Source of the DNA: an uncultured Alteromonadales bacterium | Lineage (GTDB): Bacteria; Pseudomonadota; Gammaproteobacteria; Pseudomonadales; Cellvibrionaceae | Direction: 5' to 3' | NCBI GenBank assembly: GCA_937864365.1 | Contig: CALMJT010000040.1 | Span: 1 to 64,000 of the forward strand | Length of the DNA: 64,000 nt | Translations under genes and position numbers: made by a program | Shown: positions 1 to 64,000 of the stretch, piece by piece | Layout: the number at the start of each line of letters is the position of its first letter | Numbering within the stretch: position 1 is the first letter of the stretch | The notes under the pieces: generated by a model | The model's database searches: none | What the model saw: only the letters and a program-made list of their open reading frames with translations | What the model was told of the DNA's origin: nothing

Positions 1-423
1 TACCACACCGATGGCGGTGCCTTGGCAGAAAAAGTAGGTAGCATTGGTGAGTCGCGTACTTTGGGTTACAAAGAACACGGTGTTGCTGGTTGGTTTACCA
101 TTTTTATTCGCGGTATGTTGTGTAACTGGATGGTGTCAATGGGTGTGGTTGGCGCCATGATTTCAACATCTGCTGGTAGCAAAATGATGGCGATGTGGAT
201 GCCAATCATGCTGTTCTTCTACATGGGTTTTGAGCACTCAATCGTAAACATGTTCTTGTTCCCATTCTCTATGATTATGGGTGGCGACTTCACCATCGTT
301 GATTACTTCATTTGGAACGAAATTCCAACCGCTTTAGGTAACCTATTCGGTGGCTTCTTCTTAGTTGGTTTACCGTTGTACTTAACTCACGTTAAAACCA
401 GTGCAGCTCGCAAACTTGCATAA
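1..423 (+). CDS. Formate/nitrite transporter (FNT, FocA/NirC family), C-terminal part; gene begins upstream of the window
   Basis: Translation (NWMVSMGVVGAMISTSAGSKMMAMWMPIMLFFYMGFEHSIVNMFLFPFSMI) matches the FNT channel family; ends at TAA 421-423; open at the 5' edge. Confidence 0.85.
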   Translation, partial: YHTDGGALAEKVGSIGESRTLGYKEHGVAGWFTIFIRGMLCNWMVSMGVVGAMISTSAGSKMMAMWMPIMLFFYMGFEHSIVNMFLFPFSMIMGGDFTIVDYFIWNEIPTALGNLFGGFFLVGLPLYLTHVKTSAARKLA

Positions 424-484
424 GATAACAATCAGCGCTGTTAAACTAAGATTGGTTTTACCAATACGGGTTACAGATCGTTAA

Positions 485-520
485 TTGCAAAACCCTCACT
501 CGAAAGAGTGGGGGTTATTT
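485..520 (+). terminator. Probable rho-independent terminator after the FNT gene
   Basis: aaaccctcactcgaaagagtgggggttatttttattt: inverted repeat followed by a T-rich run. Confidence 0.7.
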
Positions 521-526
521 TTATTT

Positions 527-2248
527 ATGACTAAACAACTTCGAATCTCTCAAGATCAGTTTTCTACGGCGGGTAGAAAAACCGTCAATCAAGATTGTCA
601 CGGCATTATTATTCCGGAGGAACCACAGCTAACCTCAAAGGGCATTTGCGCCGTGATTGCCGATGGTATTAGCAGCAGTCAGGTGAGCCACATTGCCAGT
701 GAGGCAACCGTGCAAGGGTTTCTGTCAGACTACTATTGCACGTCCGATTCTTGGTCTACCAAAAAATCCGGCCAGAGAGTACTTGAGGCCATTAATTCTT
801 GGTTGTTTGCGCAAACTCAATACAGTCCTCATAAATACAATAAAGATAAGGGTTACGTCTGTACCTTTAGCGCAATTATTTTTAAATCCAACACCGCACA
901 TATTTTCCACTGTGGCGATGCCAGAATTTATCGGCTTGCTAATGGCGGCCTAGAACAATTAACCCAAGATCACCGTCGTGTTATTTCGTCAGAAGAAAGC
1001 TATTTAGCCAAAGCGCTGGGAATTAATAATTTTTTAGACCTAGATTATTTAATGGTAGATGTTACCGAAGGTGATTTTTTTCTGTTGGCAACAGACGGTG
1101 TTTATGAATTTATTGACGATAAACTGCTGATTCAAACTATCATCGAACACCGTAATCATTTAAGCGGCTTAGCCGAAAATATTATTCAAAAAGCATTGAA
1201 TGCCGGGAGTGACGATAATTTAACACTGCAAATTATTCGTATTGATGAACTACCCGAACAAAATTTAGGTGAAATACATCGGCAAGTAAATCAACTACCA
1301 CCGCCACCACAATTAGGCCCGCGAATGGAATTCGAGGGTTATAAAATTATTAAGGATGTGTACATCAGCAGTCGCAGCCATGTGTTTTTAGCGGAGGATA
1401 TAGAAACGCAACAACAAGTTATTTTAAAAACGCCTTCGGCAGAAAAGCGCGACGATCCGGCGTATCTTGAAAATCTATTAATGGAAGATTGGATCGCCAA
1501 ACGCCTTAACAACTTACACATTTTAAAAGCGGTTGAATCTAGCCGAAAACAAAATTATCTATACACGTTAAGTGAATATATTGAAGGTAGAACGCTAGCG
1601 CAATGGATGTTGGATAATCCAAAACCCGATTTAGAAACCGTGCGGAGTATTGTTGAACAGGTTGCCAAGGGATTGCAGGCGTTTCATCGCCAAGAAATGG
1701 TTCATCAAGATCTGCGTCCCAACAACATCATGATTGATCGCGATGGCGTGGTAAAAATCATCGATTTTGGCTCCACCAAAGTGGCGGGCATATCCGACAT
1801 TGTGCAGCGTAACGAAGGTATTGTTGGCACCGCGCAATACACCGCACCGGAATATTATTTGGGTTATTTAGGCACGAGTCGGTCTGATATATTCTCACTG
1901 GGTGTTATTACCTATCAAATGCTGAGCGGTGAACTCCCCTACGGAAATGCTATTGCACGCTCAACCGATGCCAGAACACAACTGCGACTGCGCTATAAAT
2001 CCCTTGCCACCGACGAAAATGCAATACCGAGTTGGGTCGATTTTGCCATTAAAAAAGCGGTTAACATCAACCCGCTAAAACGCTACGACGAGGTATCTGA
2101 ATTTATTTACGAACTTCGCCACCCAAATGCAGATTTTATAAAACGTGAAAAACCACCGTTAATAGAACGAAATCCAGTGCTTTTTTGGCAGGTAGTATCG
2201 TTTATTTTGTTTGCGATAAATGTGTATTTTATTGTTAGAAATATCTAA
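527..2248 (+). CDS. Bifunctional PP2C-type protein phosphatase / serine-threonine protein kinase with C-terminal TM segment
   Basis: PP2C part (GICAVIADGISSS, GDARIYRL, DGVYEF, GSDDNLTLQ) then kinase part (VHQDLRPNNIMID, IIDFGST, SRSDIFSLGVITYQMLSGELPY). The tracked start at 485 lies in the terminator; ATG 527 is in frame. Confidence 0.85.
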   Translation: MTKQLRISQDQFSTAGRKTVNQDCHGIIIPEEPQLTSKGICAVIADGISSSQVSHIASEATVQGFLSDYYCTSDSWSTKKSGQRVLEAINSWLFAQTQYSPHKYNKDKGYVCTFSAIIFKSNTAHIFHCGDARIYRLANGGLEQLTQDHRRVISSEESYLAKALGINNFLDLDYLMVDVTEGDFFLLATDGVYEFIDDKLLIQTIIEHRNHLSGLAENIIQKALNAGSDDNLTLQIIRIDELPEQNLGEIHRQVNQLPPPPQLGPRMEFEGYKIIKDVYISSRSHVFLAEDIETQQQVILKTPSAEKRDDPAYLENLLMEDWIAKRLNNLHILKAVESSRKQNYLYTLSEYIEGRTLAQWMLDNPKPDLETVRSIVEQVAKGLQAFHRQEMVHQDLRPNNIMIDRDGVVKIIDFGSTKVAGISDIVQRNEGIVGTAQYTAPEYYLGYLGTSRSDIFSLGVITYQMLSGELPYGNAIARSTDARTQLRLRYKSLATDENAIPSWVDFAIKKAVNINPLKRYDEVSEFIYELRHPNADFIKREKPPLIERNPVLFWQVVSFILFAINVYFIVRNI

Positions 2249-2258
2249 CACAGATTCT

Positions 2259-2413
2259 AGGAGCCTCTGATTAACTCATCCATGATTTCATCAGAGGGCA
2301 GACATTGAAAATGCGATTTCTAATTTCTTCACAATTCCAACCATTTACCGTTCTTGAAATTGGTGATACATCCTTGTGTCACAGGAAACTCTAGGTTAAT
2401 CAGAGTTTCCTCT
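2259..2413 (+). repeat. Interspersed ~150-bp multi-hairpin repeat, copy R1 (forward)
   Basis: aggagcctctgattaac...gttaatcagagtttcct termini; internal attgaaaatgcgatt, ttaccgttcttgaaattgg and gatacatccttgtgtcac motifs shared with the other copies. Confidence 0.9.
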
Positions 2414-2415
2414 AA

Positions 2416-2865
2416 TCAATACAACCAACCGGTTTTAAAGGATACGCCTGTTGCGGCAAATAAAATGGCGAATAGTGTTACGGTGCGAATATGCCAAGCC
2501 ATTGTGGGTAAAGACTTTGCCGTTAAATTAGGAATAACTCTAAAGCGAGCGTTTAACGCCAAAAGTATGGTTGACAGTAACAGAGCCAATTTCAACATAA
2601 TGGGATGAGTGATGGGATTACTAACGTTAAACCAGTCACCTATGTTAGGCACTAAACGATGCGCCAAATAAAAGCCCGATAGAATTTGAACGATCAATGC
2701 AGGCATGCCAATCTTTTCAAACTTTTGTTCAAAGCTCAGTAATATCTGTGGTGACCGTTCTTTTAGCGCATTAGGTAAAATAATAGTGCTGAGAATAATA
2801 TGCCCACCCACCCAAATAGTTGCCGCTAAAATATGCAGTAATAAAACAATACCGTACACAATCAT
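2416..2865 (-). CDS. CopD-like / DUF2269-type integral membrane protein
   Basis: MIVYGIVLLLHILAATIWVGGHIILSTIILPNALKER; multi-TM with HILAATIWVGGH motif. Confidence 0.65.
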   Translation of the reverse strand: MIVYGIVLLLHILAATIWVGGHIILSTIILPNALKERSPQILLSFEQKFEKIGMPALIVQILSGFYLAHRLVPNIGDWFNVSNPITHPIMLKLALLLSTILLALNARFRVIPNLTAKSLPTMAWHIRTVTLFAILFAATGVSFKTGWLY

Positions 2866-2974
2866 TCCACCAAAGCCAATTCCCCAGTTTTCAATACTAC
2901 ATTAACCTGCTTGCCAAACGTTGATTGCGGTCAAGTACGTACTAAGCATTTAGAGATTTTTAAATCCAGTATAG

Positions 2975-3015
2975 TAACCTCTAATTAAACTATGAATGAG
3001 TTAATCAGAGATTGC
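2975..3015 (-). repeat. Solo left-hairpin (H1) fragment of the repeat family
   Basis: taacctctaattaaactatgaatgagttaatcagagattgc; resembles the reverse complement of the H1 terminus. Confidence 0.6.
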
Positions 3016-3141
3016 TTTAGAAGCGCTTGAATGCTTTTATTAAATGATCAAATATTACAATTGTTTCGATGGCCAATTGTTTTTCTTTTAAATTAAATAA
3101 TTTTAAAATTAAGAAGATACTAAGGTTTAATCGAGATGTTT

Positions 3142-3531
3142 TTATTTAGCATAAATAATGTCTGCGTTTTTACTGTTTGGATCTCCATTACTCCACAATA
3201 TAAAGTCATTCTTCTCAGACGAGCTATCAATTGAATATTGGTATGAATTGCCCCATGGATCTTTTGGGGATTCAAGCAAGAATCCACCTTTAGGATAGTT
3301 TGGCAATAAAGCGCCTTTTTCTTCTTGCCATAGTATCTCTAGACCTTCCTCTTGTGTGGGATAACGTCCATATTGTAACTTAAACGCTTTTAATGCTGTC
3401 GTTAACAGTCGCATGTCGGCTTGTACTTGTGCATTCATGCTGTGCGGTCTACAGATAATTTGAGTATCCATCAATACGATTAAACCCAATACGCCAACTA
3501 TAAAGGCACTAATTATTAACGTTTTTTTCAT
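3142..3531 (-). CDS. GspG-like type II secretion pseudopilin-family protein (orphan)
   Basis: N-terminal TM helix, then ADMRLLTTALKAFKLQYGRYPTQEEGLEILWQ...GGFLLESPKDPWGNSYQY, typical of the GspG C-terminal domain; no other gsp genes nearby. Confidence 0.75.
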   Translation of the reverse strand: MKKTLIISAFIVGVLGLIVLMDTQIICRPHSMNAQVQADMRLLTTALKAFKLQYGRYPTQEEGLEILWQEEKGALLPNYPKGGFLLESPKDPWGNSYQYSIDSSSEKNDFILWSNGDPNSKNADIIYAK

Positions 3532-3725
3532 TTACAGCTCAATTGTAAATCTATAGGAAACACCTATCGGTACAGCCGAGTTTATACCAGTATCAAGGCT
3601 GTAACTGTAAACATTTATGAAATTAAACCACGAGAAGGGAGTATTGGTAACTACAACAATATAAAGCACCGTTGAAGGGAAAACTAAAGTGATCGATTGT
3701 TGAAAAGAAATACTTGATATGGAGG

Positions 3726-4415
3726 CTAGATAACAGAATTTCTGGCGCTTAAGGTTAGTCCTAAAATATTACTTTCCTTTAATTTCTCAAACAAAGCTTT
3801 TCTTCCGGTTTCTTTTTTACCTTTTAAAAAGGTCAATTCTTCCGTTGTTAATAAGGTTGCAGCAATTAATTTAAAACCACCGTTATTGGTACTTAATTGC
3901 GCTTTTTCAATTGGGTTGTGCAGAAGTGCGCCTACTAAACCTCGGCCATCTTTTATATGTTCGATATTAAATGTTAGGGCGAGAGGTTCGTCGTTTAAAA
4001 GTTTTTCACAGAGTCTTGGATACTGGGCGAGGGTGTGGCTTATTTCTGCAATCATGGGAAACAACCATCTATTTGCAAGGCTTTCTAGGTTACTTGGGTC
4101 TGGAATGGTTAGGTCGGCAGCTTCTATGTACACCTCTAAGCCAAGGCCGTTTTCGGGTTTATTTCTTTCTACGTAAGGGTCAGAGAGTCCGTCGGAAACA
4201 ATACAAGGATTACCATTATGTTGTATTGCTAACCAAGATGCGCCGCTTGGCCACTGTGGTCCTTCGCCCATGGGTCCCATCAACGAAGACAGTGACACGG
4301 CGCGAGAGCCAAAATGACTTTCGATGGCCTGTAGACGTGAACTCGACGCTAACTGCAAACGATTAATGTAGGTCAGTCCGGTAATTTCCGGTATTTGTGC
4401 GGTTTGCTCAGGCAT
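3726..4415 (-). CDS. Conserved hypothetical protein, possibly SUFU-like; adjacent to flavodoxin
   Basis: 229-aa ORF 9 bp downstream of the flavodoxin gene on the same strand; WLAIQHNGNPCIVSDGLSDPY is only weakly suggestive of a suppressor-of-fused-like domain. Confidence 0.45.
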   Translation of the reverse strand: MPEQTAQIPEITGLTYINRLQLASSSRLQAIESHFGSRAVSLSSLMGPMGEGPQWPSGASWLAIQHNGNPCIVSDGLSDPYVERNKPENGLGLEVYIEAADLTIPDPSNLESLANRWLFPMIAEISHTLAQYPRLCEKLLNDEPLALTFNIEHIKDGRGLVGALLHNPIEKAQLSTNNGGFKLIAATLLTTEELTFLKGKKETGRKALFEKLKESNILGLTLSARNSVI

Positions 4416-4424
4416 AGTGTTTCC

Positions 4425-4976
4425 TTAAGCGGCGGCCGATTTATCCAGCAGAGCAGGCAGCGTGTGGGCAAGCCACTGCTCGATTCGCTCATCCGTTAAA
4501 AACGCTTGGGTGCGTTGATCCAACACTAATCCAACAAACTGGCCGTTAATAATTGCGTCCGAATGCTCAAATTCATAACCGTCAGTGCTCCAACTGCCCA
4601 CCACATCGGCGCCGTAGCCATACACCAATTGATACAATTTAATTAACGAGCTGGCAAAACGCGAAGCGTAGCGTTCTTGATGACCCAGGCCAAACAGCGC
4701 AACGCGTTTGCCTTTAAGGTCATAACCATCTAGATGAGGCGCGAAGTCCGACCAGCCCGCCTCCACGCAGCCAGTATCTTTACCCGGTAAATCGCCAACA
4801 CCGTAACTGGGCGTTCCAAGGATTAGGCAGTCGTAATTGAGCAGTTCTTCAGGGCGAGTGCGATTGACGTTTTTCGGCTTGTCGGCTAGGTCTTCACCAA
4901 GGGCTTTATAAATTTTCTTGGCCACTAATCGAGTGGTACCTGTGTCGGTTCCAAAAAAAATGCCTATTTTTTTCAT
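4425..4976 (-). CDS. Long-chain flavodoxin
   Basis: MKKIGIFFGTDTGTTRLVAKKIYKALGE, LILGTPSYGVGDLPGK, KRVALFGLGHQERYASRF; ATG at 4976 preferred over the tracked 5036. Confidence 0.9.
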   Translation of the reverse strand: MKKIGIFFGTDTGTTRLVAKKIYKALGEDLADKPKNVNRTRPEELLNYDCLILGTPSYGVGDLPGKDTGCVEAGWSDFAPHLDGYDLKGKRVALFGLGHQERYASRFASSLIKLYQLVYGYGADVVGSWSTDGYEFEHSDAIINGQFVGLVLDQRTQAFLTDERIEQWLAHTLPALLDKSAAA

Positions 4977-5071
4977 GGCCGGAAGCTCCGCAACAAATAA
5001 GAATATATCTGCTATCGGCAAGAAAAATGCCATCAAAATAGATTTTGCAATTTGTTGGCACGGTTAATTAT

Positions 5072-5226
5072 TGGAATCGCTAATTGACTCATCCATGAAT
5101 GAATCAGAGGTTAGAAATTGAAAAAGTGATTTCCAACTTCTGTACAATTTCAGTCACTTACCGTTCTTGAAAGTGGCGATACATCTCTGTGTGGCGGGAA
5201 ACTCTAGGTTAATCAGAGTTTCCTCT
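5072..5226 (+). repeat. Multi-hairpin repeat copy R2 (forward)
   Basis: tggaatcgctaattgactcatccatgaatgaatcagagg...cgggaaactctaggttaatcagagtttcctct. Confidence 0.88.
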
Positions 5227-5551
5227 TATTAAATAAACGAAAAAAATACGCTTTTAAAAATACTAGAGTTATCTAAATAACGATTTATTGCTGAGTTAAA
5301 AATACAGAAAACCAACTTAGATAATAAAAATTATTTTACCTTTGGGCTTTAGCGTGCAAAAAATTTCTCGTTTAAGTCTTAAAAAGAAATCCGTGTTTTT
5401 GTGATACATGTGTTTGTAATTTTTATCAAAACAACAAAATCTATTTAATTTAGTGAAAAAACTATCTATAGGCTTGTGTGAAATAAAATTTGCCATTACG
5501 CTCACGTTGTTACTTAGTTTCACTGATTTTAGGTAAAAAATAACAAAAAAT

Positions 5552-6529
5552 GTGAATTTAATTCACAAGCAAGCTCAGCTTACAGTAAAAAAAGCTGATC
5601 ATTTGGTCAGTACATTTGAGTATCTCTCGGAGGTTTTCTTGGATAGAAGAAACTTGCCACTTTCGGCGTTGCGTGCGTTTGAAAGTGCTGCTGAGTGTTT
5701 GCACCTGGGTAGGGCGGGTGAAAAATTAGGGGTGAGTCATGGTGCTATTAGTCACCAGGTACGTGCTTTAGAAGAGCAGTTATCCGTTAAATTATTTTCT
5801 CGCGCTCACAATAAACTAGCGTTAACTCCGGCCGGCCAGCGTTTGTATCAATCTGTTAAAGACGGTTTTGATAAAATTGCCGATGCAACCCGTAATTTAA
5901 ATCCGCTGGAGCTGAGCGGGCCTTTAGTGGTTGCTTGTACGCAAACCATTGCATCCAGTTGGGCGGCAAAACACATCTGTGAGTTTTACCAAAAATACCC
6001 AAGCATTGAGTTGCGCGTTCGAGAAATCGAGCCTTTACAAAAAGACATTCCGTTAGACATCGACATTGCCATTTGTTATGGACGACCAAACTCAGGTGAT
6101 CGCTCGGTAAAAAAACTGGGTGCGCCGCCACTGTATCCGGTTTGCAGTCCGACAATTTTGCAAGGCCGTGCACCGGTAAATAATCCCGATGATTTAAGCA
6201 GTTTTACCATTATTCACGACGGCGAAGTACTTTGGTCGCGTTGGTTTGAACGCTACGGTGTTGATCCAGATTCACCAAAATCCAATATTTATTTTTCAAA
6301 TACCAGTCAAGCATTGGCCGCGGCTAGGTTGGGTTATGGTGTTGCTTTAGGAAATACCTTTGAGGCCTACGATTTTATTCGTGATGGCCAATTGGTGCAG
6401 TTGTTTGATTTACCGATTGATGAAGCTCACGAATATTATTTATTAACGCAAACCGAGGCGAATAAACCCTTAAAAGTATCTATTTTTGAAGAATGGATTA
6501 CTCGCGATCGATTAATTGAAGATGAATAA
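5552..6529 (+). CDS. LysR-family transcriptional regulator (GcvA-like)
   Basis: RRNLPLSALRAFESAAECLHLGRAGEKLGVSHGAISHQVRALEEQLSVKLFSR HTH plus a LysR substrate-binding domain; the true start may be the TTG near 5639. Confidence 0.9.
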   Translation: MNLIHKQAQLTVKKADHLVSTFEYLSEVFLDRRNLPLSALRAFESAAECLHLGRAGEKLGVSHGAISHQVRALEEQLSVKLFSRAHNKLALTPAGQRLYQSVKDGFDKIADATRNLNPLELSGPLVVACTQTIASSWAAKHICEFYQKYPSIELRVREIEPLQKDIPLDIDIAICYGRPNSGDRSVKKLGAPPLYPVCSPTILQGRAPVNNPDDLSSFTIIHDGEVLWSRWFERYGVDPDSPKSNIYFSNTSQALAAARLGYGVALGNTFEAYDFIRDGQLVQLFDLPIDEAHEYYLLTQTEANKPLKVSIFEEWITRDRLIEDE

Positions 6530-6551
6530 TCGATTTTATAAAACAGTTTTT

Positions 6552-6680
6552 AGGAATTGATCATGCCTATCACGTCAATTACAAGAACGGTAAGTGATTG
6601 AAGTTGTGAAGAAATTGGAAATCACATTTTCAATTTCTGCCCTCTGATTAAATCATGGATGAGTTAATCAGTGGTTCCTA
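6552..6680 (-). repeat. Multi-hairpin repeat copy R3 (reverse, shortened on its H4/H5 side)
   Basis: caattacaagaacggtaagtgattgaagttgtgaagaaattggaaatcacattttcaatttctgccctctgattaaatcatggatgagttaatcagtggttccta. Confidence 0.88.
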
Positions 6681-6732
6681 TAAGCTGTTTGATGTTTTGT
6701 TTTTAAATCGAAAATTTAGAGTCATAAGTTTA

Positions 6733-6772
6733 AAGGCAGAAGTTTAAAAAGCTTCTGCCTTTTTTATTTTCA
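6733..6772 (+). terminator. Probable rho-independent terminator downstream of the LysR gene and R3
   Basis: aggcagaagtttaaaaagcttctgccttttttatttt: GC stem plus T-run. Confidence 0.8.
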
Positions 6773-7266
6773 GGGTTCGTAAATGTAAAACGCTTATTTT
6801 AATTTTAATGTTCGTCTGTTTGATTTTTTATTCGCTAAGTTGAACGTGTTTTAATCTCAATAAATAATTACACAGAGTCTTATAATTTTTCTCACCCTTA
6901 GGTTGGTTTTCACGATGTTATTTTATACAAAATAGTTGTGTTCAATATTTTTATAACTAACTTTGAAATTGTTAAATATTTTAGAAATATTAATCGTGTA
7001 AAGGCACAGGTTTATTAAGTCGATCACAAAAAACACAATTCAAATCGCTGGTAGATGGTTTCTGAGTGAAAAAAATTGCCATAAATCTGTAAATTTTCTC
7101 GATTGGCGTGAATATATTTAACACGTATTGTCGCGCTCAAATAAAAAATGCTGAAATTTAAGCAAACCCCATCTAGCAACGCTTCATAATAATTCTAAAG
7201 TCTTGTTGGCAAGTCATGAGGCCAACACATAACTATTGACTAGAACCTTGGGAGTTAAACGAACCA

Positions 7267-9549
7267 ATGGCAAAGCCACATTTTTACCGTACGAAGTTAT
7301 TTATTGCCGCGAATATTTTATTCTGTGGATACGCATCTGCTCAGAGTAGTTACCAACTAGAAGAAGTAGTAGTAACCGCTCAAAAACGCCAGCAAAGCGC
7401 CCAAGATGTGAGTATTGCGGTTACCGCTTTTGACAGCAGCAGTTTAGAAAAGCTGGGTGTTAATCAACCGGCAGATATTGCATTACACACACCGAATTTA
7501 AATGTAAAAAACGTTTTAAATAAATCCGCGCCCATTTTCACCATTCGCGGGATTGGTAACGCAGCGTTTACGTCAAACAGTGTTGCACCTGTTGGCGTTT
7601 ATGTGGATGAATTATTCCTACCCACCAACACCATGATGAGTTTCTCGGTATTCGATATCGAGCAAGTAGAAGTTTTAAAAGGCCCACAAGGTACCTTGTT
7701 TGGTCGAAATACCACCGCCGGTGCGGTAAGTTTTGCAACAGCACGTCCAGCCCACGATAATGAAGGTTATATTAAAGTTGGCGGCAGTAACTTTGATGGT
7801 TTAGAAACCGAAGCTGCGCAAAATATTTCGTTGAGCGACACCGTTGCTATGCGCCTTTCCGGTAAGTGGACTCGTCAAGACGAAGGTACTTTTACCAATG
7901 TTAATAACGGCGGTAATCGTGATGTGGGTACCACCAACACCTACGCAATTCGCGCCGGATTTTTATTTGAGTTAGAAAACGGTGAAGTCTACTTTAACGT
8001 TCACGGTGGCCAAGATAAAAGTGAAAACGAACCTTGGGTAGGTATCGGCCGCAGTGCTTTAGATGATCCTTCTGGTGCAGCGCCGGAATTACCGGGTGTT
8101 GATGGTCAACAGTACCGCAATAACTGTTTAGATCGCGCAACCAATTCTATTCAAAACTTTATTAATAATCCTAACTGTGTAAACCGTGTGGGTTATTACG
8201 ATGAAAATATCGATCCGCGTGTAGGTGAGTTTAGTTTAAATCCTAAAATCGAAGCCGACAGTTTTGGTTTATTGCTCAATACCGACTTTGCGTTAACCAA
8301 TACCGTCGATTTTGCCTCTATTACGGCTTACGAGTTATTGGATAAAACTACGCAAGAAGATTTCGACGGTAGTCCATTCCGTATTGGTGATACCACCTAT
8401 CGCAATGATATCGAAGTGTTCAGCCAAGAATTCCGCTTCTCGTCTGTTGAGCCTTATAAAGGCGTGACCGATTGGATAACCGGATTTATTTATTATCAAG
8501 ATACGCAAGACGTAACCGATTTGTACGGCTACACCGATCGTGTAAACCACGACGTTTTAGTTGATTTCACCCAAGAGACCGTAAGTGTTGCCGGTTACTT
8601 GCATACCGAGACTCAGCTTTCTGAAAAATTCCGATTAATCGCCGGTGTTCGTATTTCTTACGACAATATTTCGTTTGACGGTGGTACCACTGCGGTTAAC
8701 TTCGACGACGATTTTACCGGTGACGTAACCTTCTTCTCGGTGAATGATCCTATTTTGGTCGATGACGAAGATATCGAATCAACCGAATTAACCGGTAAAA
8801 TTGGTATCGACTATAATTTAGCGGAAGACATTTTGTTGTACGCAAACTATAGCCGCGGTTATAAAGCCGGTGTTTGGAATGGTTTCTGGGCAGCAAGCCC
8901 TGGCGATCACTCTTCTGCTGAACCCGAATTTATTGATGCCTACGAAATTGGTTTTAAATCAACGTTGTTAGATCAGCGTTTACGCTTAAACGCCGCGGCG
9001 TATTTGTACGATTACAAAGATCAACAATTATTCGCCGACTTACCCGATGGCCGCTTTACCATCTTTAACGCCGGTAGTGCCGACGTACAAGGTGCCGAAG
9101 TAGAAATTAATTGGCTCGTTACGCCTAATTTTGAATTGCGCGGTGGTGTGGGTTATACCGATGCGAATGTATCGGCTAGTGTTGGTTTATTGGAATTTGA
9201 CGACGCCCAGCCTGCAAATACTCCAGAATACACCTACAACTTGTTGGCACGTTACAGCTTTGAATTTGGCCAAGGTTTTTCTGGCTACGTACAAAGTGAT
9301 TACAGCTACCAAGACGATGTTTTCTTCTCGGTGGATAATTTAGAGGCCATTAGCCAAGATGGTTATGGCTTATTAGGTTTCCGTGCCGGTGTAGAAGCAC
9401 CACAAGGTTGGGAAATTAGTGCTTGGATTAAAAACGCAGAAGACGAACTCTACTTTACCGAAATCTTAACCTCTGGCAGTGCCGGTGTGGTTTCTGGTCA
9501 AGTCGGTACGCCTAGAACTTACGGTGTCTCTTTCAAAACTCACTTTTAA
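7267..9549 (+). CDS. TonB-dependent outer-membrane receptor
   Basis: YQLEEVVVTAQKRQQSAQDVSIAVTAF plug, IRGIGNAAFTS, KGPQGTLFGRNTTAGAVSF, C-terminal TYGVSFKTHF. Confidence 0.95.
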   Translation: MAKPHFYRTKLFIAANILFCGYASAQSSYQLEEVVVTAQKRQQSAQDVSIAVTAFDSSSLEKLGVNQPADIALHTPNLNVKNVLNKSAPIFTIRGIGNAAFTSNSVAPVGVYVDELFLPTNTMMSFSVFDIEQVEVLKGPQGTLFGRNTTAGAVSFATARPAHDNEGYIKVGGSNFDGLETEAAQNISLSDTVAMRLSGKWTRQDEGTFTNVNNGGNRDVGTTNTYAIRAGFLFELENGEVYFNVHGGQDKSENEPWVGIGRSALDDPSGAAPELPGVDGQQYRNNCLDRATNSIQNFINNPNCVNRVGYYDENIDPRVGEFSLNPKIEADSFGLLLNTDFALTNTVDFASITAYELLDKTTQEDFDGSPFRIGDTTYRNDIEVFSQEFRFSSVEPYKGVTDWITGFIYYQDTQDVTDLYGYTDRVNHDVLVDFTQETVSVAGYLHTETQLSEKFRLIAGVRISYDNISFDGGTTAVNFDDDFTGDVTFFSVNDPILVDDEDIESTELTGKIGIDYNLAEDILLYANYSRGYKAGVWNGFWAASPGDHSSAEPEFIDAYEIGFKSTLLDQRLRLNAAAYLYDYKDQQLFADLPDGRFTIFNAGSADVQGAEVEINWLVTPNFELRGGVGYTDANVSASVGLLEFDDAQPANTPEYTYNLLARYSFEFGQGFSGYVQSDYSYQDDVFFSVDNLEAISQDGYGLLGFRAGVEAPQGWEISAWIKNAEDELYFTEILTSGSAGVVSGQVGTPRTYGVSFKTHF

Positions 9550-9650
9550 AAGTCACTAAAATAGTTAAACACTGGGTGCTTTGCAGCGCGAGCCGTCTAA
9601 TTTAGGTTACGGCTGCAAAGTACTTCAGTTTTATTCATTAGGGATTAAAA

Positions 9651-11024
9651 ATGAGTAAAGAATTAGAACGCAGTTTAAAAGTTAGAGATTCCCTAGCACT
9701 GGCATTCGGCTGCATGATCGGGTGGGGCTGGGTTGTATTAGTCAGCGAATGGATTGTAGTCGCCGGTAGCTTTGGCGCCATTGGTGGTTTTATTGCGGCG
9801 GGTTTAGTGCTTGCGGTGGTTGGTGTTTTATACGCCGAACTTGCCTCAGCAATGCCAGAAGCCGGTGGTGCGCAAAATTACGGTCAACGTGCTTTTGGGC
9901 CACTAATGGGTTTTGTGTGCAGCTGGGGGCTTATTTTAGGGTATGTATCAATCACCGTGTTTGAAGCCGTTGCTTTACCGCAGGTGGCCGAATACGTAGT
10001 TGGCAATTTAGATCATATCTTTTTATGGCAAATTGCTGGACACGACGTTTATCTAAGCTCCGCGGTGGTGGGTGCCATTGGTGCATTGGTATTTTGTTAT
10101 CTCAATGTGCGCGGTGTAAAAACCTCGGCTATTTTCCAAACACTGGTTACCGCCGTCATTGTTGTTGCCGGTATTTTATTGTTCACCGGTTCTTTTGTGA
10201 GCGGTAAAACCGAAAACCTCTCGCCAATGTTTGTGGGTTCCGTATTTACCAGCGTTGCTGCGGTTATGGTCATGGCGCCATTCTTGATGGGTGGGTTTGA
10301 TGTAATTCCCCAAGCGGCGGCTGAAATCGACTTACCTCCTAAGAGCATTGGTAAACTAATTATTGTTGCGGTTATTTTGGGTGTGGTTTGGTATTGCGGC
10401 GTTATTTTGTCGGTATCGTTATTGTTTGACGAAACCGGTTTAGTCGCGGCAAGTTTACCTGCGGTGGATGCCGCCGGAGTTGCTTGGGGTGAATGGGGCA
10501 AACAGGTTTTAATCTTAGGTGGTTTGGCCGGTATTTTAACCAGTTGGAATGGCTTTTTAATTGGTGGCAGCCGGGCGGTGTATGCACTGGCTAAAATGGG
10601 TGCTTTACCACAATTTTTTGCCAAAGTTAGCCCAAAATACCACACGCCTGTAAACGCTATTTATGTGATTTCGGCCATTGGTGTAATCGGTCCATTTTTT
10701 GGCAAACAATTACTGGTGTGGATTTCCAACGCCGGCAGTATGGGATTTGTCATTGCTTATATTGTGGTCGCTTTGTCGTTTTTAAAACTACGCTACAGCG
10801 AACCCGACATGCCCCGGCCATTTAAGGCCAGCTTTGGTAAGTTTTGGGGTATTGTAGGCGTTATAGGTACCTTTGGATTACTGCTACTTTATTTCCCGGG
10901 CAGTTCCGGTGCTCTTAAATGGCCGCACGAATGGGTTATTATTTTGTTGTGGTTTGGTTTTGGTTTTAGCGCTTATTTTTATCAATCGCTTAGTAATAAA
11001 TCGCTAGCCGTTAGTTATAAATAA
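9651..11024 (+). CDS. APC-superfamily amino acid permease
   Basis: LKVRDSLALAFGCMIGWGWVV...GGAQNYGQRAFGPLMGFVCSWGLILGYVS, about 12 TM segments. Confidence 0.9.
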   Translation: MSKELERSLKVRDSLALAFGCMIGWGWVVLVSEWIVVAGSFGAIGGFIAAGLVLAVVGVLYAELASAMPEAGGAQNYGQRAFGPLMGFVCSWGLILGYVSITVFEAVALPQVAEYVVGNLDHIFLWQIAGHDVYLSSAVVGAIGALVFCYLNVRGVKTSAIFQTLVTAVIVVAGILLFTGSFVSGKTENLSPMFVGSVFTSVAAVMVMAPFLMGGFDVIPQAAAEIDLPPKSIGKLIIVAVILGVVWYCGVILSVSLLFDETGLVAASLPAVDAAGVAWGEWGKQVLILGGLAGILTSWNGFLIGGSRAVYALAKMGALPQFFAKVSPKYHTPVNAIYVISAIGVIGPFFGKQLLVWISNAGSMGFVIAYIVVALSFLKLRYSEPDMPRPFKASFGKFWGIVGVIGTFGLLLLYFPGSSGALKWPHEWVIILLWFGFGFSAYFYQSLSNKSLAVSYK

Positions 11025-11319
11025 CACTTACACGTAAGTGAGTAGTAACAACTCTCTGGTTAACTGTTGCAGAAAGTATTGACTGAAGCGATGCTTTTAG
11101 AAAAAAACTCCATTGCCATAATTTTCTTGGCAATTTAGTTAGTAAGGTTATGAAACGTAAATGTATTTCTTACTGTTGATCTAATTGCAAATGAGTGAGT
11201 CAATAGTTTCTACAGATTTAACCAGAGCGCAAAAATCAGAGGCTTTTAGTAGATTTGCAATAATTCACTGTCTGCTAAAAATCCGTAATTTAGAAGTCCC
11301 ATTTTTCATGGAGTAATAC

Positions 11320-12657
11320 ATGACTTCGATTATTTATCCCATCACCAATCTTACCTCTATCGAGCAACTGGATATTACCCGTGGTGAAGGTGTTTACGTT
11401 TATGATCAAAATGGTAAACAATATCTAGAAGGCATGGCGGGTTTATGGTGCACCTCTTTGGGTTATGGTAACCAAGAGGTTATTGAAGCTGCCAAAGAAC
11501 AAATGTCTAACCTGAGTTTTGCGCATTTATTTGGTGGCAAAACCCATCCGGCTAGTCGTGAACTTGCCGATCGCCTACAAGCGATGGTTCCTGTTAAAAA
11601 TGCCAAGGTATTTTTTGGTAATTCCGGGTCAGACGCCAACGATTCACACATTAAAATTTTGCATTACTATTTTAATGCGATTGGTAAACCCAATAAGAAA
11701 AAAATCATAACTCGCGAAAGAGCCTATCACGGTGTTACGGTTGCTTCTGGCTCTTTAACCAGTCTTCCGGTAAACCTTGCTGAATTTGATGCGCCTTTGG
11801 ATGCACTCGGTATTTTACGCACCGATCACCCGCATTATTTTCGCGGTAAATTATCGCAAGAGAGCGAAGCCGCATTTGTCGATCGTATTGCGCAAAATTT
11901 AGAAGCATTAATTGATCGCGAAGGACCAGAAACCATTGCTGCCTTTATTGCTGAGCCTATTACTGGCGCTAGTGGCGTTATCGTTCCACCAGAATCTTAT
12001 TACCCTAAAATTCAACCCATTTTAGAGCGACACGGCATTTTATTCTGGGCCGATGAAGTGATTACGGGTTTTGGTCGTACCGGTAATGATTTTGGTTGCA
12101 CTACCATGAACATTAAAAACCCAGATTTAATGACCTTTGCTAAACAATTATCATCGGCGTATTTCCCAATCAGTGCCTCGGTAATTAACGGTGATTTTTA
12201 CGAAGCCATTGTAGAGCAATCCAATAAAGTTGGCGTTTTTGGTCACGGCTATACTTACACCGGCCATCCTGTGGGTTGTGCGGTGGCTAATAAAGTTTTA
12301 GAAATTTACGAGCGCGATAATATTTTTGCGAAAGCCGCCGAAACCGGTGAATATTTACAGCAACAATTACGTAAATTCGAAAGCTTTGCCAACGTCGGTG
12401 AAGTTAGAGGAAAAGGCCTACTAGCGGCAATAGAGTTTATTACCGCCGATCAACCAGGATCACAACCACCCGCAGGTGTTGCAGCATTCTGTGCAAAAAC
12501 CTGTGAAGAAAATGGTTTGATCGTAAGACCGGTTGCAGGAACCACTGTAGCGATTTGTCCGCCGTTAATTATTAGCAAAGCGCAAATCGATGAGTTGATT
12601 GAAAAGCTAGAACGTTCGCTTCATAAAACTCTAGAGTTTTCGGCTAAAGCTCAATAA
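11320..12657 (+). CDS. Class-III pyridoxal-phosphate aminotransferase (omega-transaminase-like)
   Basis: [57 protein letters not shown] (catalytic Lys), [14 protein letters not shown]. Confidence 0.93.
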
Positions 12658-12802
12658 AACTCAACCGTTAAAAATCTTTAACCCAGCGCTTGGCTTCTTT
12701 TTGGGGGAGCCAAGTTCTCGCCTCTTGATGTATTTTCTGCTTAATTCCCAGTGTTCAATTTTTATCTTGTTCAAATGCCCCAAGTCCTTATCGTTAAGAA
12801 AA

Positions 12803-12840
12803 CGCCCATTAAATTACGCACGAGTTAATCAGAAATTCTT
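12803..12840 (-). repeat. Possible decayed solo H1 fragment
   Basis: cgcccattaaattacgcacgagttaatcagaaattctt resembles tctgattaactcatccatgatttaat in reverse complement. Confidence 0.3.
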
Positions 12841-13078
12841 CAAAATGGTCTCAAACGAGCATTCCGAGTTGTTTGACGCGTAACTTATAGCGTTGTACAG
12901 ATTTCCCACAAATCGCCGCTGATTGTCTGTCAATGATGATCCTATGACTGTGCGAAAAAAATTGCCTGTAATTTATACACTTTGAGGTTGATCGATTCGA
13001 TTTCGTTTTGGTCTAGAGCCATAACTCTTTGCGTTTTGATTGAACAACAGTGAACCTAACACAGCGGAATTCATTACG

Positions 13079-14944
13079 ATGAAAACATTTAAAAAGCTGC
13101 TACTGACCAGTGCAGTGGCTGCCACTTCTTTGGCAATGATTGCCTGTTCCCCAAGCGAAGAGGCTTCTAAGCCTTCAGAGCAAGTTTCTGCCAGTGAATC
13201 AGCACCAGCAAGCACAAGCGAAAAAACTGAGCAAGAGAAGCTCATTTCCACCTTAGAGCAATTTTACGAAGAAGATCTAAAACGCTCGCCGTTATTCGCA
13301 TCTTACCGTGGTTCTAAAGAAGGCTATGGATTATGGAATGACATTTCGTTAGCGAAACAAGACGAAGAACATGAGCTGGACAAAACCCGCCTTGCGATTT
13401 TAGAAAAGTTTGATGCGTCACAATTAGATGATCAAAACAAAATCACCCTAGCCATTTCTAAAGCAGGTTTAGAGCGCAGCATTGCTCAATACGAATTCCG
13501 CGATAACGATTATGTTATGCAACAATTCCGTTCGTGGCACACAACGGTTCCTAGCTTGCTGATTAACATCCACCGTGTTAGCAACGAACAAGATTTAAAA
13601 GACTATCTATCGCGTCTTGAAAAAGTAGCGCCGTTGTTTGATCAAACCATCGATCTTATGCGTCATCAAGCCGATTTGGGAGTATATCCACCCCGTTGGA
13701 CTTACCCACAAATGATTGAAGCATCGAAAAATGTGATCACTGGTGTTCCCTTTGATGATAGCGAAACCGAAAATCCCATTTTTGCAGACTTCAGTAAAAA
13801 ACTTGCCAGCCTTGAGCTTACTGAAGAAGCATCCGATGCGTATTTAGCACAAGTGACAAAAATATTAAAAGAAGTCACCGCACCGGCCTACGAAAAATTA
13901 ATTGCCGAGCTTGAAGTTCAACAAGCCAAAGCGCCAGAAGGCGACGGTGTGTGGCGTTTGCCAAAAGGTGATGCTTATTACGCGCAACTTCTAAATTATT
14001 ACACCACCACCAATTTAAGTGCCGAAGAAATTCACCAACTGGGTTTGGATAACGTTAAACGCATTCATTCCGAAATGGAAGTCATTAAAGACAAAGTCGG
14101 CTTTAAAGGCTCTCTGCAAGATTTCTTTAAATTTATGCGTGAAGACTCACAGTTCTTCTATCCAGAAACCGACGAAGGTCGCGACCAATATTTGGCAAAA
14201 TCGGTCGAAATTATCGATACCATGCGCGACGCCTTACCCAATTATTTTGGTATTTTTCCGAAAGCAGAAATTAACGTAAAACGCGTTGAACCGTTTCGTG
14301 AAAAAAGCGCTGGTAAAGCCTTCTACCAAGGCCCGCCACCCGACGGCAGCCGTCCGGGTATTTATTACGTAAACCTTTATCGCATGGCCGATATGCCAAC
14401 GTACCAAATGGAAGCCTTGGCTTATCACGAAGGTATTCCGGGTCATCACATGCAACTTGCAATTACCGCCGAATTAGAAGGCATTCCTGAATTTCAGAAA
14501 ACTGCACGCTTTACCGCCTTTACCGAAGGTTGGGGTTTGTACAGTGAGTATTTAGGTAAAGAAATGGGCTTTTATCAAGACCCGTATTCTGACTTTGGTC
14601 GCCTTGCCATGGAATTATGGCGCGCTTGTCGATTGGTGGTAGATTCCGGTATTCACGCAAAACAGTGGAGTCGAGAACAAGCGATTCAATATTTGCAAGA
14701 CAACACACCTAACCCAGAAAACGACACCGTTAAAGCCATTGAGCGCTACATAGTTTATCCGGGCCAAGCAACCGCTTATCTTGTGGGTAAAATTAAAATA
14801 CTGGAATTGCGCGAATACGCCAAAGAACAACTTGGTGATAAGTTTGATATTAAAGCCTACCACGATCTAGTTTTAAAAGACGGCCCAATGCCGCTTTCAA
14901 TGTTAGAAGACAAGGTGAATGCTTGGATTGAAACAGTAAAATAA
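13079..14944 (+). CDS. DUF885-family lipoprotein, putative zinc metallopeptidase
   Basis: Lipobox signal MKTFKKLLLTSAVAATSLAMIACSP; EALAYHEGIPGHHMQ, FTEGWGLYSEYLGKEMG typical of DUF885; ATG 13079 gives the lipoprotein signal. Confidence 0.9.
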   Translation: MKTFKKLLLTSAVAATSLAMIACSPSEEASKPSEQVSASESAPASTSEKTEQEKLISTLEQFYEEDLKRSPLFASYRGSKEGYGLWNDISLAKQDEEHELDKTRLAILEKFDASQLDDQNKITLAISKAGLERSIAQYEFRDNDYVMQQFRSWHTTVPSLLINIHRVSNEQDLKDYLSRLEKVAPLFDQTIDLMRHQADLGVYPPRWTYPQMIEASKNVITGVPFDDSETENPIFADFSKKLASLELTEEASDAYLAQVTKILKEVTAPAYEKLIAELEVQQAKAPEGDGVWRLPKGDAYYAQLLNYYTTTNLSAEEIHQLGLDNVKRIHSEMEVIKDKVGFKGSLQDFFKFMREDSQFFYPETDEGRDQYLAKSVEIIDTMRDALPNYFGIFPKAEINVKRVEPFREKSAGKAFYQGPPPDGSRPGIYYVNLYRMADMPTYQMEALAYHEGIPGHHMQLAITAELEGIPEFQKTARFTAFTEGWGLYSEYLGKEMGFYQDPYSDFGRLAMELWRACRLVVDSGIHAKQWSREQAIQYLQDNTPNPENDTVKAIERYIVYPGQATAYLVGKIKILELREYAKEQLGDKFDIKAYHDLVLKDGPMPLSMLEDKVNAWIETVK

Positions 14945-15050
14945 ATTTTCGATAGCAAATATATAAAAACTCCACTTTATAAGAGTTTTTAATCGCACAA
15001 GGATGTGCAAGCAAGTTAAAAAACTCGAATTTCTTCGAGCTATTATATAT

Positions 15051-15095
15051 AGGAAGCTCTGATTAACTCATCCATGATTTAATCAGAGGTTCCTA
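15051..15095. repeat. Solo palindromic H1 mini-element of the repeat family
   Basis: aggaagctctgattaactcatccatgatttaatcagaggttccta between two convergent genes. Confidence 0.85.
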
Positions 15096-15166
15096 TAGAT
15101 CAAGCAGAGTTTTTTATCCCGAATCAACCCGTCATAAGCGTCTTTAAACAATATGTAATTGCCACG

Positions 15167-16078
15167 CTAAACAAAAGACACCGCATCTAGAGCAATGCCA
15201 GCAGCGGCCGTTCTATTATCAACATCCAATTTTTTAAAGATTTGCTCTAGGTGTTTGTTGATTGTTCTCGGTTTTATACCCAGAATGGTTGCAATATCCC
15301 AGTTGGATTTTCCCTTAGATAACCACAGTAATACTTCCGCTTCGCGTTGCGTAACAGGTAGCTTTTCAATCAGCCGTGCCAAGTCTAAATTATGGTTGTG
15401 GCCAGAAAGCCGAATTAAATGCTGAGAGCCAACCTGATTAAGGTAGGTAACACTAATCGTGGAATTTTCAAAACCGTCTAGCTGAACGGTTGCGGTTGGG
15501 TCTTTTTCCCAGGTTTTATTTAACGCTGTTTGTAAATGTGAAAAAAGTATTTGGGGCTCGTGCTCGTATTGATCGAGCTGTTGTTCGGCGCGATTGGTGG
15601 CCCAAATTATAAAACCCAATTTATCGATTGCGATAATCGATTGATCTGCCGAATCAAGAACAGCTTTAGCGCTGAGTTGTCTGCGGGCGTTATGTACATG
15701 AACTTTTAGTCGAGCAATAGCTTCTTGATTATTAATCGGTTTGGTAATGTAGTCTACGGCCCCCGATTCTAATCCGCGGATAATGTCTTCTGTTTTCGAT
15801 AAGCCCGTCATAAAGATAATCGGTAACGAAGGTTTTTTAGCAACAATTTGACGGCAGGTTTCAAAACCGTCTATTTCTGGCATTAGTGCATCAAGCAAAA
15901 CAATATCGGGGGTAATACGCTCGGTTATTTTAAGTGCTTGTTTACCGCCCAATGCGACCAGTACCGTCATGCCTTCGGAGTTCAACGCTTGATTTAACAT
16001 CCCTAACGAATCTGGTGAATCGTCGACAATAAGTACCGTAATGGGTTGATGCCCGTTGCTATTCATCGTTGTTTTCAA
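15167..16078 (-). CDS. LuxR-type response regulator (REC, PAS-like middle region, HTH_LuxR)
   Basis: VLIVDDSPDSLGMLNQAL, DIVLLDALMPEIDGFE, PIIFMTGLSK; C-terminal LPVTQREAEVLLWLSKGKSNWDIATILGIKPRTINKHLEQIFKKLDV. Confidence 0.92.
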   Translation of the reverse strand: MKTTMNSNGHQPITVLIVDDSPDSLGMLNQALNSEGMTVLVALGGKQALKITERITPDIVLLDALMPEIDGFETCRQIVAKKPSLPIIFMTGLSKTEDIIRGLESGAVDYITKPINNQEAIARLKVHVHNARRQLSAKAVLDSADQSIIAIDKLGFIIWATNRAEQQLDQYEHEPQILFSHLQTALNKTWEKDPTATVQLDGFENSTISVTYLNQVGSQHLIRLSGHNHNLDLARLIEKLPVTQREAEVLLWLSKGKSNWDIATILGIKPRTINKHLEQIFKKLDVDNRTAAAGIALDAVSFV

Positions 16079-16082
16079 CCTT

Positions 16083-19000
16083 TCAAGACTTGAGAATGTC
16101 TGTTGTGATAATTTCCAATTCTTCGAAGTTAAAATGTTTGGCGAAAGTACGCATCTTATTTAAGGTGTTTTGAGGTAATCCTTGAGAGCTTTCTAACTGG
16201 TCTAATTCAATCAATATTTCGTTTAAATTGCCGATTTGAGCGTTTTGTTGAATATTGCGTACGTTCTGTGTTGCGGTTTTTGTGGCCTGAGACTCCGATT
16301 TTTCTGATGCTTTTACAGTGTTATTGGGTGGTTTAATATCGTTATCATAAATCCATTGAATGTTTAAAAGATTCCGTATTTTTTCTAAAAGTGCGTCGAG
16401 TTGAATCGGCTTTTCTAAATAATCGTCATGCAGCTTTTGGCTGGAATTAACGTTGTAGAATCCACGAGCATTTGCAGAGACCATAATGATCGGCAATTTT
16501 TCAAAGTTGTCTCTGATATATTTCGCCAAATCCCAGCCGGATGCAGCACCCAGTTTTATATCCAGCAAAACTAAATCAATGTTATTGAGTAAGGTTATAG
16601 CAGATTTTATATTCTGCGCTTGCAATAAATTAAAATTTAATGGTGTTAACAGGCTAACCAAAAGTTGTCGGTGATCACTGTTGTCGTCGACTATCAGAAT
16701 ATTTTTTACCGGCCCAGAATAACCCACAATGGTTGCGTGTGGATTTTGTTCCTCAACTTGATCTTGTGTAGGTGCAGCTTGAAGTAATAAGGTAAAAGTC
16801 GAGCCAACACCTTCTGTGCTTTCAACCTCGATATCAGCACCCATCATGTCGGTCAGCTGTCGGCAAATAGCAAGACCTAATCCTGAGCCCGATATTTTCC
16901 GCTGCTCGGCCTCTTCTGCGCGCACAAACGGCAGAAAAATCGCTTTTAGTTGTTCTGAAGGAATGCCATAGCCGGTATCCCGGATTTTAAATTGAGCAAC
17001 GTGGTTTTTATAACTTACCGAAAAATAAATAGAGCCAACCTCGGTAAATTTTATCGCGTTTGATAACAAATTAATGAGTATTTGACGCAATCGCTTTTCG
17101 TCGACTTTAATAGTTTTGGGTAGATGTTCTGGGCAATGATAGTGAAATTCGAGATTTTTCGATTCGGCTTGCTGTTTGAACATTTTTACCAACTGATCCA
17201 GCATTAAATCGAGACGAACTTTGTCAGAATTTAAATTCAAACGTCCGGCCTCGATTTTAGAGATCTCCAACAATCCCTCGATCATTGTCGCCAGATGCTC
17301 TCCGTTACGATGCAAAATTGATAGCTTATCTTGGTGAGCCGCGGAAATTTCGTGATCTTTTTGTAAAAGCTGTGCATAACCTAAAATAACGTTTAACGGT
17401 GTACGCAGTTCGTGACTGAGCGCGGTGACATAATTACTTTTTGCAATGTTGGCTGAGTCCGCGACTCGGCGCGCTTTTTCTAATTCTTTTAACGTCATCT
17501 TGTGCGCCGACACCTCCTTGACCAGTTTTTCGGTTTGTAGATTAGTCTCCTGTAGTGCCATTTTTGAACTTTTATGAGCCAGTATAAATAACCAAACCAG
17601 CACGCCCAGCAATATTAAAATCAGTACAAAACTTGTTGTTAACGCTTGCTGCACGGCTAAATGTTCTATTGTGCCGTTGCCATAAATTGGAAAATAAGCA
17701 ATATAAAATATGCCCGCAGAAATGACCGAAATTATGGTGAATGCAAATATAAATTGCGCGGTTGGACCCAGAAAATAACGATACGCACTTTCGCCCAAAA
17801 TAGGTTTTAACAGAGCAGTTAATTGTGCAGAAAGATGAGCGTTGGGGCGGCATTTATCATTGCAACGTGTTTCAAGTACGCAGCATAACGAGCAGATAGT
17901 GGCGTTGTGAAATGGACAATGGCTAAGATCTTCGGGATCAAATTGATTGCTGCATAATGTACAAGTATCTTGCGTGTGAGGTTTAGTTAGTGGTTTTATT
18001 TCTATAGGCTGATTACAGTTTGTATTATGACAATCATCAGCCTCAACTAAGTAGTATTTGCTTTTCGTTGCAATGGCAATTAAAGGAACTGTAATAAACG
18101 GCATAAAAAAGGCGATAAATCCAGAAAATGCAGCGAGTTCATTACCCAATAAACCGGTGCTAGAAAAAACACCAAAAATAGAGGCGAGGGCGGTTGAGCC
18201 TACACCAACCGGATTTATGTCGTAAAGCTTGGAGCGTTTGAATTCAATGTGCTTAGGACTTAAACCCAAAGGCTTGTTAATCACCAAATCGGCAATAATA
18301 GAACCAAACCAAGCCAGTACAAAAACAGAATAATGATGCAATACAGTTTCAATCGCACGATAAACACCAAGCTCCATAAGCAATAATGCGATGGTGACAT
18401 TAAACACCAACCAAACAACACGGCCTGGATGGTGATGGGTTAATCGCGAGAAAAAGTTTGACCAAGCCAAAGATCCTGCGTAAGCATTGGCAACATTAAT
18501 TTTTATTTGGCAAATAATCACAAATAATGCCGCTATGATTAATGCCCATTGGGGTGATAAAGAAAAATGCTGAAATACGGTACTGTACATAATGGTTGGG
18601 TCGGATGCTTTATCAACCGAAAACCCCTGTTGCAGCAGTATAAATCCTAAAAGGGTACCTAAAATTAATTTAATAGCACCAAAAATTACCCAGCCCGGCC
18701 CGGCACTTAATATGGCAAGCCACCATTTTTTTTGATCTTTCTTGTTAATGTCGGAGTTAGAATTAGGCTCGGGCATAAATCGCAAAAAATCCACCTGTTC
18801 ACCGATTTGTGCCATGAGCGCAAATAACACCGCAGTGGCAGCGCCAAAAGCCATCCAATCAAAATTTTGGCTATTTACCGTCGAGTTAATACCGGGAAAA
18901 TTAAGCCATAAATCAAGGGTATTTTGTGGATGCTGCGCAATATAAATAATGGGCGCAATTTGCAGCAGCAACCACAACGGTTGAGTAACTAGCTGCATTC

Positions 19001-19541
19001 GGCTGATCATCGTGATGCCGTGGGTCACAAGGGGAATTACCACAACGGCACTGATTAAATATCCCAACCAGACCGGAATATGAAAGAGTAAATTGAGCGC
19101 ACCCGCCATAATGGTGGCTTCAAGCGCAAAAAATATAAAGGTAAAAGACGCGTAAGTTAACGACGATATTGTCGAGCCAATGTACCCAAATCCTGAGCCG
19201 CGCGTTAGCAGATCGATATCCACCGAGTATTTAGTGGCGTAGTAGCTAATGGGAATGCCGGATAAAAACAATAACGTACAAACGACAAAAATAGCCCATA
19301 AAGAGTGGTACACGCCGTAATTAATAGCGATAGTGGCGCCGAGTAGTTCTAGAACTAAAAACGAACTGGTTCCTAGGGCGGTATTCGCAATTCGAGAAAA
19401 CGACCACTGCCGCGCTCGTCGAGCAGTGTATCGCAGAGCAAAATCTTCTAAGGTTTCATTAGCCACCCATTGATTATATTGTCGATGGGGTTGAGCTTTT
19501 GACTTTGCGGTTTGGGATTGATCGTTAAATAGTATGTTCAC
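16083..19541 (-). CDS. NCS1-type transporter fused to a Cys-rich segment, histidine kinase and receiver domain
   Basis: N-terminal ~500 aa is NCS1-like (RARQWSFSRIANTALGTSSFLVLELLGATIAINYG); then CTLC/CPFH/CSLCC/CNDKC; then H-box LSHELRTPLNVILGYAQLL, HATPase GSGLGLAICRQLTDMMGADIEV, receiver ILIVDDNSDHRQLL. Confidence 0.9.
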   Translation of the reverse strand: MNILFNDQSQTAKSKAQPHRQYNQWVANETLEDFALRYTARRARQWSFSRIANTALGTSSFLVLELLGATIAINYGVYHSLWAIFVVCTLLFLSGIPISYYATKYSVDIDLLTRGSGFGYIGSTISSLTYASFTFIFFALEATIMAGALNLLFHIPVWLGYLISAVVVIPLVTHGITMISRMQLVTQPLWLLLQIAPIIYIAQHPQNTLDLWLNFPGINSTVNSQNFDWMAFGAATAVLFALMAQIGEQVDFLRFMPEPNSNSDINKKDQKKWWLAILSAGPGWVIFGAIKLILGTLLGFILLQQGFSVDKASDPTIMYSTVFQHFSLSPQWALIIAALFVIICQIKINVANAYAGSLAWSNFFSRLTHHHPGRVVWLVFNVTIALLLMELGVYRAIETVLHHYSVFVLAWFGSIIADLVINKPLGLSPKHIEFKRSKLYDINPVGVGSTALASIFGVFSSTGLLGNELAAFSGFIAFFMPFITVPLIAIATKSKYYLVEADDCHNTNCNQPIEIKPLTKPHTQDTCTLCSNQFDPEDLSHCPFHNATICSLCCVLETRCNDKCRPNAHLSAQLTALLKPILGESAYRYFLGPTAQFIFAFTIISVISAGIFYIAYFPIYGNGTIEHLAVQQALTTSFVLILILLGVLVWLFILAHKSSKMALQETNLQTEKLVKEVSAHKMTLKELEKARRVADSANIAKSNYVTALSHELRTPLNVILGYAQLLQKDHEISAAHQDKLSILHRNGEHLATMIEGLLEISKIEAGRLNLNSDKVRLDLMLDQLVKMFKQQAESKNLEFHYHCPEHLPKTIKVDEKRLRQILINLLSNAIKFTEVGSIYFSVSYKNHVAQFKIRDTGYGIPSEQLKAIFLPFVRAEEAEQRKISGSGLGLAICRQLTDMMGADIEVESTEGVGSTFTLLLQAAPTQDQVEEQNPHATIVGYSGPVKNILIVDDNSDHRQLLVSLLTPLNFNLLQAQNIKSAITLLNNIDLVLLDIKLGAASGWDLAKYIRDNFEKLPIIMVSANARGFYNVNSSQKLHDDYLEKPIQLDALLEKIRNLLNIQWIYDNDIKPPNNTVKASEKSESQATKTATQNVRNIQQNAQIGNLNEILIELDQLESSQGLPQNTLNKMRTFAKHFNFEELEIITTDILKS

Positions 19542-19631
19542 AGAATGCGTTTTTTGGGTATGCGTTTACAAGCTATTAACGTCGAGAAACCGTTAAGAGT
19601 TCTGCGTATATTATTGGTGACCTTTTTACCA

Positions 19632-19800
19632 CGGGAAATTTTGATTAACCCATTCATGATTTAATCAACAGTCAGAAATTGAAAAGGCGATGTTCAATAT
19701 CGTTACCATTTCATTCATCGACAATACTCAGTGTTGGCAACTCAGTGTTGGCAACTCATTGTTGGATTGCTGATACACTGGGTTAATCAGCGTCACCTTT
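19632..19800 (+). repeat. Divergent multi-hairpin repeat copy R4 with internal 14-bp tandem duplication
   Basis: gggaaattttgattaacccattcatgatttaatcaacagtcagaaattgaaaaggcgatg...actgggttaatcagcgtcacctttc; 14-bp units at 19726-19765. Confidence 0.7.
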
Positions 19801-20165
19801 CATAAATCAAAATTGCAAAAAACCACGAGTTGATCACATCCTAAAAATATTTGAATGTAAAAAAACAATGCGTTAGCGTGGTGCTGTTAGTTTTTATGTG
19901 ATCTCAATTTGTGCATTTATCTTATTTATTTTGCTTGTCAGTAGTTCAATGACTATTGGATGGCAATTATCTTGCCAGATATTTGGGCGTTTTTGGCTTG
20001 AAAAACGGCATTTTACGATTTTATCAATACGTCATTTTGCGCAGTATTTAGCGTCAATCACCGAATTCTTATCAATTACTCACCTTTGCATAATTGGCCC
20101 AGAACCAAGGTTATTTAAACAATCTTTGTCGCCAAGTTATTCATCTAAAGGGAGATATTGCTGTT

Positions 20166-21131
20166 ATGAAGTATTCAACTGTTAGACCTACTTATTTTTT
20201 GACCGCTTTGTTATTAACAGCACCTTTGTGTCACGCCGAAATAGAGATTGCAGAAGGTATTAGCGCCACTGGGTTTATCGACATGTCGTTCGTCAGTACA
20301 GATATGGACGGCGCTGAAGACAGTGATAATGAATTTTCGGTCGATCAGGTTGAAGTTGATATTACTTATCAAGGTGCGGAGGGTGTTTCTGCCCGTATTG
20401 ATATTGAGTTTGGTGAAAATGGCACCGGTAACGGAGAAGACGAGACATTTATTGAGCAAGCATTTATCACTAAACAAATTGATAAATCCTTTAGCGTAAC
20501 GGCTGGTCGTTTTTTGAGTTATACCGGGTGGGAAACCGAAGAGCCTACTGGCTTGTATCAGGTAAGTGGTACTGGTTATGCACCGGTTTTTTACGGTTTT
20601 TATCAGCAGGGAGTATCGGGTAAATACGTCTTTAATAAAGCGATATCCGTGACCTTATCGGTAGTAAACGATTTATTTGCTAATCCTACAGAAAGTGATA
20701 CTAATAATTTGGGATCAGAAATTGGTATTCATTTAAATCCTGTAGAAGGGTTAACTGCCAAGGCGTTTTATCTGTCGGAAACAGATCGTAATTCGCTAAA
20801 TGTGTGGAGTTCGTACGAAATCAAAGGTTTTACCTTTGCAGCGGAATACAACATCGCAGAAGGCACAACAGGTTTGGATGACGAATCTGATGGATATTTA
20901 TTGATGGCAAATTATGCCTCGGGAGACTACGGAATAACCTTGCGCTATCACGCTTATGAAACTGAAGATCCTACCGGTCAAACAATTACCGACTTGAGTG
21001 CAATCACCATTGCCCCAAGCCTAAAAGTAGGTGAAAACCTACAATTAATTGCCGAATTTAGAATGGATTCCGATGACATCAACGATGTTGATACAAATAC
21101 GTTTGCTTTAGAAGCTTTATTTACGTTCTAA
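20166..21131 (+). CDS. Outer-membrane porin-like beta-barrel protein preceding the urt operon
   Basis: Signal peptide MKYSTVRPTYFLTALLLTAPLCHAE; IEFGENGTGNGEDETFIEQAFITKQIDKSFSVTAGRFLSYTGWE; C-terminal TNTFALEALFTF. Confidence 0.85.
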   Translation: MKYSTVRPTYFLTALLLTAPLCHAEIEIAEGISATGFIDMSFVSTDMDGAEDSDNEFSVDQVEVDITYQGAEGVSARIDIEFGENGTGNGEDETFIEQAFITKQIDKSFSVTAGRFLSYTGWETEEPTGLYQVSGTGYAPVFYGFYQQGVSGKYVFNKAISVTLSVVNDLFANPTESDTNNLGSEIGIHLNPVEGLTAKAFYLSETDRNSLNVWSSYEIKGFTFAAEYNIAEGTTGLDDESDGYLLMANYASGDYGITLRYHAYETEDPTGQTITDLSAITIAPSLKVGENLQLIAEFRMDSDDINDVDTNTFALEALFTF

Positions 21132-21203
21132 ATAATATCAATTAACTCATTTGCCTGAGCATTAAATGAGTTCTTTAAAAAATAACAAGTAAGGTATACA
21201 GCT

Positions 21204-22484
21204 ATGAAATTAAAGACCCTTTTTATCGCTACCGCAGCGACCATGTCGTTAACCTTATCAAATGTCTTGTTAGCGGGTGAAACCATCAAAGTGGGTGTAT
21301 TACATTCGCTATCGGGCACCATGGCGATCTCAGAAACCACGTTAAAAGACACGGTTTTAATGATGATTGACGAGCAAAACAAAAAAGGTGGTTTACTGGG
21401 TAAAAAATTAGAACCTGTGGTGGTAGACCCGGCTTCTAACTGGCCGTTATTTGCCGAAAAAACCCGCGAATTAATTACCAAAGACGACGTTGATGTTATT
21501 TTTGGTTGTTGGACGTCGGTTTCTCGTAAATCGGTGTTACCGGTTATTGAAGAATTAAACGGATTATTATTTTATCCCGTGCAATACGAAGGTGAAGAAT
21601 CGTCGAAAAACGTTTTTTACACCGGTGCCGCGCCTAATCAACAAGCAATTCCGGCGGTGGATTATTTAATGGATGAAATAGGCGTAAAACGTTGGGTACT
21701 TGCCGGTACCGATTACGTTTATCCACGCACTACCAATAAAATTTTAGAAGCGTACCTAGAAGCAAAGGGTGTCGATAAAAAAGACATTATGATCAGCTAT
21801 ACGCCGTTTGGTCATTCTGATTGGCAAGGTATTGTCTCTGATATTAAAAAGTTTGGCAGCGAAGGTAAGCAAACCGCGGTGGTTTCAACCGTAAATGGCG
21901 ACGCTAACGTGCCGTTTTATAAAGAGCTGGCGAACCAAGGCGTTTCTGCCGAAGATATTCCGGTGGTGGCTTTCTCAGTCGGCGAAGAAGAATTATCTGG
22001 TTTAGACACAGCACCGTTGGTTGGTCATTTGGCGGCTTGGAATTATTTTCAAAGTGTTGAGGCCGATGTTAACGAAGATTTTATAAAACGTTGGCAAGCG
22101 TTTGCCGGTAAAGAACGTGTCACCAATGACCCCATGGAGGCAACCTACATTGGCTTTAACATGTGGACTGCCGCCGTTGAAAAAGCCGGTACCACCGATG
22201 TTGATGCCGTTGAGCAGGCAATGATTGGCATTACCTCACCAAATCTTACCGGTGGCATTGCCGTGATGAATAAAAACCATCACCTATCAAAACCGGTGTT
22301 CATTGGCGAAATTCAAGAAGATGGTCAATTCGAAGTTGTTTGGAAAACCGAGAGCGTGGTACCGGGCGATGCCTGGTCTGATTACCTTCCTGGTTCAAAA
22401 GATATTATTGCCGATTGGACTGCACCCATTAAATGCGGTAATTACAATGTAAAAACCGAAAAATGTTCGGGCCAGAATTTCTAA
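21204..22484 (+). CDS. urtA: Urea ABC transporter substrate-binding protein
   Basis: ETIKVGVLHSLSGTMAISETTLKDTVLMMIDEQNKKGGLLGKKLEPVVVDPASNWPLFAEK, FGCWTSVSRKSVLPV; followed by urtBCDE. Confidence 0.95.
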   Translation: MKLKTLFIATAATMSLTLSNVLLAGETIKVGVLHSLSGTMAISETTLKDTVLMMIDEQNKKGGLLGKKLEPVVVDPASNWPLFAEKTRELITKDDVDVIFGCWTSVSRKSVLPVIEELNGLLFYPVQYEGEESSKNVFYTGAAPNQQAIPAVDYLMDEIGVKRWVLAGTDYVYPRTTNKILEAYLEAKGVDKKDIMISYTPFGHSDWQGIVSDIKKFGSEGKQTAVVSTVNGDANVPFYKELANQGVSAEDIPVVAFSVGEEELSGLDTAPLVGHLAAWNYFQSVEADVNEDFIKRWQAFAGKERVTNDPMEATYIGFNMWTAAVEKAGTTDVDAVEQAMIGITSPNLTGGIAVMNKNHHLSKPVFIGEIQEDGQFEVVWKTESVVPGDAWSDYLPGSKDIIADWTAPIKCGNYNVKTEKCSGQNF

Positions 22485-22505
22485 TCCATTCATATTTTCA
22501 CATGG

Positions 22506-22543
22506 AGCCTTTGATGAATTCATAACGGAATTGATCAAAGGCT
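22506..22543. repeat. H1-like stem-loop in the urtA-urtB gap
   Basis: agcctttgatgaattcataacggaattgatcaaaggct: perfect 10-bp arms; resembles the H1 outer end (ggagcctctgat...). Confidence 0.5.
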
Positions 22544-22628
22544 ATTAAATAGTCACCACGTTGATAATAATTCCTAAATTATTTTGGGATTGTTATTGTG
22601 TGCTCAACATATCTATAAAAGTGAGTTT

Positions 22629-24305
22629 ATGTATACGGTACTATTTAAACTTAAAAAGCTCGCTGTATTTTTTTTACTAACACTTTTTGTTGCGATTTCA
22701 TCGCGCGCGCAGACTTCAGATATTCAAACCGCTGAGACCAGTGACTCGCTTACATTTGAACAATTAGTCGCGCAAATGCCTTCGGCAAAATTAAACGATT
22801 TGTCCGAAATTATCAATGCACTTGAATTGCTATCGGACGACCGATCGCTGGTTTTATTTGAATTTATGCTTGAGGGAAAATTGTATTTTATTGAAGCCGA
22901 TAATGCAGTAATTACGCTTAACGAAGAGCTAAATGGTGGCGAAGCCTATGTGGCTACCAATGTAATAGATCTAAGCATTATTGCACGCATCAATGACGAT
23001 GAAATCAAAAAAATACGTGTTAATAATAAATTGCGCATTCAGTTGAGAAAAGCCATTGCTAAGTTCACCTTGTTTAGTAAAAATCCCGAGCGAAGAAAAA
23101 CAGCAGTAGAAAACTTAATGTCGAACCTCACCTTAGACAATATAGCGTTGCTGCAAGAAGCTACAGCATCTGAAAAAAATACCGCCATTAAAAATAAAAT
23201 AGAATTGGCATTAAATATAGCCGCGTTACAATCTAAAAACATTGATGAGCAAAAATTAGCGATTAAAGCGCTCGATGGTGAATTGCATCCAGAAGTCCGA
23301 GGTGCGCTCAATGCTATTATTGAAAAAGACTCGGACGGTAATTATCTAACGCAAGATAAACAACTTATCCAATTGGCAGAGGCTGCGCTTAAAAAAATCG
23401 ACAGTAAATTGGAATTTTACGGATTTCTAGAGCGACTATTTTTTGGCTTGAGCTTGGGCTCTGTGTTGTTACTGGCAGCCATTGGCTTATCCATTACTTT
23501 TGGTGTGATGGGTGTTATCAACATGGCTCACGGTGAGCTATTAATGTTGGGTGCCTATACAACCTATATGATTCAAACTTTAATGCCAAATTATATTGGG
23601 GTATCTGTATTGATTGCTATTCCTGCGGCGTTTATTGTTTGTGCGTTAGTGGGTATTGCCATTGAACGTGGCATTATTCAATTTTTAAAAGGCAGGCCGC
23701 TAGAAACCTTACTCGCTACCTTTGGTTTAAGTTTGATATTACAACAAACCGTGCGCAGTATATTTTCACCATTAAACCGACAAGTAAGCACACCTGACTG
23801 GATGGCCGGAGCCTTACAGATTAATCCCGGTTTATCACTCACCTATAATCGTCTGTACATTATTATTTTTTCGTTAATGGTATTTGTAGCACTGTTATTG
23901 GTCATGAAAAAAACCTCGCTGGGCTTGTACGTGCGAGCGGTTTCGCAAAACCGCGATATGGCCAAAGCCGTAGGCATTAAAAGCGACTGGGTTGATGCCA
24001 TGACCTTTGGTTTGGGTTCTGGCATCGCCGGTGTGGCAGGTGTTGCACTTAGCCAATTAACCAATGTTGGCCCTAATCTCGGTCAATCCTACATTATCGA
24101 TTCGTTTATGGTGGTGGTGTTTGGCGGTGTGGGTAATCTTTGGGGCACATTGGTTGCGGCGTTTTCTTTGGGCGTATTTGGTAAATTCCTAGAACCACTT
24201 ACCGGCACAGTGCTCGCGCAAATTTTTGTTTTAATTTTTATTGTGCTGTTTATTCAAAAACGGCCACGGGGCTTATTCCCACAAAAAGGGAGGTCGGCAG
24301 AATAA
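22629..24305 (+). CDS. urtB: Urea ABC transporter permease
   Basis: Long N-terminal periplasmic/HEAT-like region, then FFGLSLGSVLLLAAIGLSITFGVMGVINMAHGELLMLGAYTTY; ATG 22629 preferred. Confidence 0.95.
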   Translation: MYTVLFKLKKLAVFFLLTLFVAISSRAQTSDIQTAETSDSLTFEQLVAQMPSAKLNDLSEIINALELLSDDRSLVLFEFMLEGKLYFIEADNAVITLNEELNGGEAYVATNVIDLSIIARINDDEIKKIRVNNKLRIQLRKAIAKFTLFSKNPERRKTAVENLMSNLTLDNIALLQEATASEKNTAIKNKIELALNIAALQSKNIDEQKLAIKALDGELHPEVRGALNAIIEKDSDGNYLTQDKQLIQLAEAALKKIDSKLEFYGFLERLFFGLSLGSVLLLAAIGLSITFGVMGVINMAHGELLMLGAYTTYMIQTLMPNYIGVSVLIAIPAAFIVCALVGIAIERGIIQFLKGRPLETLLATFGLSLILQQTVRSIFSPLNRQVSTPDWMAGALQINPGLSLTYNRLYIIIFSLMVFVALLLVMKKTSLGLYVRAVSQNRDMAKAVGIKSDWVDAMTFGLGSGIAGVAGVALSQLTNVGPNLGQSYIIDSFMVVVFGGVGNLWGTLVAAFSLGVFGKFLEPLTGTVLAQIFVLIFIVLFIQKRPRGLFPQKGRSAE

Positions 24306-25444
24306 TGGCTAACGCAATAAACTCGTCGTTTTTATCCATGAATAACACAACCCGCGAAGGCATGTTATCCAGCCGTGGTGGTAACGTATTTTTAGCTCTT
24401 CTGGTTGTTGTTACCCTATTGGCCTCGGTTGGTAATCAATTATTCCCGGCCGGATCTGCATTGCATGTAGATACCTACACCATAACGCTGTTGGGTAAAT
24501 ATTTGAGTTTCGCGCTGCTTGCCATGGCGGTAGATATTATTTGGGGCTATTGCGGTATTTTAAGTTTAGGCCACGGTGCTTTTTTTGCGCTGGGCGGTTA
24601 CGCGATGGGCATGTATTTAATGCGCCAAATCGGCGATAGAGGCGTGTACGGTAATCCAGATCTACCCGATTTTATGGTGTTTTTAAATTGGTCTGAACTG
24701 CCATGGTTTTGGCAAGGGTTTGATTTTTTTCCGTTTGCTATGCTTATGGTGCTGTTAATTCCGGGCATATTGGCGTTTATTTTTAGTTGGCTGGCGTTTA
24801 GATCGCGCGTAACCGGAGTGTATTTTTCGATCATAACCCAAGCGCTTACCTATGCGTTAATGCTGGCGTTTTTTCGCAACGAAATGGGTTTTGGTGGTAA
24901 TAACGGTTTAACCGATTTTAAAGACATTCTCGGTTTTGATTTACAAAGCGATACTACGAGAATTTGTTTGCTATTAATTACCGCCGCATGTTTGGGTGTT
25001 ATCTATCTTTTAAGCCAGTTTATTTTATCGTCTAAATTTGGCCGGGTAATTGAAGCCATTCGCGATTCGGAAAGTCGCGTGCGCTTTGTGGGTTTTAAAA
25101 CCGAAAACTACAAGGTCTGGCTATTTGTGTATTCCGCATTAATTGCCGCAATTGCCGGTGCGTTGTACGTGCCGCAGGTAGGTATTATTAACCCCGGTGA
25201 ATTTGCACCGTTGAATTCTATTGAAGTAGTGGTGTGGGTTGCCGTTGGCGGGCGAGGTTTGTTGTACGGTGCTGTGTTAGGTGCGTTATTGGTTAACTTT
25301 GCAAAAACCCATTTTACCGGAATTCTTCCTGAAGCATGGTTATTTGCGTTAGGCGCGCTCTTTGTGGGTGTGACCATTTTTCTGCCGCGTGGCATTGTGG
25401 GTTTATTATCTTCACGAAATAAATCAATGGAGGATAAACCCTAA
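24305..25444 (+). CDS. urtC: Urea ABC transporter permease
   Basis: IIWGYCGILSLGHGAFFALGGYAMGMYLMRQIG, FFRNEMGFGGNNGLTDFKDILGF. Confidence 0.95.
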   Translation: MANAINSSFLSMNNTTREGMLSSRGGNVFLALLVVVTLLASVGNQLFPAGSALHVDTYTITLLGKYLSFALLAMAVDIIWGYCGILSLGHGAFFALGGYAMGMYLMRQIGDRGVYGNPDLPDFMVFLNWSELPWFWQGFDFFPFAMLMVLLIPGILAFIFSWLAFRSRVTGVYFSIITQALTYALMLAFFRNEMGFGGNNGLTDFKDILGFDLQSDTTRICLLLITAACLGVIYLLSQFILSSKFGRVIEAIRDSESRVRFVGFKTENYKVWLFVYSALIAAIAGALYVPQVGIINPGEFAPLNSIEVVVWVAVGGRGLLYGAVLGALLVNFAKTHFTGILPEAWLFALGALFVGVTIFLPRGIVGLLSSRNKSMEDKP

Positions 25445-26280
25445 TGCAACCGTTTAGCCATCTTCGAAATTTTATTAATAAAGATCGAGTTTTCGATTTT
25501 TTAGTGCCTGAAAAATCCATTAATATCGATACTTCTCACAATGTACTTTTGTACGTTGAAGGCTTAACGGTGTCATTTGATGGTTTTAAAGCATTGAACG
25601 ATTTAAATCTTTACATCAATGACGGCGAACTGCGTTGTTTAATCGGTGCAAATGGTGCGGGTAAAACAACCTTAATGGATGTAATTACCGGAAAAACACG
25701 ACCTAATTCTGGTACTGCCTATTTTGGTCAAACTCATAATTTATTAACAAAAACCGAAGCCGAGATTGCCAATTTAGGCATTGGTCGTAAGTTTCAAAAA
25801 CCAACGGTCTTCGAAAATCACACCGTATTTGAAAACCTAGAACTCGCTTTGCGAATGAATAAAGCGATTTTAACCAGCATTTTTTATCGCATGAACAGCG
25901 AACACTTAGATCGCATTGCTGAAATTCTCGATCTTGTAAACCTCAAACAACACGCCCGGCAAATGGCAGGCGCATTATCGCACGGGCAAAAACAGTGGTT
26001 AGAAATTGCCATGTTGTTGGTTTCTGAACCGCGTTTATTATTGGTAGACGAACCTGTAGCCGGTATGACACCCCAAGAAACCGAACACACCGCAGAGCTG
26101 TTAACCTCGCTGGCCGGAGAACACACGGTAGTGGTTGTTGAGCACGATATGGCCTTTGTACGCAGTATCGCCAAAAAAGTCACCGTGTTACACCAGGGTT
26201 CTGTATTGGCCGAAGGCAATATGGACGATATTCAAAATAACCCCAATGTAATAGAAGTCTATTTGGGAGAATCCCATTGA
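25444..26280 (+). CDS. urtD: Urea ABC transporter ATP-binding protein
   Basis: LIGANGAGKTTLMDVITGKTRP, ALSHGQKQWLEIAMLLVSEPRLLLVDEPVAGMT. Confidence 0.95.
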   Translation: MQPFSHLRNFINKDRVFDFLVPEKSINIDTSHNVLLYVEGLTVSFDGFKALNDLNLYINDGELRCLIGANGAGKTTLMDVITGKTRPNSGTAYFGQTHNLLTKTEAEIANLGIGRKFQKPTVFENHTVFENLELALRMNKAILTSIFYRMNSEHLDRIAEILDLVNLKQHARQMAGALSHGQKQWLEIAMLLVSEPRLLLVDEPVAGMTPQETEHTAELLTSLAGEHTVVVVEHDMAFVRSIAKKVTVLHQGSVLAEGNMDDIQNNPNVIEVYLGESH

Positions 26281-26972
26281 TTGAATTAAAAAATCTAAAC
26301 CAGTTATACGGTGGTTCACAAATACTGTGGGATTTAAATTTAGAATTAAAATCCGGTAGCCTAACCTGTTTATTAGGACGCAATGGCGTAGGTAAAACCA
26401 CCTTATTAAAATGCATGATGGGATTATTACCGACTAAATCGGGAAATATCTTATTGGATGGCAAAGACATAACTCGCAGCCCAACACACTTACGCCCAAA
26501 GCTGGGCGTGGGTTACGTGCCCCAAGGCCGCGATATATTTCCGCAACTTACTGTAGAAGAAAACCTACGCACCGGCCTTGCAGGAAGAACCGATGGCAGC
26601 AAAAAAATTCCCGAATTAATCTACGAATTATTCCCGGTATTAAATTCAATGCTAAAACGCAGAGGCGGTGACCTATCTGGTGGCCAACAACAACAACTCG
26701 CCATTGGCCGCGCACTCACCATAGAACCCAAGCTGTTAATTCTCGACGAACCTAACGAAGGCATACAACCCAACATTGTTCAACAAATTGGCGACGTAAT
26801 CATTCGGCTTAACAAAGAATTCAACACCACCGTATTACTCGTCGAACAAAAAATCGCGTTTGCCCGAAAAGTGGGACAAGACTACGCCATAATGGAAAAA
26901 GGCAGAATAGTCGCCTCTGGAGAAATGAGTAAATTATCGGATGAAGTGATTAAAGAGTATTTGGCGGTGTAG
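26277..26972 (+). CDS. urtE: Urea ABC transporter ATP-binding protein
   Basis: LLGRNGVGKTTLLKCMMGLLPTKSG, DLSGGQQQQLAIGRALTIEPKLLILDEPNEGIQPNIVQQI. Confidence 0.95.
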   Translation: MIELKNLNQLYGGSQILWDLNLELKSGSLTCLLGRNGVGKTTLLKCMMGLLPTKSGNILLDGKDITRSPTHLRPKLGVGYVPQGRDIFPQLTVEENLRTGLAGRTDGSKKIPELIYELFPVLNSMLKRRGGDLSGGQQQQLAIGRALTIEPKLLILDEPNEGIQPNIVQQIGDVIIRLNKEFNTTVLLVEQKIAFARKVGQDYAIMEKGRIVASGEMSKLSDEVIKEYLAV

Positions 26973-27036
26973 CGGAGTTTACCTTTAAAAACCACTTAAA
27001 AATATTAATAGATTTTTTTAGTATTATAAAAACGAT

Positions 27037-27189
27037 AGGAAATTCTGATTGCCTAGAGTTTCATGTGGTACAAGGATGTGTCGCAAATTTCAAGAGCTGT
27101 AAGCGATTGAAGTTGTGAAGAAATTGGGAGTCGTATTTTCAATTTCTGTTCTATGATTAAATCATGGATGAGTCAATCAGAGGCTCCAA
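27037..27189 (-). repeat. Multi-hairpin repeat copy R5 (reverse), urtE-side boundary of the defence island
   Basis: aggaaattctgattgcctagagtttcatgtggtacaaggatgtgtcgcaaatttcaagagctgtaagcgattgaagttgtgaagaaattggg...gagtcaatcagaggctccaa. Confidence 0.9.
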
Positions 27190-27226
27190 TAGTAATTTTC
27201 TAATAAATCATAGCTAATTTAATTGG

Positions 27227-30200
27227 TTAATAATGTTCTTCAATGTATGCGTAGGCTTTATTAAATAATTCTTTGTCTTTTCCCAAACCAAATTGCACTA
27301 ATGTTATGAGCAACGCTTTTTGAATTTCGCGTGGGCCGCTGTTGGAGTTTTGCCAGCCTTCAAATCGGGTGGCTTTAACGATCTTGTCGATCTGCTCCAC
27401 CACATCGCCGATGAGCTTTGGCGTGGTTTCTGGGCGGGTTTCCAGGAAGAGTTTAGTTAAGGCCTGCTTGTTGTCCTTTTCGGTAACGACGTGGTCACCG
27501 GTTTCGCGTTCGGCTTGTACCGTGTCTTTAGCTGCATCTAATAGGCCTTTTAACCAGTCGATGGCTTTGATGACACCCGCTTCATAGTCTTGGCGCAGTT
27601 TTTCTAAGCGTTCACCTAACTCGACAAACTTAGGGTCGTTACTGCCACGCAGGCGGCCCATAAGGTCAATTTCCAGGCGTTTGGCGCGTTGCTCTTGTTC
27701 TTTATCTGTCAGGGTAAAAATGGCGTGTTCATCCATGATCAGCTCGTCGATATCGTCGCGGATGCGATTGATGTCGGTATGCTCGTGGATCATTTTGATG
27801 GTTTCAGGGCCAAGCGCCGCCCACACCAACGCACCGGTTTGGCCGACTGGGCGCACCGATTCATAAATCTGTGCGAGCCATTTATAGTTTGTGCGATACG
27901 GAGCTAGGAAGGTATCTGGGTTTATGGCCGACCAAAGTTTGGCTAACACGCCGAAACTGGCGGCAAATTCATCGCGTTTTTCATTGGTTGGCAAGCATTC
28001 TTGCGCCGCCATAATGCCTTCGAAGCCTTCTAAAGTGCGGTCCACATTGGGGAAGAAGGACAAACATTTATCTAACTGGGCGGGTAATAATTCTTTAAAG
28101 GCTTCAATGCCTTCTACCACGCCATCGATTTCTTCCGGGTTGTAGGCCAGCGCGGTGCGCAGGTTTTCAAACACACCAAGGTAGTCGATGATCAGGCCCA
28201 TGTCTTTGCGCACTTCGTCTGTTTCATACAAACGGTTGGTACGGCACATGGCTTGCAGCAGCGTGTGGTCGCGCAGCGGTTTGTCCAAGTACATGCAGTA
28301 GCAGATTGGCGCGTCAAAGCCGGTGAGCAGCTTGGCGGTGACGATGATCAGCTGCAACGGATGCTTGGGGTCTTTAAAGCTTTCGATTAAGTCTTTCTGG
28401 GTTTGGTCTTCGGCATCTATGTGCTGCCAACGCTCAAAATCTGCTTGTTTAATCGGCAGTTCTAAATCGTCATGCCACTTACGCCAGTCTTTATTGACTT
28501 TGTCTTTCTTGTCGCCCTCCAGTGCCTTCACAGGTGCCTGATCGACGTTCATCACCACTTCAACGGCATCAAACCCGAGCTTTTCACCTAGCAAATAATA
28601 CATCTGCACGCAGGCATCGCGGTCGTACACCACCACCATGCCTTTCATTTTTTTCGGCTTGACGTGGCTGGTAAAGTGTTCGGCTATATCAGCGCTGACG
28701 GCGGCCATGCGTTTAGGCGCTTTGAGCATCACCGCTAATTTGCCCGCGCGTTTTGATAGCGCTGCCTTTTCTTCGTCGTCCAGGTTATTTTCCTGGGCAA
28801 GCTGCTCAAACTCTTGGTTGATGGCATCACGGTCTACCCGCAGCTCGGCCAAGCGTGGCTCAAACTTCACCGGGTTAGTGGCGCCATCGCGGATCGACTG
28901 TTTGTAACTGTAACGACTCATATAGCGGCCGGGGTCTTCCTCAGCGCCGAATAATTTAAATGTATTGCGGTCGATACCGGAAATTGGCGTACCGGTTAAA
29001 CCATAGAAGTGCGCTTGTGGCAGGGCCCAGCGCATTTTATCTCCCAAGTCGCCTTCTTGGGTGCGGTGGGCTTCGTCAACCAAAACAATGATGTTTTCTC
29101 TATTATTTAATCCGTCTGGATTGGTTTCATCGATTTCCACATCTTTAAACTTAAAGATGGTGGTAATTAATATGCCACGGCTGTCTTGCTCGATATGTTC
29201 GCCGAGCTTTTTGCAGCTTTGTACCTTGATAAGGTTTTTAACGTCGGCACCACCAAAGGTCTCGTTGATTTGGCTGTCTAGGTCGCGACGGTCTACCACG
29301 ATCAATACGGTGGGGTTTTTCAGATCATTGTCTGCACGTAGCATTTTAGCGGCGTAGAGCATCAATAAGGATTTACCCGATCCTTGGAAATGCCAGATCA
29401 GGCCTTTTTTCGGGTAGCCTTTGCGCACACGCTCTACAATTTGCTTGGCCGCTTCAAACTGTGGGTAACGCGGCAAAATTTTAATGCGCTTGGGAGGTGT
29501 GTTCTTACCTGTTTTGACGGTTGAAAACAGCGCGAACGATTCCAGCAACTGCAATAAGGTTTGCGGGTTTAACAAGCCCTCACAGCTATCCAGCACCGAT
29601 GCCAAGCCGGGCAAAATGTCATCGCGCAGGTCGGTATTGTGCCAAGGGCCCCAATCTTTTACCCGGGCGTTGATGGCACCGTAGGCAAAGGTCTTTCCTT
29701 CACTGGCGAAACATAGCAGGTTGGGCACAAAGAAGGGTTCAACGTTCTTCCAGTAGTGCTTTTTACCGCCCATAAAATCAGCGGCGCCGTCTTGCCAGGT
29801 AACGCTCGGGCGGGTAGCGGTTTTCACCTCGCCCACCACCAAGGGAATACCGTTCACATAGAGCACAATATCAAAATAGACTTCGGTCGCCGCGATATAG
29901 TGCACCTGCTGTGACACCACAAAGTGGTTGTTGTCGATGTTGTCGAAATCAATCAAGTTGATGGTGATGTGGTCGCCATTCTCGCCAAAGGGTAAGGTCT
30001 TCTCAGCCATTAGCCATTCATGAAAATTTTCATTGGCTTTTACCAGGCCGGTATGGCGCGCTTCTAGCACCACACCACGCAGCTTATAAATCACTTCATC
30101 GGCGTAATCCAGCTGCTTGGCAATATCAGGGTTTAACGAACACAACGCGTCTTTTAGCCACTCGTCAACGAAGATATCCTGCGTCTTTTTGGGCAGGTTA

Positions 30201-30289
30201 TCACCGTGGCAGTAAGTCCACTTTACGCCGCTTAAACCTTTTAAGCGGTCGATAATTCCATTTTCCGTGACGGTTTGTTCGTTAAACAT
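27227..30289 (-). CDS. hsdR: Type I restriction endonuclease subunit R
   Basis: FDIVLYVNGIPLVVGEVKT (PD-(D/E)xK nuclease), WHFQGSGKSLLMLYAAKML (Walker A), VLVDEAHRTQEGDLG; start MFNEQTVTEN overlaps the hsdS stop as TAATG. Confidence 0.95.
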   Translation of the reverse strand: MFNEQTVTENGIIDRLKGLSGVKWTYCHGDNLPKKTQDIFVDEWLKDALCSLNPDIAKQLDYADEVIYKLRGVVLEARHTGLVKANENFHEWLMAEKTLPFGENGDHITINLIDFDNIDNNHFVVSQQVHYIAATEVYFDIVLYVNGIPLVVGEVKTATRPSVTWQDGAADFMGGKKHYWKNVEPFFVPNLLCFASEGKTFAYGAINARVKDWGPWHNTDLRDDILPGLASVLDSCEGLLNPQTLLQLLESFALFSTVKTGKNTPPKRIKILPRYPQFEAAKQIVERVRKGYPKKGLIWHFQGSGKSLLMLYAAKMLRADNDLKNPTVLIVVDRRDLDSQINETFGGADVKNLIKVQSCKKLGEHIEQDSRGILITTIFKFKDVEIDETNPDGLNNRENIIVLVDEAHRTQEGDLGDKMRWALPQAHFYGLTGTPISGIDRNTFKLFGAEEDPGRYMSRYSYKQSIRDGATNPVKFEPRLAELRVDRDAINQEFEQLAQENNLDDEEKAALSKRAGKLAVMLKAPKRMAAVSADIAEHFTSHVKPKKMKGMVVVYDRDACVQMYYLLGEKLGFDAVEVVMNVDQAPVKALEGDKKDKVNKDWRKWHDDLELPIKQADFERWQHIDAEDQTQKDLIESFKDPKHPLQLIIVTAKLLTGFDAPICYCMYLDKPLRDHTLLQAMCRTNRLYETDEVRKDMGLIIDYLGVFENLRTALAYNPEEIDGVVEGIEAFKELLPAQLDKCLSFFPNVDRTLEGFEGIMAAQECLPTNEKRDEFAASFGVLAKLWSAINPDTFLAPYRTNYKWLAQIYESVRPVGQTGALVWAALGPETIKMIHEHTDINRIRDDIDELIMDEHAIFTLTDKEQEQRAKRLEIDLMGRLRGSNDPKFVELGERLEKLRQDYEAGVIKAIDWLKGLLDAAKDTVQAERETGDHVVTEKDNKQALTKLFLETRPETTPKLIGDVVEQIDKIVKATRFEGWQNSNSGPREIQKALLITLVQFGLGKDKELFNKAYAYIEEHY

Positions 30290-31503
30290 TACATATCCAC
30301 CGGTTCTACCAATTGACTTACCAAGCAATTCATAAGCACTTCATGCGACTGACTATTATTATTTTTCTGCTGAAGAATGGCGTTTATTTGATCTAGAACT
30401 TTCGCTATTTCATCTTGCTCATCTTTAGATGGAACAGGGAGCTCCATTTCTTTTAAATCACTTCCAGTTATACCAGACGCCGCAACAGTTTGAATAATTC
30501 TCTCCATTAACCACCGGCCATATTTGCTCCGAAAAAAATAGTTAAAGTAACTTGGGTTTACTTTCCTCAAGTCGAATCGTGCTCTTATGATTGATGATTC
30601 AAAAGTGGCCGAATTGTCAGTTCCACTAAACATACAACAAAGCCCAGCTCCTTCCTTTGTTAAGGAACGACGGGCAAAGAGTAAGTCTCCTTTCATAAGT
30701 CCAAAATTTGCCAATTCCTTAGCTTCCACATCTACAGACTGTTCTATGATGTCTTCTGTTATTTGAGACGAATGAAACATATCACCCATATGAGCCATTT
30801 TTAAACCGAAACCATAGTGATCTTGCCCTTTATAAAGACCATTTTTGGTTCCGGACACCAATAGCTTTTTGAATGGATAAACATTCCAAGAGTAAGGTAT
30901 CGTGCCAACATTAGTTTCTTTTAACTTTTCTTTTCTTGTTCCATATCGAGTCAATGAATTGACTAAACACTCAAAAAAAATGGTCGTTAAACTATCAAAC
31001 TGACGAAAATTACTTTGGGTCTTCTCTAGCGCCAAAAGTGCCGCCTTAAGAATTTTGATCTCATCATCTGTCTTTTGTGAAAACGAGAAATTTGAAAGAT
31101 CTTTAAATTTTGTTCTTGGGGACAATCCACCAGCAGATGTTTTTACTGCCCAACCCCAGAATGCTTCTGACTGAACAATATATGGAAGCAAACTTCCGAG
31201 TTTAGAATTACCCTTTGCTTCCATGACAATAATGTCACCTGAGCAGATTCCATCGAACTCAGCTATACCTGCCTTTTTCAAATAGGCTCTTCTTCTACCA
31301 AATAATATTTGTCCCTTCTTGAACACACGGGTAAAGCTTGGGTTATCTTCTGCAATGATTCCCCAGCGCTTGATCTTGAGAGAGCCTGAATCTAAATGCT
31401 CCAAACCAATGTAGCGCTCATATCCATCGCCAATAGGGTCTTTGGTAGTGAGCTTCACTTCGCGGCAAATATCACCAAATTTAACGGTTTGTTTATCAGT
31501 CAT
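30289..31503 (-). CDS. hsdS: Type I restriction-modification specificity subunit S
   Basis: Two TRD-like halves (VKFGDICREVKLTTKD...ILFGRRRAYLKKAGI...; SGTKNGLYKGQDHYG...DLLFARRSLTKEGAG...) with KDEQDEIAKVLDQINAIL conserved region. Confidence 0.93.
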   Translation of the reverse strand: MTDKQTVKFGDICREVKLTTKDPIGDGYERYIGLEHLDSGSLKIKRWGIIAEDNPSFTRVFKKGQILFGRRRAYLKKAGIAEFDGICSGDIIVMEAKGNSKLGSLLPYIVQSEAFWGWAVKTSAGGLSPRTKFKDLSNFSFSQKTDDEIKILKAALLALEKTQSNFRQFDSLTTIFFECLVNSLTRYGTRKEKLKETNVGTIPYSWNVYPFKKLLVSGTKNGLYKGQDHYGFGLKMAHMGDMFHSSQITEDIIEQSVDVEAKELANFGLMKGDLLFARRSLTKEGAGLCCMFSGTDNSATFESSIIRARFDLRKVNPSYFNYFFRSKYGRWLMERIIQTVAASGITGSDLKEMELPVPSKDEQDEIAKVLDQINAILQQKNNNSQSHEVLMNCLVSQLVEPVDM

Positions 31504-32989
31504 TGCGCTCTACCCCGTAGCCTAACTGCGCGAGGCTCTGAAATAACTTATTGGTCTGTTTCTTCAATTGCACTCGGCTAACCTTCCACGCCTCGATGGC
31601 ATGTTCAATATCGTGCACTTCGCCATTGTTTTGTGCCTGCACATACAGCGGAATCGACAGGTTGTAGAGGTTCTCTTTAAGGGTGTCGAAATCCACCAAC
31701 GCAGTAATGTCGCTTTGCTTATCTGGCGCAAAGTAGGCTTCGCACAACACGGATAAATCTTCATCCGATAAGCGACTGTGGGCACGTTCGCGGGTAACGT
31801 GTTCCACGCCATTGATAAACAACACCTTGTTTTTACGCTCGGCGGGTTTATTGCAATTGAGCACCACCACGCAGGATTCCATCGGCGAGTTGTAAAACAG
31901 GTTGGGCCCAAGGCCAATCACCGCTTCGATAATGTCGGACTCAATCACTTGTTTACGAATGTTTTGCTCGGAATCGCGGAACAACACGCCGTGTGGCCAA
32001 AGCATAGCGGCGCGACCCGTGTCGGGTTTTAGGCTTTTTATGATATGAGTATAAAACGCATAATCCGCACAGCCTTGTGGTGGTACGCCGTAAAGATTGC
32101 GGCCATATGGGTCGGAAGAAAATTTATCGCGGTTCCACTTTTTAATAGAGTAAGGTGGGTTAGCGAATATCACATCAAACTGCTTGAGCTGATCGTTTTC
32201 AATAAACTTGGGCTCGGCTAGGGTATCGCCGCGCAGCACATCAAACTCTTCAATGTCGTGCAGGAACATATTCATTCGGGCTATCGCCGAAGTGAGCAGG
32301 TTTACTTCTTGTCCATATAAATGAACGCCACGCCACTCTTGTCCTTGCGAACGCAGGTCCATGACCGCATTAAGCAACATACCGCCGGTGCCGCAGGTTG
32401 GGTCATAAGCGGTCTCACCGGGCTTTAAGCCCATGATGCGCGTCATTAAGTGCACCACGGTACGGTTGGTATAAAACTCAGCAGCGGTGTGGCCGGAGTC
32501 GTCAGCGAATTTTTTGATTAGGTACTCGTAAGCCTCACCCAGGTCGTCCTGTGCAACTGATTTAATCCCTAGTGGAATTTTACTGAAGTGCTCAATGAGG
32601 TCAGATAGCATGTGATCGGGCAGGCGTTCTTTGTTAGTCCACTGGGCATCACCAAATACGCCATGTAAGCGCGGGTTGTTGGCTTCAATTAAACGCAGTG
32701 CATTTTGAATGGCTTCACCAATGTTTTTACTGGTATGGCGCACTTTTTCCCAGCGGGCTTCCTTGGGAATATCGAAACGGTGGAACATGGGCATGGCGGC
32801 GTATTCGGCATCGCCTTCATGGATCTCTAATGCTTCGGTGTATTCTTCCAAATACACATCCGAAAGGCGCTTATAAAATAGCAGTGGGAATATGTACTGT
32901 TTGTAGTCTGATGCGTCGATTTGGCCACGCAAAAACTCGGCAGCACCCCAGAGTAAATCCTCTAATTTTTTCTTATTTAATGCGCTCAT
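31496..32989 (-). CDS. hsdM: Type I DNA methyltransferase subunit M (HsdM1)
   Basis: YDPTCGTGGMLLNAVMDL (motif I), FANPPYSIKKW (motif IV), AAEFYTNRTVVHLM. Confidence 0.95.
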   Translation of the reverse strand: MSALNKKKLEDLLWGAAEFLRGQIDASDYKQYIFPLLFYKRLSDVYLEEYTEALEIHEGDAEYAAMPMFHRFDIPKEARWEKVRHTSKNIGEAIQNALRLIEANNPRLHGVFGDAQWTNKERLPDHMLSDLIEHFSKIPLGIKSVAQDDLGEAYEYLIKKFADDSGHTAAEFYTNRTVVHLMTRIMGLKPGETAYDPTCGTGGMLLNAVMDLRSQGQEWRGVHLYGQEVNLLTSAIARMNMFLHDIEEFDVLRGDTLAEPKFIENDQLKQFDVIFANPPYSIKKWNRDKFSSDPYGRNLYGVPPQGCADYAFYTHIIKSLKPDTGRAAMLWPHGVLFRDSEQNIRKQVIESDIIEAVIGLGPNLFYNSPMESCVVVLNCNKPAERKNKVLFINGVEHVTRERAHSRLSDEDLSVLCEAYFAPDKQSDITALVDFDTLKENLYNLSIPLYVQAQNNGEVHDIEHAIEAWKVSRVQLKKQTNKLFQSLAQLGYGVERND

Positions 32990-34452
32990 GATGTCTTCTT
33001 ATCGCTTAGTTGCTGCTGCACTTGTTGCTTTAGCTTCTGGCCAAGCGCGGTCAAACGGTATTTTTGGTTGCGGCTGGTTGGCTTGTCTGGAATGGTCATT
33101 TCTACTAGGGCTGGGGTGACCTCCAGAGCCGGTTTTAAGTAGTGCTTACGGAAGTGCTCGGCGTTTTTCAGTGCCATTAATGTCATTAATTCGTCGCGGC
33201 TGTGCTCTTGGCTTATGAGGCTGATCATCCGTGCCACTTCCGTGGTGACTTCCGTGGTGTCTTCCGTGGTGTCTTCCGTGGTGTCTTCCGTGGCGAACAA
33301 GGTCAAAGTCACTCCGGATGTACTGTCGGAGTGCCATTTTGGTGCGGGTAGGCCCGCTGCTTTGCAAACTTGTTGAATGACTACACTGCCGCGGCCGAGC
33401 TTTTCCATATAGCCTTGCAGGTATAAACCGTGGGCGATGTCTGGGTTACGCAGTACCGAGATATGGCCTTGCTGAATTTTGTGCTCGTCGATGCCTTGCG
33501 GAAACGCACCGGCATTCCATATTTTCAGGTGCGCAGGGCTAACTTCAACCTTAATGCCGCCGGCAAAGCTGCTGTAATCGCGGTGGGCAAAGGCGTTGAC
33601 AATGGCTTCGCGTACCGCTTGTTCTGGGTACATGGGGATGTCTTCGCGCTGATTATTAGCACTGCTAAAGCGTGCGCGCGATGGCGTATTGCGCATCACA
33701 AAGGTGATCAGCTGCTCGATCACCTCGGCCATTGGACCATCGAGGTGCTGTAAATCCTGATATTCGTCGTCGGCCTTATGGCGATAACACACAGCGCGCA
33801 CGCGGGCTTGCGGATGGCGTTTACCCGGCGCACTGGCCAGTAATACATCGGCGGCATTGGTTAAGCGGCCGTATTTGGCCAACGATAACAATTGCAATTG
33901 GTGCAGTAAGCCTTGTTCGGCTTGCGTGACTTCTTTGGGAATGCGTTTGGCAGATAGCAGCTTATTACAAGCACTGGTTGATAAACCTTGTTCGTCGAGT
34001 TCAGACGAGAACAAACGCTCCCAGCGGGTAGGTTCTACTTGCTTGCGCATGACCATATCGCGGATGGTATCGACATCGGCTTTTTGGGTTTGCTCGCCTG
34101 CACGTATGTAGATATCACTGTTAAAGGCGTAAGGAATGTCTTTGCCAGCCGGTACCTCAACCACTAATAATTGTCTAGTTTCGACTTGCTGAACTTCTAC
34201 CGAAAACAGTACTGGCGGTTGAATCGCCGATTTAAGCTGGCTTTCGAGCTGTTCAGCTACTTGTTGGGCACCTTTTACGCCCTTGATTTGGCCTTTATCA
34301 TCAACCCCACATAGCAGGTATCCACCTTGGCTATTTAAAAAGGCGCAAACCTGCGGGCCGCAGTGTTTTAACTCGCAGCTGGTAAGGTATTCAAGGGTTT
34401 GGTTTTCGCCCAACGACAGTAGTTGTGTGAGTTGTGCGGCCGTTTTACTCAT
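32986..34452 (-). CDS. AlbA_2/Schlafen-type putative ATP-binding protein with RecG-like GHKL/winged-helix C-terminus
   Basis: SLGENQTLEYLTSCELKHCGPQVCAFLNSQGGYLLCGVDDKGQIKGV, YPEQAVREAIVNAFAHRDYSSFAGGIKVEV, then TTEDTTEDTTEDTTEVTTEV linker. Confidence 0.85.
   Translation of the reverse strand: MSKTAAQLTQLLSLGENQTLEYLTSCELKHCGPQVCAFLNSQGGYLLCGVDDKGQIKGVKGAQQVAEQLESQLKSAIQPPVLFSVEVQQVETRQLLVVEVPAGKDIPYAFNSDIYIRAGEQTQKADVDTIRDMVMRKQVEPTRWERLFSSELDEQGLSTSACNKLLSAKRIPKEVTQAEQGLLHQLQLLSLAKYGRLTNAADVLLASAPGKRHPQARVRAVCYRHKADDEYQDLQHLDGPMAEVIEQLITFVMRNTPSRARFSSANNQREDIPMYPEQAVREAIVNAFAHRDYSSFAGGIKVEVSPAHLKIWNAGAFPQGIDEHKIQQGHISVLRNPDIAHGLYLQGYMEKLGRGSVVIQQVCKAAGLPAPKWHSDSTSGVTLTLFATEDTTEDTTEDTTEVTTEVARMISLISQEHSRDELMTLMALKNAEHFRKHYLKPALEVTPALVEMTIPDKPTSRNQKYRLTALGQKLKQQVQQQLSDKKTS
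33238..33297. repeat. 12-bp in-frame tandem repeat, five units
   Basis: ttccgtggtgac / ttccgtggtgtc x3 / ttccgtggcgaa; encodes the TTE(D/V) linker on the minus strand. Confidence 0.95.
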
Positions 34453-35095
34453 GGCTTGCTCCAAACTTCTTACCGACTAATTCTGCGTTCTCAAAATGTT
34501 GTTTCAATAGCTCTTCAACATCTTGATATCTTGAAAACTGCGCAGTAACAAAAACACTGGCATCTAAATCAGATTGAAATTTTTGAACCCAGTTACCCTG
34601 CCTTTCATCCAACGGAAGATGTTCCATTGTCGCATCTTCATATAAGTCGATAACTTTTAAGTTAGAGATGGAGCTTGCACCTCTTTTTAGTTCTAACTTA
34701 CTTCTATCATCACGGTTTTTATAACCTAAATCCATTAGCATTCGGCGCGCAAATACGACATGGTCATGCGCTAAAAACCAGCGAGGTTTATTTAACTCAA
34801 TGGCTTTTTTCATTTCCTGATGAGTAATGGATAGGCCAGTTGCGTCAAGTCCACTGCCATATTGCGGCGTAATGATGCCTAAAAATAGGTCACATTTTTC
34901 TACTGCTTTTAAGCAGCTTTCGAAGGCGGTTTCGTTGGACGATACCGGCACTGTTCCTTTGTGTGACATGAGTACTTCATACCCATACTCGGTTTGGTAA
35001 CCAAAACCAGTTAGCAATGCAAAGACGCGGTCTAGCAACTCTTCTACACCGTAAACTGTTGAAGAAACCATAATCTTCAGCTTCTTGTTACTCAC
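34445..35095 (-). CDS. Stand-alone DUF4062-domain protein inside the type I R-M operon
   Basis: LKIMVSSTVYGVEELLDRVFALLTGFGYQ, CLKAVEKCDLFLGIITPQYGSG, SITHQEMKKAIELNKPRWFLAHDHVVFARRML. Confidence 0.8.
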   Translation of the reverse strand: MSNKKLKIMVSSTVYGVEELLDRVFALLTGFGYQTEYGYEVLMSHKGTVPVSSNETAFESCLKAVEKCDLFLGIITPQYGSGLDATGLSITHQEMKKAIELNKPRWFLAHDHVVFARRMLMDLGYKNRDDRSKLELKRGASSISNLKVIDLYEDATMEHLPLDERQGNWVQKFQSDLDASVFVTAQFSRYQDVEELLKQHFENAELVGKKFGASHE

Positions 35096-36582
35096 AGTTC
35101 AAACCCTTCCATGATCAGCAATGCTTCCAGTTCATTTTCGGCTTGCTCTAGGGCGGCCAGTTTTTGTTGGAAGTCTTTTAGCGCTTCTTCCACTGTGATG
35201 GTTTCTTCTTCCAGTGGTTTTTGTACATAACGCGCGATATTGAGGTTGAAGTCGTTTTCTTCAATTTCACTGAATGGCACCCAGCGAGCAACGCCTTCTT
35301 TTTCGTGGCTGTAATCTTTTAATTGATATTGGTATATCTCGTAAATTTCATCGGCTTGGTCATTACTTAAGGTATTTTGTGCGCGACCTTTTGAAAATAT
35401 TTCTTCGGCGTTGATGATTAGAACGGGCTCTTTTGGTTCTGACTTGGCTTGTAGTATTAATATACAGGCTGGAATTCCAGTTCCATAAAACAGATTAGAG
35501 GCCAATCCGATAATAGTTTCTATATGACCTTTCTCTAAAAGAGATTTACGAATCTTTCCTTCAGCGCCACCACGAAATAAAACTCCGTGAGGTAAAACTA
35601 CTGCCATGCGGCCAGTCTCCGGCTTGAGACTGGAAAACATGTGCTGTACCCAAGCAAAGTCACCATTGGTTTTAGGTGCCAGGCCAAACTGGTTGCGTGC
35701 AAATGGGTCGTTGCTCCACTGGTCGTAGCCCCATTCTTTTAGGCTGAATGGCGGATTAGCAATGACGTTATCAAATTTCTCGAGTTGATCATTCTGCAAA
35801 AATTTAGGGTTTCTTAAGGTGTCACCGCGAATAATCTCGAAGTCCTCCATGCCATGAAGGAATAAATTCATTCGTGCAATTGCTTCAGTTGTAAGATTTT
35901 TTTCTTGTCCTTTTAGGATTAAAAGGCGAGGGTCACTACCGGTACTTTTTACATGGTGGACCGTCTCTAGAAGCATGCCCCCGGTTCCACAAGCTGGGTC
36001 GTAAATACTTTCTCCGACTTTTGGGTCAAGTACGTTTACCATTAAACGTACGATGCTTCTGGGGGTGTAGAACTCACCGGCTTTTTTGTTGGCTTTATCC
36101 GCAAAACGCTTGATAAGGTATTCGTATGCGCGTCCCATATCGTCGTTACGAACACAGGCAACGCCTAGATTAACCTTGTTAAAATGACCAAGAAGTGTGC
36201 TAAGAAGCTCGTCAGAAAGTCGTTCTTTGTTAGTCCAGCTCGCATCCCCAAAGATACCGTGCAGTTTTGGATTAGCTAACTCTATTCCACGAAAAGCGTC
36301 TTTTAATGCTTGACCAACGTCTTTTACTTCGGCGAAGACATGTTTCCAGTGACAGCTTTCTGGTATTTGAATGCGGTGGAACATGTCGGCTTTGGCTAGG
36401 TCTTCATCGCCAACTTGTTCGAGAGCCAGCAGAAGCTCTTCGTCATAGACATCACAGATTCGCTTAAAAAACAGTATTGGGAAAATGTACGTTTTGTAGT
36501 CGGAAGCATCTATTGGGCCGGTAATGATGTGAGCGGCATGCCACAAGTGAGCTTCTAGATCTTTTAGATTTACGAGTGTCAT
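35092..36582 (-). CDS. hsdM: Second type I DNA methyltransferase subunit M (HsdM2)
   Basis: YDPACGTGGMLLETVHHVKS (motif I), IANPPFSLKEW (motif IV), AGEFYTPRSIVRLMV; paralogous to HsdM1 but clearly divergent. Confidence 0.95.
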   Translation of the reverse strand: MTLVNLKDLEAHLWHAAHIITGPIDASDYKTYIFPILFFKRICDVYDEELLLALEQVGDEDLAKADMFHRIQIPESCHWKHVFAEVKDVGQALKDAFRGIELANPKLHGIFGDASWTNKERLSDELLSTLLGHFNKVNLGVACVRNDDMGRAYEYLIKRFADKANKKAGEFYTPRSIVRLMVNVLDPKVGESIYDPACGTGGMLLETVHHVKSTGSDPRLLILKGQEKNLTTEAIARMNLFLHGMEDFEIIRGDTLRNPKFLQNDQLEKFDNVIANPPFSLKEWGYDQWSNDPFARNQFGLAPKTNGDFAWVQHMFSSLKPETGRMAVVLPHGVLFRGGAEGKIRKSLLEKGHIETIIGLASNLFYGTGIPACILILQAKSEPKEPVLIINAEEIFSKGRAQNTLSNDQADEIYEIYQYQLKDYSHEKEGVARWVPFSEIEENDFNLNIARYVQKPLEEETITVEEALKDFQQKLAALEQAENELEALLIMEGFEL

Positions 36583-36751
36583 TCAGTCAATTTTCTTAAT
36601 ATGATAAGTACTTCAGATAGTTTACGATAATTAGTCGATTTAATCTGACATTATTTTATCCTTTCACATAGGTTTACGGTTTTGCTCGAAGTGCATTTAA
36701 AATTATTTAATAGAGAGTTAGGGCGAAGTAATTAGTTGGTTCTCTAATCCA

Positions 36752-36901
36752 TAAGAATCTCCGATTAACTAATCCATGATTTAATCAGGTGGTGGAAATG
36801 GAAAAATGCAAGTTACTAAATTCTTTATTTTTATTTACAAATTATTGTAGTTGGTGGCTGCAGCCCTGTGTTACTAAAAACAGGGCTAATTAGAGTCTTT
36901 T
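36752..36901 (+). repeat. Divergent multi-hairpin repeat copy R6 (forward) between the R-M operon and helicase operon
   Basis: aagaatctccgattaactaatccatgatttaatcaggtggtggaaatggaaaaatgc...agccctgtgttactaaaaacagggctaattagagtc. Confidence 0.7.
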
Positions 36902-36968
36902 AGACTTATTTAAGCTCAGCCTTAATATATCCAAAACTGTTTTTTTAAGGTATGTCCCTTTAATTCAG

Positions 36969-38945
36969 TTAAAACGTGCGGCCCTCTGTAATTACATATT
37001 CTTCTACATTTTTAGGTAGTTGATGTGTTGAAAATAATACCAGTCTTTGTCCCGCTCGTGTCATGGCTACATAAAGTTTACGAGTAGATTCTTGGTAGAT
37101 AGTAGTTTTTTCCTCTTCGCTAAGGTCTATGTTATTAGCTTGATCTATTAAGTTACCAACGCCTAAAACAAATATCACTCCTGATTCCATACCGGTGCAG
37201 CTATTGATTGTCATTATGCGAATTCTTTCAGCATAATCGGTTGATTCTTTTGGATCATTTAAATTTAAAGCTGTTTTTGGGCCTAGTCGTTTTTCTATAT
37301 CTCGTGTAACACTCCAAGGATTAATGACATCGCTGCATAACACGATAATTTGTCCGAGCGGAATTTTGTGTTCTTTTACGCAAGCGGTTATTTCGTTGAG
37401 AAAACGTTGTTGTTCGTCTTGCTGAGTGTCTGAATAAATGACTTGGGGTTTTTGTCCTCGGGTCATACGAGATAAGTCGGGTTGAATAAAATCTTCCGAA
37501 TCGTCGTTTAAATAAGCAAGTAGTGCGTTTGCAGCGATCATTATTTCGTAGGTGGTTCGGTACGAGTAATTAAGTTTTTTTGTTCTACCACGTACATTTA
37601 AGCCAACACTTTTCCAACTTAGATGATTTTTTAAAAAACCTTGGTTTGGATCGGCGCATATAAATAATTGTCCATCTTGTTTGATAGATTTTTTTACAAG
37701 CTCTAACCAAGATGGAGCAAAAAATTGAGCCTCGTCGATTAGTATATGGTCATATAAATCGAAATTAATGTTTTGCTCTTCATTTAAGCAGAGGTTGCGT
37801 ATGTATAAGCTTGGAAGAAAGCCGTTTTGTGGTGAAGACATTAGTTTACATGCGGCCTCATAGATCTCCCATATATGTTCTCTTTGGGTTTTTTGTAACG
37901 CGAATCCTCGGCCATGTCGGTCGTATTCTAGGTATTCGTTTTTATTTTTTATTAAGAACTCGTTAATATACTCCAGCTCTGACCATAGTTGATTGTCTGA
38001 AAGGTTTAATGATTTGTAGGCTTCAGAATCGTTTGTAAATAATTGCTTTTTGAATAGTATTAGGTCATTGTCTCTGAATAAAGAGCGTACTTTTTTTGTT
38101 AATTTTAATTGCTGATCTCTAGCGTATTTATGAAACGTACAAATAGTAAGATTGCTCGGCTGACCTTTTAAATGAGTTTTAAACTTATAAGTAATATCTT
38201 TTATAATGGGATTGTTGTGAATAAGCAATAATGATTTTTTCTGCGGATATTTCTTGCAGTACAAGATCGCTCTATTTATGAGTATTAGGGTTTTGCCACA
38301 GCCAGCAACGCCATTAATTAAACGAACAGAGAAGGACTCGTCTAATTCGCCAGAAACCGGATCATCCCACATGTCATATTTAGTGGCTTGCTCTTGATCG
38401 TAGTCGAGAAAAAAATTATCTAATTTTGCGTTATTATCACGAGCTACAAGTTCTCTTCGAGTTGTGCATGACGCATTAACAACAGATTCAGAAATAATGG
38501 TTTTTTTTATCCAATGATGAGCGTCATGATTAAACTGGCATAATAGTTTATGTATTTGGGTTATACCGTTTTCCCAAAATTCTTCGTGTGTAACGACAAA
38601 TACATTGTGTTCGTTATAGTTTATGTCTACAAAAAGAGATTCATTATACTGGCATACGGCTAAGTAAATTAATCGGCTGTAACCGTTTGAGTGCAGCCTT
38701 TCATTGAGCAAAAGGTAGTTGTTTAGTTCGGTTAGTTCAGGAGGAGCTGGATGATCGCCAATTAATAACCAAGATTGATTCGGCCCTTCAATAATTACGT
38801 TAGCAATTGCATTGGTATCAAGTACTGGAGTTCTAACGATATATTCATCGCTTAGCTTTTCGAAAACTTTTTTGTATTTCCTTCGAACGCTGTGGCTTAG
38901 ACCGGTAAGTGAATCCATCAATTTAGCCATAAACATCTCCATCAA
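36969..38945 (-). CDS. SF1-type (UvrD/DUF2075-like) helicase/NTPase with a distinct N-terminal region
   Basis: LINGVAGCGKTLILINRAIL (Walker A), ILIDEAQFFAPSWLELV (Walker B), LNYSYRTTYEIMIAANAL, LYVAMTRAGQRLVLFST. Confidence 0.85.
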   Translation of the reverse strand: MMEMFMAKLMDSLTGLSHSVRRKYKKVFEKLSDEYIVRTPVLDTNAIANVIIEGPNQSWLLIGDHPAPPELTELNNYLLLNERLHSNGYSRLIYLAVCQYNESLFVDINYNEHNVFVVTHEEFWENGITQIHKLLCQFNHDAHHWIKKTIISESVVNASCTTRRELVARDNNAKLDNFFLDYDQEQATKYDMWDDPVSGELDESFSVRLINGVAGCGKTLILINRAILYCKKYPQKKSLLLIHNNPIIKDITYKFKTHLKGQPSNLTICTFHKYARDQQLKLTKKVRSLFRDNDLILFKKQLFTNDSEAYKSLNLSDNQLWSELEYINEFLIKNKNEYLEYDRHGRGFALQKTQREHIWEIYEAACKLMSSPQNGFLPSLYIRNLCLNEEQNINFDLYDHILIDEAQFFAPSWLELVKKSIKQDGQLFICADPNQGFLKNHLSWKSVGLNVRGRTKKLNYSYRTTYEIMIAANALLAYLNDDSEDFIQPDLSRMTRGQKPQVIYSDTQQDEQQRFLNEITACVKEHKIPLGQIIVLCSDVINPWSVTRDIEKRLGPKTALNLNDPKESTDYAERIRIMTINSCTGMESGVIFVLGVGNLIDQANNIDLSEEEKTTIYQESTRKLYVAMTRAGQRLVLFSTHQLPKNVEEYVITEGRTF

Positions 38946-40674
38946 GTCTAACTTGCCATGCCGTTTTTACTAGATCTTTATACGCCGCTATATATTCATG
39001 AATATTGGATTGGCGATTTTGAAGAGTAAAGTTCTCAGGTAATTCTGGGCCTATTAATATTAATTTTACCGTTGGGCGAGTAATTGCTACGTTTAATCGT
39101 TCTGGTTGAAATAAAAAGTGCGCGACAGACTGTATAAATTGCTTGTCCGTAGAGCACATAGAAATAATAATGAGTTCACGCTCTTGACCTTGCATACGCT
39201 CAACTGTATCGGTAACTATGTCTTTTGATAAAGAAAACCCGAAGTTCTCGGCGAGTTTTTTGCGGATTAGTTTGCCATGATTTCGATAAGGTGTTACGAC
39301 TCCTATATCTTTCAGTGCGAGGTTGGCGGTACTTGCGTATTTTATGAGGTCTGTAACAAGTTTTGCTTCGTTGTCGCTGTGTGTGCGCGTGTTTAGGCCA
39401 GGACTTGGTATAAATGTAAAAGGATGGTTATTGGAATAAATTTCAGAAAATTGCTTTGATTCATTATTAAGTGAAAGTCTTCTTTGTTTATTTTTTCCAG
39501 TTGAGACCAAATTACTTTGGTAATATTGCTTGCTTGGCCAATGTGCTAACCACTGATTCATGCGATAGGTTTCGCTGAGCATTACTGATGTTTCGGGGCT
39601 TTGCAAAATTAGCTTGGAAAAAACAGAATAAGATGTTTCATCAAGTACAGATTTAGACAAAACAACCGGGGGTAATTGTTTGTGGTCGCCGACAAAGACA
39701 AATCGTTTTGCCTTGCGCATTGCCATTATCGCTAGAGGGACGGTAATTTGACTGGCCTCATCGAAAATAACAGTGTCAAAATCAAAGTTTTCTAGACGCA
39801 TAGAACAGGTTGAGAAGGGTGTTGCGCCGATGGCGTAACCTGAGTCAGGCCTGTCTTCCCAATCTGAACCTGAGTTAAATTGCGGAACGGAATCATTCAA
39901 ACCCTTTGTAGTACTATTTGCACCAACTTTAATAACGGGCACTTGTTCTTCAGAGATTTTATTAAGCGCGTTATTAATCGCCATGTGTGTGTGCGAAGTT
40001 ATTAGTACTCTTTGGCCTTCGGATACTAGTAACTTTGCAATTAGACTAATAACTCTGGTTTTACCAGTGCCAGGCGGGCCTTGAATACACGCGAGATATT
40101 TTGCGGCAACACCCAAAGCTACAGCTTGAGTTTGTTTTTCGTTTAAACCTTCGTTCTCAGCGAAATCTGCTGCATTATCAAAATTATCTGTAAATATGTG
40201 ATTAGTGTCTAATTCACCCGCCAGTAGAGGAATGATTATATTACGACCATTTGATGAGCTAGCAATGTCATCAAGAGCAGTATCGAAGAACGGTTTCAAA
40301 TCCATTACGTCTGTATCAGCAAAATAAGGCCCCTCAAGCGACCGGATTACTGCTTCATCAAACTCGCCTCGTATTAACCATTCACCGTCGGACTCAGCCT
40401 CGATTACGGCTTGGCGCACAAAAGCATCTAGATTCGGGTTGCCACGATGTAGGCAAATCATATCGCCTTCACGAAATCGCGATTCCTCTATTCCAAGAGT
40501 TAGAATTAGATGTTTTTTGTCTTCAACTTCTATAGAAAAAATGCCTTGGGTTTCACCTGATTCTAACTTTTGTGAGGTTGGCTTCTGCCAAATTTCATGC
40601 AGTTTAGCAAAGTTTGCTTTGTGTTCTTTTTCAACAAAAGCTCTTAAGTCATCAAGTATTTTTTTAATACTCAA
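38923..40674 (-). CDS. SF1 helicase, AAA_11/AAA_12 (Upf1/DNA2-like)
   Basis: YLACIQGPPGTGKTRVISLIAKLL, TVIFDEASQITVPLAIMAMRKAKRFVFVGDHKQLPPVV, TVERMQGQERELIIISM, RLNVAITRPTVKLILIG. Confidence 0.92.
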   Translation of the reverse strand: MSIKKILDDLRAFVEKEHKANFAKLHEIWQKPTSQKLESGETQGIFSIEVEDKKHLILTLGIEESRFREGDMICLHRGNPNLDAFVRQAVIEAESDGEWLIRGEFDEAVIRSLEGPYFADTDVMDLKPFFDTALDDIASSSNGRNIIIPLLAGELDTNHIFTDNFDNAADFAENEGLNEKQTQAVALGVAAKYLACIQGPPGTGKTRVISLIAKLLVSEGQRVLITSHTHMAINNALNKISEEQVPVIKVGANSTTKGLNDSVPQFNSGSDWEDRPDSGYAIGATPFSTCSMRLENFDFDTVIFDEASQITVPLAIMAMRKAKRFVFVGDHKQLPPVVLSKSVLDETSYSVFSKLILQSPETSVMLSETYRMNQWLAHWPSKQYYQSNLVSTGKNKQRRLSLNNESKQFSEIYSNNHPFTFIPSPGLNTRTHSDNEAKLVTDLIKYASTANLALKDIGVVTPYRNHGKLIRKKLAENFGFSLSKDIVTDTVERMQGQERELIIISMCSTDKQFIQSVAHFLFQPERLNVAITRPTVKLILIGPELPENFTLQNRQSNIHEYIAAYKDLVKTAWQVRLDGDVYG

Positions 40675-40904
40675 CTTAATTTCCTTTAATTCTTTTGGTT
40701 ATAAAATATCAAATATGTAATTAATGTCGTGGGTATGGCGTCAAATGCATCATATTAAAGGGTTAAGTGGCCTTAAACCCAAGTTTGATATGAGAAAGGA
40801 CGATAATCGAATGAAGAGTAACTCTCAAGTTTTTCTATGAGCGGTTTGATCGTTTTTAAATGGTTAGTATTTATGCAGGTAAATGGCTGGATATTGGAAT
40901 TGGA

Positions 40905-41059
40905 TAAGAAACTCTGATTAACCTAGAGTTTCTTGTGACACAAAGATGTGTCGCCAATTTCAAAAACGGTAAGTGATTGAAATTGTGAAGAAATTGGAAA
41001 TCGTATTTTCAATTTCTGTCCTCTGATTAAATCATGGAGGAGTTAATCAGAGGTTCCTA
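40905..41059 (-). repeat. Multi-hairpin repeat copy R7 (reverse), GDPD-side boundary of the defence island
   Basis: aagaaactctgattaacctagagtttcttgtgacacaaagatgtgtcgccaatttcaaaaacggtaagtgattgaaattgtgaagaaattgg...gttaatcagaggttccta; close to consensus. Confidence 0.92.
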
Positions 41060-41082
41060 TAAATAGTCTTAATCAGCGGCTT

Positions 41083-42411
41083 CTAGAGTTTCATACAATT
41101 AGCGTAGTAGGTAACGGTTGCGGGCCAGTCTGAGAATATGCCGATTACGCCAACGTCTTGGGCGAGTACGTCTACAACGCGATATAGGTCGCCGTCACTG
41201 TTTACGGTTTGTATTTCTGGGTTTATGTCAAATTGGTAGTAGAAGTCGGCAAGAATATTACCTTGGGCGTCGGTGCCTCTGCGTGACCCTTGGCGGATGT
41301 CTGATCGTTCGAGTGACCAGGTGATAATATCTAGGCCTGCTTTTTTGGCTTCACGGGCATAAACCGAAGGAACAATTTCTCCGTTATTTTCTACCGCAAG
41401 TAGCATAAAAATTGGTGGCGCTATTATTTTTATGCCTTGTTTTACCAGTTCATCCATGGTTGGGTTAAATGTTGAGGCGTCGTTTGGATTAATTCCCGTA
41501 GCGTAGCGGCCATCTAAAAATACCGCTTGTTGAGCGAATTCGGGTTCGTTTTCAATCCAATATAAAATGTCGTTTAAATTAAACGATTGCGGGTAAACAT
41601 TTTTGGGTGAGACTCCAGCTTCGCGATATTCGTCCAGCATTTTTTGTGCGTAGTTTTCTTGTGAGCCAAATACGTCTTCTATTTGTAGGTTTGCTGTCCT
41701 GTCTGGGCCCTTTAATTCTGGGGTGAATTTTCTGCCCAGTGATTTAAACAGCTCAATGCTTTCTTTGTGGGTCATTAATGTGCCACGGCTGTCGTAGTTT
41801 TCTGTACGCCAACTGGGAACACCAGCTAAATAGTCTGCGGCAGTTGTTGCTTGCGGATTAAACGAATCTATTTTGCCTTTTAAGGTTTTAAATTGAGCTA
41901 GTGTAATATCGCTGGCGCAGCATTTTACCGAGCTTGGATTTGGATTATCTTCATTCCAAGGTACGGTGCATTGCTGATTTAAATCGGTGGTAATTATGTT
42001 GGTAGTGGTGTGTAAATCACACTGATCGTGGCGACAAACCAGTTCGCCGTCAGCAGTAAATGTTACGTCGCACTCTAATATGCCAGCGCCCATTTTTGCC
42101 GCGGCTTCGTAGGATTCGCGAGTGTGTTCCGGAAATTGCAACGGAGCGCCTCTGTGACCGATAGAAAAATCGGTTTTTACAAAACGGCGATTTTCACATT
42201 GTTGCAAGGTCGTTTTTAATTTTCCTTGTGGAAGCCCTTCAATTAAATAAGATGGGCGAGGCCCGAGTTGAATATTGGCAGTTTTATTAAAAAAGTTGGG
42301 CCTTTGGGGCTCTGCATAAACGGTTGTTGTTAACGTTAGTGCAAGCGTAATTGCAAAGCTTGATGCTTTAATAAAAGCTTTATAGGGTGTGTTCAAGCGA
42401 AATAATCTCAT
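41083..42411 (-). CDS. Glycerophosphodiester phosphodiesterase family protein, secreted
   Basis: Signal peptide; SIGHRGAPLQFPEHTRESYEAAAKMGAGILECDVTFTADGELVCRHDQCDLHTTTN. Confidence 0.92.
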   Translation of the reverse strand: MRLFRLNTPYKAFIKASSFAITLALTLTTTVYAEPQRPNFFNKTANIQLGPRPSYLIEGLPQGKLKTTLQQCENRRFVKTDFSIGHRGAPLQFPEHTRESYEAAAKMGAGILECDVTFTADGELVCRHDQCDLHTTTNIITTDLNQQCTVPWNEDNPNPSSVKCCASDITLAQFKTLKGKIDSFNPQATTAADYLAGVPSWRTENYDSRGTLMTHKESIELFKSLGRKFTPELKGPDRTANLQIEDVFGSQENYAQKMLDEYREAGVSPKNVYPQSFNLNDILYWIENEPEFAQQAVFLDGRYATGINPNDASTFNPTMDELVKQGIKIIAPPIFMLLAVENNGEIVPSVYAREAKKAGLDIITWSLERSDIRQGSRRGTDAQGNILADFYYQFDINPEIQTVNSDGDLYRVVDVLAQDVGVIGIFSDWPATVTYYANCMKL

Positions 42412-42750
42412 AAAACTAATTCCTTGATGTTAGGTAAATAGATGGTCGTATGTTTTTAAGATCATCATTGCTAGGTTCAATGTACAATTTTTTAGGTGAC
42501 GTTCTTTATGTACTAGGTTTTCTTGCATCGATGATTAGCAGCCACAAGTCGAATTATGGATTCGGTAATCAATGATTCTTTTTGAGTAATCTACGTGGTT
42601 TTTATGGTGTTATGATTACGGTTGTGTGACGCGATGTTTTTTTGTGATTAAAGGCGTTTTATGGATTGCGCTTATGCAATTCTTTTATTTAAGGATAATT
42701 TGATAAGCTTTTTAGGTGGTTTTTTTGCGGGTTTTTTGTGGGATTTGAAA

Positions 42751-42900
42751 AGAAGCTTTGATTAAAATGATTATTTTAATCAGGAGGTGGAAGTTGAAAA
42801 TTCGATTTCCAATTTTTCACAATTTCAATCAATCATCGTTCTTGACATTAGTGACACATCCTTGTGTCAATGAAAACTCTGAGTTAATCAGCGCTTTCTA
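42751..42900 (+). repeat. Multi-hairpin repeat copy R8 (forward), overlapping the DUF1244 stop codon
   Basis: agaagctttgattaaaatgattattttaatcaggaggtggaagttgaaaattcgatttcc...gtgacacatccttgtgtcaatgaaaactctgagttaatcagc. Confidence 0.88.
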
Positions 42901-43197
42901 TTTAGTGCTTTGAGCATTAAATTTCGCCAGTTGCTCAGGTGTCGCTTCTTTTTGGTATTGATTTTTCCATTCGGAGTAGGGCATGCCGTAAACGATTTCG
43001 CGTGCTTTTTCGTAGTCGATGTCGATATTTTGGTCAGCGGCGGCAGCGGAGTACCATTTGCTTAAACAGTTTCGGCAAAAACCGGCTAGGTTCATAAGGT
43101 CGATGTTTTGCACGTCTTTGCGATCGTCTAAATGCTCTAATAAGCGTCTGAAGGTTGCTGCTTGTAGTTCAATTTCTTCTTGTGTGTAGTCTGTCAT
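42898..43197 (-). CDS. DUF1244 family protein
   Basis: ATFRRLLEHLDDRKDVQNIDLMNLAGFCRNCLSKWYSAAAADQNIDIDYEKAREIVYGMPYSEWKNQYQ. Confidence 0.9.
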   Translation of the reverse strand: MTDYTQEEIELQAATFRRLLEHLDDRKDVQNIDLMNLAGFCRNCLSKWYSAAAADQNIDIDYEKAREIVYGMPYSEWKNQYQKEATPEQLAKFNAQSTK

Positions 43198-43222
43198 GGT
43201 TTAAATCTTTATAAAGTTGATA

Positions 43223-44410
43223 TTAAAAAATAGAGTCGTTTAATAAAATGACGTCAAGTTTATCGCCACTTTTTACCGTTTTATCAATAGGAACTATGGC
43301 TAATCCATCGGCCCAGGTGACTGATGAAAGCACGCCGGAGCTTTGGTTGCTGAATTTTTCTAAATCGCCTTGTTCGTTAAATTTAACACGTAAAAAGTTA
43401 ATGCGTGAAGGCGCTTTATGACTAAAATTAGTTTTAAATTTACGAGTTTTTAGGGGTTGGTTGCTGCCCATCATTTTAAATAAATACGGTTTAACAATTA
43501 ATAACAGGGTATTAAATACAGCAACTGGGTTGCCGGGCAAACCGAAAAAGGGTGTGTTGTTAATAATGCCGTAGGCTAGCGGTTTACCGGGTTTAATGGG
43601 TAATTTCCAATTTTTAAGCTCGCCTAATTCGCTAACGGCTTGTTTTACCCAGTCGGCATCGCCAACAGAGACACCGCCGGTGGTAATAATACAATCTGCA
43701 TTAGCGGCTTGTTGCAGCATTTCTTTGGTAGCCTCTAAAGTGTCTTCGGCTTTACCCAAATTTTTTACTTCACAACCCAGTGCGGTGAGCGCTGCTATCA
43801 ATAAATATTGGTTGGAATTATAGATTTTACCGGGTGCGAGTTCTTCGCCGGGATTTACCAACTCATCTCCCGTGGAGAAGATCGCGACTTTAGGTTTGCG
43901 AACCACTTGAATTTCGTGAATACCGATAGACGCCAATAAGCCTATGTCCTGCGGTTTTAGCCGTTGACCTGCTGGAATAATTTCTTCGCCCAATTGGATA
44001 TCTTGGCCTTGGGGACGAATATTTTCACCCGGTTTTAAGGTGATATTAATTTTTACCTGGGTTTTATCTTCATTAAATTCACAGTCTTCTTGCATGGCCA
44101 CAGCGTCGGCATTTGCGGGTATTTCACTGCCGGTATAAATTCGAGCGGCAGTATTGCTCGTTAATGCATTGGGCGGATGGCCGGCGAATATAGTTTGCGA
44201 AATCGGTAACCATTCTCCCGGTACTTGCTGTTGACTGTTAATGGTGACACCGTCCATCGCACTGTTATCGTTGGGTGGAACAGGTATTGAGCTAACTTGC
44301 GCATTTTTTAATACGCGGTTCAGCGCTTGATCTAAGGTAACGGTTTCGTACTCAGAAATAAGCGGCGCAGTGTCAACAATATTATTAATGATATCGATTA
44401 GTTGATTCAT
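43223..44410 (-). CDS. moeA: Molybdopterin molybdenumtransferase
   Basis: PPNDNSAMDGVTIN, IYTGSEIPANADAVAMQED, IFSTGDELV, IITTGGVSVGDADWV, FGLPGNPVAVFNTL. Confidence 0.95.
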   Translation of the reverse strand: MNQLIDIINNIVDTAPLISEYETVTLDQALNRVLKNAQVSSIPVPPNDNSAMDGVTINSQQQVPGEWLPISQTIFAGHPPNALTSNTAARIYTGSEIPANADAVAMQEDCEFNEDKTQVKINITLKPGENIRPQGQDIQLGEEIIPAGQRLKPQDIGLLASIGIHEIQVVRKPKVAIFSTGDELVNPGEELAPGKIYNSNQYLLIAALTALGCEVKNLGKAEDTLEATKEMLQQAANADCIITTGGVSVGDADWVKQAVSELGELKNWKLPIKPGKPLAYGIINNTPFFGLPGNPVAVFNTLLLIVKPYLFKMMGSNQPLKTRKFKTNFSHKAPSRINFLRVKFNEQGDLEKFSNQSSGVLSSVTWADGLAIVPIDKTVKSGDKLDVILLNDSIF

Positions 44411-44488
44411 GTATTTATGGAATTATTGAGTATTAATGAACGATGGGTGCTTGTAACTGGTATCGAATTTATCTCGATTAACATTGAC

Positions 44489-45256
44489 TCAGTTATTGCT
44501 TAAAGACTTTGCTGCGGGAAAATAAATTTTTTGCAGTAATTCTTCGAGAGGTTGTTTTAATTCTCGATGTTTTTCGGGCAAATATAAGTATAAACCTCGC
44601 TCAATGGTGCCATCGGGCAGCATAGTAAATAATGGATTGCCGTTTTCGTCTTTGGCGAGATCAGAAAGAATTAACGGTCGGCCGGTTAAGCCAAGCTCGG
44701 CGCGGCCTGATTTAACCAATCTCAGTAGGTGTTCTGGATGATTCGCCACCAAGATATTTAACGATAAATTAGGGTAAGTTTTATTTAAAAGAGATTTACC
44801 AAGGCCGGTTGTGGCGATGGTGGTGCCCTCTGGAATTCCGCTTAAATCGAATCTTGATCGATTTTCCATTAAGCAAAAGAAATCTAAATAGGCTTTTTCA
44901 AGTGGTGGCTCAATACGCACACCTTCTTTGGATTGATCTTGGTCTTCTAGAAATATCGCGCCATCGTAGCGTTGGCCGTCAAACAGTCGCTTAGTGGCGT
45001 TGGAAATCTCTAAATGCATGTAAAGCTGGTAACCCAATGATTCAAAGACCTTCGACAGCTTTTCAATGTGGGCATTCGATATAGTGGAATAATCGGTAAT
45101 GGGTGACGGTGTTGTTACCGAAAATACTGGCAAATCTGGCGTGCTGGTCAATTGTTGCTCAGCATGGCTTGAACCCATAAAGCTGAGTGCGGCAATAAAA
45201 GCCATAATTGGGCTTAATGAAACAATAGGTAGCCTAGCGATGGATTTGGTTAGCAT
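44489..45256 (-). CDS. Periplasmic substrate-binding-protein-like (PBPb) protein
   Basis: Signal peptide ending SSHA; AHIEKLSKVFESLGYQLYMHLEISNATKRLFDGQRYDGAIFLEDQ; GRAELGLTGRPL; no transporter genes adjacent. Confidence 0.6.
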   Translation of the reverse strand: MLTKSIARLPIVSLSPIMAFIAALSFMGSSHAEQQLTSTPDLPVFSVTTPSPITDYSTISNAHIEKLSKVFESLGYQLYMHLEISNATKRLFDGQRYDGAIFLEDQDQSKEGVRIEPPLEKAYLDFFCLMENRSRFDLSGIPEGTTIATTGLGKSLLNKTYPNLSLNILVANHPEHLLRLVKSGRAELGLTGRPLILSDLAKDENGNPLFTMLPDGTIERGLYLYLPEKHRELKQPLEELLQKIYFPAAKSLSNN

Positions 45257-45458
45257 TTTGATAAAATTTGAGCTCTTTTCCTAAAGGGCGAGGCCGATTT
45301 TATGAATCTACTCGTAACGCTTAGTCAACTCAACTCATATTAATCGGCATGTATTTCTACATCTAAGCCTACAATAACCCGTGTGTTAAACACTAGGTTT
45401 TATTGTAGTCAGGTCTCATCAAATTTTTTCGGTGTTATTCGACCCGCGACGAACTAAC

Positions 45459-45611
45459 GAACTTCTGATTAACTCCTCCATGATTTAATCAGAAGACAGA
45501 AATTGACAATGCGATTTCCAATTTCTTTACAATTTCAATCACTTACCGTTCTTGAAATTGGCGGCACATCCTTGTGTCACCGGAAACTCTAGGTTAATCA
45601 GAGTTTCTTTG
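45459..45611 (+). repeat. Multi-hairpin repeat copy R9 (forward)
   Basis: gaacttctgattaactcctccatgatttaatcagaagacagaaattgacaatgcgatttccaatttctttacaatttcaatcacttaccgttcttgaaattggcggcacatccttgtgtcaccggaaactctaggttaatcagagtttct. Confidence 0.92.
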
Positions 45612-45659
45612 AGTTTGCTATTTGATTGTTTTAACCACGAAAAACCGCGTTTTTAGTAC

Positions 45660-46166
45660 TTAAATTAACTGGCCAACAAAATTACAAGGACGATGGCGGC
45701 TGTCGAGCTGTTCTTTTAGGATTTTTGTCCAGCCGGTTTCACAGGCGTTGTTTGAGCCGGGTAGACAGAAAATGGCGGTTTTGTTGGCAATGCCAGCAAC
45801 GCATCGTGACTGCACCGTCGAGCTGCCAATTTGCTCATAGGATATCTGGCGGAACAGTTCTCCAAAGCCGATAATTTCTTGATCAAATAGCGGTGTTACG
45901 GCCTCGGGGGTGCTGTCTCTGCCAGAGAAGCCGGTGCCGCCGGTAGTTACGACGACTTGAACATTAGCATCGGCAATCCAGCGCGATAATGCGTAGCGAA
46001 TCTGGTAAATGTCGTCTTTAACGATAACTTTCTCAATAAAGTTGTGGCCGTCTGATTGTAGGCAGTTTTTGAGCAGGTCGCCGGAGGTATCGGTGGATTC
46101 GTCGCGAGTATCGCTGATGGTCAAAACCGCAATGTTTAATGGCGTAAATTCTTTTGCGTTGGTCAT
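45660..46166 (-). CDS. moaB: Molybdenum cofactor biosynthesis protein B
   Basis: NIAVLTISDTRDESTDTSGDLLKNCLQ, VVVTTGGTGFSGRDSTPEAV, FCLPGSNNACETGWTKIL. Confidence 0.93.
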   Translation of the reverse strand: MTNAKEFTPLNIAVLTISDTRDESTDTSGDLLKNCLQSDGHNFIEKVIVKDDIYQIRYALSRWIADANVQVVVTTGGTGFSGRDSTPEAVTPLFDQEIIGFGELFRQISYEQIGSSTVQSRCVAGIANKTAIFCLPGSNNACETGWTKILKEQLDSRHRPCNFVGQLI

Positions 46167-46240
46167 GGTGAAATCGTTCTGATGTCGAGTTTAAAAATAC
46201 GTGTTCGATGGCTTAGCCTGATGACTAATTCCAGGTGATC

Positions 46241-46268
46241 ATTGTCTGGCAATTATTGTCTGGCAAAA
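46241..46268. repeat. 14-bp tandem duplication upstream of moaB
   Basis: attgtctggcaatt attgtctggcaaaa. Confidence 0.7.
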
Positions 46269-46322
46269 GCAAATGCTTTGTTTTGAGATTTGCAAAAACT
46301 GTGCGGATTATGTGTGTTAAAT

Positions 46323-47360
46323 CTAGCCGCCGGTGGCGTTCATAAATCGCACAATTTGCACGTCATCTTGCTCAAAATGATGCTTTTCTGGCTTTTTACC
46401 AATGGCATTCACAATGGCTTGTTTGAGTTTTTCAATGTTGTTGGGATGAGCACGAAGCACGGCTTTTAAATCGACAGCATGTTCGTTACCCAAGCACAAC
46501 AGCAATTTACCTTCGGCGCTGACGCGAACGCGATTGCAACTGGCGCAAAAGTTTTCACTGTGCGGTGAAATAAAACCAATTTTGGTTGAGCTGCCTTTCA
46601 CTTGCCAATATCGTGATGGACCGCCGGTATTTTCGCTGCTGGTTTCAATATCGAAACATTCGGTGATCAATTCACGCAATTGCGCACTGCTGACGAATTC
46701 TTGGTCGCGTTGGTGTTCGGTAATAACACCCAAAGGCATTTCTTCAATAAAACTGATGTCGAGCTGATGGTTTTTGGCGAACTCGATGAGTGGAATAACC
46801 TGGTCGAGATTTCTGTGTTTTAAAATCACTGCATTTAATTTGATGCGCGCAAAATTTAAGCTTTTACAGTAGTCGATACCTTCAAGCACCTTAGCCAAAT
46901 CACCAGTTCGGGTAAGTTCTTTAAATTGAATGGGGTCGAGAGTATCAAGACTGACATTAATGCGTTTTACGCCAGCGTCTTTAAGTGCTTGGGCGTGTTC
47001 TTTTAAGTGTGAACCGTTGGTAGTGATGACTAACTCATTCAGAGCTTTGATTGCACCTAATTCGCCAAGCAAGGTTTCTACGCTTCTGCGGATAAGTGGT
47101 TCGCCGCCGGTCAGGCGAATCTTGGTTACACCCAGTTCGGTAAACGCCTGAGCAATTTGTGCCAATTCTTCTAGGGTGCACAGTTGCGCTCTGGGTACAA
47201 AGGTCATTTCCTCTGCCATGCAATACACACATCGAAAATCGCAACGATCGGTTACGGATAACCGTAAGTAAGTGATTGCTCGCCCAAAAGAGTCGACGAG
47301 CTTTGGCGTCGATTCTATTTGTGTTGTTGGGCTAGATGCGTTTTGAATGGGTTTTGGCAT
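46323..47360 (-). CDS. moaA: GTP 3',8-cyclase (radical SAM)
   Basis: LRLSVTDRCDFRCVYCMAEE, KIRLTGGEPLIRRSV, RINVSLDTLDP, NFCASCNRVRVSAEGKLLLCLGNE, C-terminal GG. Confidence 0.96.
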   Translation of the reverse strand: MPKPIQNASSPTTQIESTPKLVDSFGRAITYLRLSVTDRCDFRCVYCMAEEMTFVPRAQLCTLEELAQIAQAFTELGVTKIRLTGGEPLIRRSVETLLGELGAIKALNELVITTNGSHLKEHAQALKDAGVKRINVSLDTLDPIQFKELTRTGDLAKVLEGIDYCKSLNFARIKLNAVILKHRNLDQVIPLIEFAKNHQLDISFIEEMPLGVITEHQRDQEFVSSAQLRELITECFDIETSSENTGGPSRYWQVKGSSTKIGFISPHSENFCASCNRVRVSAEGKLLLCLGNEHAVDLKAVLRAHPNNIEKLKQAIVNAIGKKPEKHHFEQDDVQIVRFMNATGG

Positions 47361-47399
47361 GAGTAGACTTATAGATTAATGGTTCGGTCTTTTTTATTG

Positions 47400-47570
47400 A
47401 GCAATTTCTGATTAACTCATCCATGTGATTAACTCATCCATGATTTAAGCAGAAGGCAGAGTTTGACAACGCGATTTCCAATTTCTTCACAATTACAATC
47501 ACTTACCGTTCTTGAAATTGGTGACACATCTTTGTGTCGTGGGAAACTCTGGGTTAATAAGAGTTTCCTT
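47400..47570 (+). repeat. Multi-hairpin repeat copy R10 (forward) with 17-bp tandem duplication in H1
   Basis: tgattaactcatccatg duplicated exactly at 47409-47425 and 47426-47442; remainder close to consensus to gagtttccttt. Confidence 0.9.
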
Positions 47571-47786
47571 TAGTTTACTTGCCGTGCTTTTGGGCGCGAT
47601 TCGAAATCTCAAAGACCAATAAAATTGCTTTGATACTCCCGTGATTTCGTAAATATTTCAAGTTGCAGGTTGCCTGACACGGTATTTTCGAGAATTTGGT
47701 GACGTTGTGCGGTGAAAGCCAGCGCATTTAAGTACCGGCTTCAGGCGATATTTGTAGAGGTTTCTCACTGCGAGCGTTTGAAAAAT

Positions 47787-50489
47787 TTAGTTTTGTACCA
47801 AGGTTTCTTCGAGAATTTTTTCCAGTTCCATAACGCAAGAGCCACAACCTGTGCCCGCACCGGTGGACTCACTAATGGCGCCCACGCAGGTGATTTGGTT
47901 TTCGCGAATGCTGTTTTGAATGGTTTTTAAGCCAACGTTTTTACAGGCGCAAATCAGTTTACCGGTTGCTAAAGAACCTTGAGCTTCACCACTTATCAAT
48001 GACCGCTGGGTAGTGACATCAACCTTGTTGGTTAACGTTTCTGTCAGCCAATCTAGATCGCGATTGCTCAGTCGATCGGCAACCAGATAATAATCAACCA
48101 ACCGGCTCACACGAATTCGGGCGTAGTGGAAGTGCTTACCTTGGATGTCGGAGAGTTCAAGAGAATTAATTTGGTCTTCGTTGGGCATTATTTCTCGCAA
48201 ATATTGCGAGAGTTCTTCTGGCGTTTTTTGCGAAGCAATGGTGTATCGGTAACCTTGGTTAATGGTTTGTCGAACCCAGTAGTTGCTGTTATCAATATCC
48301 AATTCTTGGCGAGTTACCACCACGGCTTCGGAGTTAAATACCCAGTTGCTGATTGTAACGGGTGTGAACTTGGCTTCTGGCTGGCCCGAGATGGCATCGA
48401 ACTCGGGTGTTACCACCGCACCGACTCGGCCATGGGAAGACGTTACTTGAGTCCAGTGAATGGGCATAAAAACCGTGTTGCGAGTAACGGTATCGCTGAT
48501 GTCGGCGCGTGCCAGCGCCTGCCCGGTGATACTGGTGATCTTAACAATGTCGCCGCTGTTAATTTGTAGACTTTCTGCATCTTTGGGGTTGATGGTTAGA
48601 AACGGCTCTGGTTTGTGGCCGCCTAATCTGGCCGCTAAACCGGTGCGGGTCATGGTGTGCCACTGATCACGAATACGTCCGGTGTTTAGCACCATTGGGT
48701 ATTCGCGCGAAAGCTTAGTTTGCGGAGCACGTTGGCTCACGCTGATGAATTGACCGCGGCCGGATTTTGTAAAGAAATTTCCTTCTGCAAAAAAGCGATG
48801 GTTGCGAATGGCGTTTTCTGGTGCTGGCGATACGCAAGGCCATTGCTGTGGCAGAAGCTGGTCGTATTCAATGTTTGAAATGTCTTGCAAGCTCTTCAGA
48901 TTAAAGTCGCGATTGCCTGAGTTTTTATAGGCTGAAAGCTTGGCGTGTTCACGAAATACGTCGGCTTCGCTGGCAAACTCAAAAGCCTTGCCAAACCCCA
49001 TGCGTTTACCCACTTCTGCGATAATCCACCAGTCGGGCATGGCATCTGCGATGGGCGGTAGCAGCTTACGTTGACGAGAAATTCGACGCTCGGAGTTGGT
49101 AACGGTGCCGGATTTTTCAGACCAACCTTGCGCGGGTAGTTTTACATCGGCAAGGCGCAACGTGTCGGTATCGGCAATGCAGTCTGATACCACCACAAAA
49201 TCACAACCTTCGATGGCTTTTTTAACCTTGTCGGCATTCGGCAGGCTGACCACGGGGTTGGTCGCCATAATCCAAAGTGCTTTGATTTTGCCTTCGGCAA
49301 CAGCATCAAAGAGCTCAACTGCGCGTAAGCCTGGTTTTTTAGCCAAGCGATCGGTTTGCCAAAACTCAGAGACCAAAGCATAGGCTTGGTCATCGCCAAA
49401 TTCCATGTGCGCCGCCAGCGTATTCGCCAGTCCACCCACTTCACGACCGCCCATGGCGTTGGGCTGGCCGGTCACCGAAAATGGGCCTGCGCCGGGTTTG
49501 CCAATGCGACCGGTGGCAAAGTGGCAGTTGATGATGGCGTTGACCTTATCAACACCAGCACTGGATTGGTTAACACCCTGCGAATACACGGTGAATGTTT
49601 TCTCGGTGGTGGCGAACCAGTCGTAAAAAGTTTGTAGGCTTTCGTTATCAACGCCTAGGGTCTCTAAGAATTGATTGTGATCTTGGCAATCACGCTGCGC
49701 GGCGGCAAGTGCGTCTTCAAAGCCTTCGGTGTATTGATCTACATAATTACTGTCGATAATTTCGCGACGGCTTAGCTCGGCCAGTAAACCGTTAAACAAG
49801 GCAACGTCGGTTCCCGGATTGACCGCAAGGTGCAGGTCGGCGATGGCACAGCTGTCGGTAGCGCGCGGGTCTATAACCACTACTTTCATTTCGGGGCGTT
49901 GCGCTTTGGCGGCTTTTAAACGCTGGAATAAAACCGGATGGCACCAAGCCAAGTTTGACCCAACCAAAATAACCAGATCAGAAAGCTCAAAGTCGGTATA
50001 AACATTCGGGACGGTATCCGAGCCGAAGGCGCGTTTGTGCCCAGAAACGCTCGATGACATACAAAGGCGTGAGTTGGTATCGATATTCCCACTGCCAATA
50101 AATCCCTTCATTAATTTATTGGCCAGATAATAGTCTTCGGTAAGTATTTGGCCGCTGACGTAAAACGCAACCGAATCTGGGCCATGGGTTTCTATGGTTT
50201 CTTTAAATCGAGTGGCAACTTCATTTAGGGCGATTTCCCAAGTGGTATCTTGCCCATCCACATTTGGATGAAGCAAGCGTCCGTTGGCAATGGCTGTTTC
50301 GCCTAGCGCTAAACCTTTTGAACAGAGTCGCCCGAAGTTTGCTGGATGAGTGTCGTCTCCGCGAACTTTAACGATCAGATCGCCCCCAGGAATTTGCTCT
50401 TCTACCTTAGCTTCGACACCACATCCTACTCCACAGTATGCGCAGGTGGTTTTGATCCAGTTGTCTGTACTGCTCGACAGGAATGTCAC
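47787..50489 (-). CDS. nasA: Assimilatory nitrate reductase catalytic subunit with C-terminal BFD-like [2Fe-2S] domain
   Basis: WIKTTCAYCGVGCGVEAKV, GRLCSKGLALGET, NSRLCMSSSVSGHKRAFGSD; C-terminal CACKNVGLKTIQNSIRENQITCVGAISESTGAGTGCGSC. Confidence 0.95.
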   Translation of the reverse strand: MTFLSSSTDNWIKTTCAYCGVGCGVEAKVEEQIPGGDLIVKVRGDDTHPANFGRLCSKGLALGETAIANGRLLHPNVDGQDTTWEIALNEVATRFKETIETHGPDSVAFYVSGQILTEDYYLANKLMKGFIGSGNIDTNSRLCMSSSVSGHKRAFGSDTVPNVYTDFELSDLVILVGSNLAWCHPVLFQRLKAAKAQRPEMKVVVIDPRATDSCAIADLHLAVNPGTDVALFNGLLAELSRREIIDSNYVDQYTEGFEDALAAAQRDCQDHNQFLETLGVDNESLQTFYDWFATTEKTFTVYSQGVNQSSAGVDKVNAIINCHFATGRIGKPGAGPFSVTGQPNAMGGREVGGLANTLAAHMEFGDDQAYALVSEFWQTDRLAKKPGLRAVELFDAVAEGKIKALWIMATNPVVSLPNADKVKKAIEGCDFVVVSDCIADTDTLRLADVKLPAQGWSEKSGTVTNSERRISRQRKLLPPIADAMPDWWIIAEVGKRMGFGKAFEFASEADVFREHAKLSAYKNSGNRDFNLKSLQDISNIEYDQLLPQQWPCVSPAPENAIRNHRFFAEGNFFTKSGRGQFISVSQRAPQTKLSREYPMVLNTGRIRDQWHTMTRTGLAARLGGHKPEPFLTINPKDAESLQINSGDIVKITSITGQALARADISDTVTRNTVFMPIHWTQVTSSHGRVGAVVTPEFDAISGQPEAKFTPVTISNWVFNSEAVVVTRQELDIDNSNYWVRQTINQGYRYTIASQKTPEELSQYLREIMPNEDQINSLELSDIQGKHFHYARIRVSRLVDYYLVADRLSNRDLDWLTETLTNKVDVTTQRSLISGEAQGSLATGKLICACKNVGLKTIQNSIRENQITCVGAISESTGAGTGCGSCVMELEKILEETLVQN

Positions 50490-50982
50490 TCGAGTTCTCC
50501 AGGATTGATAACAAGATTAAAGGTTTCTTCAACGTTACAATCTATACAGCAATAAATGAACCAAACAATAGTTTTTTGCACGGTTTGAGAGCTTTTTCTT
50601 TGAGGATACTAGAAAAATCCATTAAACATAGGCGGTTATATTATTTTTTGTGCCTAAATAAAAACATAAATTGCTTTAGTGATATAAATTGGTGCATTAA
50701 ATTTGTTCTAAAAATGATATTTTGTGGTGCAATAATATTAATATTTGATTTTTGTGTATTTAAACAGTGCTTAATAATCGATGGGAGAATGTTTTATTTT
50801 GTGACTATGAGTTTTTTTTGTTTATAACTGATTGAAAATAAATAGGTTTTTATTTTTTTGATTGTTGTTGTGTTATTGGCTTGTAGGTTGCTAGGTCTCT
50901 AGTACAAAATAATTCCGGTCTTTTTTTGATCGGGTTGTTGCTTGGCTAGCAGGTGTCAACGGTTTTTAAGGTGGAATTATCC

Positions 50983-51789
50983 ATGCCATTTGATTCGACA
51001 GCAGCTCAAAATCCGCGAGTATCTATTGTTGGCGCCGGTCCCGGTGATCCGGATTTATTGACGGTAAAAGCCTTGCGTTTGATCACGTCTGCGCAAGTGA
51101 TTTTTTATGACGCACTCATCAGTGATGAGATTCGAGCTTTGTTTCCGTCGTCTGCTGAAAAAATCTATGTGGGTAAGCGTTGTGGAGAGCATAGCTTTTC
51201 TCAGCAAGAAATCTGCAACCAACTTGCTAAAGCCGCTTTAACAGGCCAGCGCGTGGTGCGTTTAAAAGGCGGCGATCCGTTTGTGTTTGGTCGCGGTGGT
51301 GAAGAAGTTCTTGCGCTTGCGGCTCACGGTGTTAGCACCGATGTCATTCCCGGAATTACCGCAGCCGTTGGTTGCAGTGCTTCGGCGGGTATTCCGTTAA
51401 CACACCGTGGTTTAAGCCAAGGCTGTACCTTTGTGACGGCTCACGCCCGCTCGGAAGATTCTAAAGAATTGTTGGCGGTGGATTGGTCGGCATTGGCAGC
51501 CAGTAACAATACGCTTGTTTTTTACATGGGTTCTGCACGTCCAGCACTGATTACCGAGCAATTAATGAATTCGGGTATGTCGGGTGCAATGCCGGTTGCA
51601 GTTGTAGAAAACGGTTGTACCCATCGCCAGCGTGTCTTTCAAGGAACTCTAGAAACGTTAGAAGCGCTTATCAATAGCCATCAGGTTAAGGCGCCAGCAC
51701 TGATTTATGTAGGTGAAGTGGTTTCGTTTATGAACGAGCTGTCTTCACTTACTCAAAAAAATATTAATTCTCACCAATTAGTCTATTAA
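50983..51789 (+). CDS. cobA: Uroporphyrinogen-III C-methyltransferase
   Basis: VSIVGAGPGDPDLLTVKALRLI, VRLKGGDPFVFGRGGEEV, GIPLTHRGLSQGCTFVTAH; ATG 50983 preceded by aaggtgg. Confidence 0.93.
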   Translation: MPFDSTAAQNPRVSIVGAGPGDPDLLTVKALRLITSAQVIFYDALISDEIRALFPSSAEKIYVGKRCGEHSFSQQEICNQLAKAALTGQRVVRLKGGDPFVFGRGGEEVLALAAHGVSTDVIPGITAAVGCSASAGIPLTHRGLSQGCTFVTAHARSEDSKELLAVDWSALAASNNTLVFYMGSARPALITEQLMNSGMSGAMPVAVVENGCTHRQRVFQGTLETLEALINSHQVKAPALIYVGEVVSFMNELSSLTQKNINSHQLVY

Positions 51790-51803
51790 GTCGGAGAAAA
51801 ACT

Positions 51804-54347
51804 ATGGCAAAACAGCGTGTTGTCGTGGTCGGTAACGGTATGGTTGGACACAAGTTCATCGATACAATTATTGGCGCACCTGAGGCAAATAATTTTGAAG
51901 TGGTGACTTTTTCTGCTGAACCTCGTTTGGCATACGACCGCGTACAATTGAGTAGCTATTTCTCTGGCGCCTCTGCCGAACAGTTGATGTTAACCAGCGA
52001 AGGTTACTACGACGAAAAGGGTGTGAAATACGTTTTAAATGAAAAGGTGGTTGAGATCGACCGCGCGGCTAAAAAAGTGGTTACCGCAAGCGGACGTGAA
52101 GAAAGCTACGATACGTTGATTTTGGCAACGGGTTCTTATCCGTTTGTGCCGCCAATACCAGGTAACGACGGTGAACATTGTTTGGTTTACCGTACCATCG
52201 AAGACTTAGAGGCAATCACTGCATCCGCACAGAGTTCAAAAGTGGGTGTGGTTGTTGGTGGTGGTCTGTTGGGCTTAGAAGCCGCCAATGCTTTGAAATG
52301 TTTGGGCTTAGAGACGCATGTGGTTGAATTCGCGCCACGGCTGATGGCGGTGCAGTTAGACGAGGGCGGCGGTGCTTTGTTGCGCCGTAAAATCGAAGAT
52401 CTAGGCGTTTCTGTTCACACGCAAAAAGCCACCACAGAAATCGTTGCCGGTGAAAACTGTCGCTACCGCATGAACTTTGCCGACGGTTCGCATTTAGAAA
52501 CCGATTTAATTTTATTCTCTGCCGGTATTCGTCCAGAAGATACCTTGGCTCGACAAGCAGAGCTTACCGTGGGTGAGCGTGGCGGTATTGTTGTTGATAA
52601 TCAATGTAAAACCTCCGACAACAACATTTACGCCATTGGTGAGTGTGCGCTTTGGGGCGGTAAAATCTTCGGTTTGGTAGCGCCGGGTTATTCCATGGCG
52701 AAAGTGGCTGCGGGCAGTATTTGCGGTAAAAGCGATGAGTTTGTTGGTGCCGACATGAGTACCAAATTGAAATTGTTGGGCGTTGACGTTGCTAGTATTG
52801 GTGATGCGCACGGTTTAACTCCCGGCTCTTTAAGCTACACCTATACCGATGACGTTGAGCAAGTTTATAAGCGTTTAATTGTATCTGCCGATCGCAAAAA
52901 ATTAGTCGGTGCCGTTCTGGTTGGTGAAGTCGAAGCCTACGGTAATTTATTGCAGCTCGTGTTAAACGATATGGATTTACCGGAGTCACCAGAAGCGTTA
53001 ATTCTGCCTTCTATTGATGGTTCTGCGAGTTCTGGTTTAGGCGTAGATGCGTTGCCTGAAACCGCGGTGATCTGTTCTTGTTACGATGTAACCAAAGGTC
53101 AAATTGAGCAAGCCGTTGCCGGTGGCGCTACCGATATGGCGGCCATTAAAGCCATGACCAAAGCATCAACCGGTTGTGGTGGTTGTGCGGCCTTGGCTAA
53201 ACAAGTTTTAGATGCAAGCTTGCTGTCGTTGGGTTACGAAGTGAATACCGATATTTGTGAGCATTTTGCCCATACTCGCCAAGAGCTTGCCGATATTGTT
53301 CGCGTTAAGAAAATCAAAACCTTTGATCAGCTTTTAGAAGAGCATGGTAAAGGCCATGGTTGTGATATATGTAAACCTGCTGTGGGTTCGATTTTAGCGT
53401 CTTTCTGGAATGACTACGTTTTGTCTGATGACAACATTGGCTTGCAAGACACCAACGATATTTATTTAGGCAACATGCAAAAAGACGGTACCTATTCTGT
53501 TGTGCCTCGAATTGCCGGTGGTGAAATTACGCCCGAGAAATTAATTGTTATTGGTGAAGTCGCGAAAGAATTTAATCTATACACCAAAATTACCGGTGGT
53601 CAGCGTATCGATTTATTCGGCGCGCAATTGCATGAATTACCGTTAATTTGGGAAAAATTAGTTGCCGCTGGTTTTGAAACCGGTCATGCGTATGGTAAAT
53701 CGGTACGTACCGTTAAATCCTGTGTGGGAAGTACTTGGTGTCGCTACGGTGTTGATGACTCTGTTGGTTTGGCGATTGATATTGAAAACCGCTACAAGGG
53801 TTTACGTTCACCGCACAAATTAAAATTCGCAGTATCGGGTTGTACACGCGAATGTGCCGAAGCGCAATGTAAAGACGTGGGTATTATTGCCACCGAAAAT
53901 GGTTGGAACTTGTATGTGTGCGGCAATGGCGGTATGCGTCCTCGTCATGCGGATTTATTTGCAACCGATTTGGACACCGAAACACTGATTAAATACATTG
54001 ATCGCTTTTTGATGTTCTACATTCGCACCGCCGATCGTTTACAACGTACCTCGGTTTGGTTGGAGAATTTACAAGGCGGCTTAGATTATCTGAAAAAAGT
54101 CGTAATTGATGACGCTTTAAATATTGGCGCCGAATTAGAAGCAGAAATGGCCGCGAATATTGGTAACTATCAATGTGAATGGAAAACCACACTTGAGTCA
54201 CCAGAGCGTTTGAAGCGCTTCAATCACTTTATTAATTCCGACCAAAAAGACAGTAACCTTGCGTTTGTTCTTGAGCGTGGTCAACGTCGACCAGCTACTA
54301 AAGAAGAGCGTGAAAATAAAGTTACCTTGATCGAACTCGTCGATTAA
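51804..54347 (+). CDS. nirB: Nitrite reductase (NADH) large subunit
   Basis: VVVGNGMVGHKFIDTI, GGLLGLEAANALKCLG, BFD CSCYDVTKGQIEQAV, sirohaem-binding SCVGSTWCRYG and SGCTRECAEAQCKDVGII. Confidence 0.97.
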   Translation: MAKQRVVVVGNGMVGHKFIDTIIGAPEANNFEVVTFSAEPRLAYDRVQLSSYFSGASAEQLMLTSEGYYDEKGVKYVLNEKVVEIDRAAKKVVTASGREESYDTLILATGSYPFVPPIPGNDGEHCLVYRTIEDLEAITASAQSSKVGVVVGGGLLGLEAANALKCLGLETHVVEFAPRLMAVQLDEGGGALLRRKIEDLGVSVHTQKATTEIVAGENCRYRMNFADGSHLETDLILFSAGIRPEDTLARQAELTVGERGGIVVDNQCKTSDNNIYAIGECALWGGKIFGLVAPGYSMAKVAAGSICGKSDEFVGADMSTKLKLLGVDVASIGDAHGLTPGSLSYTYTDDVEQVYKRLIVSADRKKLVGAVLVGEVEAYGNLLQLVLNDMDLPESPEALILPSIDGSASSGLGVDALPETAVICSCYDVTKGQIEQAVAGGATDMAAIKAMTKASTGCGGCAALAKQVLDASLLSLGYEVNTDICEHFAHTRQELADIVRVKKIKTFDQLLEEHGKGHGCDICKPAVGSILASFWNDYVLSDDNIGLQDTNDIYLGNMQKDGTYSVVPRIAGGEITPEKLIVIGEVAKEFNLYTKITGGQRIDLFGAQLHELPLIWEKLVAAGFETGHAYGKSVRTVKSCVGSTWCRYGVDDSVGLAIDIENRYKGLRSPHKLKFAVSGCTRECAEAQCKDVGIIATENGWNLYVCGNGGMRPRHADLFATDLDTETLIKYIDRFLMFYIRTADRLQRTSVWLENLQGGLDYLKKVVIDDALNIGAELEAEMAANIGNYQCEWKTTLESPERLKRFNHFINSDQKDSNLAFVLERGQRRPATKEERENKVTLIELVD

Positions 54348-54351
54348 TTAA

Positions 54352-54405
54352 AAGAGCCTGTGATTAATTCGCCTTTGATTTAATCACAGTGCAGAAATTA
54401 AAAAT
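54352..54405 (+). repeat. Solo H1 repeat fragment in the nirB-nirD gap
   Basis: agagcctgtgattaattcgcctttgatttaatcacagtgcagaaattaaaaa; perfect CTGTGATTAA/TTAATCACAG arms. Confidence 0.8.
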
Positions 54406-54410
54406 CTTAA

Positions 54411-54767
54411 ATGATAATGAGGCCGTTTAAAGTGTCTGATAATTGGATTACCGTCTGCAATGATAGCGATCTTACACCAGGAACAGGGCTTTGTGCTTTG
54501 ATTGGTGAAGAACAGGTGGCAGTATTTAAAATTAAAAAAACCAGTGAGCTTTTTGCTGTAAGTAATTACGATCCCATCGGCGAAGCCAACGTTTTGGCTC
54601 GTGGTATGACCGGGTCCATTGGCGATGCTTTGGTTGTTGCATCACCTTTGTACAAACAGCATTTCAATCTTGCTACCGGTGAGTGTCTTGAAAAACCCGA
54701 TGTTTCTGTAAAAACTTATCCGGTGCGTAAAAATGGCGATGTTATTGAAGTTCAATCCGTTGCCTAA
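54411..54767 (+). CDS. nirD: Nitrite reductase (NADH) small subunit
   Basis: WITVCNDSDLTPGTGLCALIGEEQVAVFKI...LFAVSNYDPIGEANVLARGMTGSIGDALVVASPLYKQHFNLATGECLE; start could be 54417. Confidence 0.95.
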   Translation: MIMRPFKVSDNWITVCNDSDLTPGTGLCALIGEEQVAVFKIKKTSELFAVSNYDPIGEANVLARGMTGSIGDALVVASPLYKQHFNLATGECLEKPDVSVKTYPVRKNGDVIEVQSVA

Positions 54768-54835
54768 AGGGTTTTAGCCCGCTTTCTCCAAAGTAAGTTC
54801 TAGTGACTTATTTTTAAAAATTGTTCAATTTGAAT

Positions 54836-54865
54836 GCAGGTGGCGAAAGCCACCTTTTTTTTATT
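54836..54865 (+). terminator. Probable rho-independent terminator after nirD
   Basis: caggtggcgaaagccaccttttttttatt. Confidence 0.85.
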
Positions 54866-54999
54866 GCACAATTGTTTTCGGTTATTACTTCTCGTTTTTT
54901 AATTTATCGCCGTTTGATTAAACCCGTAAATTCTGTGTTTTGAATGACCGATTTGAAAGTCGGATATTAATTGTTTTTTGTGAGATGTTTTTCACATGT

Positions 55000-55151
55000 T
55001 AGGAACTGCTGATTAACGTATCGATGACTTATTCAGAGAGCAGAACTTAATAATGGGATTTCCAATCTATTCATAACTCAATCCTTTGCCGTTTTTGATG
55101 TTGGCGACACATCTTTGTGTCACTGAAAACTCTAGGCTAATCGGTTTTTTG
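55000..55151 (+). repeat. Multi-hairpin repeat copy R11 (forward), moderately diverged
   Basis: taggaactgctgattaacgtatcgatgacttattcagagagcagaacttaataatgggatttccaatc...ttggcgacacatctttgtgtcactgaaaactctaggctaatcgg. Confidence 0.85.
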
Positions 55152-55273
55152 ATCTATAAGTCCGTGTTTTTTAGTGTTAGAAAAATGCAAAACTGAACCG
55201 CGTTTCATATTTGTTAAGGCTAATTCTGCTAACGTGTAGATATCAATCATTGGTTTACACAGAGCAATTTTTT

Positions 55274-56569
55274 ATGATGTCTTCGCATTTAAAGACCAAA
55301 TCATTGTTAACTGTAGCCGCAGCCGCTTCATTGGCCGCCGTTACACTTCCTGCTAGCGCGGCAGGTTTTGGTATTTTCGAGCCTAAAACACTCGCTTTGG
55401 GTGGGGCAGGTGTCGCTATAGCCGATGCGGGTAACGCAACTTTTTATAATCCGGCACTGTTAGCTAATTACGATTACGATGAAGATAAACCGGGCAATGG
55501 ACGTTTGTATTTTCCGGCAAGCAGTTTATCGATCAGCGATTCTATTTTCGATGCTCAAGATATTGAAGACGATGAATTGGTTGATCAAATCTCGTCGGCA
55601 GTTTCAGACTTCAATACCACTCAGTCGGCGCAAAACGCCCAGACGGTTGTTGACAGCATTGGTCGATTAAATTCTTCGTTAACGGATCTTCAAGATGCCA
55701 GGGTTAACGCCGATGGTTTTGTCGGGTTGGTCATTTCCGAACCCGGAGATGGGCAGGGTGGTGCCTTTTATGTGGGAGGACGAGCCTACGGATCGGGTTT
55801 ATTGAATATCACCGATACGGACTTAGGTTTGCTTGACGACTATGCAGAAGGTTTAGACTTTATTGCCAGTAATGGCTCACGTGGACAAGCGCACCCTGAA
55901 TTGTTTGATGCAACCGGTAATTTGATTGACCCGCGAGATGATTTAACCAGTACCGCAACGGCTTTAGGTGTTGCCTCGGTGGAGGTTGGCGTTAGCTTTG
56001 CGCAACGTTTTACCGTTTGGGGGCAAGATATTGCACTTGGCGCTACCCCTAAATTTTCTGTTTTTTACACCTCAGAAGCGTTTTTAGATTTACAAAATAA
56101 CAACGTGGTTACAGCAACAGCCGAGCAAAGTCAGCGACAGCTTAATTTAGATCTAGGCTTTGCTACTCAATTTGGCAATTGGCAGTTGGGCTTGGCGGTA
56201 AAAGACGTTTTTGAGCAGAGTCTAGATACCGATTTGGGAAATACCATCGATATTGGCGTGAAACCGAGATTGGGCCTTGGCTACAGCAATAATCGTTGGC
56301 TGGTTGGCTTGGATGTCGATGTAATTCCTATTGATACGGTTGGCAATAACATCAAAACTCAGGATTTATCGTTTGGTGTGCAATGGCGGGCGTTTCGTCA
56401 AACCTATTTACGCTCTGGTTTGCGACAAGACATCAATAATTCTGAAAACAGTGAGACTGTGATTTCTCTGGGATTAGGTACCCGCTGGCGCAGTTGTTTG
56501 CTGGATATAGCCGTCGCGCAAAGCAGCGATTCGCAATCCGCTGCTCTACAAATTGGCTGGGTACTTTAA
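55274..56569 (+). CDS. TraF_2-type (conjugal transfer TraF-like) outer-membrane-associated protein
   Basis: Signal peptide; AAGFGIFEPKTLALGGAGVAIADAGNATFYNPALLANYDYDED; RWLVGLDVDVIPIDTVG. Confidence 0.75.
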   Translation: MMSSHLKTKSLLTVAAAASLAAVTLPASAAGFGIFEPKTLALGGAGVAIADAGNATFYNPALLANYDYDEDKPGNGRLYFPASSLSISDSIFDAQDIEDDELVDQISSAVSDFNTTQSAQNAQTVVDSIGRLNSSLTDLQDARVNADGFVGLVISEPGDGQGGAFYVGGRAYGSGLLNITDTDLGLLDDYAEGLDFIASNGSRGQAHPELFDATGNLIDPRDDLTSTATALGVASVEVGVSFAQRFTVWGQDIALGATPKFSVFYTSEAFLDLQNNNVVTATAEQSQRQLNLDLGFATQFGNWQLGLAVKDVFEQSLDTDLGNTIDIGVKPRLGLGYSNNRWLVGLDVDVIPIDTVGNNIKTQDLSFGVQWRAFRQTYLRSGLRQDINNSENSETVISLGLGTRWRSCLLDIAVAQSSDSQSAALQIGWVL

Positions 56570-56883
56570 TCTTCTAAATAAACTCGGGTGGCAGTGTTAC
56601 AGTCAGTTGGGTCTGCAAAATCAATGCGAACGGTTTTACCGGCTAGTTTGGCTGATAGCAATATGCTCAAGGCTTCTTGAGTATGGGGTGTGACTGTGGA
56701 AGAAAATCTCGCTTGCGTACAGGAGCATTGATTATTGGACTTTGTGATAGTCGCGTATATTGTTCCTGTATTGGAATCCAGGCCAAGAAGTCCATTTAGT
56801 TCGTTTCTATTCTGCTCGCAAAATGCTTGAGAAAGGCTGCTGCCCGTAAGTAATAATATGGCGATTACGAATTTAATGTTCAT
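56566..56883 (-). CDS. Hypothetical secreted small protein
   Basis: Signal peptide MNIKFVIAILLLTGSSLSQAFC; 105 aa, convergent with the upstream gene; no family recognised. Confidence 0.5.
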   Translation of the reverse strand: MNIKFVIAILLLTGSSLSQAFCEQNRNELNGLLGLDSNTGTIYATITKSNNQCSCTQARFSSTVTPHTQEALSILLSAKLAGKTVRIDFADPTDCNTATRVYLED

Positions 56884-56962
56884 TTGATTTCCTCTTAAAG
56901 TTTTAGTTATGTAAACTAAGTTATTATGTAATTGATTAAATAGTTTTAATAATCAATAGGTT

Positions 56963-57628
56963 ATGAAATTTCTGGAGAGGATTATGCCGTTGCACACGAA
57001 TGATGTCACTGTTATTGATATCTTGCGTCATGGCCAATGTGAAGGTGGTGAGATTTATCGGGGTTCGACGGATGTTGCGCTTACGTCATTGGGCTGGCAA
57101 CAGATGTCGAACTCATTGGAGCCGTTGCTATTCGATGGTAAACCGACCTGGCATAAAATCGTCAGCTCACCTTTGCGCCGTTGCCGAGAGTTTGCCGAAT
57201 TAAAATCCAACCAATGGAATTTACCGTTGGACATTCAAAAAGATTTTAGAGAAATGAGTTTTGGCGATTGGGAAGGTCAGTTAACTAAAGACATCTATTT
57301 GCAAAACCCTGAGTTTGTTGAAAGTTTTTATCACGATCCAGAAAATTTTTATCCGCCAAACAGTGAGCATATTGTTGATGTGCAAAATCGCCTCAAATTT
57401 GCTTGGTTGCAGTTAGTTGAAGAGCACAAAGGGCAGCATATATTAGTGGTTAAACATGGTGCGGTTATGAGAATTTTGTTGCTTTGGTTACTGAATTTAT
57501 CGTTTACACAATTTCGAGTATTCGAAATTCCCTACGCAGGTTTAATTCGTTTGAAGGTCGCGCATCAGCCTAATGGTGATCGGGTGTTATTTTCTGGCTT
57601 TAATCGTATTGATGCTTTAGAGCGCTAA
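56963..57628 (+). CDS. Histidine phosphatase family protein (phosphoglycerate mutase/alpha-ribazole phosphatase-like)
   Basis: DILRHGQCEGGEIYRGSTDVALTSLGWQQM, SSPLRRCREFAE, EMSFGDWEGQ, VVKHGAVMRILL. Confidence 0.9.
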   Translation: MKFLERIMPLHTNDVTVIDILRHGQCEGGEIYRGSTDVALTSLGWQQMSNSLEPLLFDGKPTWHKIVSSPLRRCREFAELKSNQWNLPLDIQKDFREMSFGDWEGQLTKDIYLQNPEFVESFYHDPENFYPPNSEHIVDVQNRLKFAWLQLVEEHKGQHILVVKHGAVMRILLLWLLNLSFTQFRVFEIPYAGLIRLKVAHQPNGDRVLFSGFNRIDALER

Positions 57629-57755
57629 AAATTTGATATCTGTTTTTGTAAACGTATTTTTTAATAAAAGCCTTTAATGCGTTACGTAATTTTAAAGTTT
57701 TTTACGGTTAATTTTATAAAAAATAGTTTTTTTGTTGATATTTCGAGTTAAAAAC

Positions 57756-59183
57756 TTAGAATTTTTGTTGTTGATGTCTTTGCTTTATTTTAATAATCAA
57801 AATTAAGCAAAATGTAATCAAGCAATACACCGCTGCCATTTTCATCGATAGATTGACGGTCAGCAACAGTTCTGGATGATGTTTATCGGTGATGGGTTGC
57901 GAGCCAATAAAATAGGTAATAAATAAGGTTACTACACCCATGCCGATGGTATTGCCGGTAGTTCTGGCAAGATTTAATAATGCTGCTGCTGCCCCAAGTT
58001 CTTTTTGCGGAATTGAATGCATGGCAATGTTGTTGTTGGGTGTGGTGAATAAACCGTAGCCGACACCTAAGCCAAGCATTGCGACGCTGACAATGACTAC
58101 CGGGGTCAACTCTCCCACGCTGGAATACACAAAGAACGAAAGACAAGCGATAGCACAGCCAATTGCCGCAATAACTCCGGCGTTTAATTTATCGGAAAGC
58201 TTCCCGGCAATGGGTGCTAAAGGTGCCATAGCAATTGCCTGTAAAAGCATAATGTTACCAGCTTGGCTCGGAGGCATGTCTTTTATGTATTGCAAATACA
58301 TGCTGGTAATTATAGAAACCGGGTAGGCGGCAGCGTACATAAATAAGGTCGCTATCAAGGCAATGGTAAAGCTTTTATGTTCACTGAATAGAGACAGTCT
58401 AACCAAGGGGTTTTCTGTCTTACTTTCATGGGTTGCAAACCAAATTAGCGCTGCGATACCGGCAATGAAAATAACAATGTGTGCAGGATCGGGTAAACCC
58501 GACAATCCAACAACCAGGCCTAGCGTCCAAAACCCAAATATTACCGTGCCTTTCCAATCGAATTTTCCGGGTTTAGGATTTTTCCATTCGCCACGAATCT
58601 GTAACGCCGCAATAATTAATATCAGTAGCGCTGGAATCTGTACCCAAAACACACTTCTCCAGCCTAGATACTCCGTTGCCCAGCCGCCGAGCAAGGGTGC
58701 TGTTGCTAAACCTGCGTATAACGCAAAAGCATTTATGCCTAAGGGTAATCCGCGTTGTTTGGGTGGAAATACCGAGGTGAGAATGGCCATGGAGCAGCCA
58801 AAAATCATAGCACTGGCAATACCTTGTATAAATCGACACGCAATAAGCCAATAGATGTCTTGAGCGAATGTCGCTGCGATAGTGCCCAACGTATTTACGA
58901 TCATTCCGGATACGTAAATTTTCTTCCGGCCAATGTTGTCGGCCAGTTTGCTGAATGGCAGCATCAGCGAAATACTGCCGAGCAAGAATATTGTTGGAAT
59001 CCAGCCGATTAGAGACGCTTTGGCATTTAATGCGTGGGCAATGGTGGGCAATGCTACATTTACGGTTGCTAGGGTGATGGGACCCATAAATGCGCCGAAA
59101 CTTATGACGCAAACCACAAAGAGTTGAGCGCGGCGGTTATTAAGATAATATTCTTGGGTTTGTTCGGCTTGAATACTGACCAC
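57756..59183 (-). CDS. MFS transporter, DHA2 (EmrB/QacA-like) family
   Basis: FMGPITLATVNVALPTIAHALNAKASLIGWIPTIFLLGSISLMLPFSKLADNIGRKKIYVSG; 14-TM-type pattern. Confidence 0.9.
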   Translation of the reverse strand: MVSIQAEQTQEYYLNNRRAQLFVVCVISFGAFMGPITLATVNVALPTIAHALNAKASLIGWIPTIFLLGSISLMLPFSKLADNIGRKKIYVSGMIVNTLGTIAATFAQDIYWLIACRFIQGIASAMIFGCSMAILTSVFPPKQRGLPLGINAFALYAGLATAPLLGGWATEYLGWRSVFWVQIPALLILIIAALQIRGEWKNPKPGKFDWKGTVIFGFWTLGLVVGLSGLPDPAHIVIFIAGIAALIWFATHESKTENPLVRLSLFSEHKSFTIALIATLFMYAAAYPVSIITSMYLQYIKDMPPSQAGNIMLLQAIAMAPLAPIAGKLSDKLNAGVIAAIGCAIACLSFFVYSSVGELTPVVIVSVAMLGLGVGYGLFTTPNNNIAMHSIPQKELGAAAALLNLARTTGNTIGMGVVTLFITYFIGSQPITDKHHPELLLTVNLSMKMAAVYCLITFCLILIIKIKQRHQQQKF

Positions 59184-59418
59184 GATAAATCCAACGCAAA
59201 AAATACAGTCGCCAGTATAACAAAGACGCTTCTTTACGTCTGTGAGCGATTTGTTGTCACTAATAGCTTATGGCTTCTAATAGCTATCTATAATGTTTTT
59301 CTTTCCAGATTCAAACTAGTTTTTTGCAACGGTAAATTTGTAAAGGCTATGGATTTAACGAACGCTGCCGCTAGAGGTGTCGAGCTGAAGAAACCACCTC
59401 ACCGTTGAAACATTTTCG

Positions 59419-59561
59419 AATTATCCAGAGTTTTTCGCGACTCAATTACGCGTCGCTGACTTCTGCAACAGTAAGTGATTGAAATTGTGAAGAAATTGGA
59501 GACCACGTTGTCAATTTCTGCTTCTTGATTAAATCATGGATGAGATAATCGGAGGCTCTAA
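59419..59561 (-). repeat. Multi-hairpin repeat copy R12 (reverse), diverged on its H4/H5 side
   Basis: ctgcaacagtaagtgattgaaattgtgaagaaattggagaccacgttgtcaatttctgcttcttgattaaatcatggatgagataatcggaggctcta. Confidence 0.85.
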
Positions 59562-59740
59562 TAGTTATTAGCAGACGTCGATCAAATACCAATGTTTATT
59601 CCGCGTAATTTATGCGTGAGTTTCTTTTGTCGTTAATTCATTGATGGTTGCGGATGATCAAAATTCGAAATTTACAATCGTTCAAAACTCGCCCATATTT
59701 ATTCATACGTGTTCGCTATTGTGTATTTCCGGTGGTTATC

Positions 59741-59782
59741 TTAAGAACTGTTGGTTAAGAACTATTGGTTAAGAACTATTAG
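59741..59782. repeat. Three 14-bp tandem units in the 5' region of the 59795 gene
   Basis: ttaagaactgttgg ttaagaactattgg ttaagaactattag. Confidence 0.9.
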
Positions 59783-59794
59783 GAGGGTTTAGCT

Positions 59795-60205
59795 ATGGTG
59801 CCTTGGCTTTGGATATGGTCGCCGCAATCTCATTTTCCGTGGAGTGGTTCGGTTGCACAGCACATCGAACCGAAAACAAACTGGTTTAATGACTACATTA
59901 AGTCTGAATCTGGTGATGCACAAATTGAGGAATCTGTGTTTCAGCGATTTAGCTATGGTACGCAGCTTAGTCAAATTATTAAGTTTTTATTGGCTACAGT
60001 AGATGTCTCGACATTAAATCCAGACGCTAAAGAAGCCTATGAGAAACTACTTCAACTCCATAATGGGGTTAATGAAATTAAAGATCAGGTTCGTAAAAAT
60101 AGAACTGAAGATATTATTAAAGCCGTGATAGAACTTAAAGCGACGAGTGAAGACGAGTATGAGAGTTTGTTGATTGTGTTAAAAAAACTCATTGCAGAAG
60201 GCTAA
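59795..60205 (+). CDS. Conserved hypothetical protein
   Basis: 136 aa beginning MVPWLWIWSPQSHFPWSGSVAQHIEP; preceded by aggagg; no domain recognised. Confidence 0.65.
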   Translation: MVPWLWIWSPQSHFPWSGSVAQHIEPKTNWFNDYIKSESGDAQIEESVFQRFSYGTQLSQIIKFLLATVDVSTLNPDAKEAYEKLLQLHNGVNEIKDQVRKNRTEDIIKAVIELKATSEDEYESLLIVLKKLIAEG

Positions 60206-60355
60206 TGCTACTTTTATAAGCTTTTTGTCAATTGGAAAGGCGTATTGCTACTTTGGTAGAAGGTTATCTGTTGTATTAGTAACGTCTGTGAAGCTCTAAA
60301 CCTGATTCACTATTAAAATCGAAAAGAGCGTGGTTTCTGATTATAAAAACAAGCA

Positions 60356-60395
60356 CAAAAAAGCAGTGCGGGAATTTCAGCACTGCTTTTTTGTT
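60356..60395. terminator. Probable bidirectional rho-independent terminator
   Basis: aaaaaagcagtgcgggaatttcagcactgcttttttg: A-run and T-run flank the stem between convergent genes. Confidence 0.85.
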
Positions 60396-60444
60396 TGGAA
60401 CCCGTTAAAAAAATTGAACGGTTTCTATTCGGTTCGCGTGATGC

Positions 60445-60849
60445 TTATTCGGCCATCTCTTTTAATTTTTTCAATGGACGGATTTTAACCTGAATGCTGG
60501 CTGGTTTTGCTTTGAAAGTAGTCTCTTCACCCGTGAAAGGGTTAACACCTTTGCGAGCTTTTTTCGCTGGTTTTTTTACGGTAGAGATTTTCAAAAGACC
60601 TGGAAGTACGAAGTCACCACAACCGCCACGCTTTTTCAAGTGACCAGCCATAATGTCTGACAATTCGTCAAGAACTGCTTGCACTTGTTTCTTTGGAATT
60701 TCAGTGGTTTCAGAAATCTGAGTCAAGATTTGAGTTTTGGTGTAACGCTCAGCAATGGGTTTTACACGTTTTGCTTGCGCGGCGGTAGCAGAAGCGGCGG
60801 CAGGAGCAGCAGGCGCGGTTGTTTTTGCAGGTGTCTTGCGAACGGCCAT
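60445..60849 (-). CDS. HU-family DNA-binding protein with Ala/Pro/Lys-rich N-terminal tail
   Basis: MAVRKTPAKTTAPAAPAAASATAAQAKRVKPIAERYTKTQILTQISETTEIPKKQVQAVLDELSDI...KARKGVNPFTGEETTFKAKPASIQVKIRPLKKLKE; ATG at 60849. Confidence 0.88.
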   Translation of the reverse strand: MAVRKTPAKTTAPAAPAAASATAAQAKRVKPIAERYTKTQILTQISETTEIPKKQVQAVLDELSDIMAGHLKKRGGCGDFVLPGLLKISTVKKPAKKARKGVNPFTGEETTFKAKPASIQVKIRPLKKLKEMAE

Positions 60850-61556
60850 AGAGGGTTCCTTGTTGTTAATTATAAGTAACACCACACGAGATCGATTCGA
60901 ACTCGGTTAATGTTAAGGCGGAAAATAGAGAGTATTTTTGAATACTGGTTTAAGCTGCGTTTAGCTATGCACAGAGACGCACGAGTGCGCTCATATCTCA
61001 TTATATATAGTATAAAAATGAGTGCGGCAATTATTTTATTGAAAAAAATAGTGGTTTGCATCAACTCTTGTTGATGAATTTACTCAGACATGACCTGATT
61101 AAAAATATTTACCCAAAATGACTAAAATTTAGCGGTTTTTCAGGAGTTGAATTCGATAAAGGCTTGCGAAAGATCGCAACTCAGCAGTACTTAACGCACA
61201 TTTCTCATTAAGCAGGCAATACTTTGCTGTGTTATGGCTAGGATTTTTACACCGCCGCAATCCTGTTCGTGGGCTACTACTGCGCAAAGCACTGCATTTC
61301 TAGCGTTTACGAAAGTTCACCTCTGGTTGTTTGATGTCTAGCTACATAGGTTTTCGAGAAGTTTTAACCGGAAAAACAAGGATATGGCAACAAAAAATGT
61401 TGTGCGCAGTGATGGGCTTGCTTATTTTCGTGCTGTGTGAGTAATTTCGTTACAGTTGGGCTGCGCATACTTCCGTCTCAACTAATTAATTTCGACTTCA
61501 CGGTAATTGACTTTCAGATTCTTCAATAATCCCAAATGGGCAACGTTAACTGTTGA

Positions 61557-61582
61557 GTTGTGGGGATATGTTGTGGGGATAT
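61557..61582. repeat. 13-bp tandem duplication, intergenic
   Basis: gttgtggggatat gttgtggggatat. Confidence 0.8.
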
Positions 61583-61736
61583 GAGGTGGTTCCCATAGGG
61601 GAAGGTTGGATAATCATTAATGAGCGCTTAGAACGTAGCTCAGCTTCTAATCATCTCTAAAATGATAAATAAATCTTATTTTGTAGAGTTTTACCCTACT
61701 CGGGCGGGTTGTTCGTAAAGTGGCTGCGAATCATTG

Positions 61737-62225
61737 TTACGCAGATGCGGGTAAAAATTGCGTTTTTAACAACAGTTTAACGGCATCCTTAATACGTTCG
61801 TCTAATTGATGCTCCTTAGCGGTGATTACTTTTGTTAAATGCTCACAGATATTTGCTAATTGAAGATCATAGGCATTATTTTGCGGTGCAGTAATTTTCA
61901 TTTTTAACCGTAAGACCACAAGCTGAATGCTGAGGTTAATCAGGTCGGCGAGATTCGGCGTTAGTTGAATGCTTTGATTTTCAAGCTCATCAATAATGTC
62001 ATCGATACCTTGCAGTAAGGGCGATATGTGCTGAAAACCACAGAATAGAACGTGATTTTTAATATCGCGAAAAGCACTGACTAGGTTTCGGATCGATGGG
62101 TATTCAGGATTATTGAGCTGTGACTGATGCAAGCTTTGTAAACACAGTTGATAGGAGTGAGTTACTCGCTCAATCAATTCGCTCGCCGAGTAATCATCCC
62201 AGTAGTCTGGAGAGGCAAATAACAT
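61737..62225 (-). CDS. Hypothetical helical protein
   Basis: 162-aa ORF, no opposing alternative; no family recognised. Confidence 0.45.
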   Translation of the reverse strand: MLFASPDYWDDYSASELIERVTHSYQLCLQSLHQSQLNNPEYPSIRNLVSAFRDIKNHVLFCGFQHISPLLQGIDDIIDELENQSIQLTPNLADLINLSIQLVVLRLKMKITAPQNNAYDLQLANICEHLTKVITAKEHQLDERIKDAVKLLLKTQFLPASA

Positions 62226-62642
62226 CGCTGAACCTGCTGCACAATTGTTGAAAGGTGCGGTACGTCTAGCGTCTTCGAATGAATCGAAGCGTAGGTACTT
62301 TTATTTGAGACTAACAAACAAAAATGAAGCTTTTGCGGCACATGAACGTTGAGATTTACAGGTTTGAAGATTTTTTGATGACGATTCTTACCTGAGCTGT
62401 ACCCACACATTGTTGGAGCGAATATTTACCCGGTTTAGGTTTTCATGGGCTATAATGCCGGGCTTTTTCGTGTGTAATGCTAAAACGTTGCTGAACCGGC
62501 GGGGTTTCATCTTAAATTCAGCGGTCGGTTCTGTTTTGAAAGCGTTCTGGGCTTTAAAACCAACGTTTACGCCACCACATGGGGTCGTTGTAAACCATTT
62601 GTTATTGATTATTGACCAAAGTCACCGGTGAGGAGTAAGTGA

Positions 62643-62915
62643 ATGCCGATTTATGAATACGTTTGTAAATCTTGTGATCATGAGTTCGAAGCTTTGCAGA
62701 AAATGTCGGATGATCCGTTGAAGGAATGCCCGGCGTGTAAAGCGTTGTCGTTGACCAAAAAAATCTCAGCCGCGGGTTTTCGACTCTCAGGTAGTGGTTG
62801 GTATGAGACTGATTTTAAATCTGGAAATAAAAAGAACCTAGCGTCGTCTAGCAGTGAGAGCTCAGCGGCGAGTGCTAAAACAGAAACGAAGGCGTCTAAT
62901 TCAGAGAGCGCTTGA
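62643..62915 (+). CDS. FmdB-family zinc-ribbon protein
   Basis: MPIYEYVCKSCDHEFEALQKMSDDPLKECPACKALSLTKKISAAGFRLSGSGWYETDFK. Confidence 0.93.
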   Translation: MPIYEYVCKSCDHEFEALQKMSDDPLKECPACKALSLTKKISAAGFRLSGSGWYETDFKSGNKKNLASSSSESSAASAKTETKASNSESA

Positions 62916-62999
62916 CATGTTGTGAGTCCATTGACGATACAACAACCCGAATGAATAGATTCTGTAGAATCGCCAGTAAACACTTAACAGGAAACTAAT

Positions 63000-64000
63000 A
63001 TGCGCACCGAGTATTGTGGCGTTCTAAACGCTTCATACATTGATCAAGAAGTAACCCTATGTGGTTGGGTTGACCGTCGTCGTGATCATGGCGGAGTAAT
63101 TTTCATCGATTTACGCGATCGCGAAGGCGTGGTTCAAGTCGTTTTTGATCCGGATAGCGCAAATTTTGAAATCGCCGATAAGGTTCGTGGCGAATTTGTT
63201 TTAAAGGTAACGGGTAAAGTTCGTGCACGTTCTGAATCTACGGTTAATGCAAATATGGCAACCGGCGAGGTTGAAATCTATGGCACAGGTTTAGAAATTT
63301 TAAGTGCCGCAGAAACACCGCCGTTCCCACTTAACGAATATTCAAACGTCGGCGAAGAGGTTCGTTTAAAGTATCGCTTCTTAGACTTGCGTCGCCAAGA
63401 AATGCAAAACAACCTGCGTTTGCGTGCAAAAGTAACCAGCGCTATTCGTAATTATCTTGATGACAACGGTTTCTTAGATATTGAAACACCAATCTTAACC
63501 CGTGCTACCCCAGAAGGTGCGCGTGATTATTTGGTGCCGTCACGTACCCACGAAGGTAAATTCTTCGCGTTACCTCAATCGCCACAGTTGTTTAAACAAT
63601 TGCTGATGGTTGCGGGCTATGATCGTTACTACCAAATTGCCAAGTGTTTCCGCGACGAAGATCTTCGTGCTGACCGTCAGCCAGAATTTACGCAAATCGA
63701 TATTGAGACCTCGTTCTTAAGCGATGAGCAGATTATGTCTATTACCGAAGGCATGATCCGAAAAATCTTTAAAGATATTAAAGGCGTTGAGTTTGGTGAA
63801 TTCCCAAGAATGCCGTTCTCTGAAGCCATGGAAAAATACGGTTCTGATAAGCCAGATTTGCGTATTCCATTACAGCTGGTTGATATTAAAGAATACCTAA
63901 AAGACGTTGATTTTAAAGTATTTGCAGGCCCTGCTAACGATCCAGCTTGCCGTGTTACTGCTCTTAAAGTCGATGGTGGCGCGCAGCTTTCACGTAAACA
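63000..64000 (+). CDS. aspS: Aspartyl-tRNA synthetase, N-terminal part; runs off the window
   Basis: Own translation from ATG 63000: [51 protein letters not shown]...[25 protein letters not shown]; absent from the ORF track because no stop is in the window. Confidence 0.96.

Follow-up and report, generated by a model that had tools for sequence, protein, structure and literature searches.

A repeat copy at positions 45459-45611 of the window (the whole stretch of 64,000 nucleotides that was analysed) had been annotated from its letters as a chain of five stem-loops, suggesting a structured RNA or cruciform DNA. The question raised by this locus is what kind of element carries these hairpins, and whether they belong to an RNA, to mobile DNA or to both. 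The stretch is indeed a repeat copy, here called R9. What the initial annotation left out is its identity as a transposable element, with terminal inverted repeats, 4-bp duplications and matching IS5-family insertion sequences (ISs). With a probability of about 0.9, we assign the element to the type II non-autonomous MITEs of the IS5 family, moved in trans by the transposase of an IS of the same genome. It represents a previously unrecognised and unusually abundant family of a known element class, the bacterial MITE.

Boundaries and fold of the R9 copy

The true ends of R9 are at 45458 and 45608 (151 bp; profile match E 2.9e-48). Its parts, all on the + strand, are the following.

45458..45608, +, R9, complete 151-bp MITE copy (profile match and five-hairpin fold)
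45458..45473, +, left terminal inverted repeat, CGAACTTCTGATTAAC (consensus GGAACCTCTGATTAAC)
45462..45495, +, hairpin H1, left terminal repeat paired with the adjacent inverted copy of itself, arms CTTCTGATTAA...TTTAATCAGAAG
45498..45526, +, hairpin H2, AGAAATTG...CAATTTCT
45530..45560, +, hairpin H3, CAATTTCAA...TTGAAATTG
45561..45580, +, hairpin H4, GCGGCACA-TCCT-TGTGTCAC (consensus GCGACACA-TCCT-TGTGTCGC)
45582..45608, +, hairpin H5, GGAAACTCT...AGAGTTTCT, formed by the right terminal repeat and its inverted copy in subterminal position
45593..45608, +, right terminal inverted repeat, GTTAATCAGAGTTTCT (consensus GTTAATCAGAGTTTCC)

The + strand RNA of R9 folds into exactly five consecutive hairpins (-43.7 kcal/mol, z -6.4), and so does the - strand (-46.7 kcal/mol, z -4.4); none of 200 shuffles matched the stability of the R9 fold. 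The five stem-loops were thus recovered on both strands, with the stems at the positions first given for them. Several of the stem letters quoted at that time are those of the family consensus and not of R9 itself, as in H1, in H4, whose stem in R9 contains mismatches, and at the terminus, where R9 reads AGAGTTTCT. The H1 and H5 hairpins exist because the terminal repeats adjoin inverted copies of themselves. No terminator-like site or T-run was found at R9, in agreement with the view that H5 is not part of a conventional terminator, and a search of the whole window against Rfam returned no family at gathering score.

The 151-bp element has no coding capacity, with stops in all six frames. Around R9 lie moeA, a gene whose 255-aa product has no match in Pfam, a moaB-like gene and moaA. 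The order moeA - 255-aa protein - moaB - moaA is conserved in a genome of the same genus, where the site is without the element; in this empty-site comparison the intergenic DNA is too diverged for alignment of the junctions.

An abundant family with terminal repeats and 4-bp duplications

Full copies mostly measure 150-151 bp. They start with GGAACCTCTGATTAAC and finish with GTTAATCAGAGTTTCC, which form a terminal inverted repeat of 15-16 bp. Besides R9, the window contains the following copies.

2260..2410, +, full copy, TCTA duplication on both sides
5073..5223, +, full copy, decayed duplication
6568..6678, -, truncated copy, model positions 1-111
15052..15093, +, 42-bp palindromic mini-copy, terminal repeats only, TATA on both sides
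19634..19796, +, old full copy
27038..27187, -, full copy
36755..36898, +, old decayed copy
40907..41057, -, full copy, near consensus
42752..42897, +, old full copy
47401..47568, +, full copy, 17-bp internal tandem duplication near the left end
54354..54405, +, fragment
55002..55145, +, old copy
59418..59558, -, old copy

The 17-bp tandem duplication of the copy at 47401-47568 is TGATTAACTCATCCATG and spans window positions 47394-47452. Palindromes of about 42 bp, with little beyond the two terminal repeats, were seen at 15052-15093 and 2974-3015 of the window and at L033:1434-1475. Some of these forms carry perfect 4-bp duplications, and the ~42-bp form may be close to the minimal mobile unit.

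An exact 4-bp direct duplication flanks 35 of 45 young copies. Among 77 copies with good ends, 65% have a 4-bp duplication, compared to 12% with shuffled flanks, and none has a 5-bp duplication. The most frequent target tetranucleotides are TATA, TTTA, TTAA, TCTA and TATT. Terminal inverted repeats combined with exact 4-bp duplications are the mark that a DDE transposase leaves on insertion.

The abundance of the family was estimated with a profile derived from copies that are nearly identical. In 850 kb of the genome, taken as stretches, the profile found 155 copies (182 per Mb), which cover 2.2% of the sampled DNA. Extrapolation from this sample to the 4.72 Mb genome gives an expected total of ~860 copies; the 725-767 candidates of a first look at the genome are consistent with this estimate, and the terminal sequence has 375 exact matches in the genome. 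The same-genus genome contains only a handful of diverged copies and shares almost none with this one. The expansion of the family is therefore recent. Plasmid and phage records gave no match to the element. Many contigs (C12, C58, C119, C131 and others) terminate within the MITE or the IS, and these repeats largely explain the fragmentation of the assembly.

An IS5-type partner for the element

An IS of the same genome begins with GGAACCTCTGATTAACC, a terminal repeat common to the MITE. The genome carries at least 13 ends of this IS. Its left end (GGAACCTCTGATTAACCTCCGAGATCTGCC...) is present at 14 sites, nearly all of them contig ends. The corresponding right end (GGAACCTCTGATTAACCTAAAAATATTTAG...) is found at a contig edge, with the end of a DDE_Tnp_1 transposase ORF ~130 bp away. 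The flanks of the IS ends are of the same style as those of the MITE (TATA, TTTA, TAGA), and a short palindrome is found just inside the terminal repeat. Contigs stop ~50 bases inside the IS ends, as expected for a multi-copy IS that short reads do not bridge. No intact transposase of the matching IS was recovered in the draft assembly, which yielded its ends and 56 C-terminal residues; this fragment matches PF01609. Four other DDE_Tnp_1 transposases of the genome were considered as partners and rejected, being without the ends of the element.

A complete relative is present in another genome of the family. This 1154-bp IS has TATA on both sides, ends in GGAACATCTGATTAACC and GGAACCTCTGATTAACC (given also as GGAACA/CTCTGATTAACC) and encodes a 318-aa transposase of the IS5 family (NF033581, E 1.5e-105). 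IS5-type relatives at a greater distance occur in Rhodanobacter; their ends read GGATGCTCTGATYWATT. As far as it is readable, the IS interior is unrelated to that of the MITE, so the element is a type II MITE in the sense of PMC10969869, and it is the ends by themselves that suggest a common descent of MITE and IS.

The element thus has the traits by which bacterial MITEs are defined: a length below 500 bp, no coding capacity, terminal inverted repeats, target duplication and ends in common with an autonomous element. Its derivation from the IS5 family is indicated by the partner transposase: the full relative matches the IS5-family model NF033581, and the 56 residues available from its own genome match PF01609. 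A high copy number, intergenic location and palindromic structure would equally describe a REP/BIME moved by a RAYT (Y1 tyrosine) transposase. However, long terminal inverted repeats and 4-bp duplications are absent from REPs, and the ends that match are those of an IS5 insertion sequence of the DDE type. This identity, contradicted by the target duplications and the DDE partner, was rejected as extremely improbable.

Mobilisation in trans by the transposase of the related IS is most likely, judging from the sequences. An IS5-type transposase would recognise the shared end GGAAMCTCTGATTAAC and, acting in trans, insert the 151-bp element into T-A-rich targets of 4 bp, which it would duplicate. 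H1 and H5 each join a terminal repeat to an inverted copy of itself, and H2-H4 are further palindromes from the interior of the source element. Active source copies were probably selected for their palindromes, for instance through end recognition, strand exchange or persistence. After insertion, copies would decay, mostly without keeping their pairs; those that are transcribed would add hairpins to mRNA ends and might incidentally affect decay.

Two arrangements of IS ends were observed at contig termini. In L075 and L068 (start of contig C60), the right end of a MITE is followed by its TATA flank and, directly after it, by an IS left end, the junction reading CAGAGTTTCCTATA and then GGAACC; this is an insertion of the IS at the MITE's own duplication. 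In L063 (end of contig C32), two IS right ends lie in direct tandem, 29 bp apart, and it looks as if one copy had inserted into the end of another.

Decay of the hairpins and covariation between copies

The initial annotation held that each full copy can fold in this way. The family consensus does so on the - strand, where the optimum is five tandem hairpins (-60.6); on the + strand, the optimum is a multibranch structure closed by pairing of the terminal repeats (-53.9). When copies were binned by age, RNAalifold found a fold common to copies less than 5% diverged and practically no common structure in copies more than 15% diverged. Pooling 98 copies gave no RNAalifold consensus structure, because the old copies have decayed. 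The claim therefore holds for young copies and not for old ones.

Covariation across the genomic copies had been named beforehand as part of a test that could refute the structure. Using custom-written tests, distinct from R-scape, on 98 distinct full copies, we found no base pair with significant covariation under a tree-based null. The compensatory cells numbered 97, compared to 77 ± 12 under this null. When stems were considered separately, H1 had 26 compensatory changes versus 15.8 ± 3.1, above every age-matched shuffle, and H2-H5 were at the null level of these shuffles. The H1 excess is mild, and H1 is the sole stem to show any. The paired fraction was 0.855, compared to 0.842 in column shuffles, a null that ignores relatedness and age; this excess was rejected as evidence of covariation, being mostly removed by the tree-based and age-matched tests.

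Other measures point to a constraint on the stems. In each age class, stem columns are less variable than loop columns of matching base class. Compared to a consensus mutated at random positions, diverged copies gain 3-9 kcal/mol in folding stability; their gain over a column-preserving control is just 1-3 kcal/mol, or about one to two standard errors. The lower variability of the stems suggests that active source elements have probably been selected to retain their palindromes, and that inserted copies decay, their structure fading with age. The difference in rate between stems and loops fits selection on the source and selection on the inserted copies alike.

These data bear on what the palindromes do. 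The chain of five may tentatively be a component of the mobile element that is under selection, such that sources with five hairpins out-transpose or out-survive others. If this is true, the MITE carries a structural module beyond its terminal repeats, either hairpins in the DNA of its ends or an RNA with a protective effect, which would help to account for its unusually high copy number. A rather doubtful alternative has the hairpins act as DNA, as cruciforms or single-strand end hairpins recognised in transposition or by a nucleoid protein. It would suit the origin of H1 and H5 in the terminal repeats themselves, the duplications borne by 42-bp elements with little beyond two ends, the excess of compensatory change in H1 alone and the short palindrome that lies just inward of the repeat at the IS ends. 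IS5-type DDE transposases, however, would be expected to use double-stranded ends as substrates; moreover, the internal stems H2-H4 lack a compensatory signal, and the only near match to an IHF-like site is a single weak one.

Compensatory changes and perfect stems can also arise without selection, since template-switch repair of quasipalindromes creates and restores perfect stems (PMC8794818). Such repair, an alternative account of the H1 signal, acts on any palindrome and would affect H1 and the pairing of the terminal repeats alike; both are in small excess. H2-H5 are palindromes too, but paired double changes are not in excess there, and we regard this origin as unlikely.

Genomic context and a possible role in RNA

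All long copies are intergenic: none of 99 lies inside an ORF of 80 codons or more. The median distance of copies to gene 3′ ends is 76 nt, compared to 184 nt for 5′ ends, and 24% of copies, versus 17%, lie between convergent genes, a slight excess. In tandem contexts there is no preference of orientation relative to the genes (28 same, 34 opposite).

The 3′ proximity and the convergent-gene excess would be in line with an RNA module kept by the host, whose hairpins in mRNA 3′ regions block exonucleases or are cleaved by RNase III. The very stable folds on both strands and the lower variability of stems than loops point the same way, and RNase III has substrates among known MITEs, NEMIS/Correia for example (PMC10969869, PMC2229807). 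Against this stand the lack of significant covariation under the tree-based null, the indifference to orientation, the loss of common structure in copies more than 15% diverged and the near absence of copies in common with the same-genus genome. The 3′ bias is also expected from the loss of promoter-damaging insertions. Such patterns of position and orientation are expected if harmful insertions are lost, and they do not support a strand-specific RNA role; we consider a host-kept module quite improbable.

With the element assigned to the mobile IS5-type MITEs, its hairpins are mainly a feature of mobile DNA; they do not demonstrate a dedicated regulatory RNA. Of the two suggestions made at the outset, the strong fold and the cruciform-capable palindromes stand; a dedicated RNA function is unsupported, covariation included, and incidental effects on mRNA ends are possible.

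Relation to known elements

The closest relatives by their ends are IS5-family ISs of the NCBIfam NF033581 group, which have in common with the MITE a terminal repeat GGAA-x-CTCTGATTAACC and a 4-bp duplication. These ISs, found in the same genome and family, carry a transposase, whereas the MITE is geneless and has a different interior. The 4-bp MITE targets (mostly TATA, TTTA, TTAA and TCTA) are mostly TWTA/TTAA and agree just partly with the YTAR reported for E. coli IS5 (PMC10359306).

The Correia/NEMIS elements of Neisseria are similar in size (107 and 155 bp, near the 151 bp of the MITE) and are likewise intergenic, with terminal inverted repeats, long and short forms and a high copy number; their transcripts form stem-loops (PMC2229807, PMC10969869). 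The MITE differs in its 4-bp duplication and in having many more copies; the sequences were compared through Rfam only, with no match. RNase III cleavage and IHF binding have been shown for Correia/NEMIS and, by analogy, MITE copies may be cleaved by RNase III or may protect 3′ ends.

The ERIC elements of enterobacteria are also short, palindromic and intergenic, with hundreds of copies, but they have other ends and hosts, whereas the MITE has an IS5-type partner in its own genome. QMITE1 and QMITE2 of Coxiella burnetii resemble it, by their description, as bacterial MITEs with stable folds. QMITE2 measures 150-190 bp and lies mostly 3′ of genes; its duplications are longer and variable (7-11 nt), compared to 4 bp in the MITE, and QMITE1 and QMITE2 together make up ~0.9% of the Coxiella genome (PMC5896051), compared to 2.2% here. 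A single MITE family thus represents ~2.2% of the genome, with a copy count within range of the highest reported for ERIC in the literature consulted, 711 (PMC10969869).

The family has many young copies, clear duplications, minimal forms of 42 bp and a partner of IS5 type that can be identified, which makes it a good natural system. It is suited to asking what the spread of a bacterial MITE requires, and whether the hairpins play a part in movement or in host mRNAs. In a genome of another genus of the same family, 23 bp of the H4 hairpin (GCGACACATCCTTGTGTCGC region) are matched exactly, without the rest of the element (L134, G130:C1:1695630-1695652).
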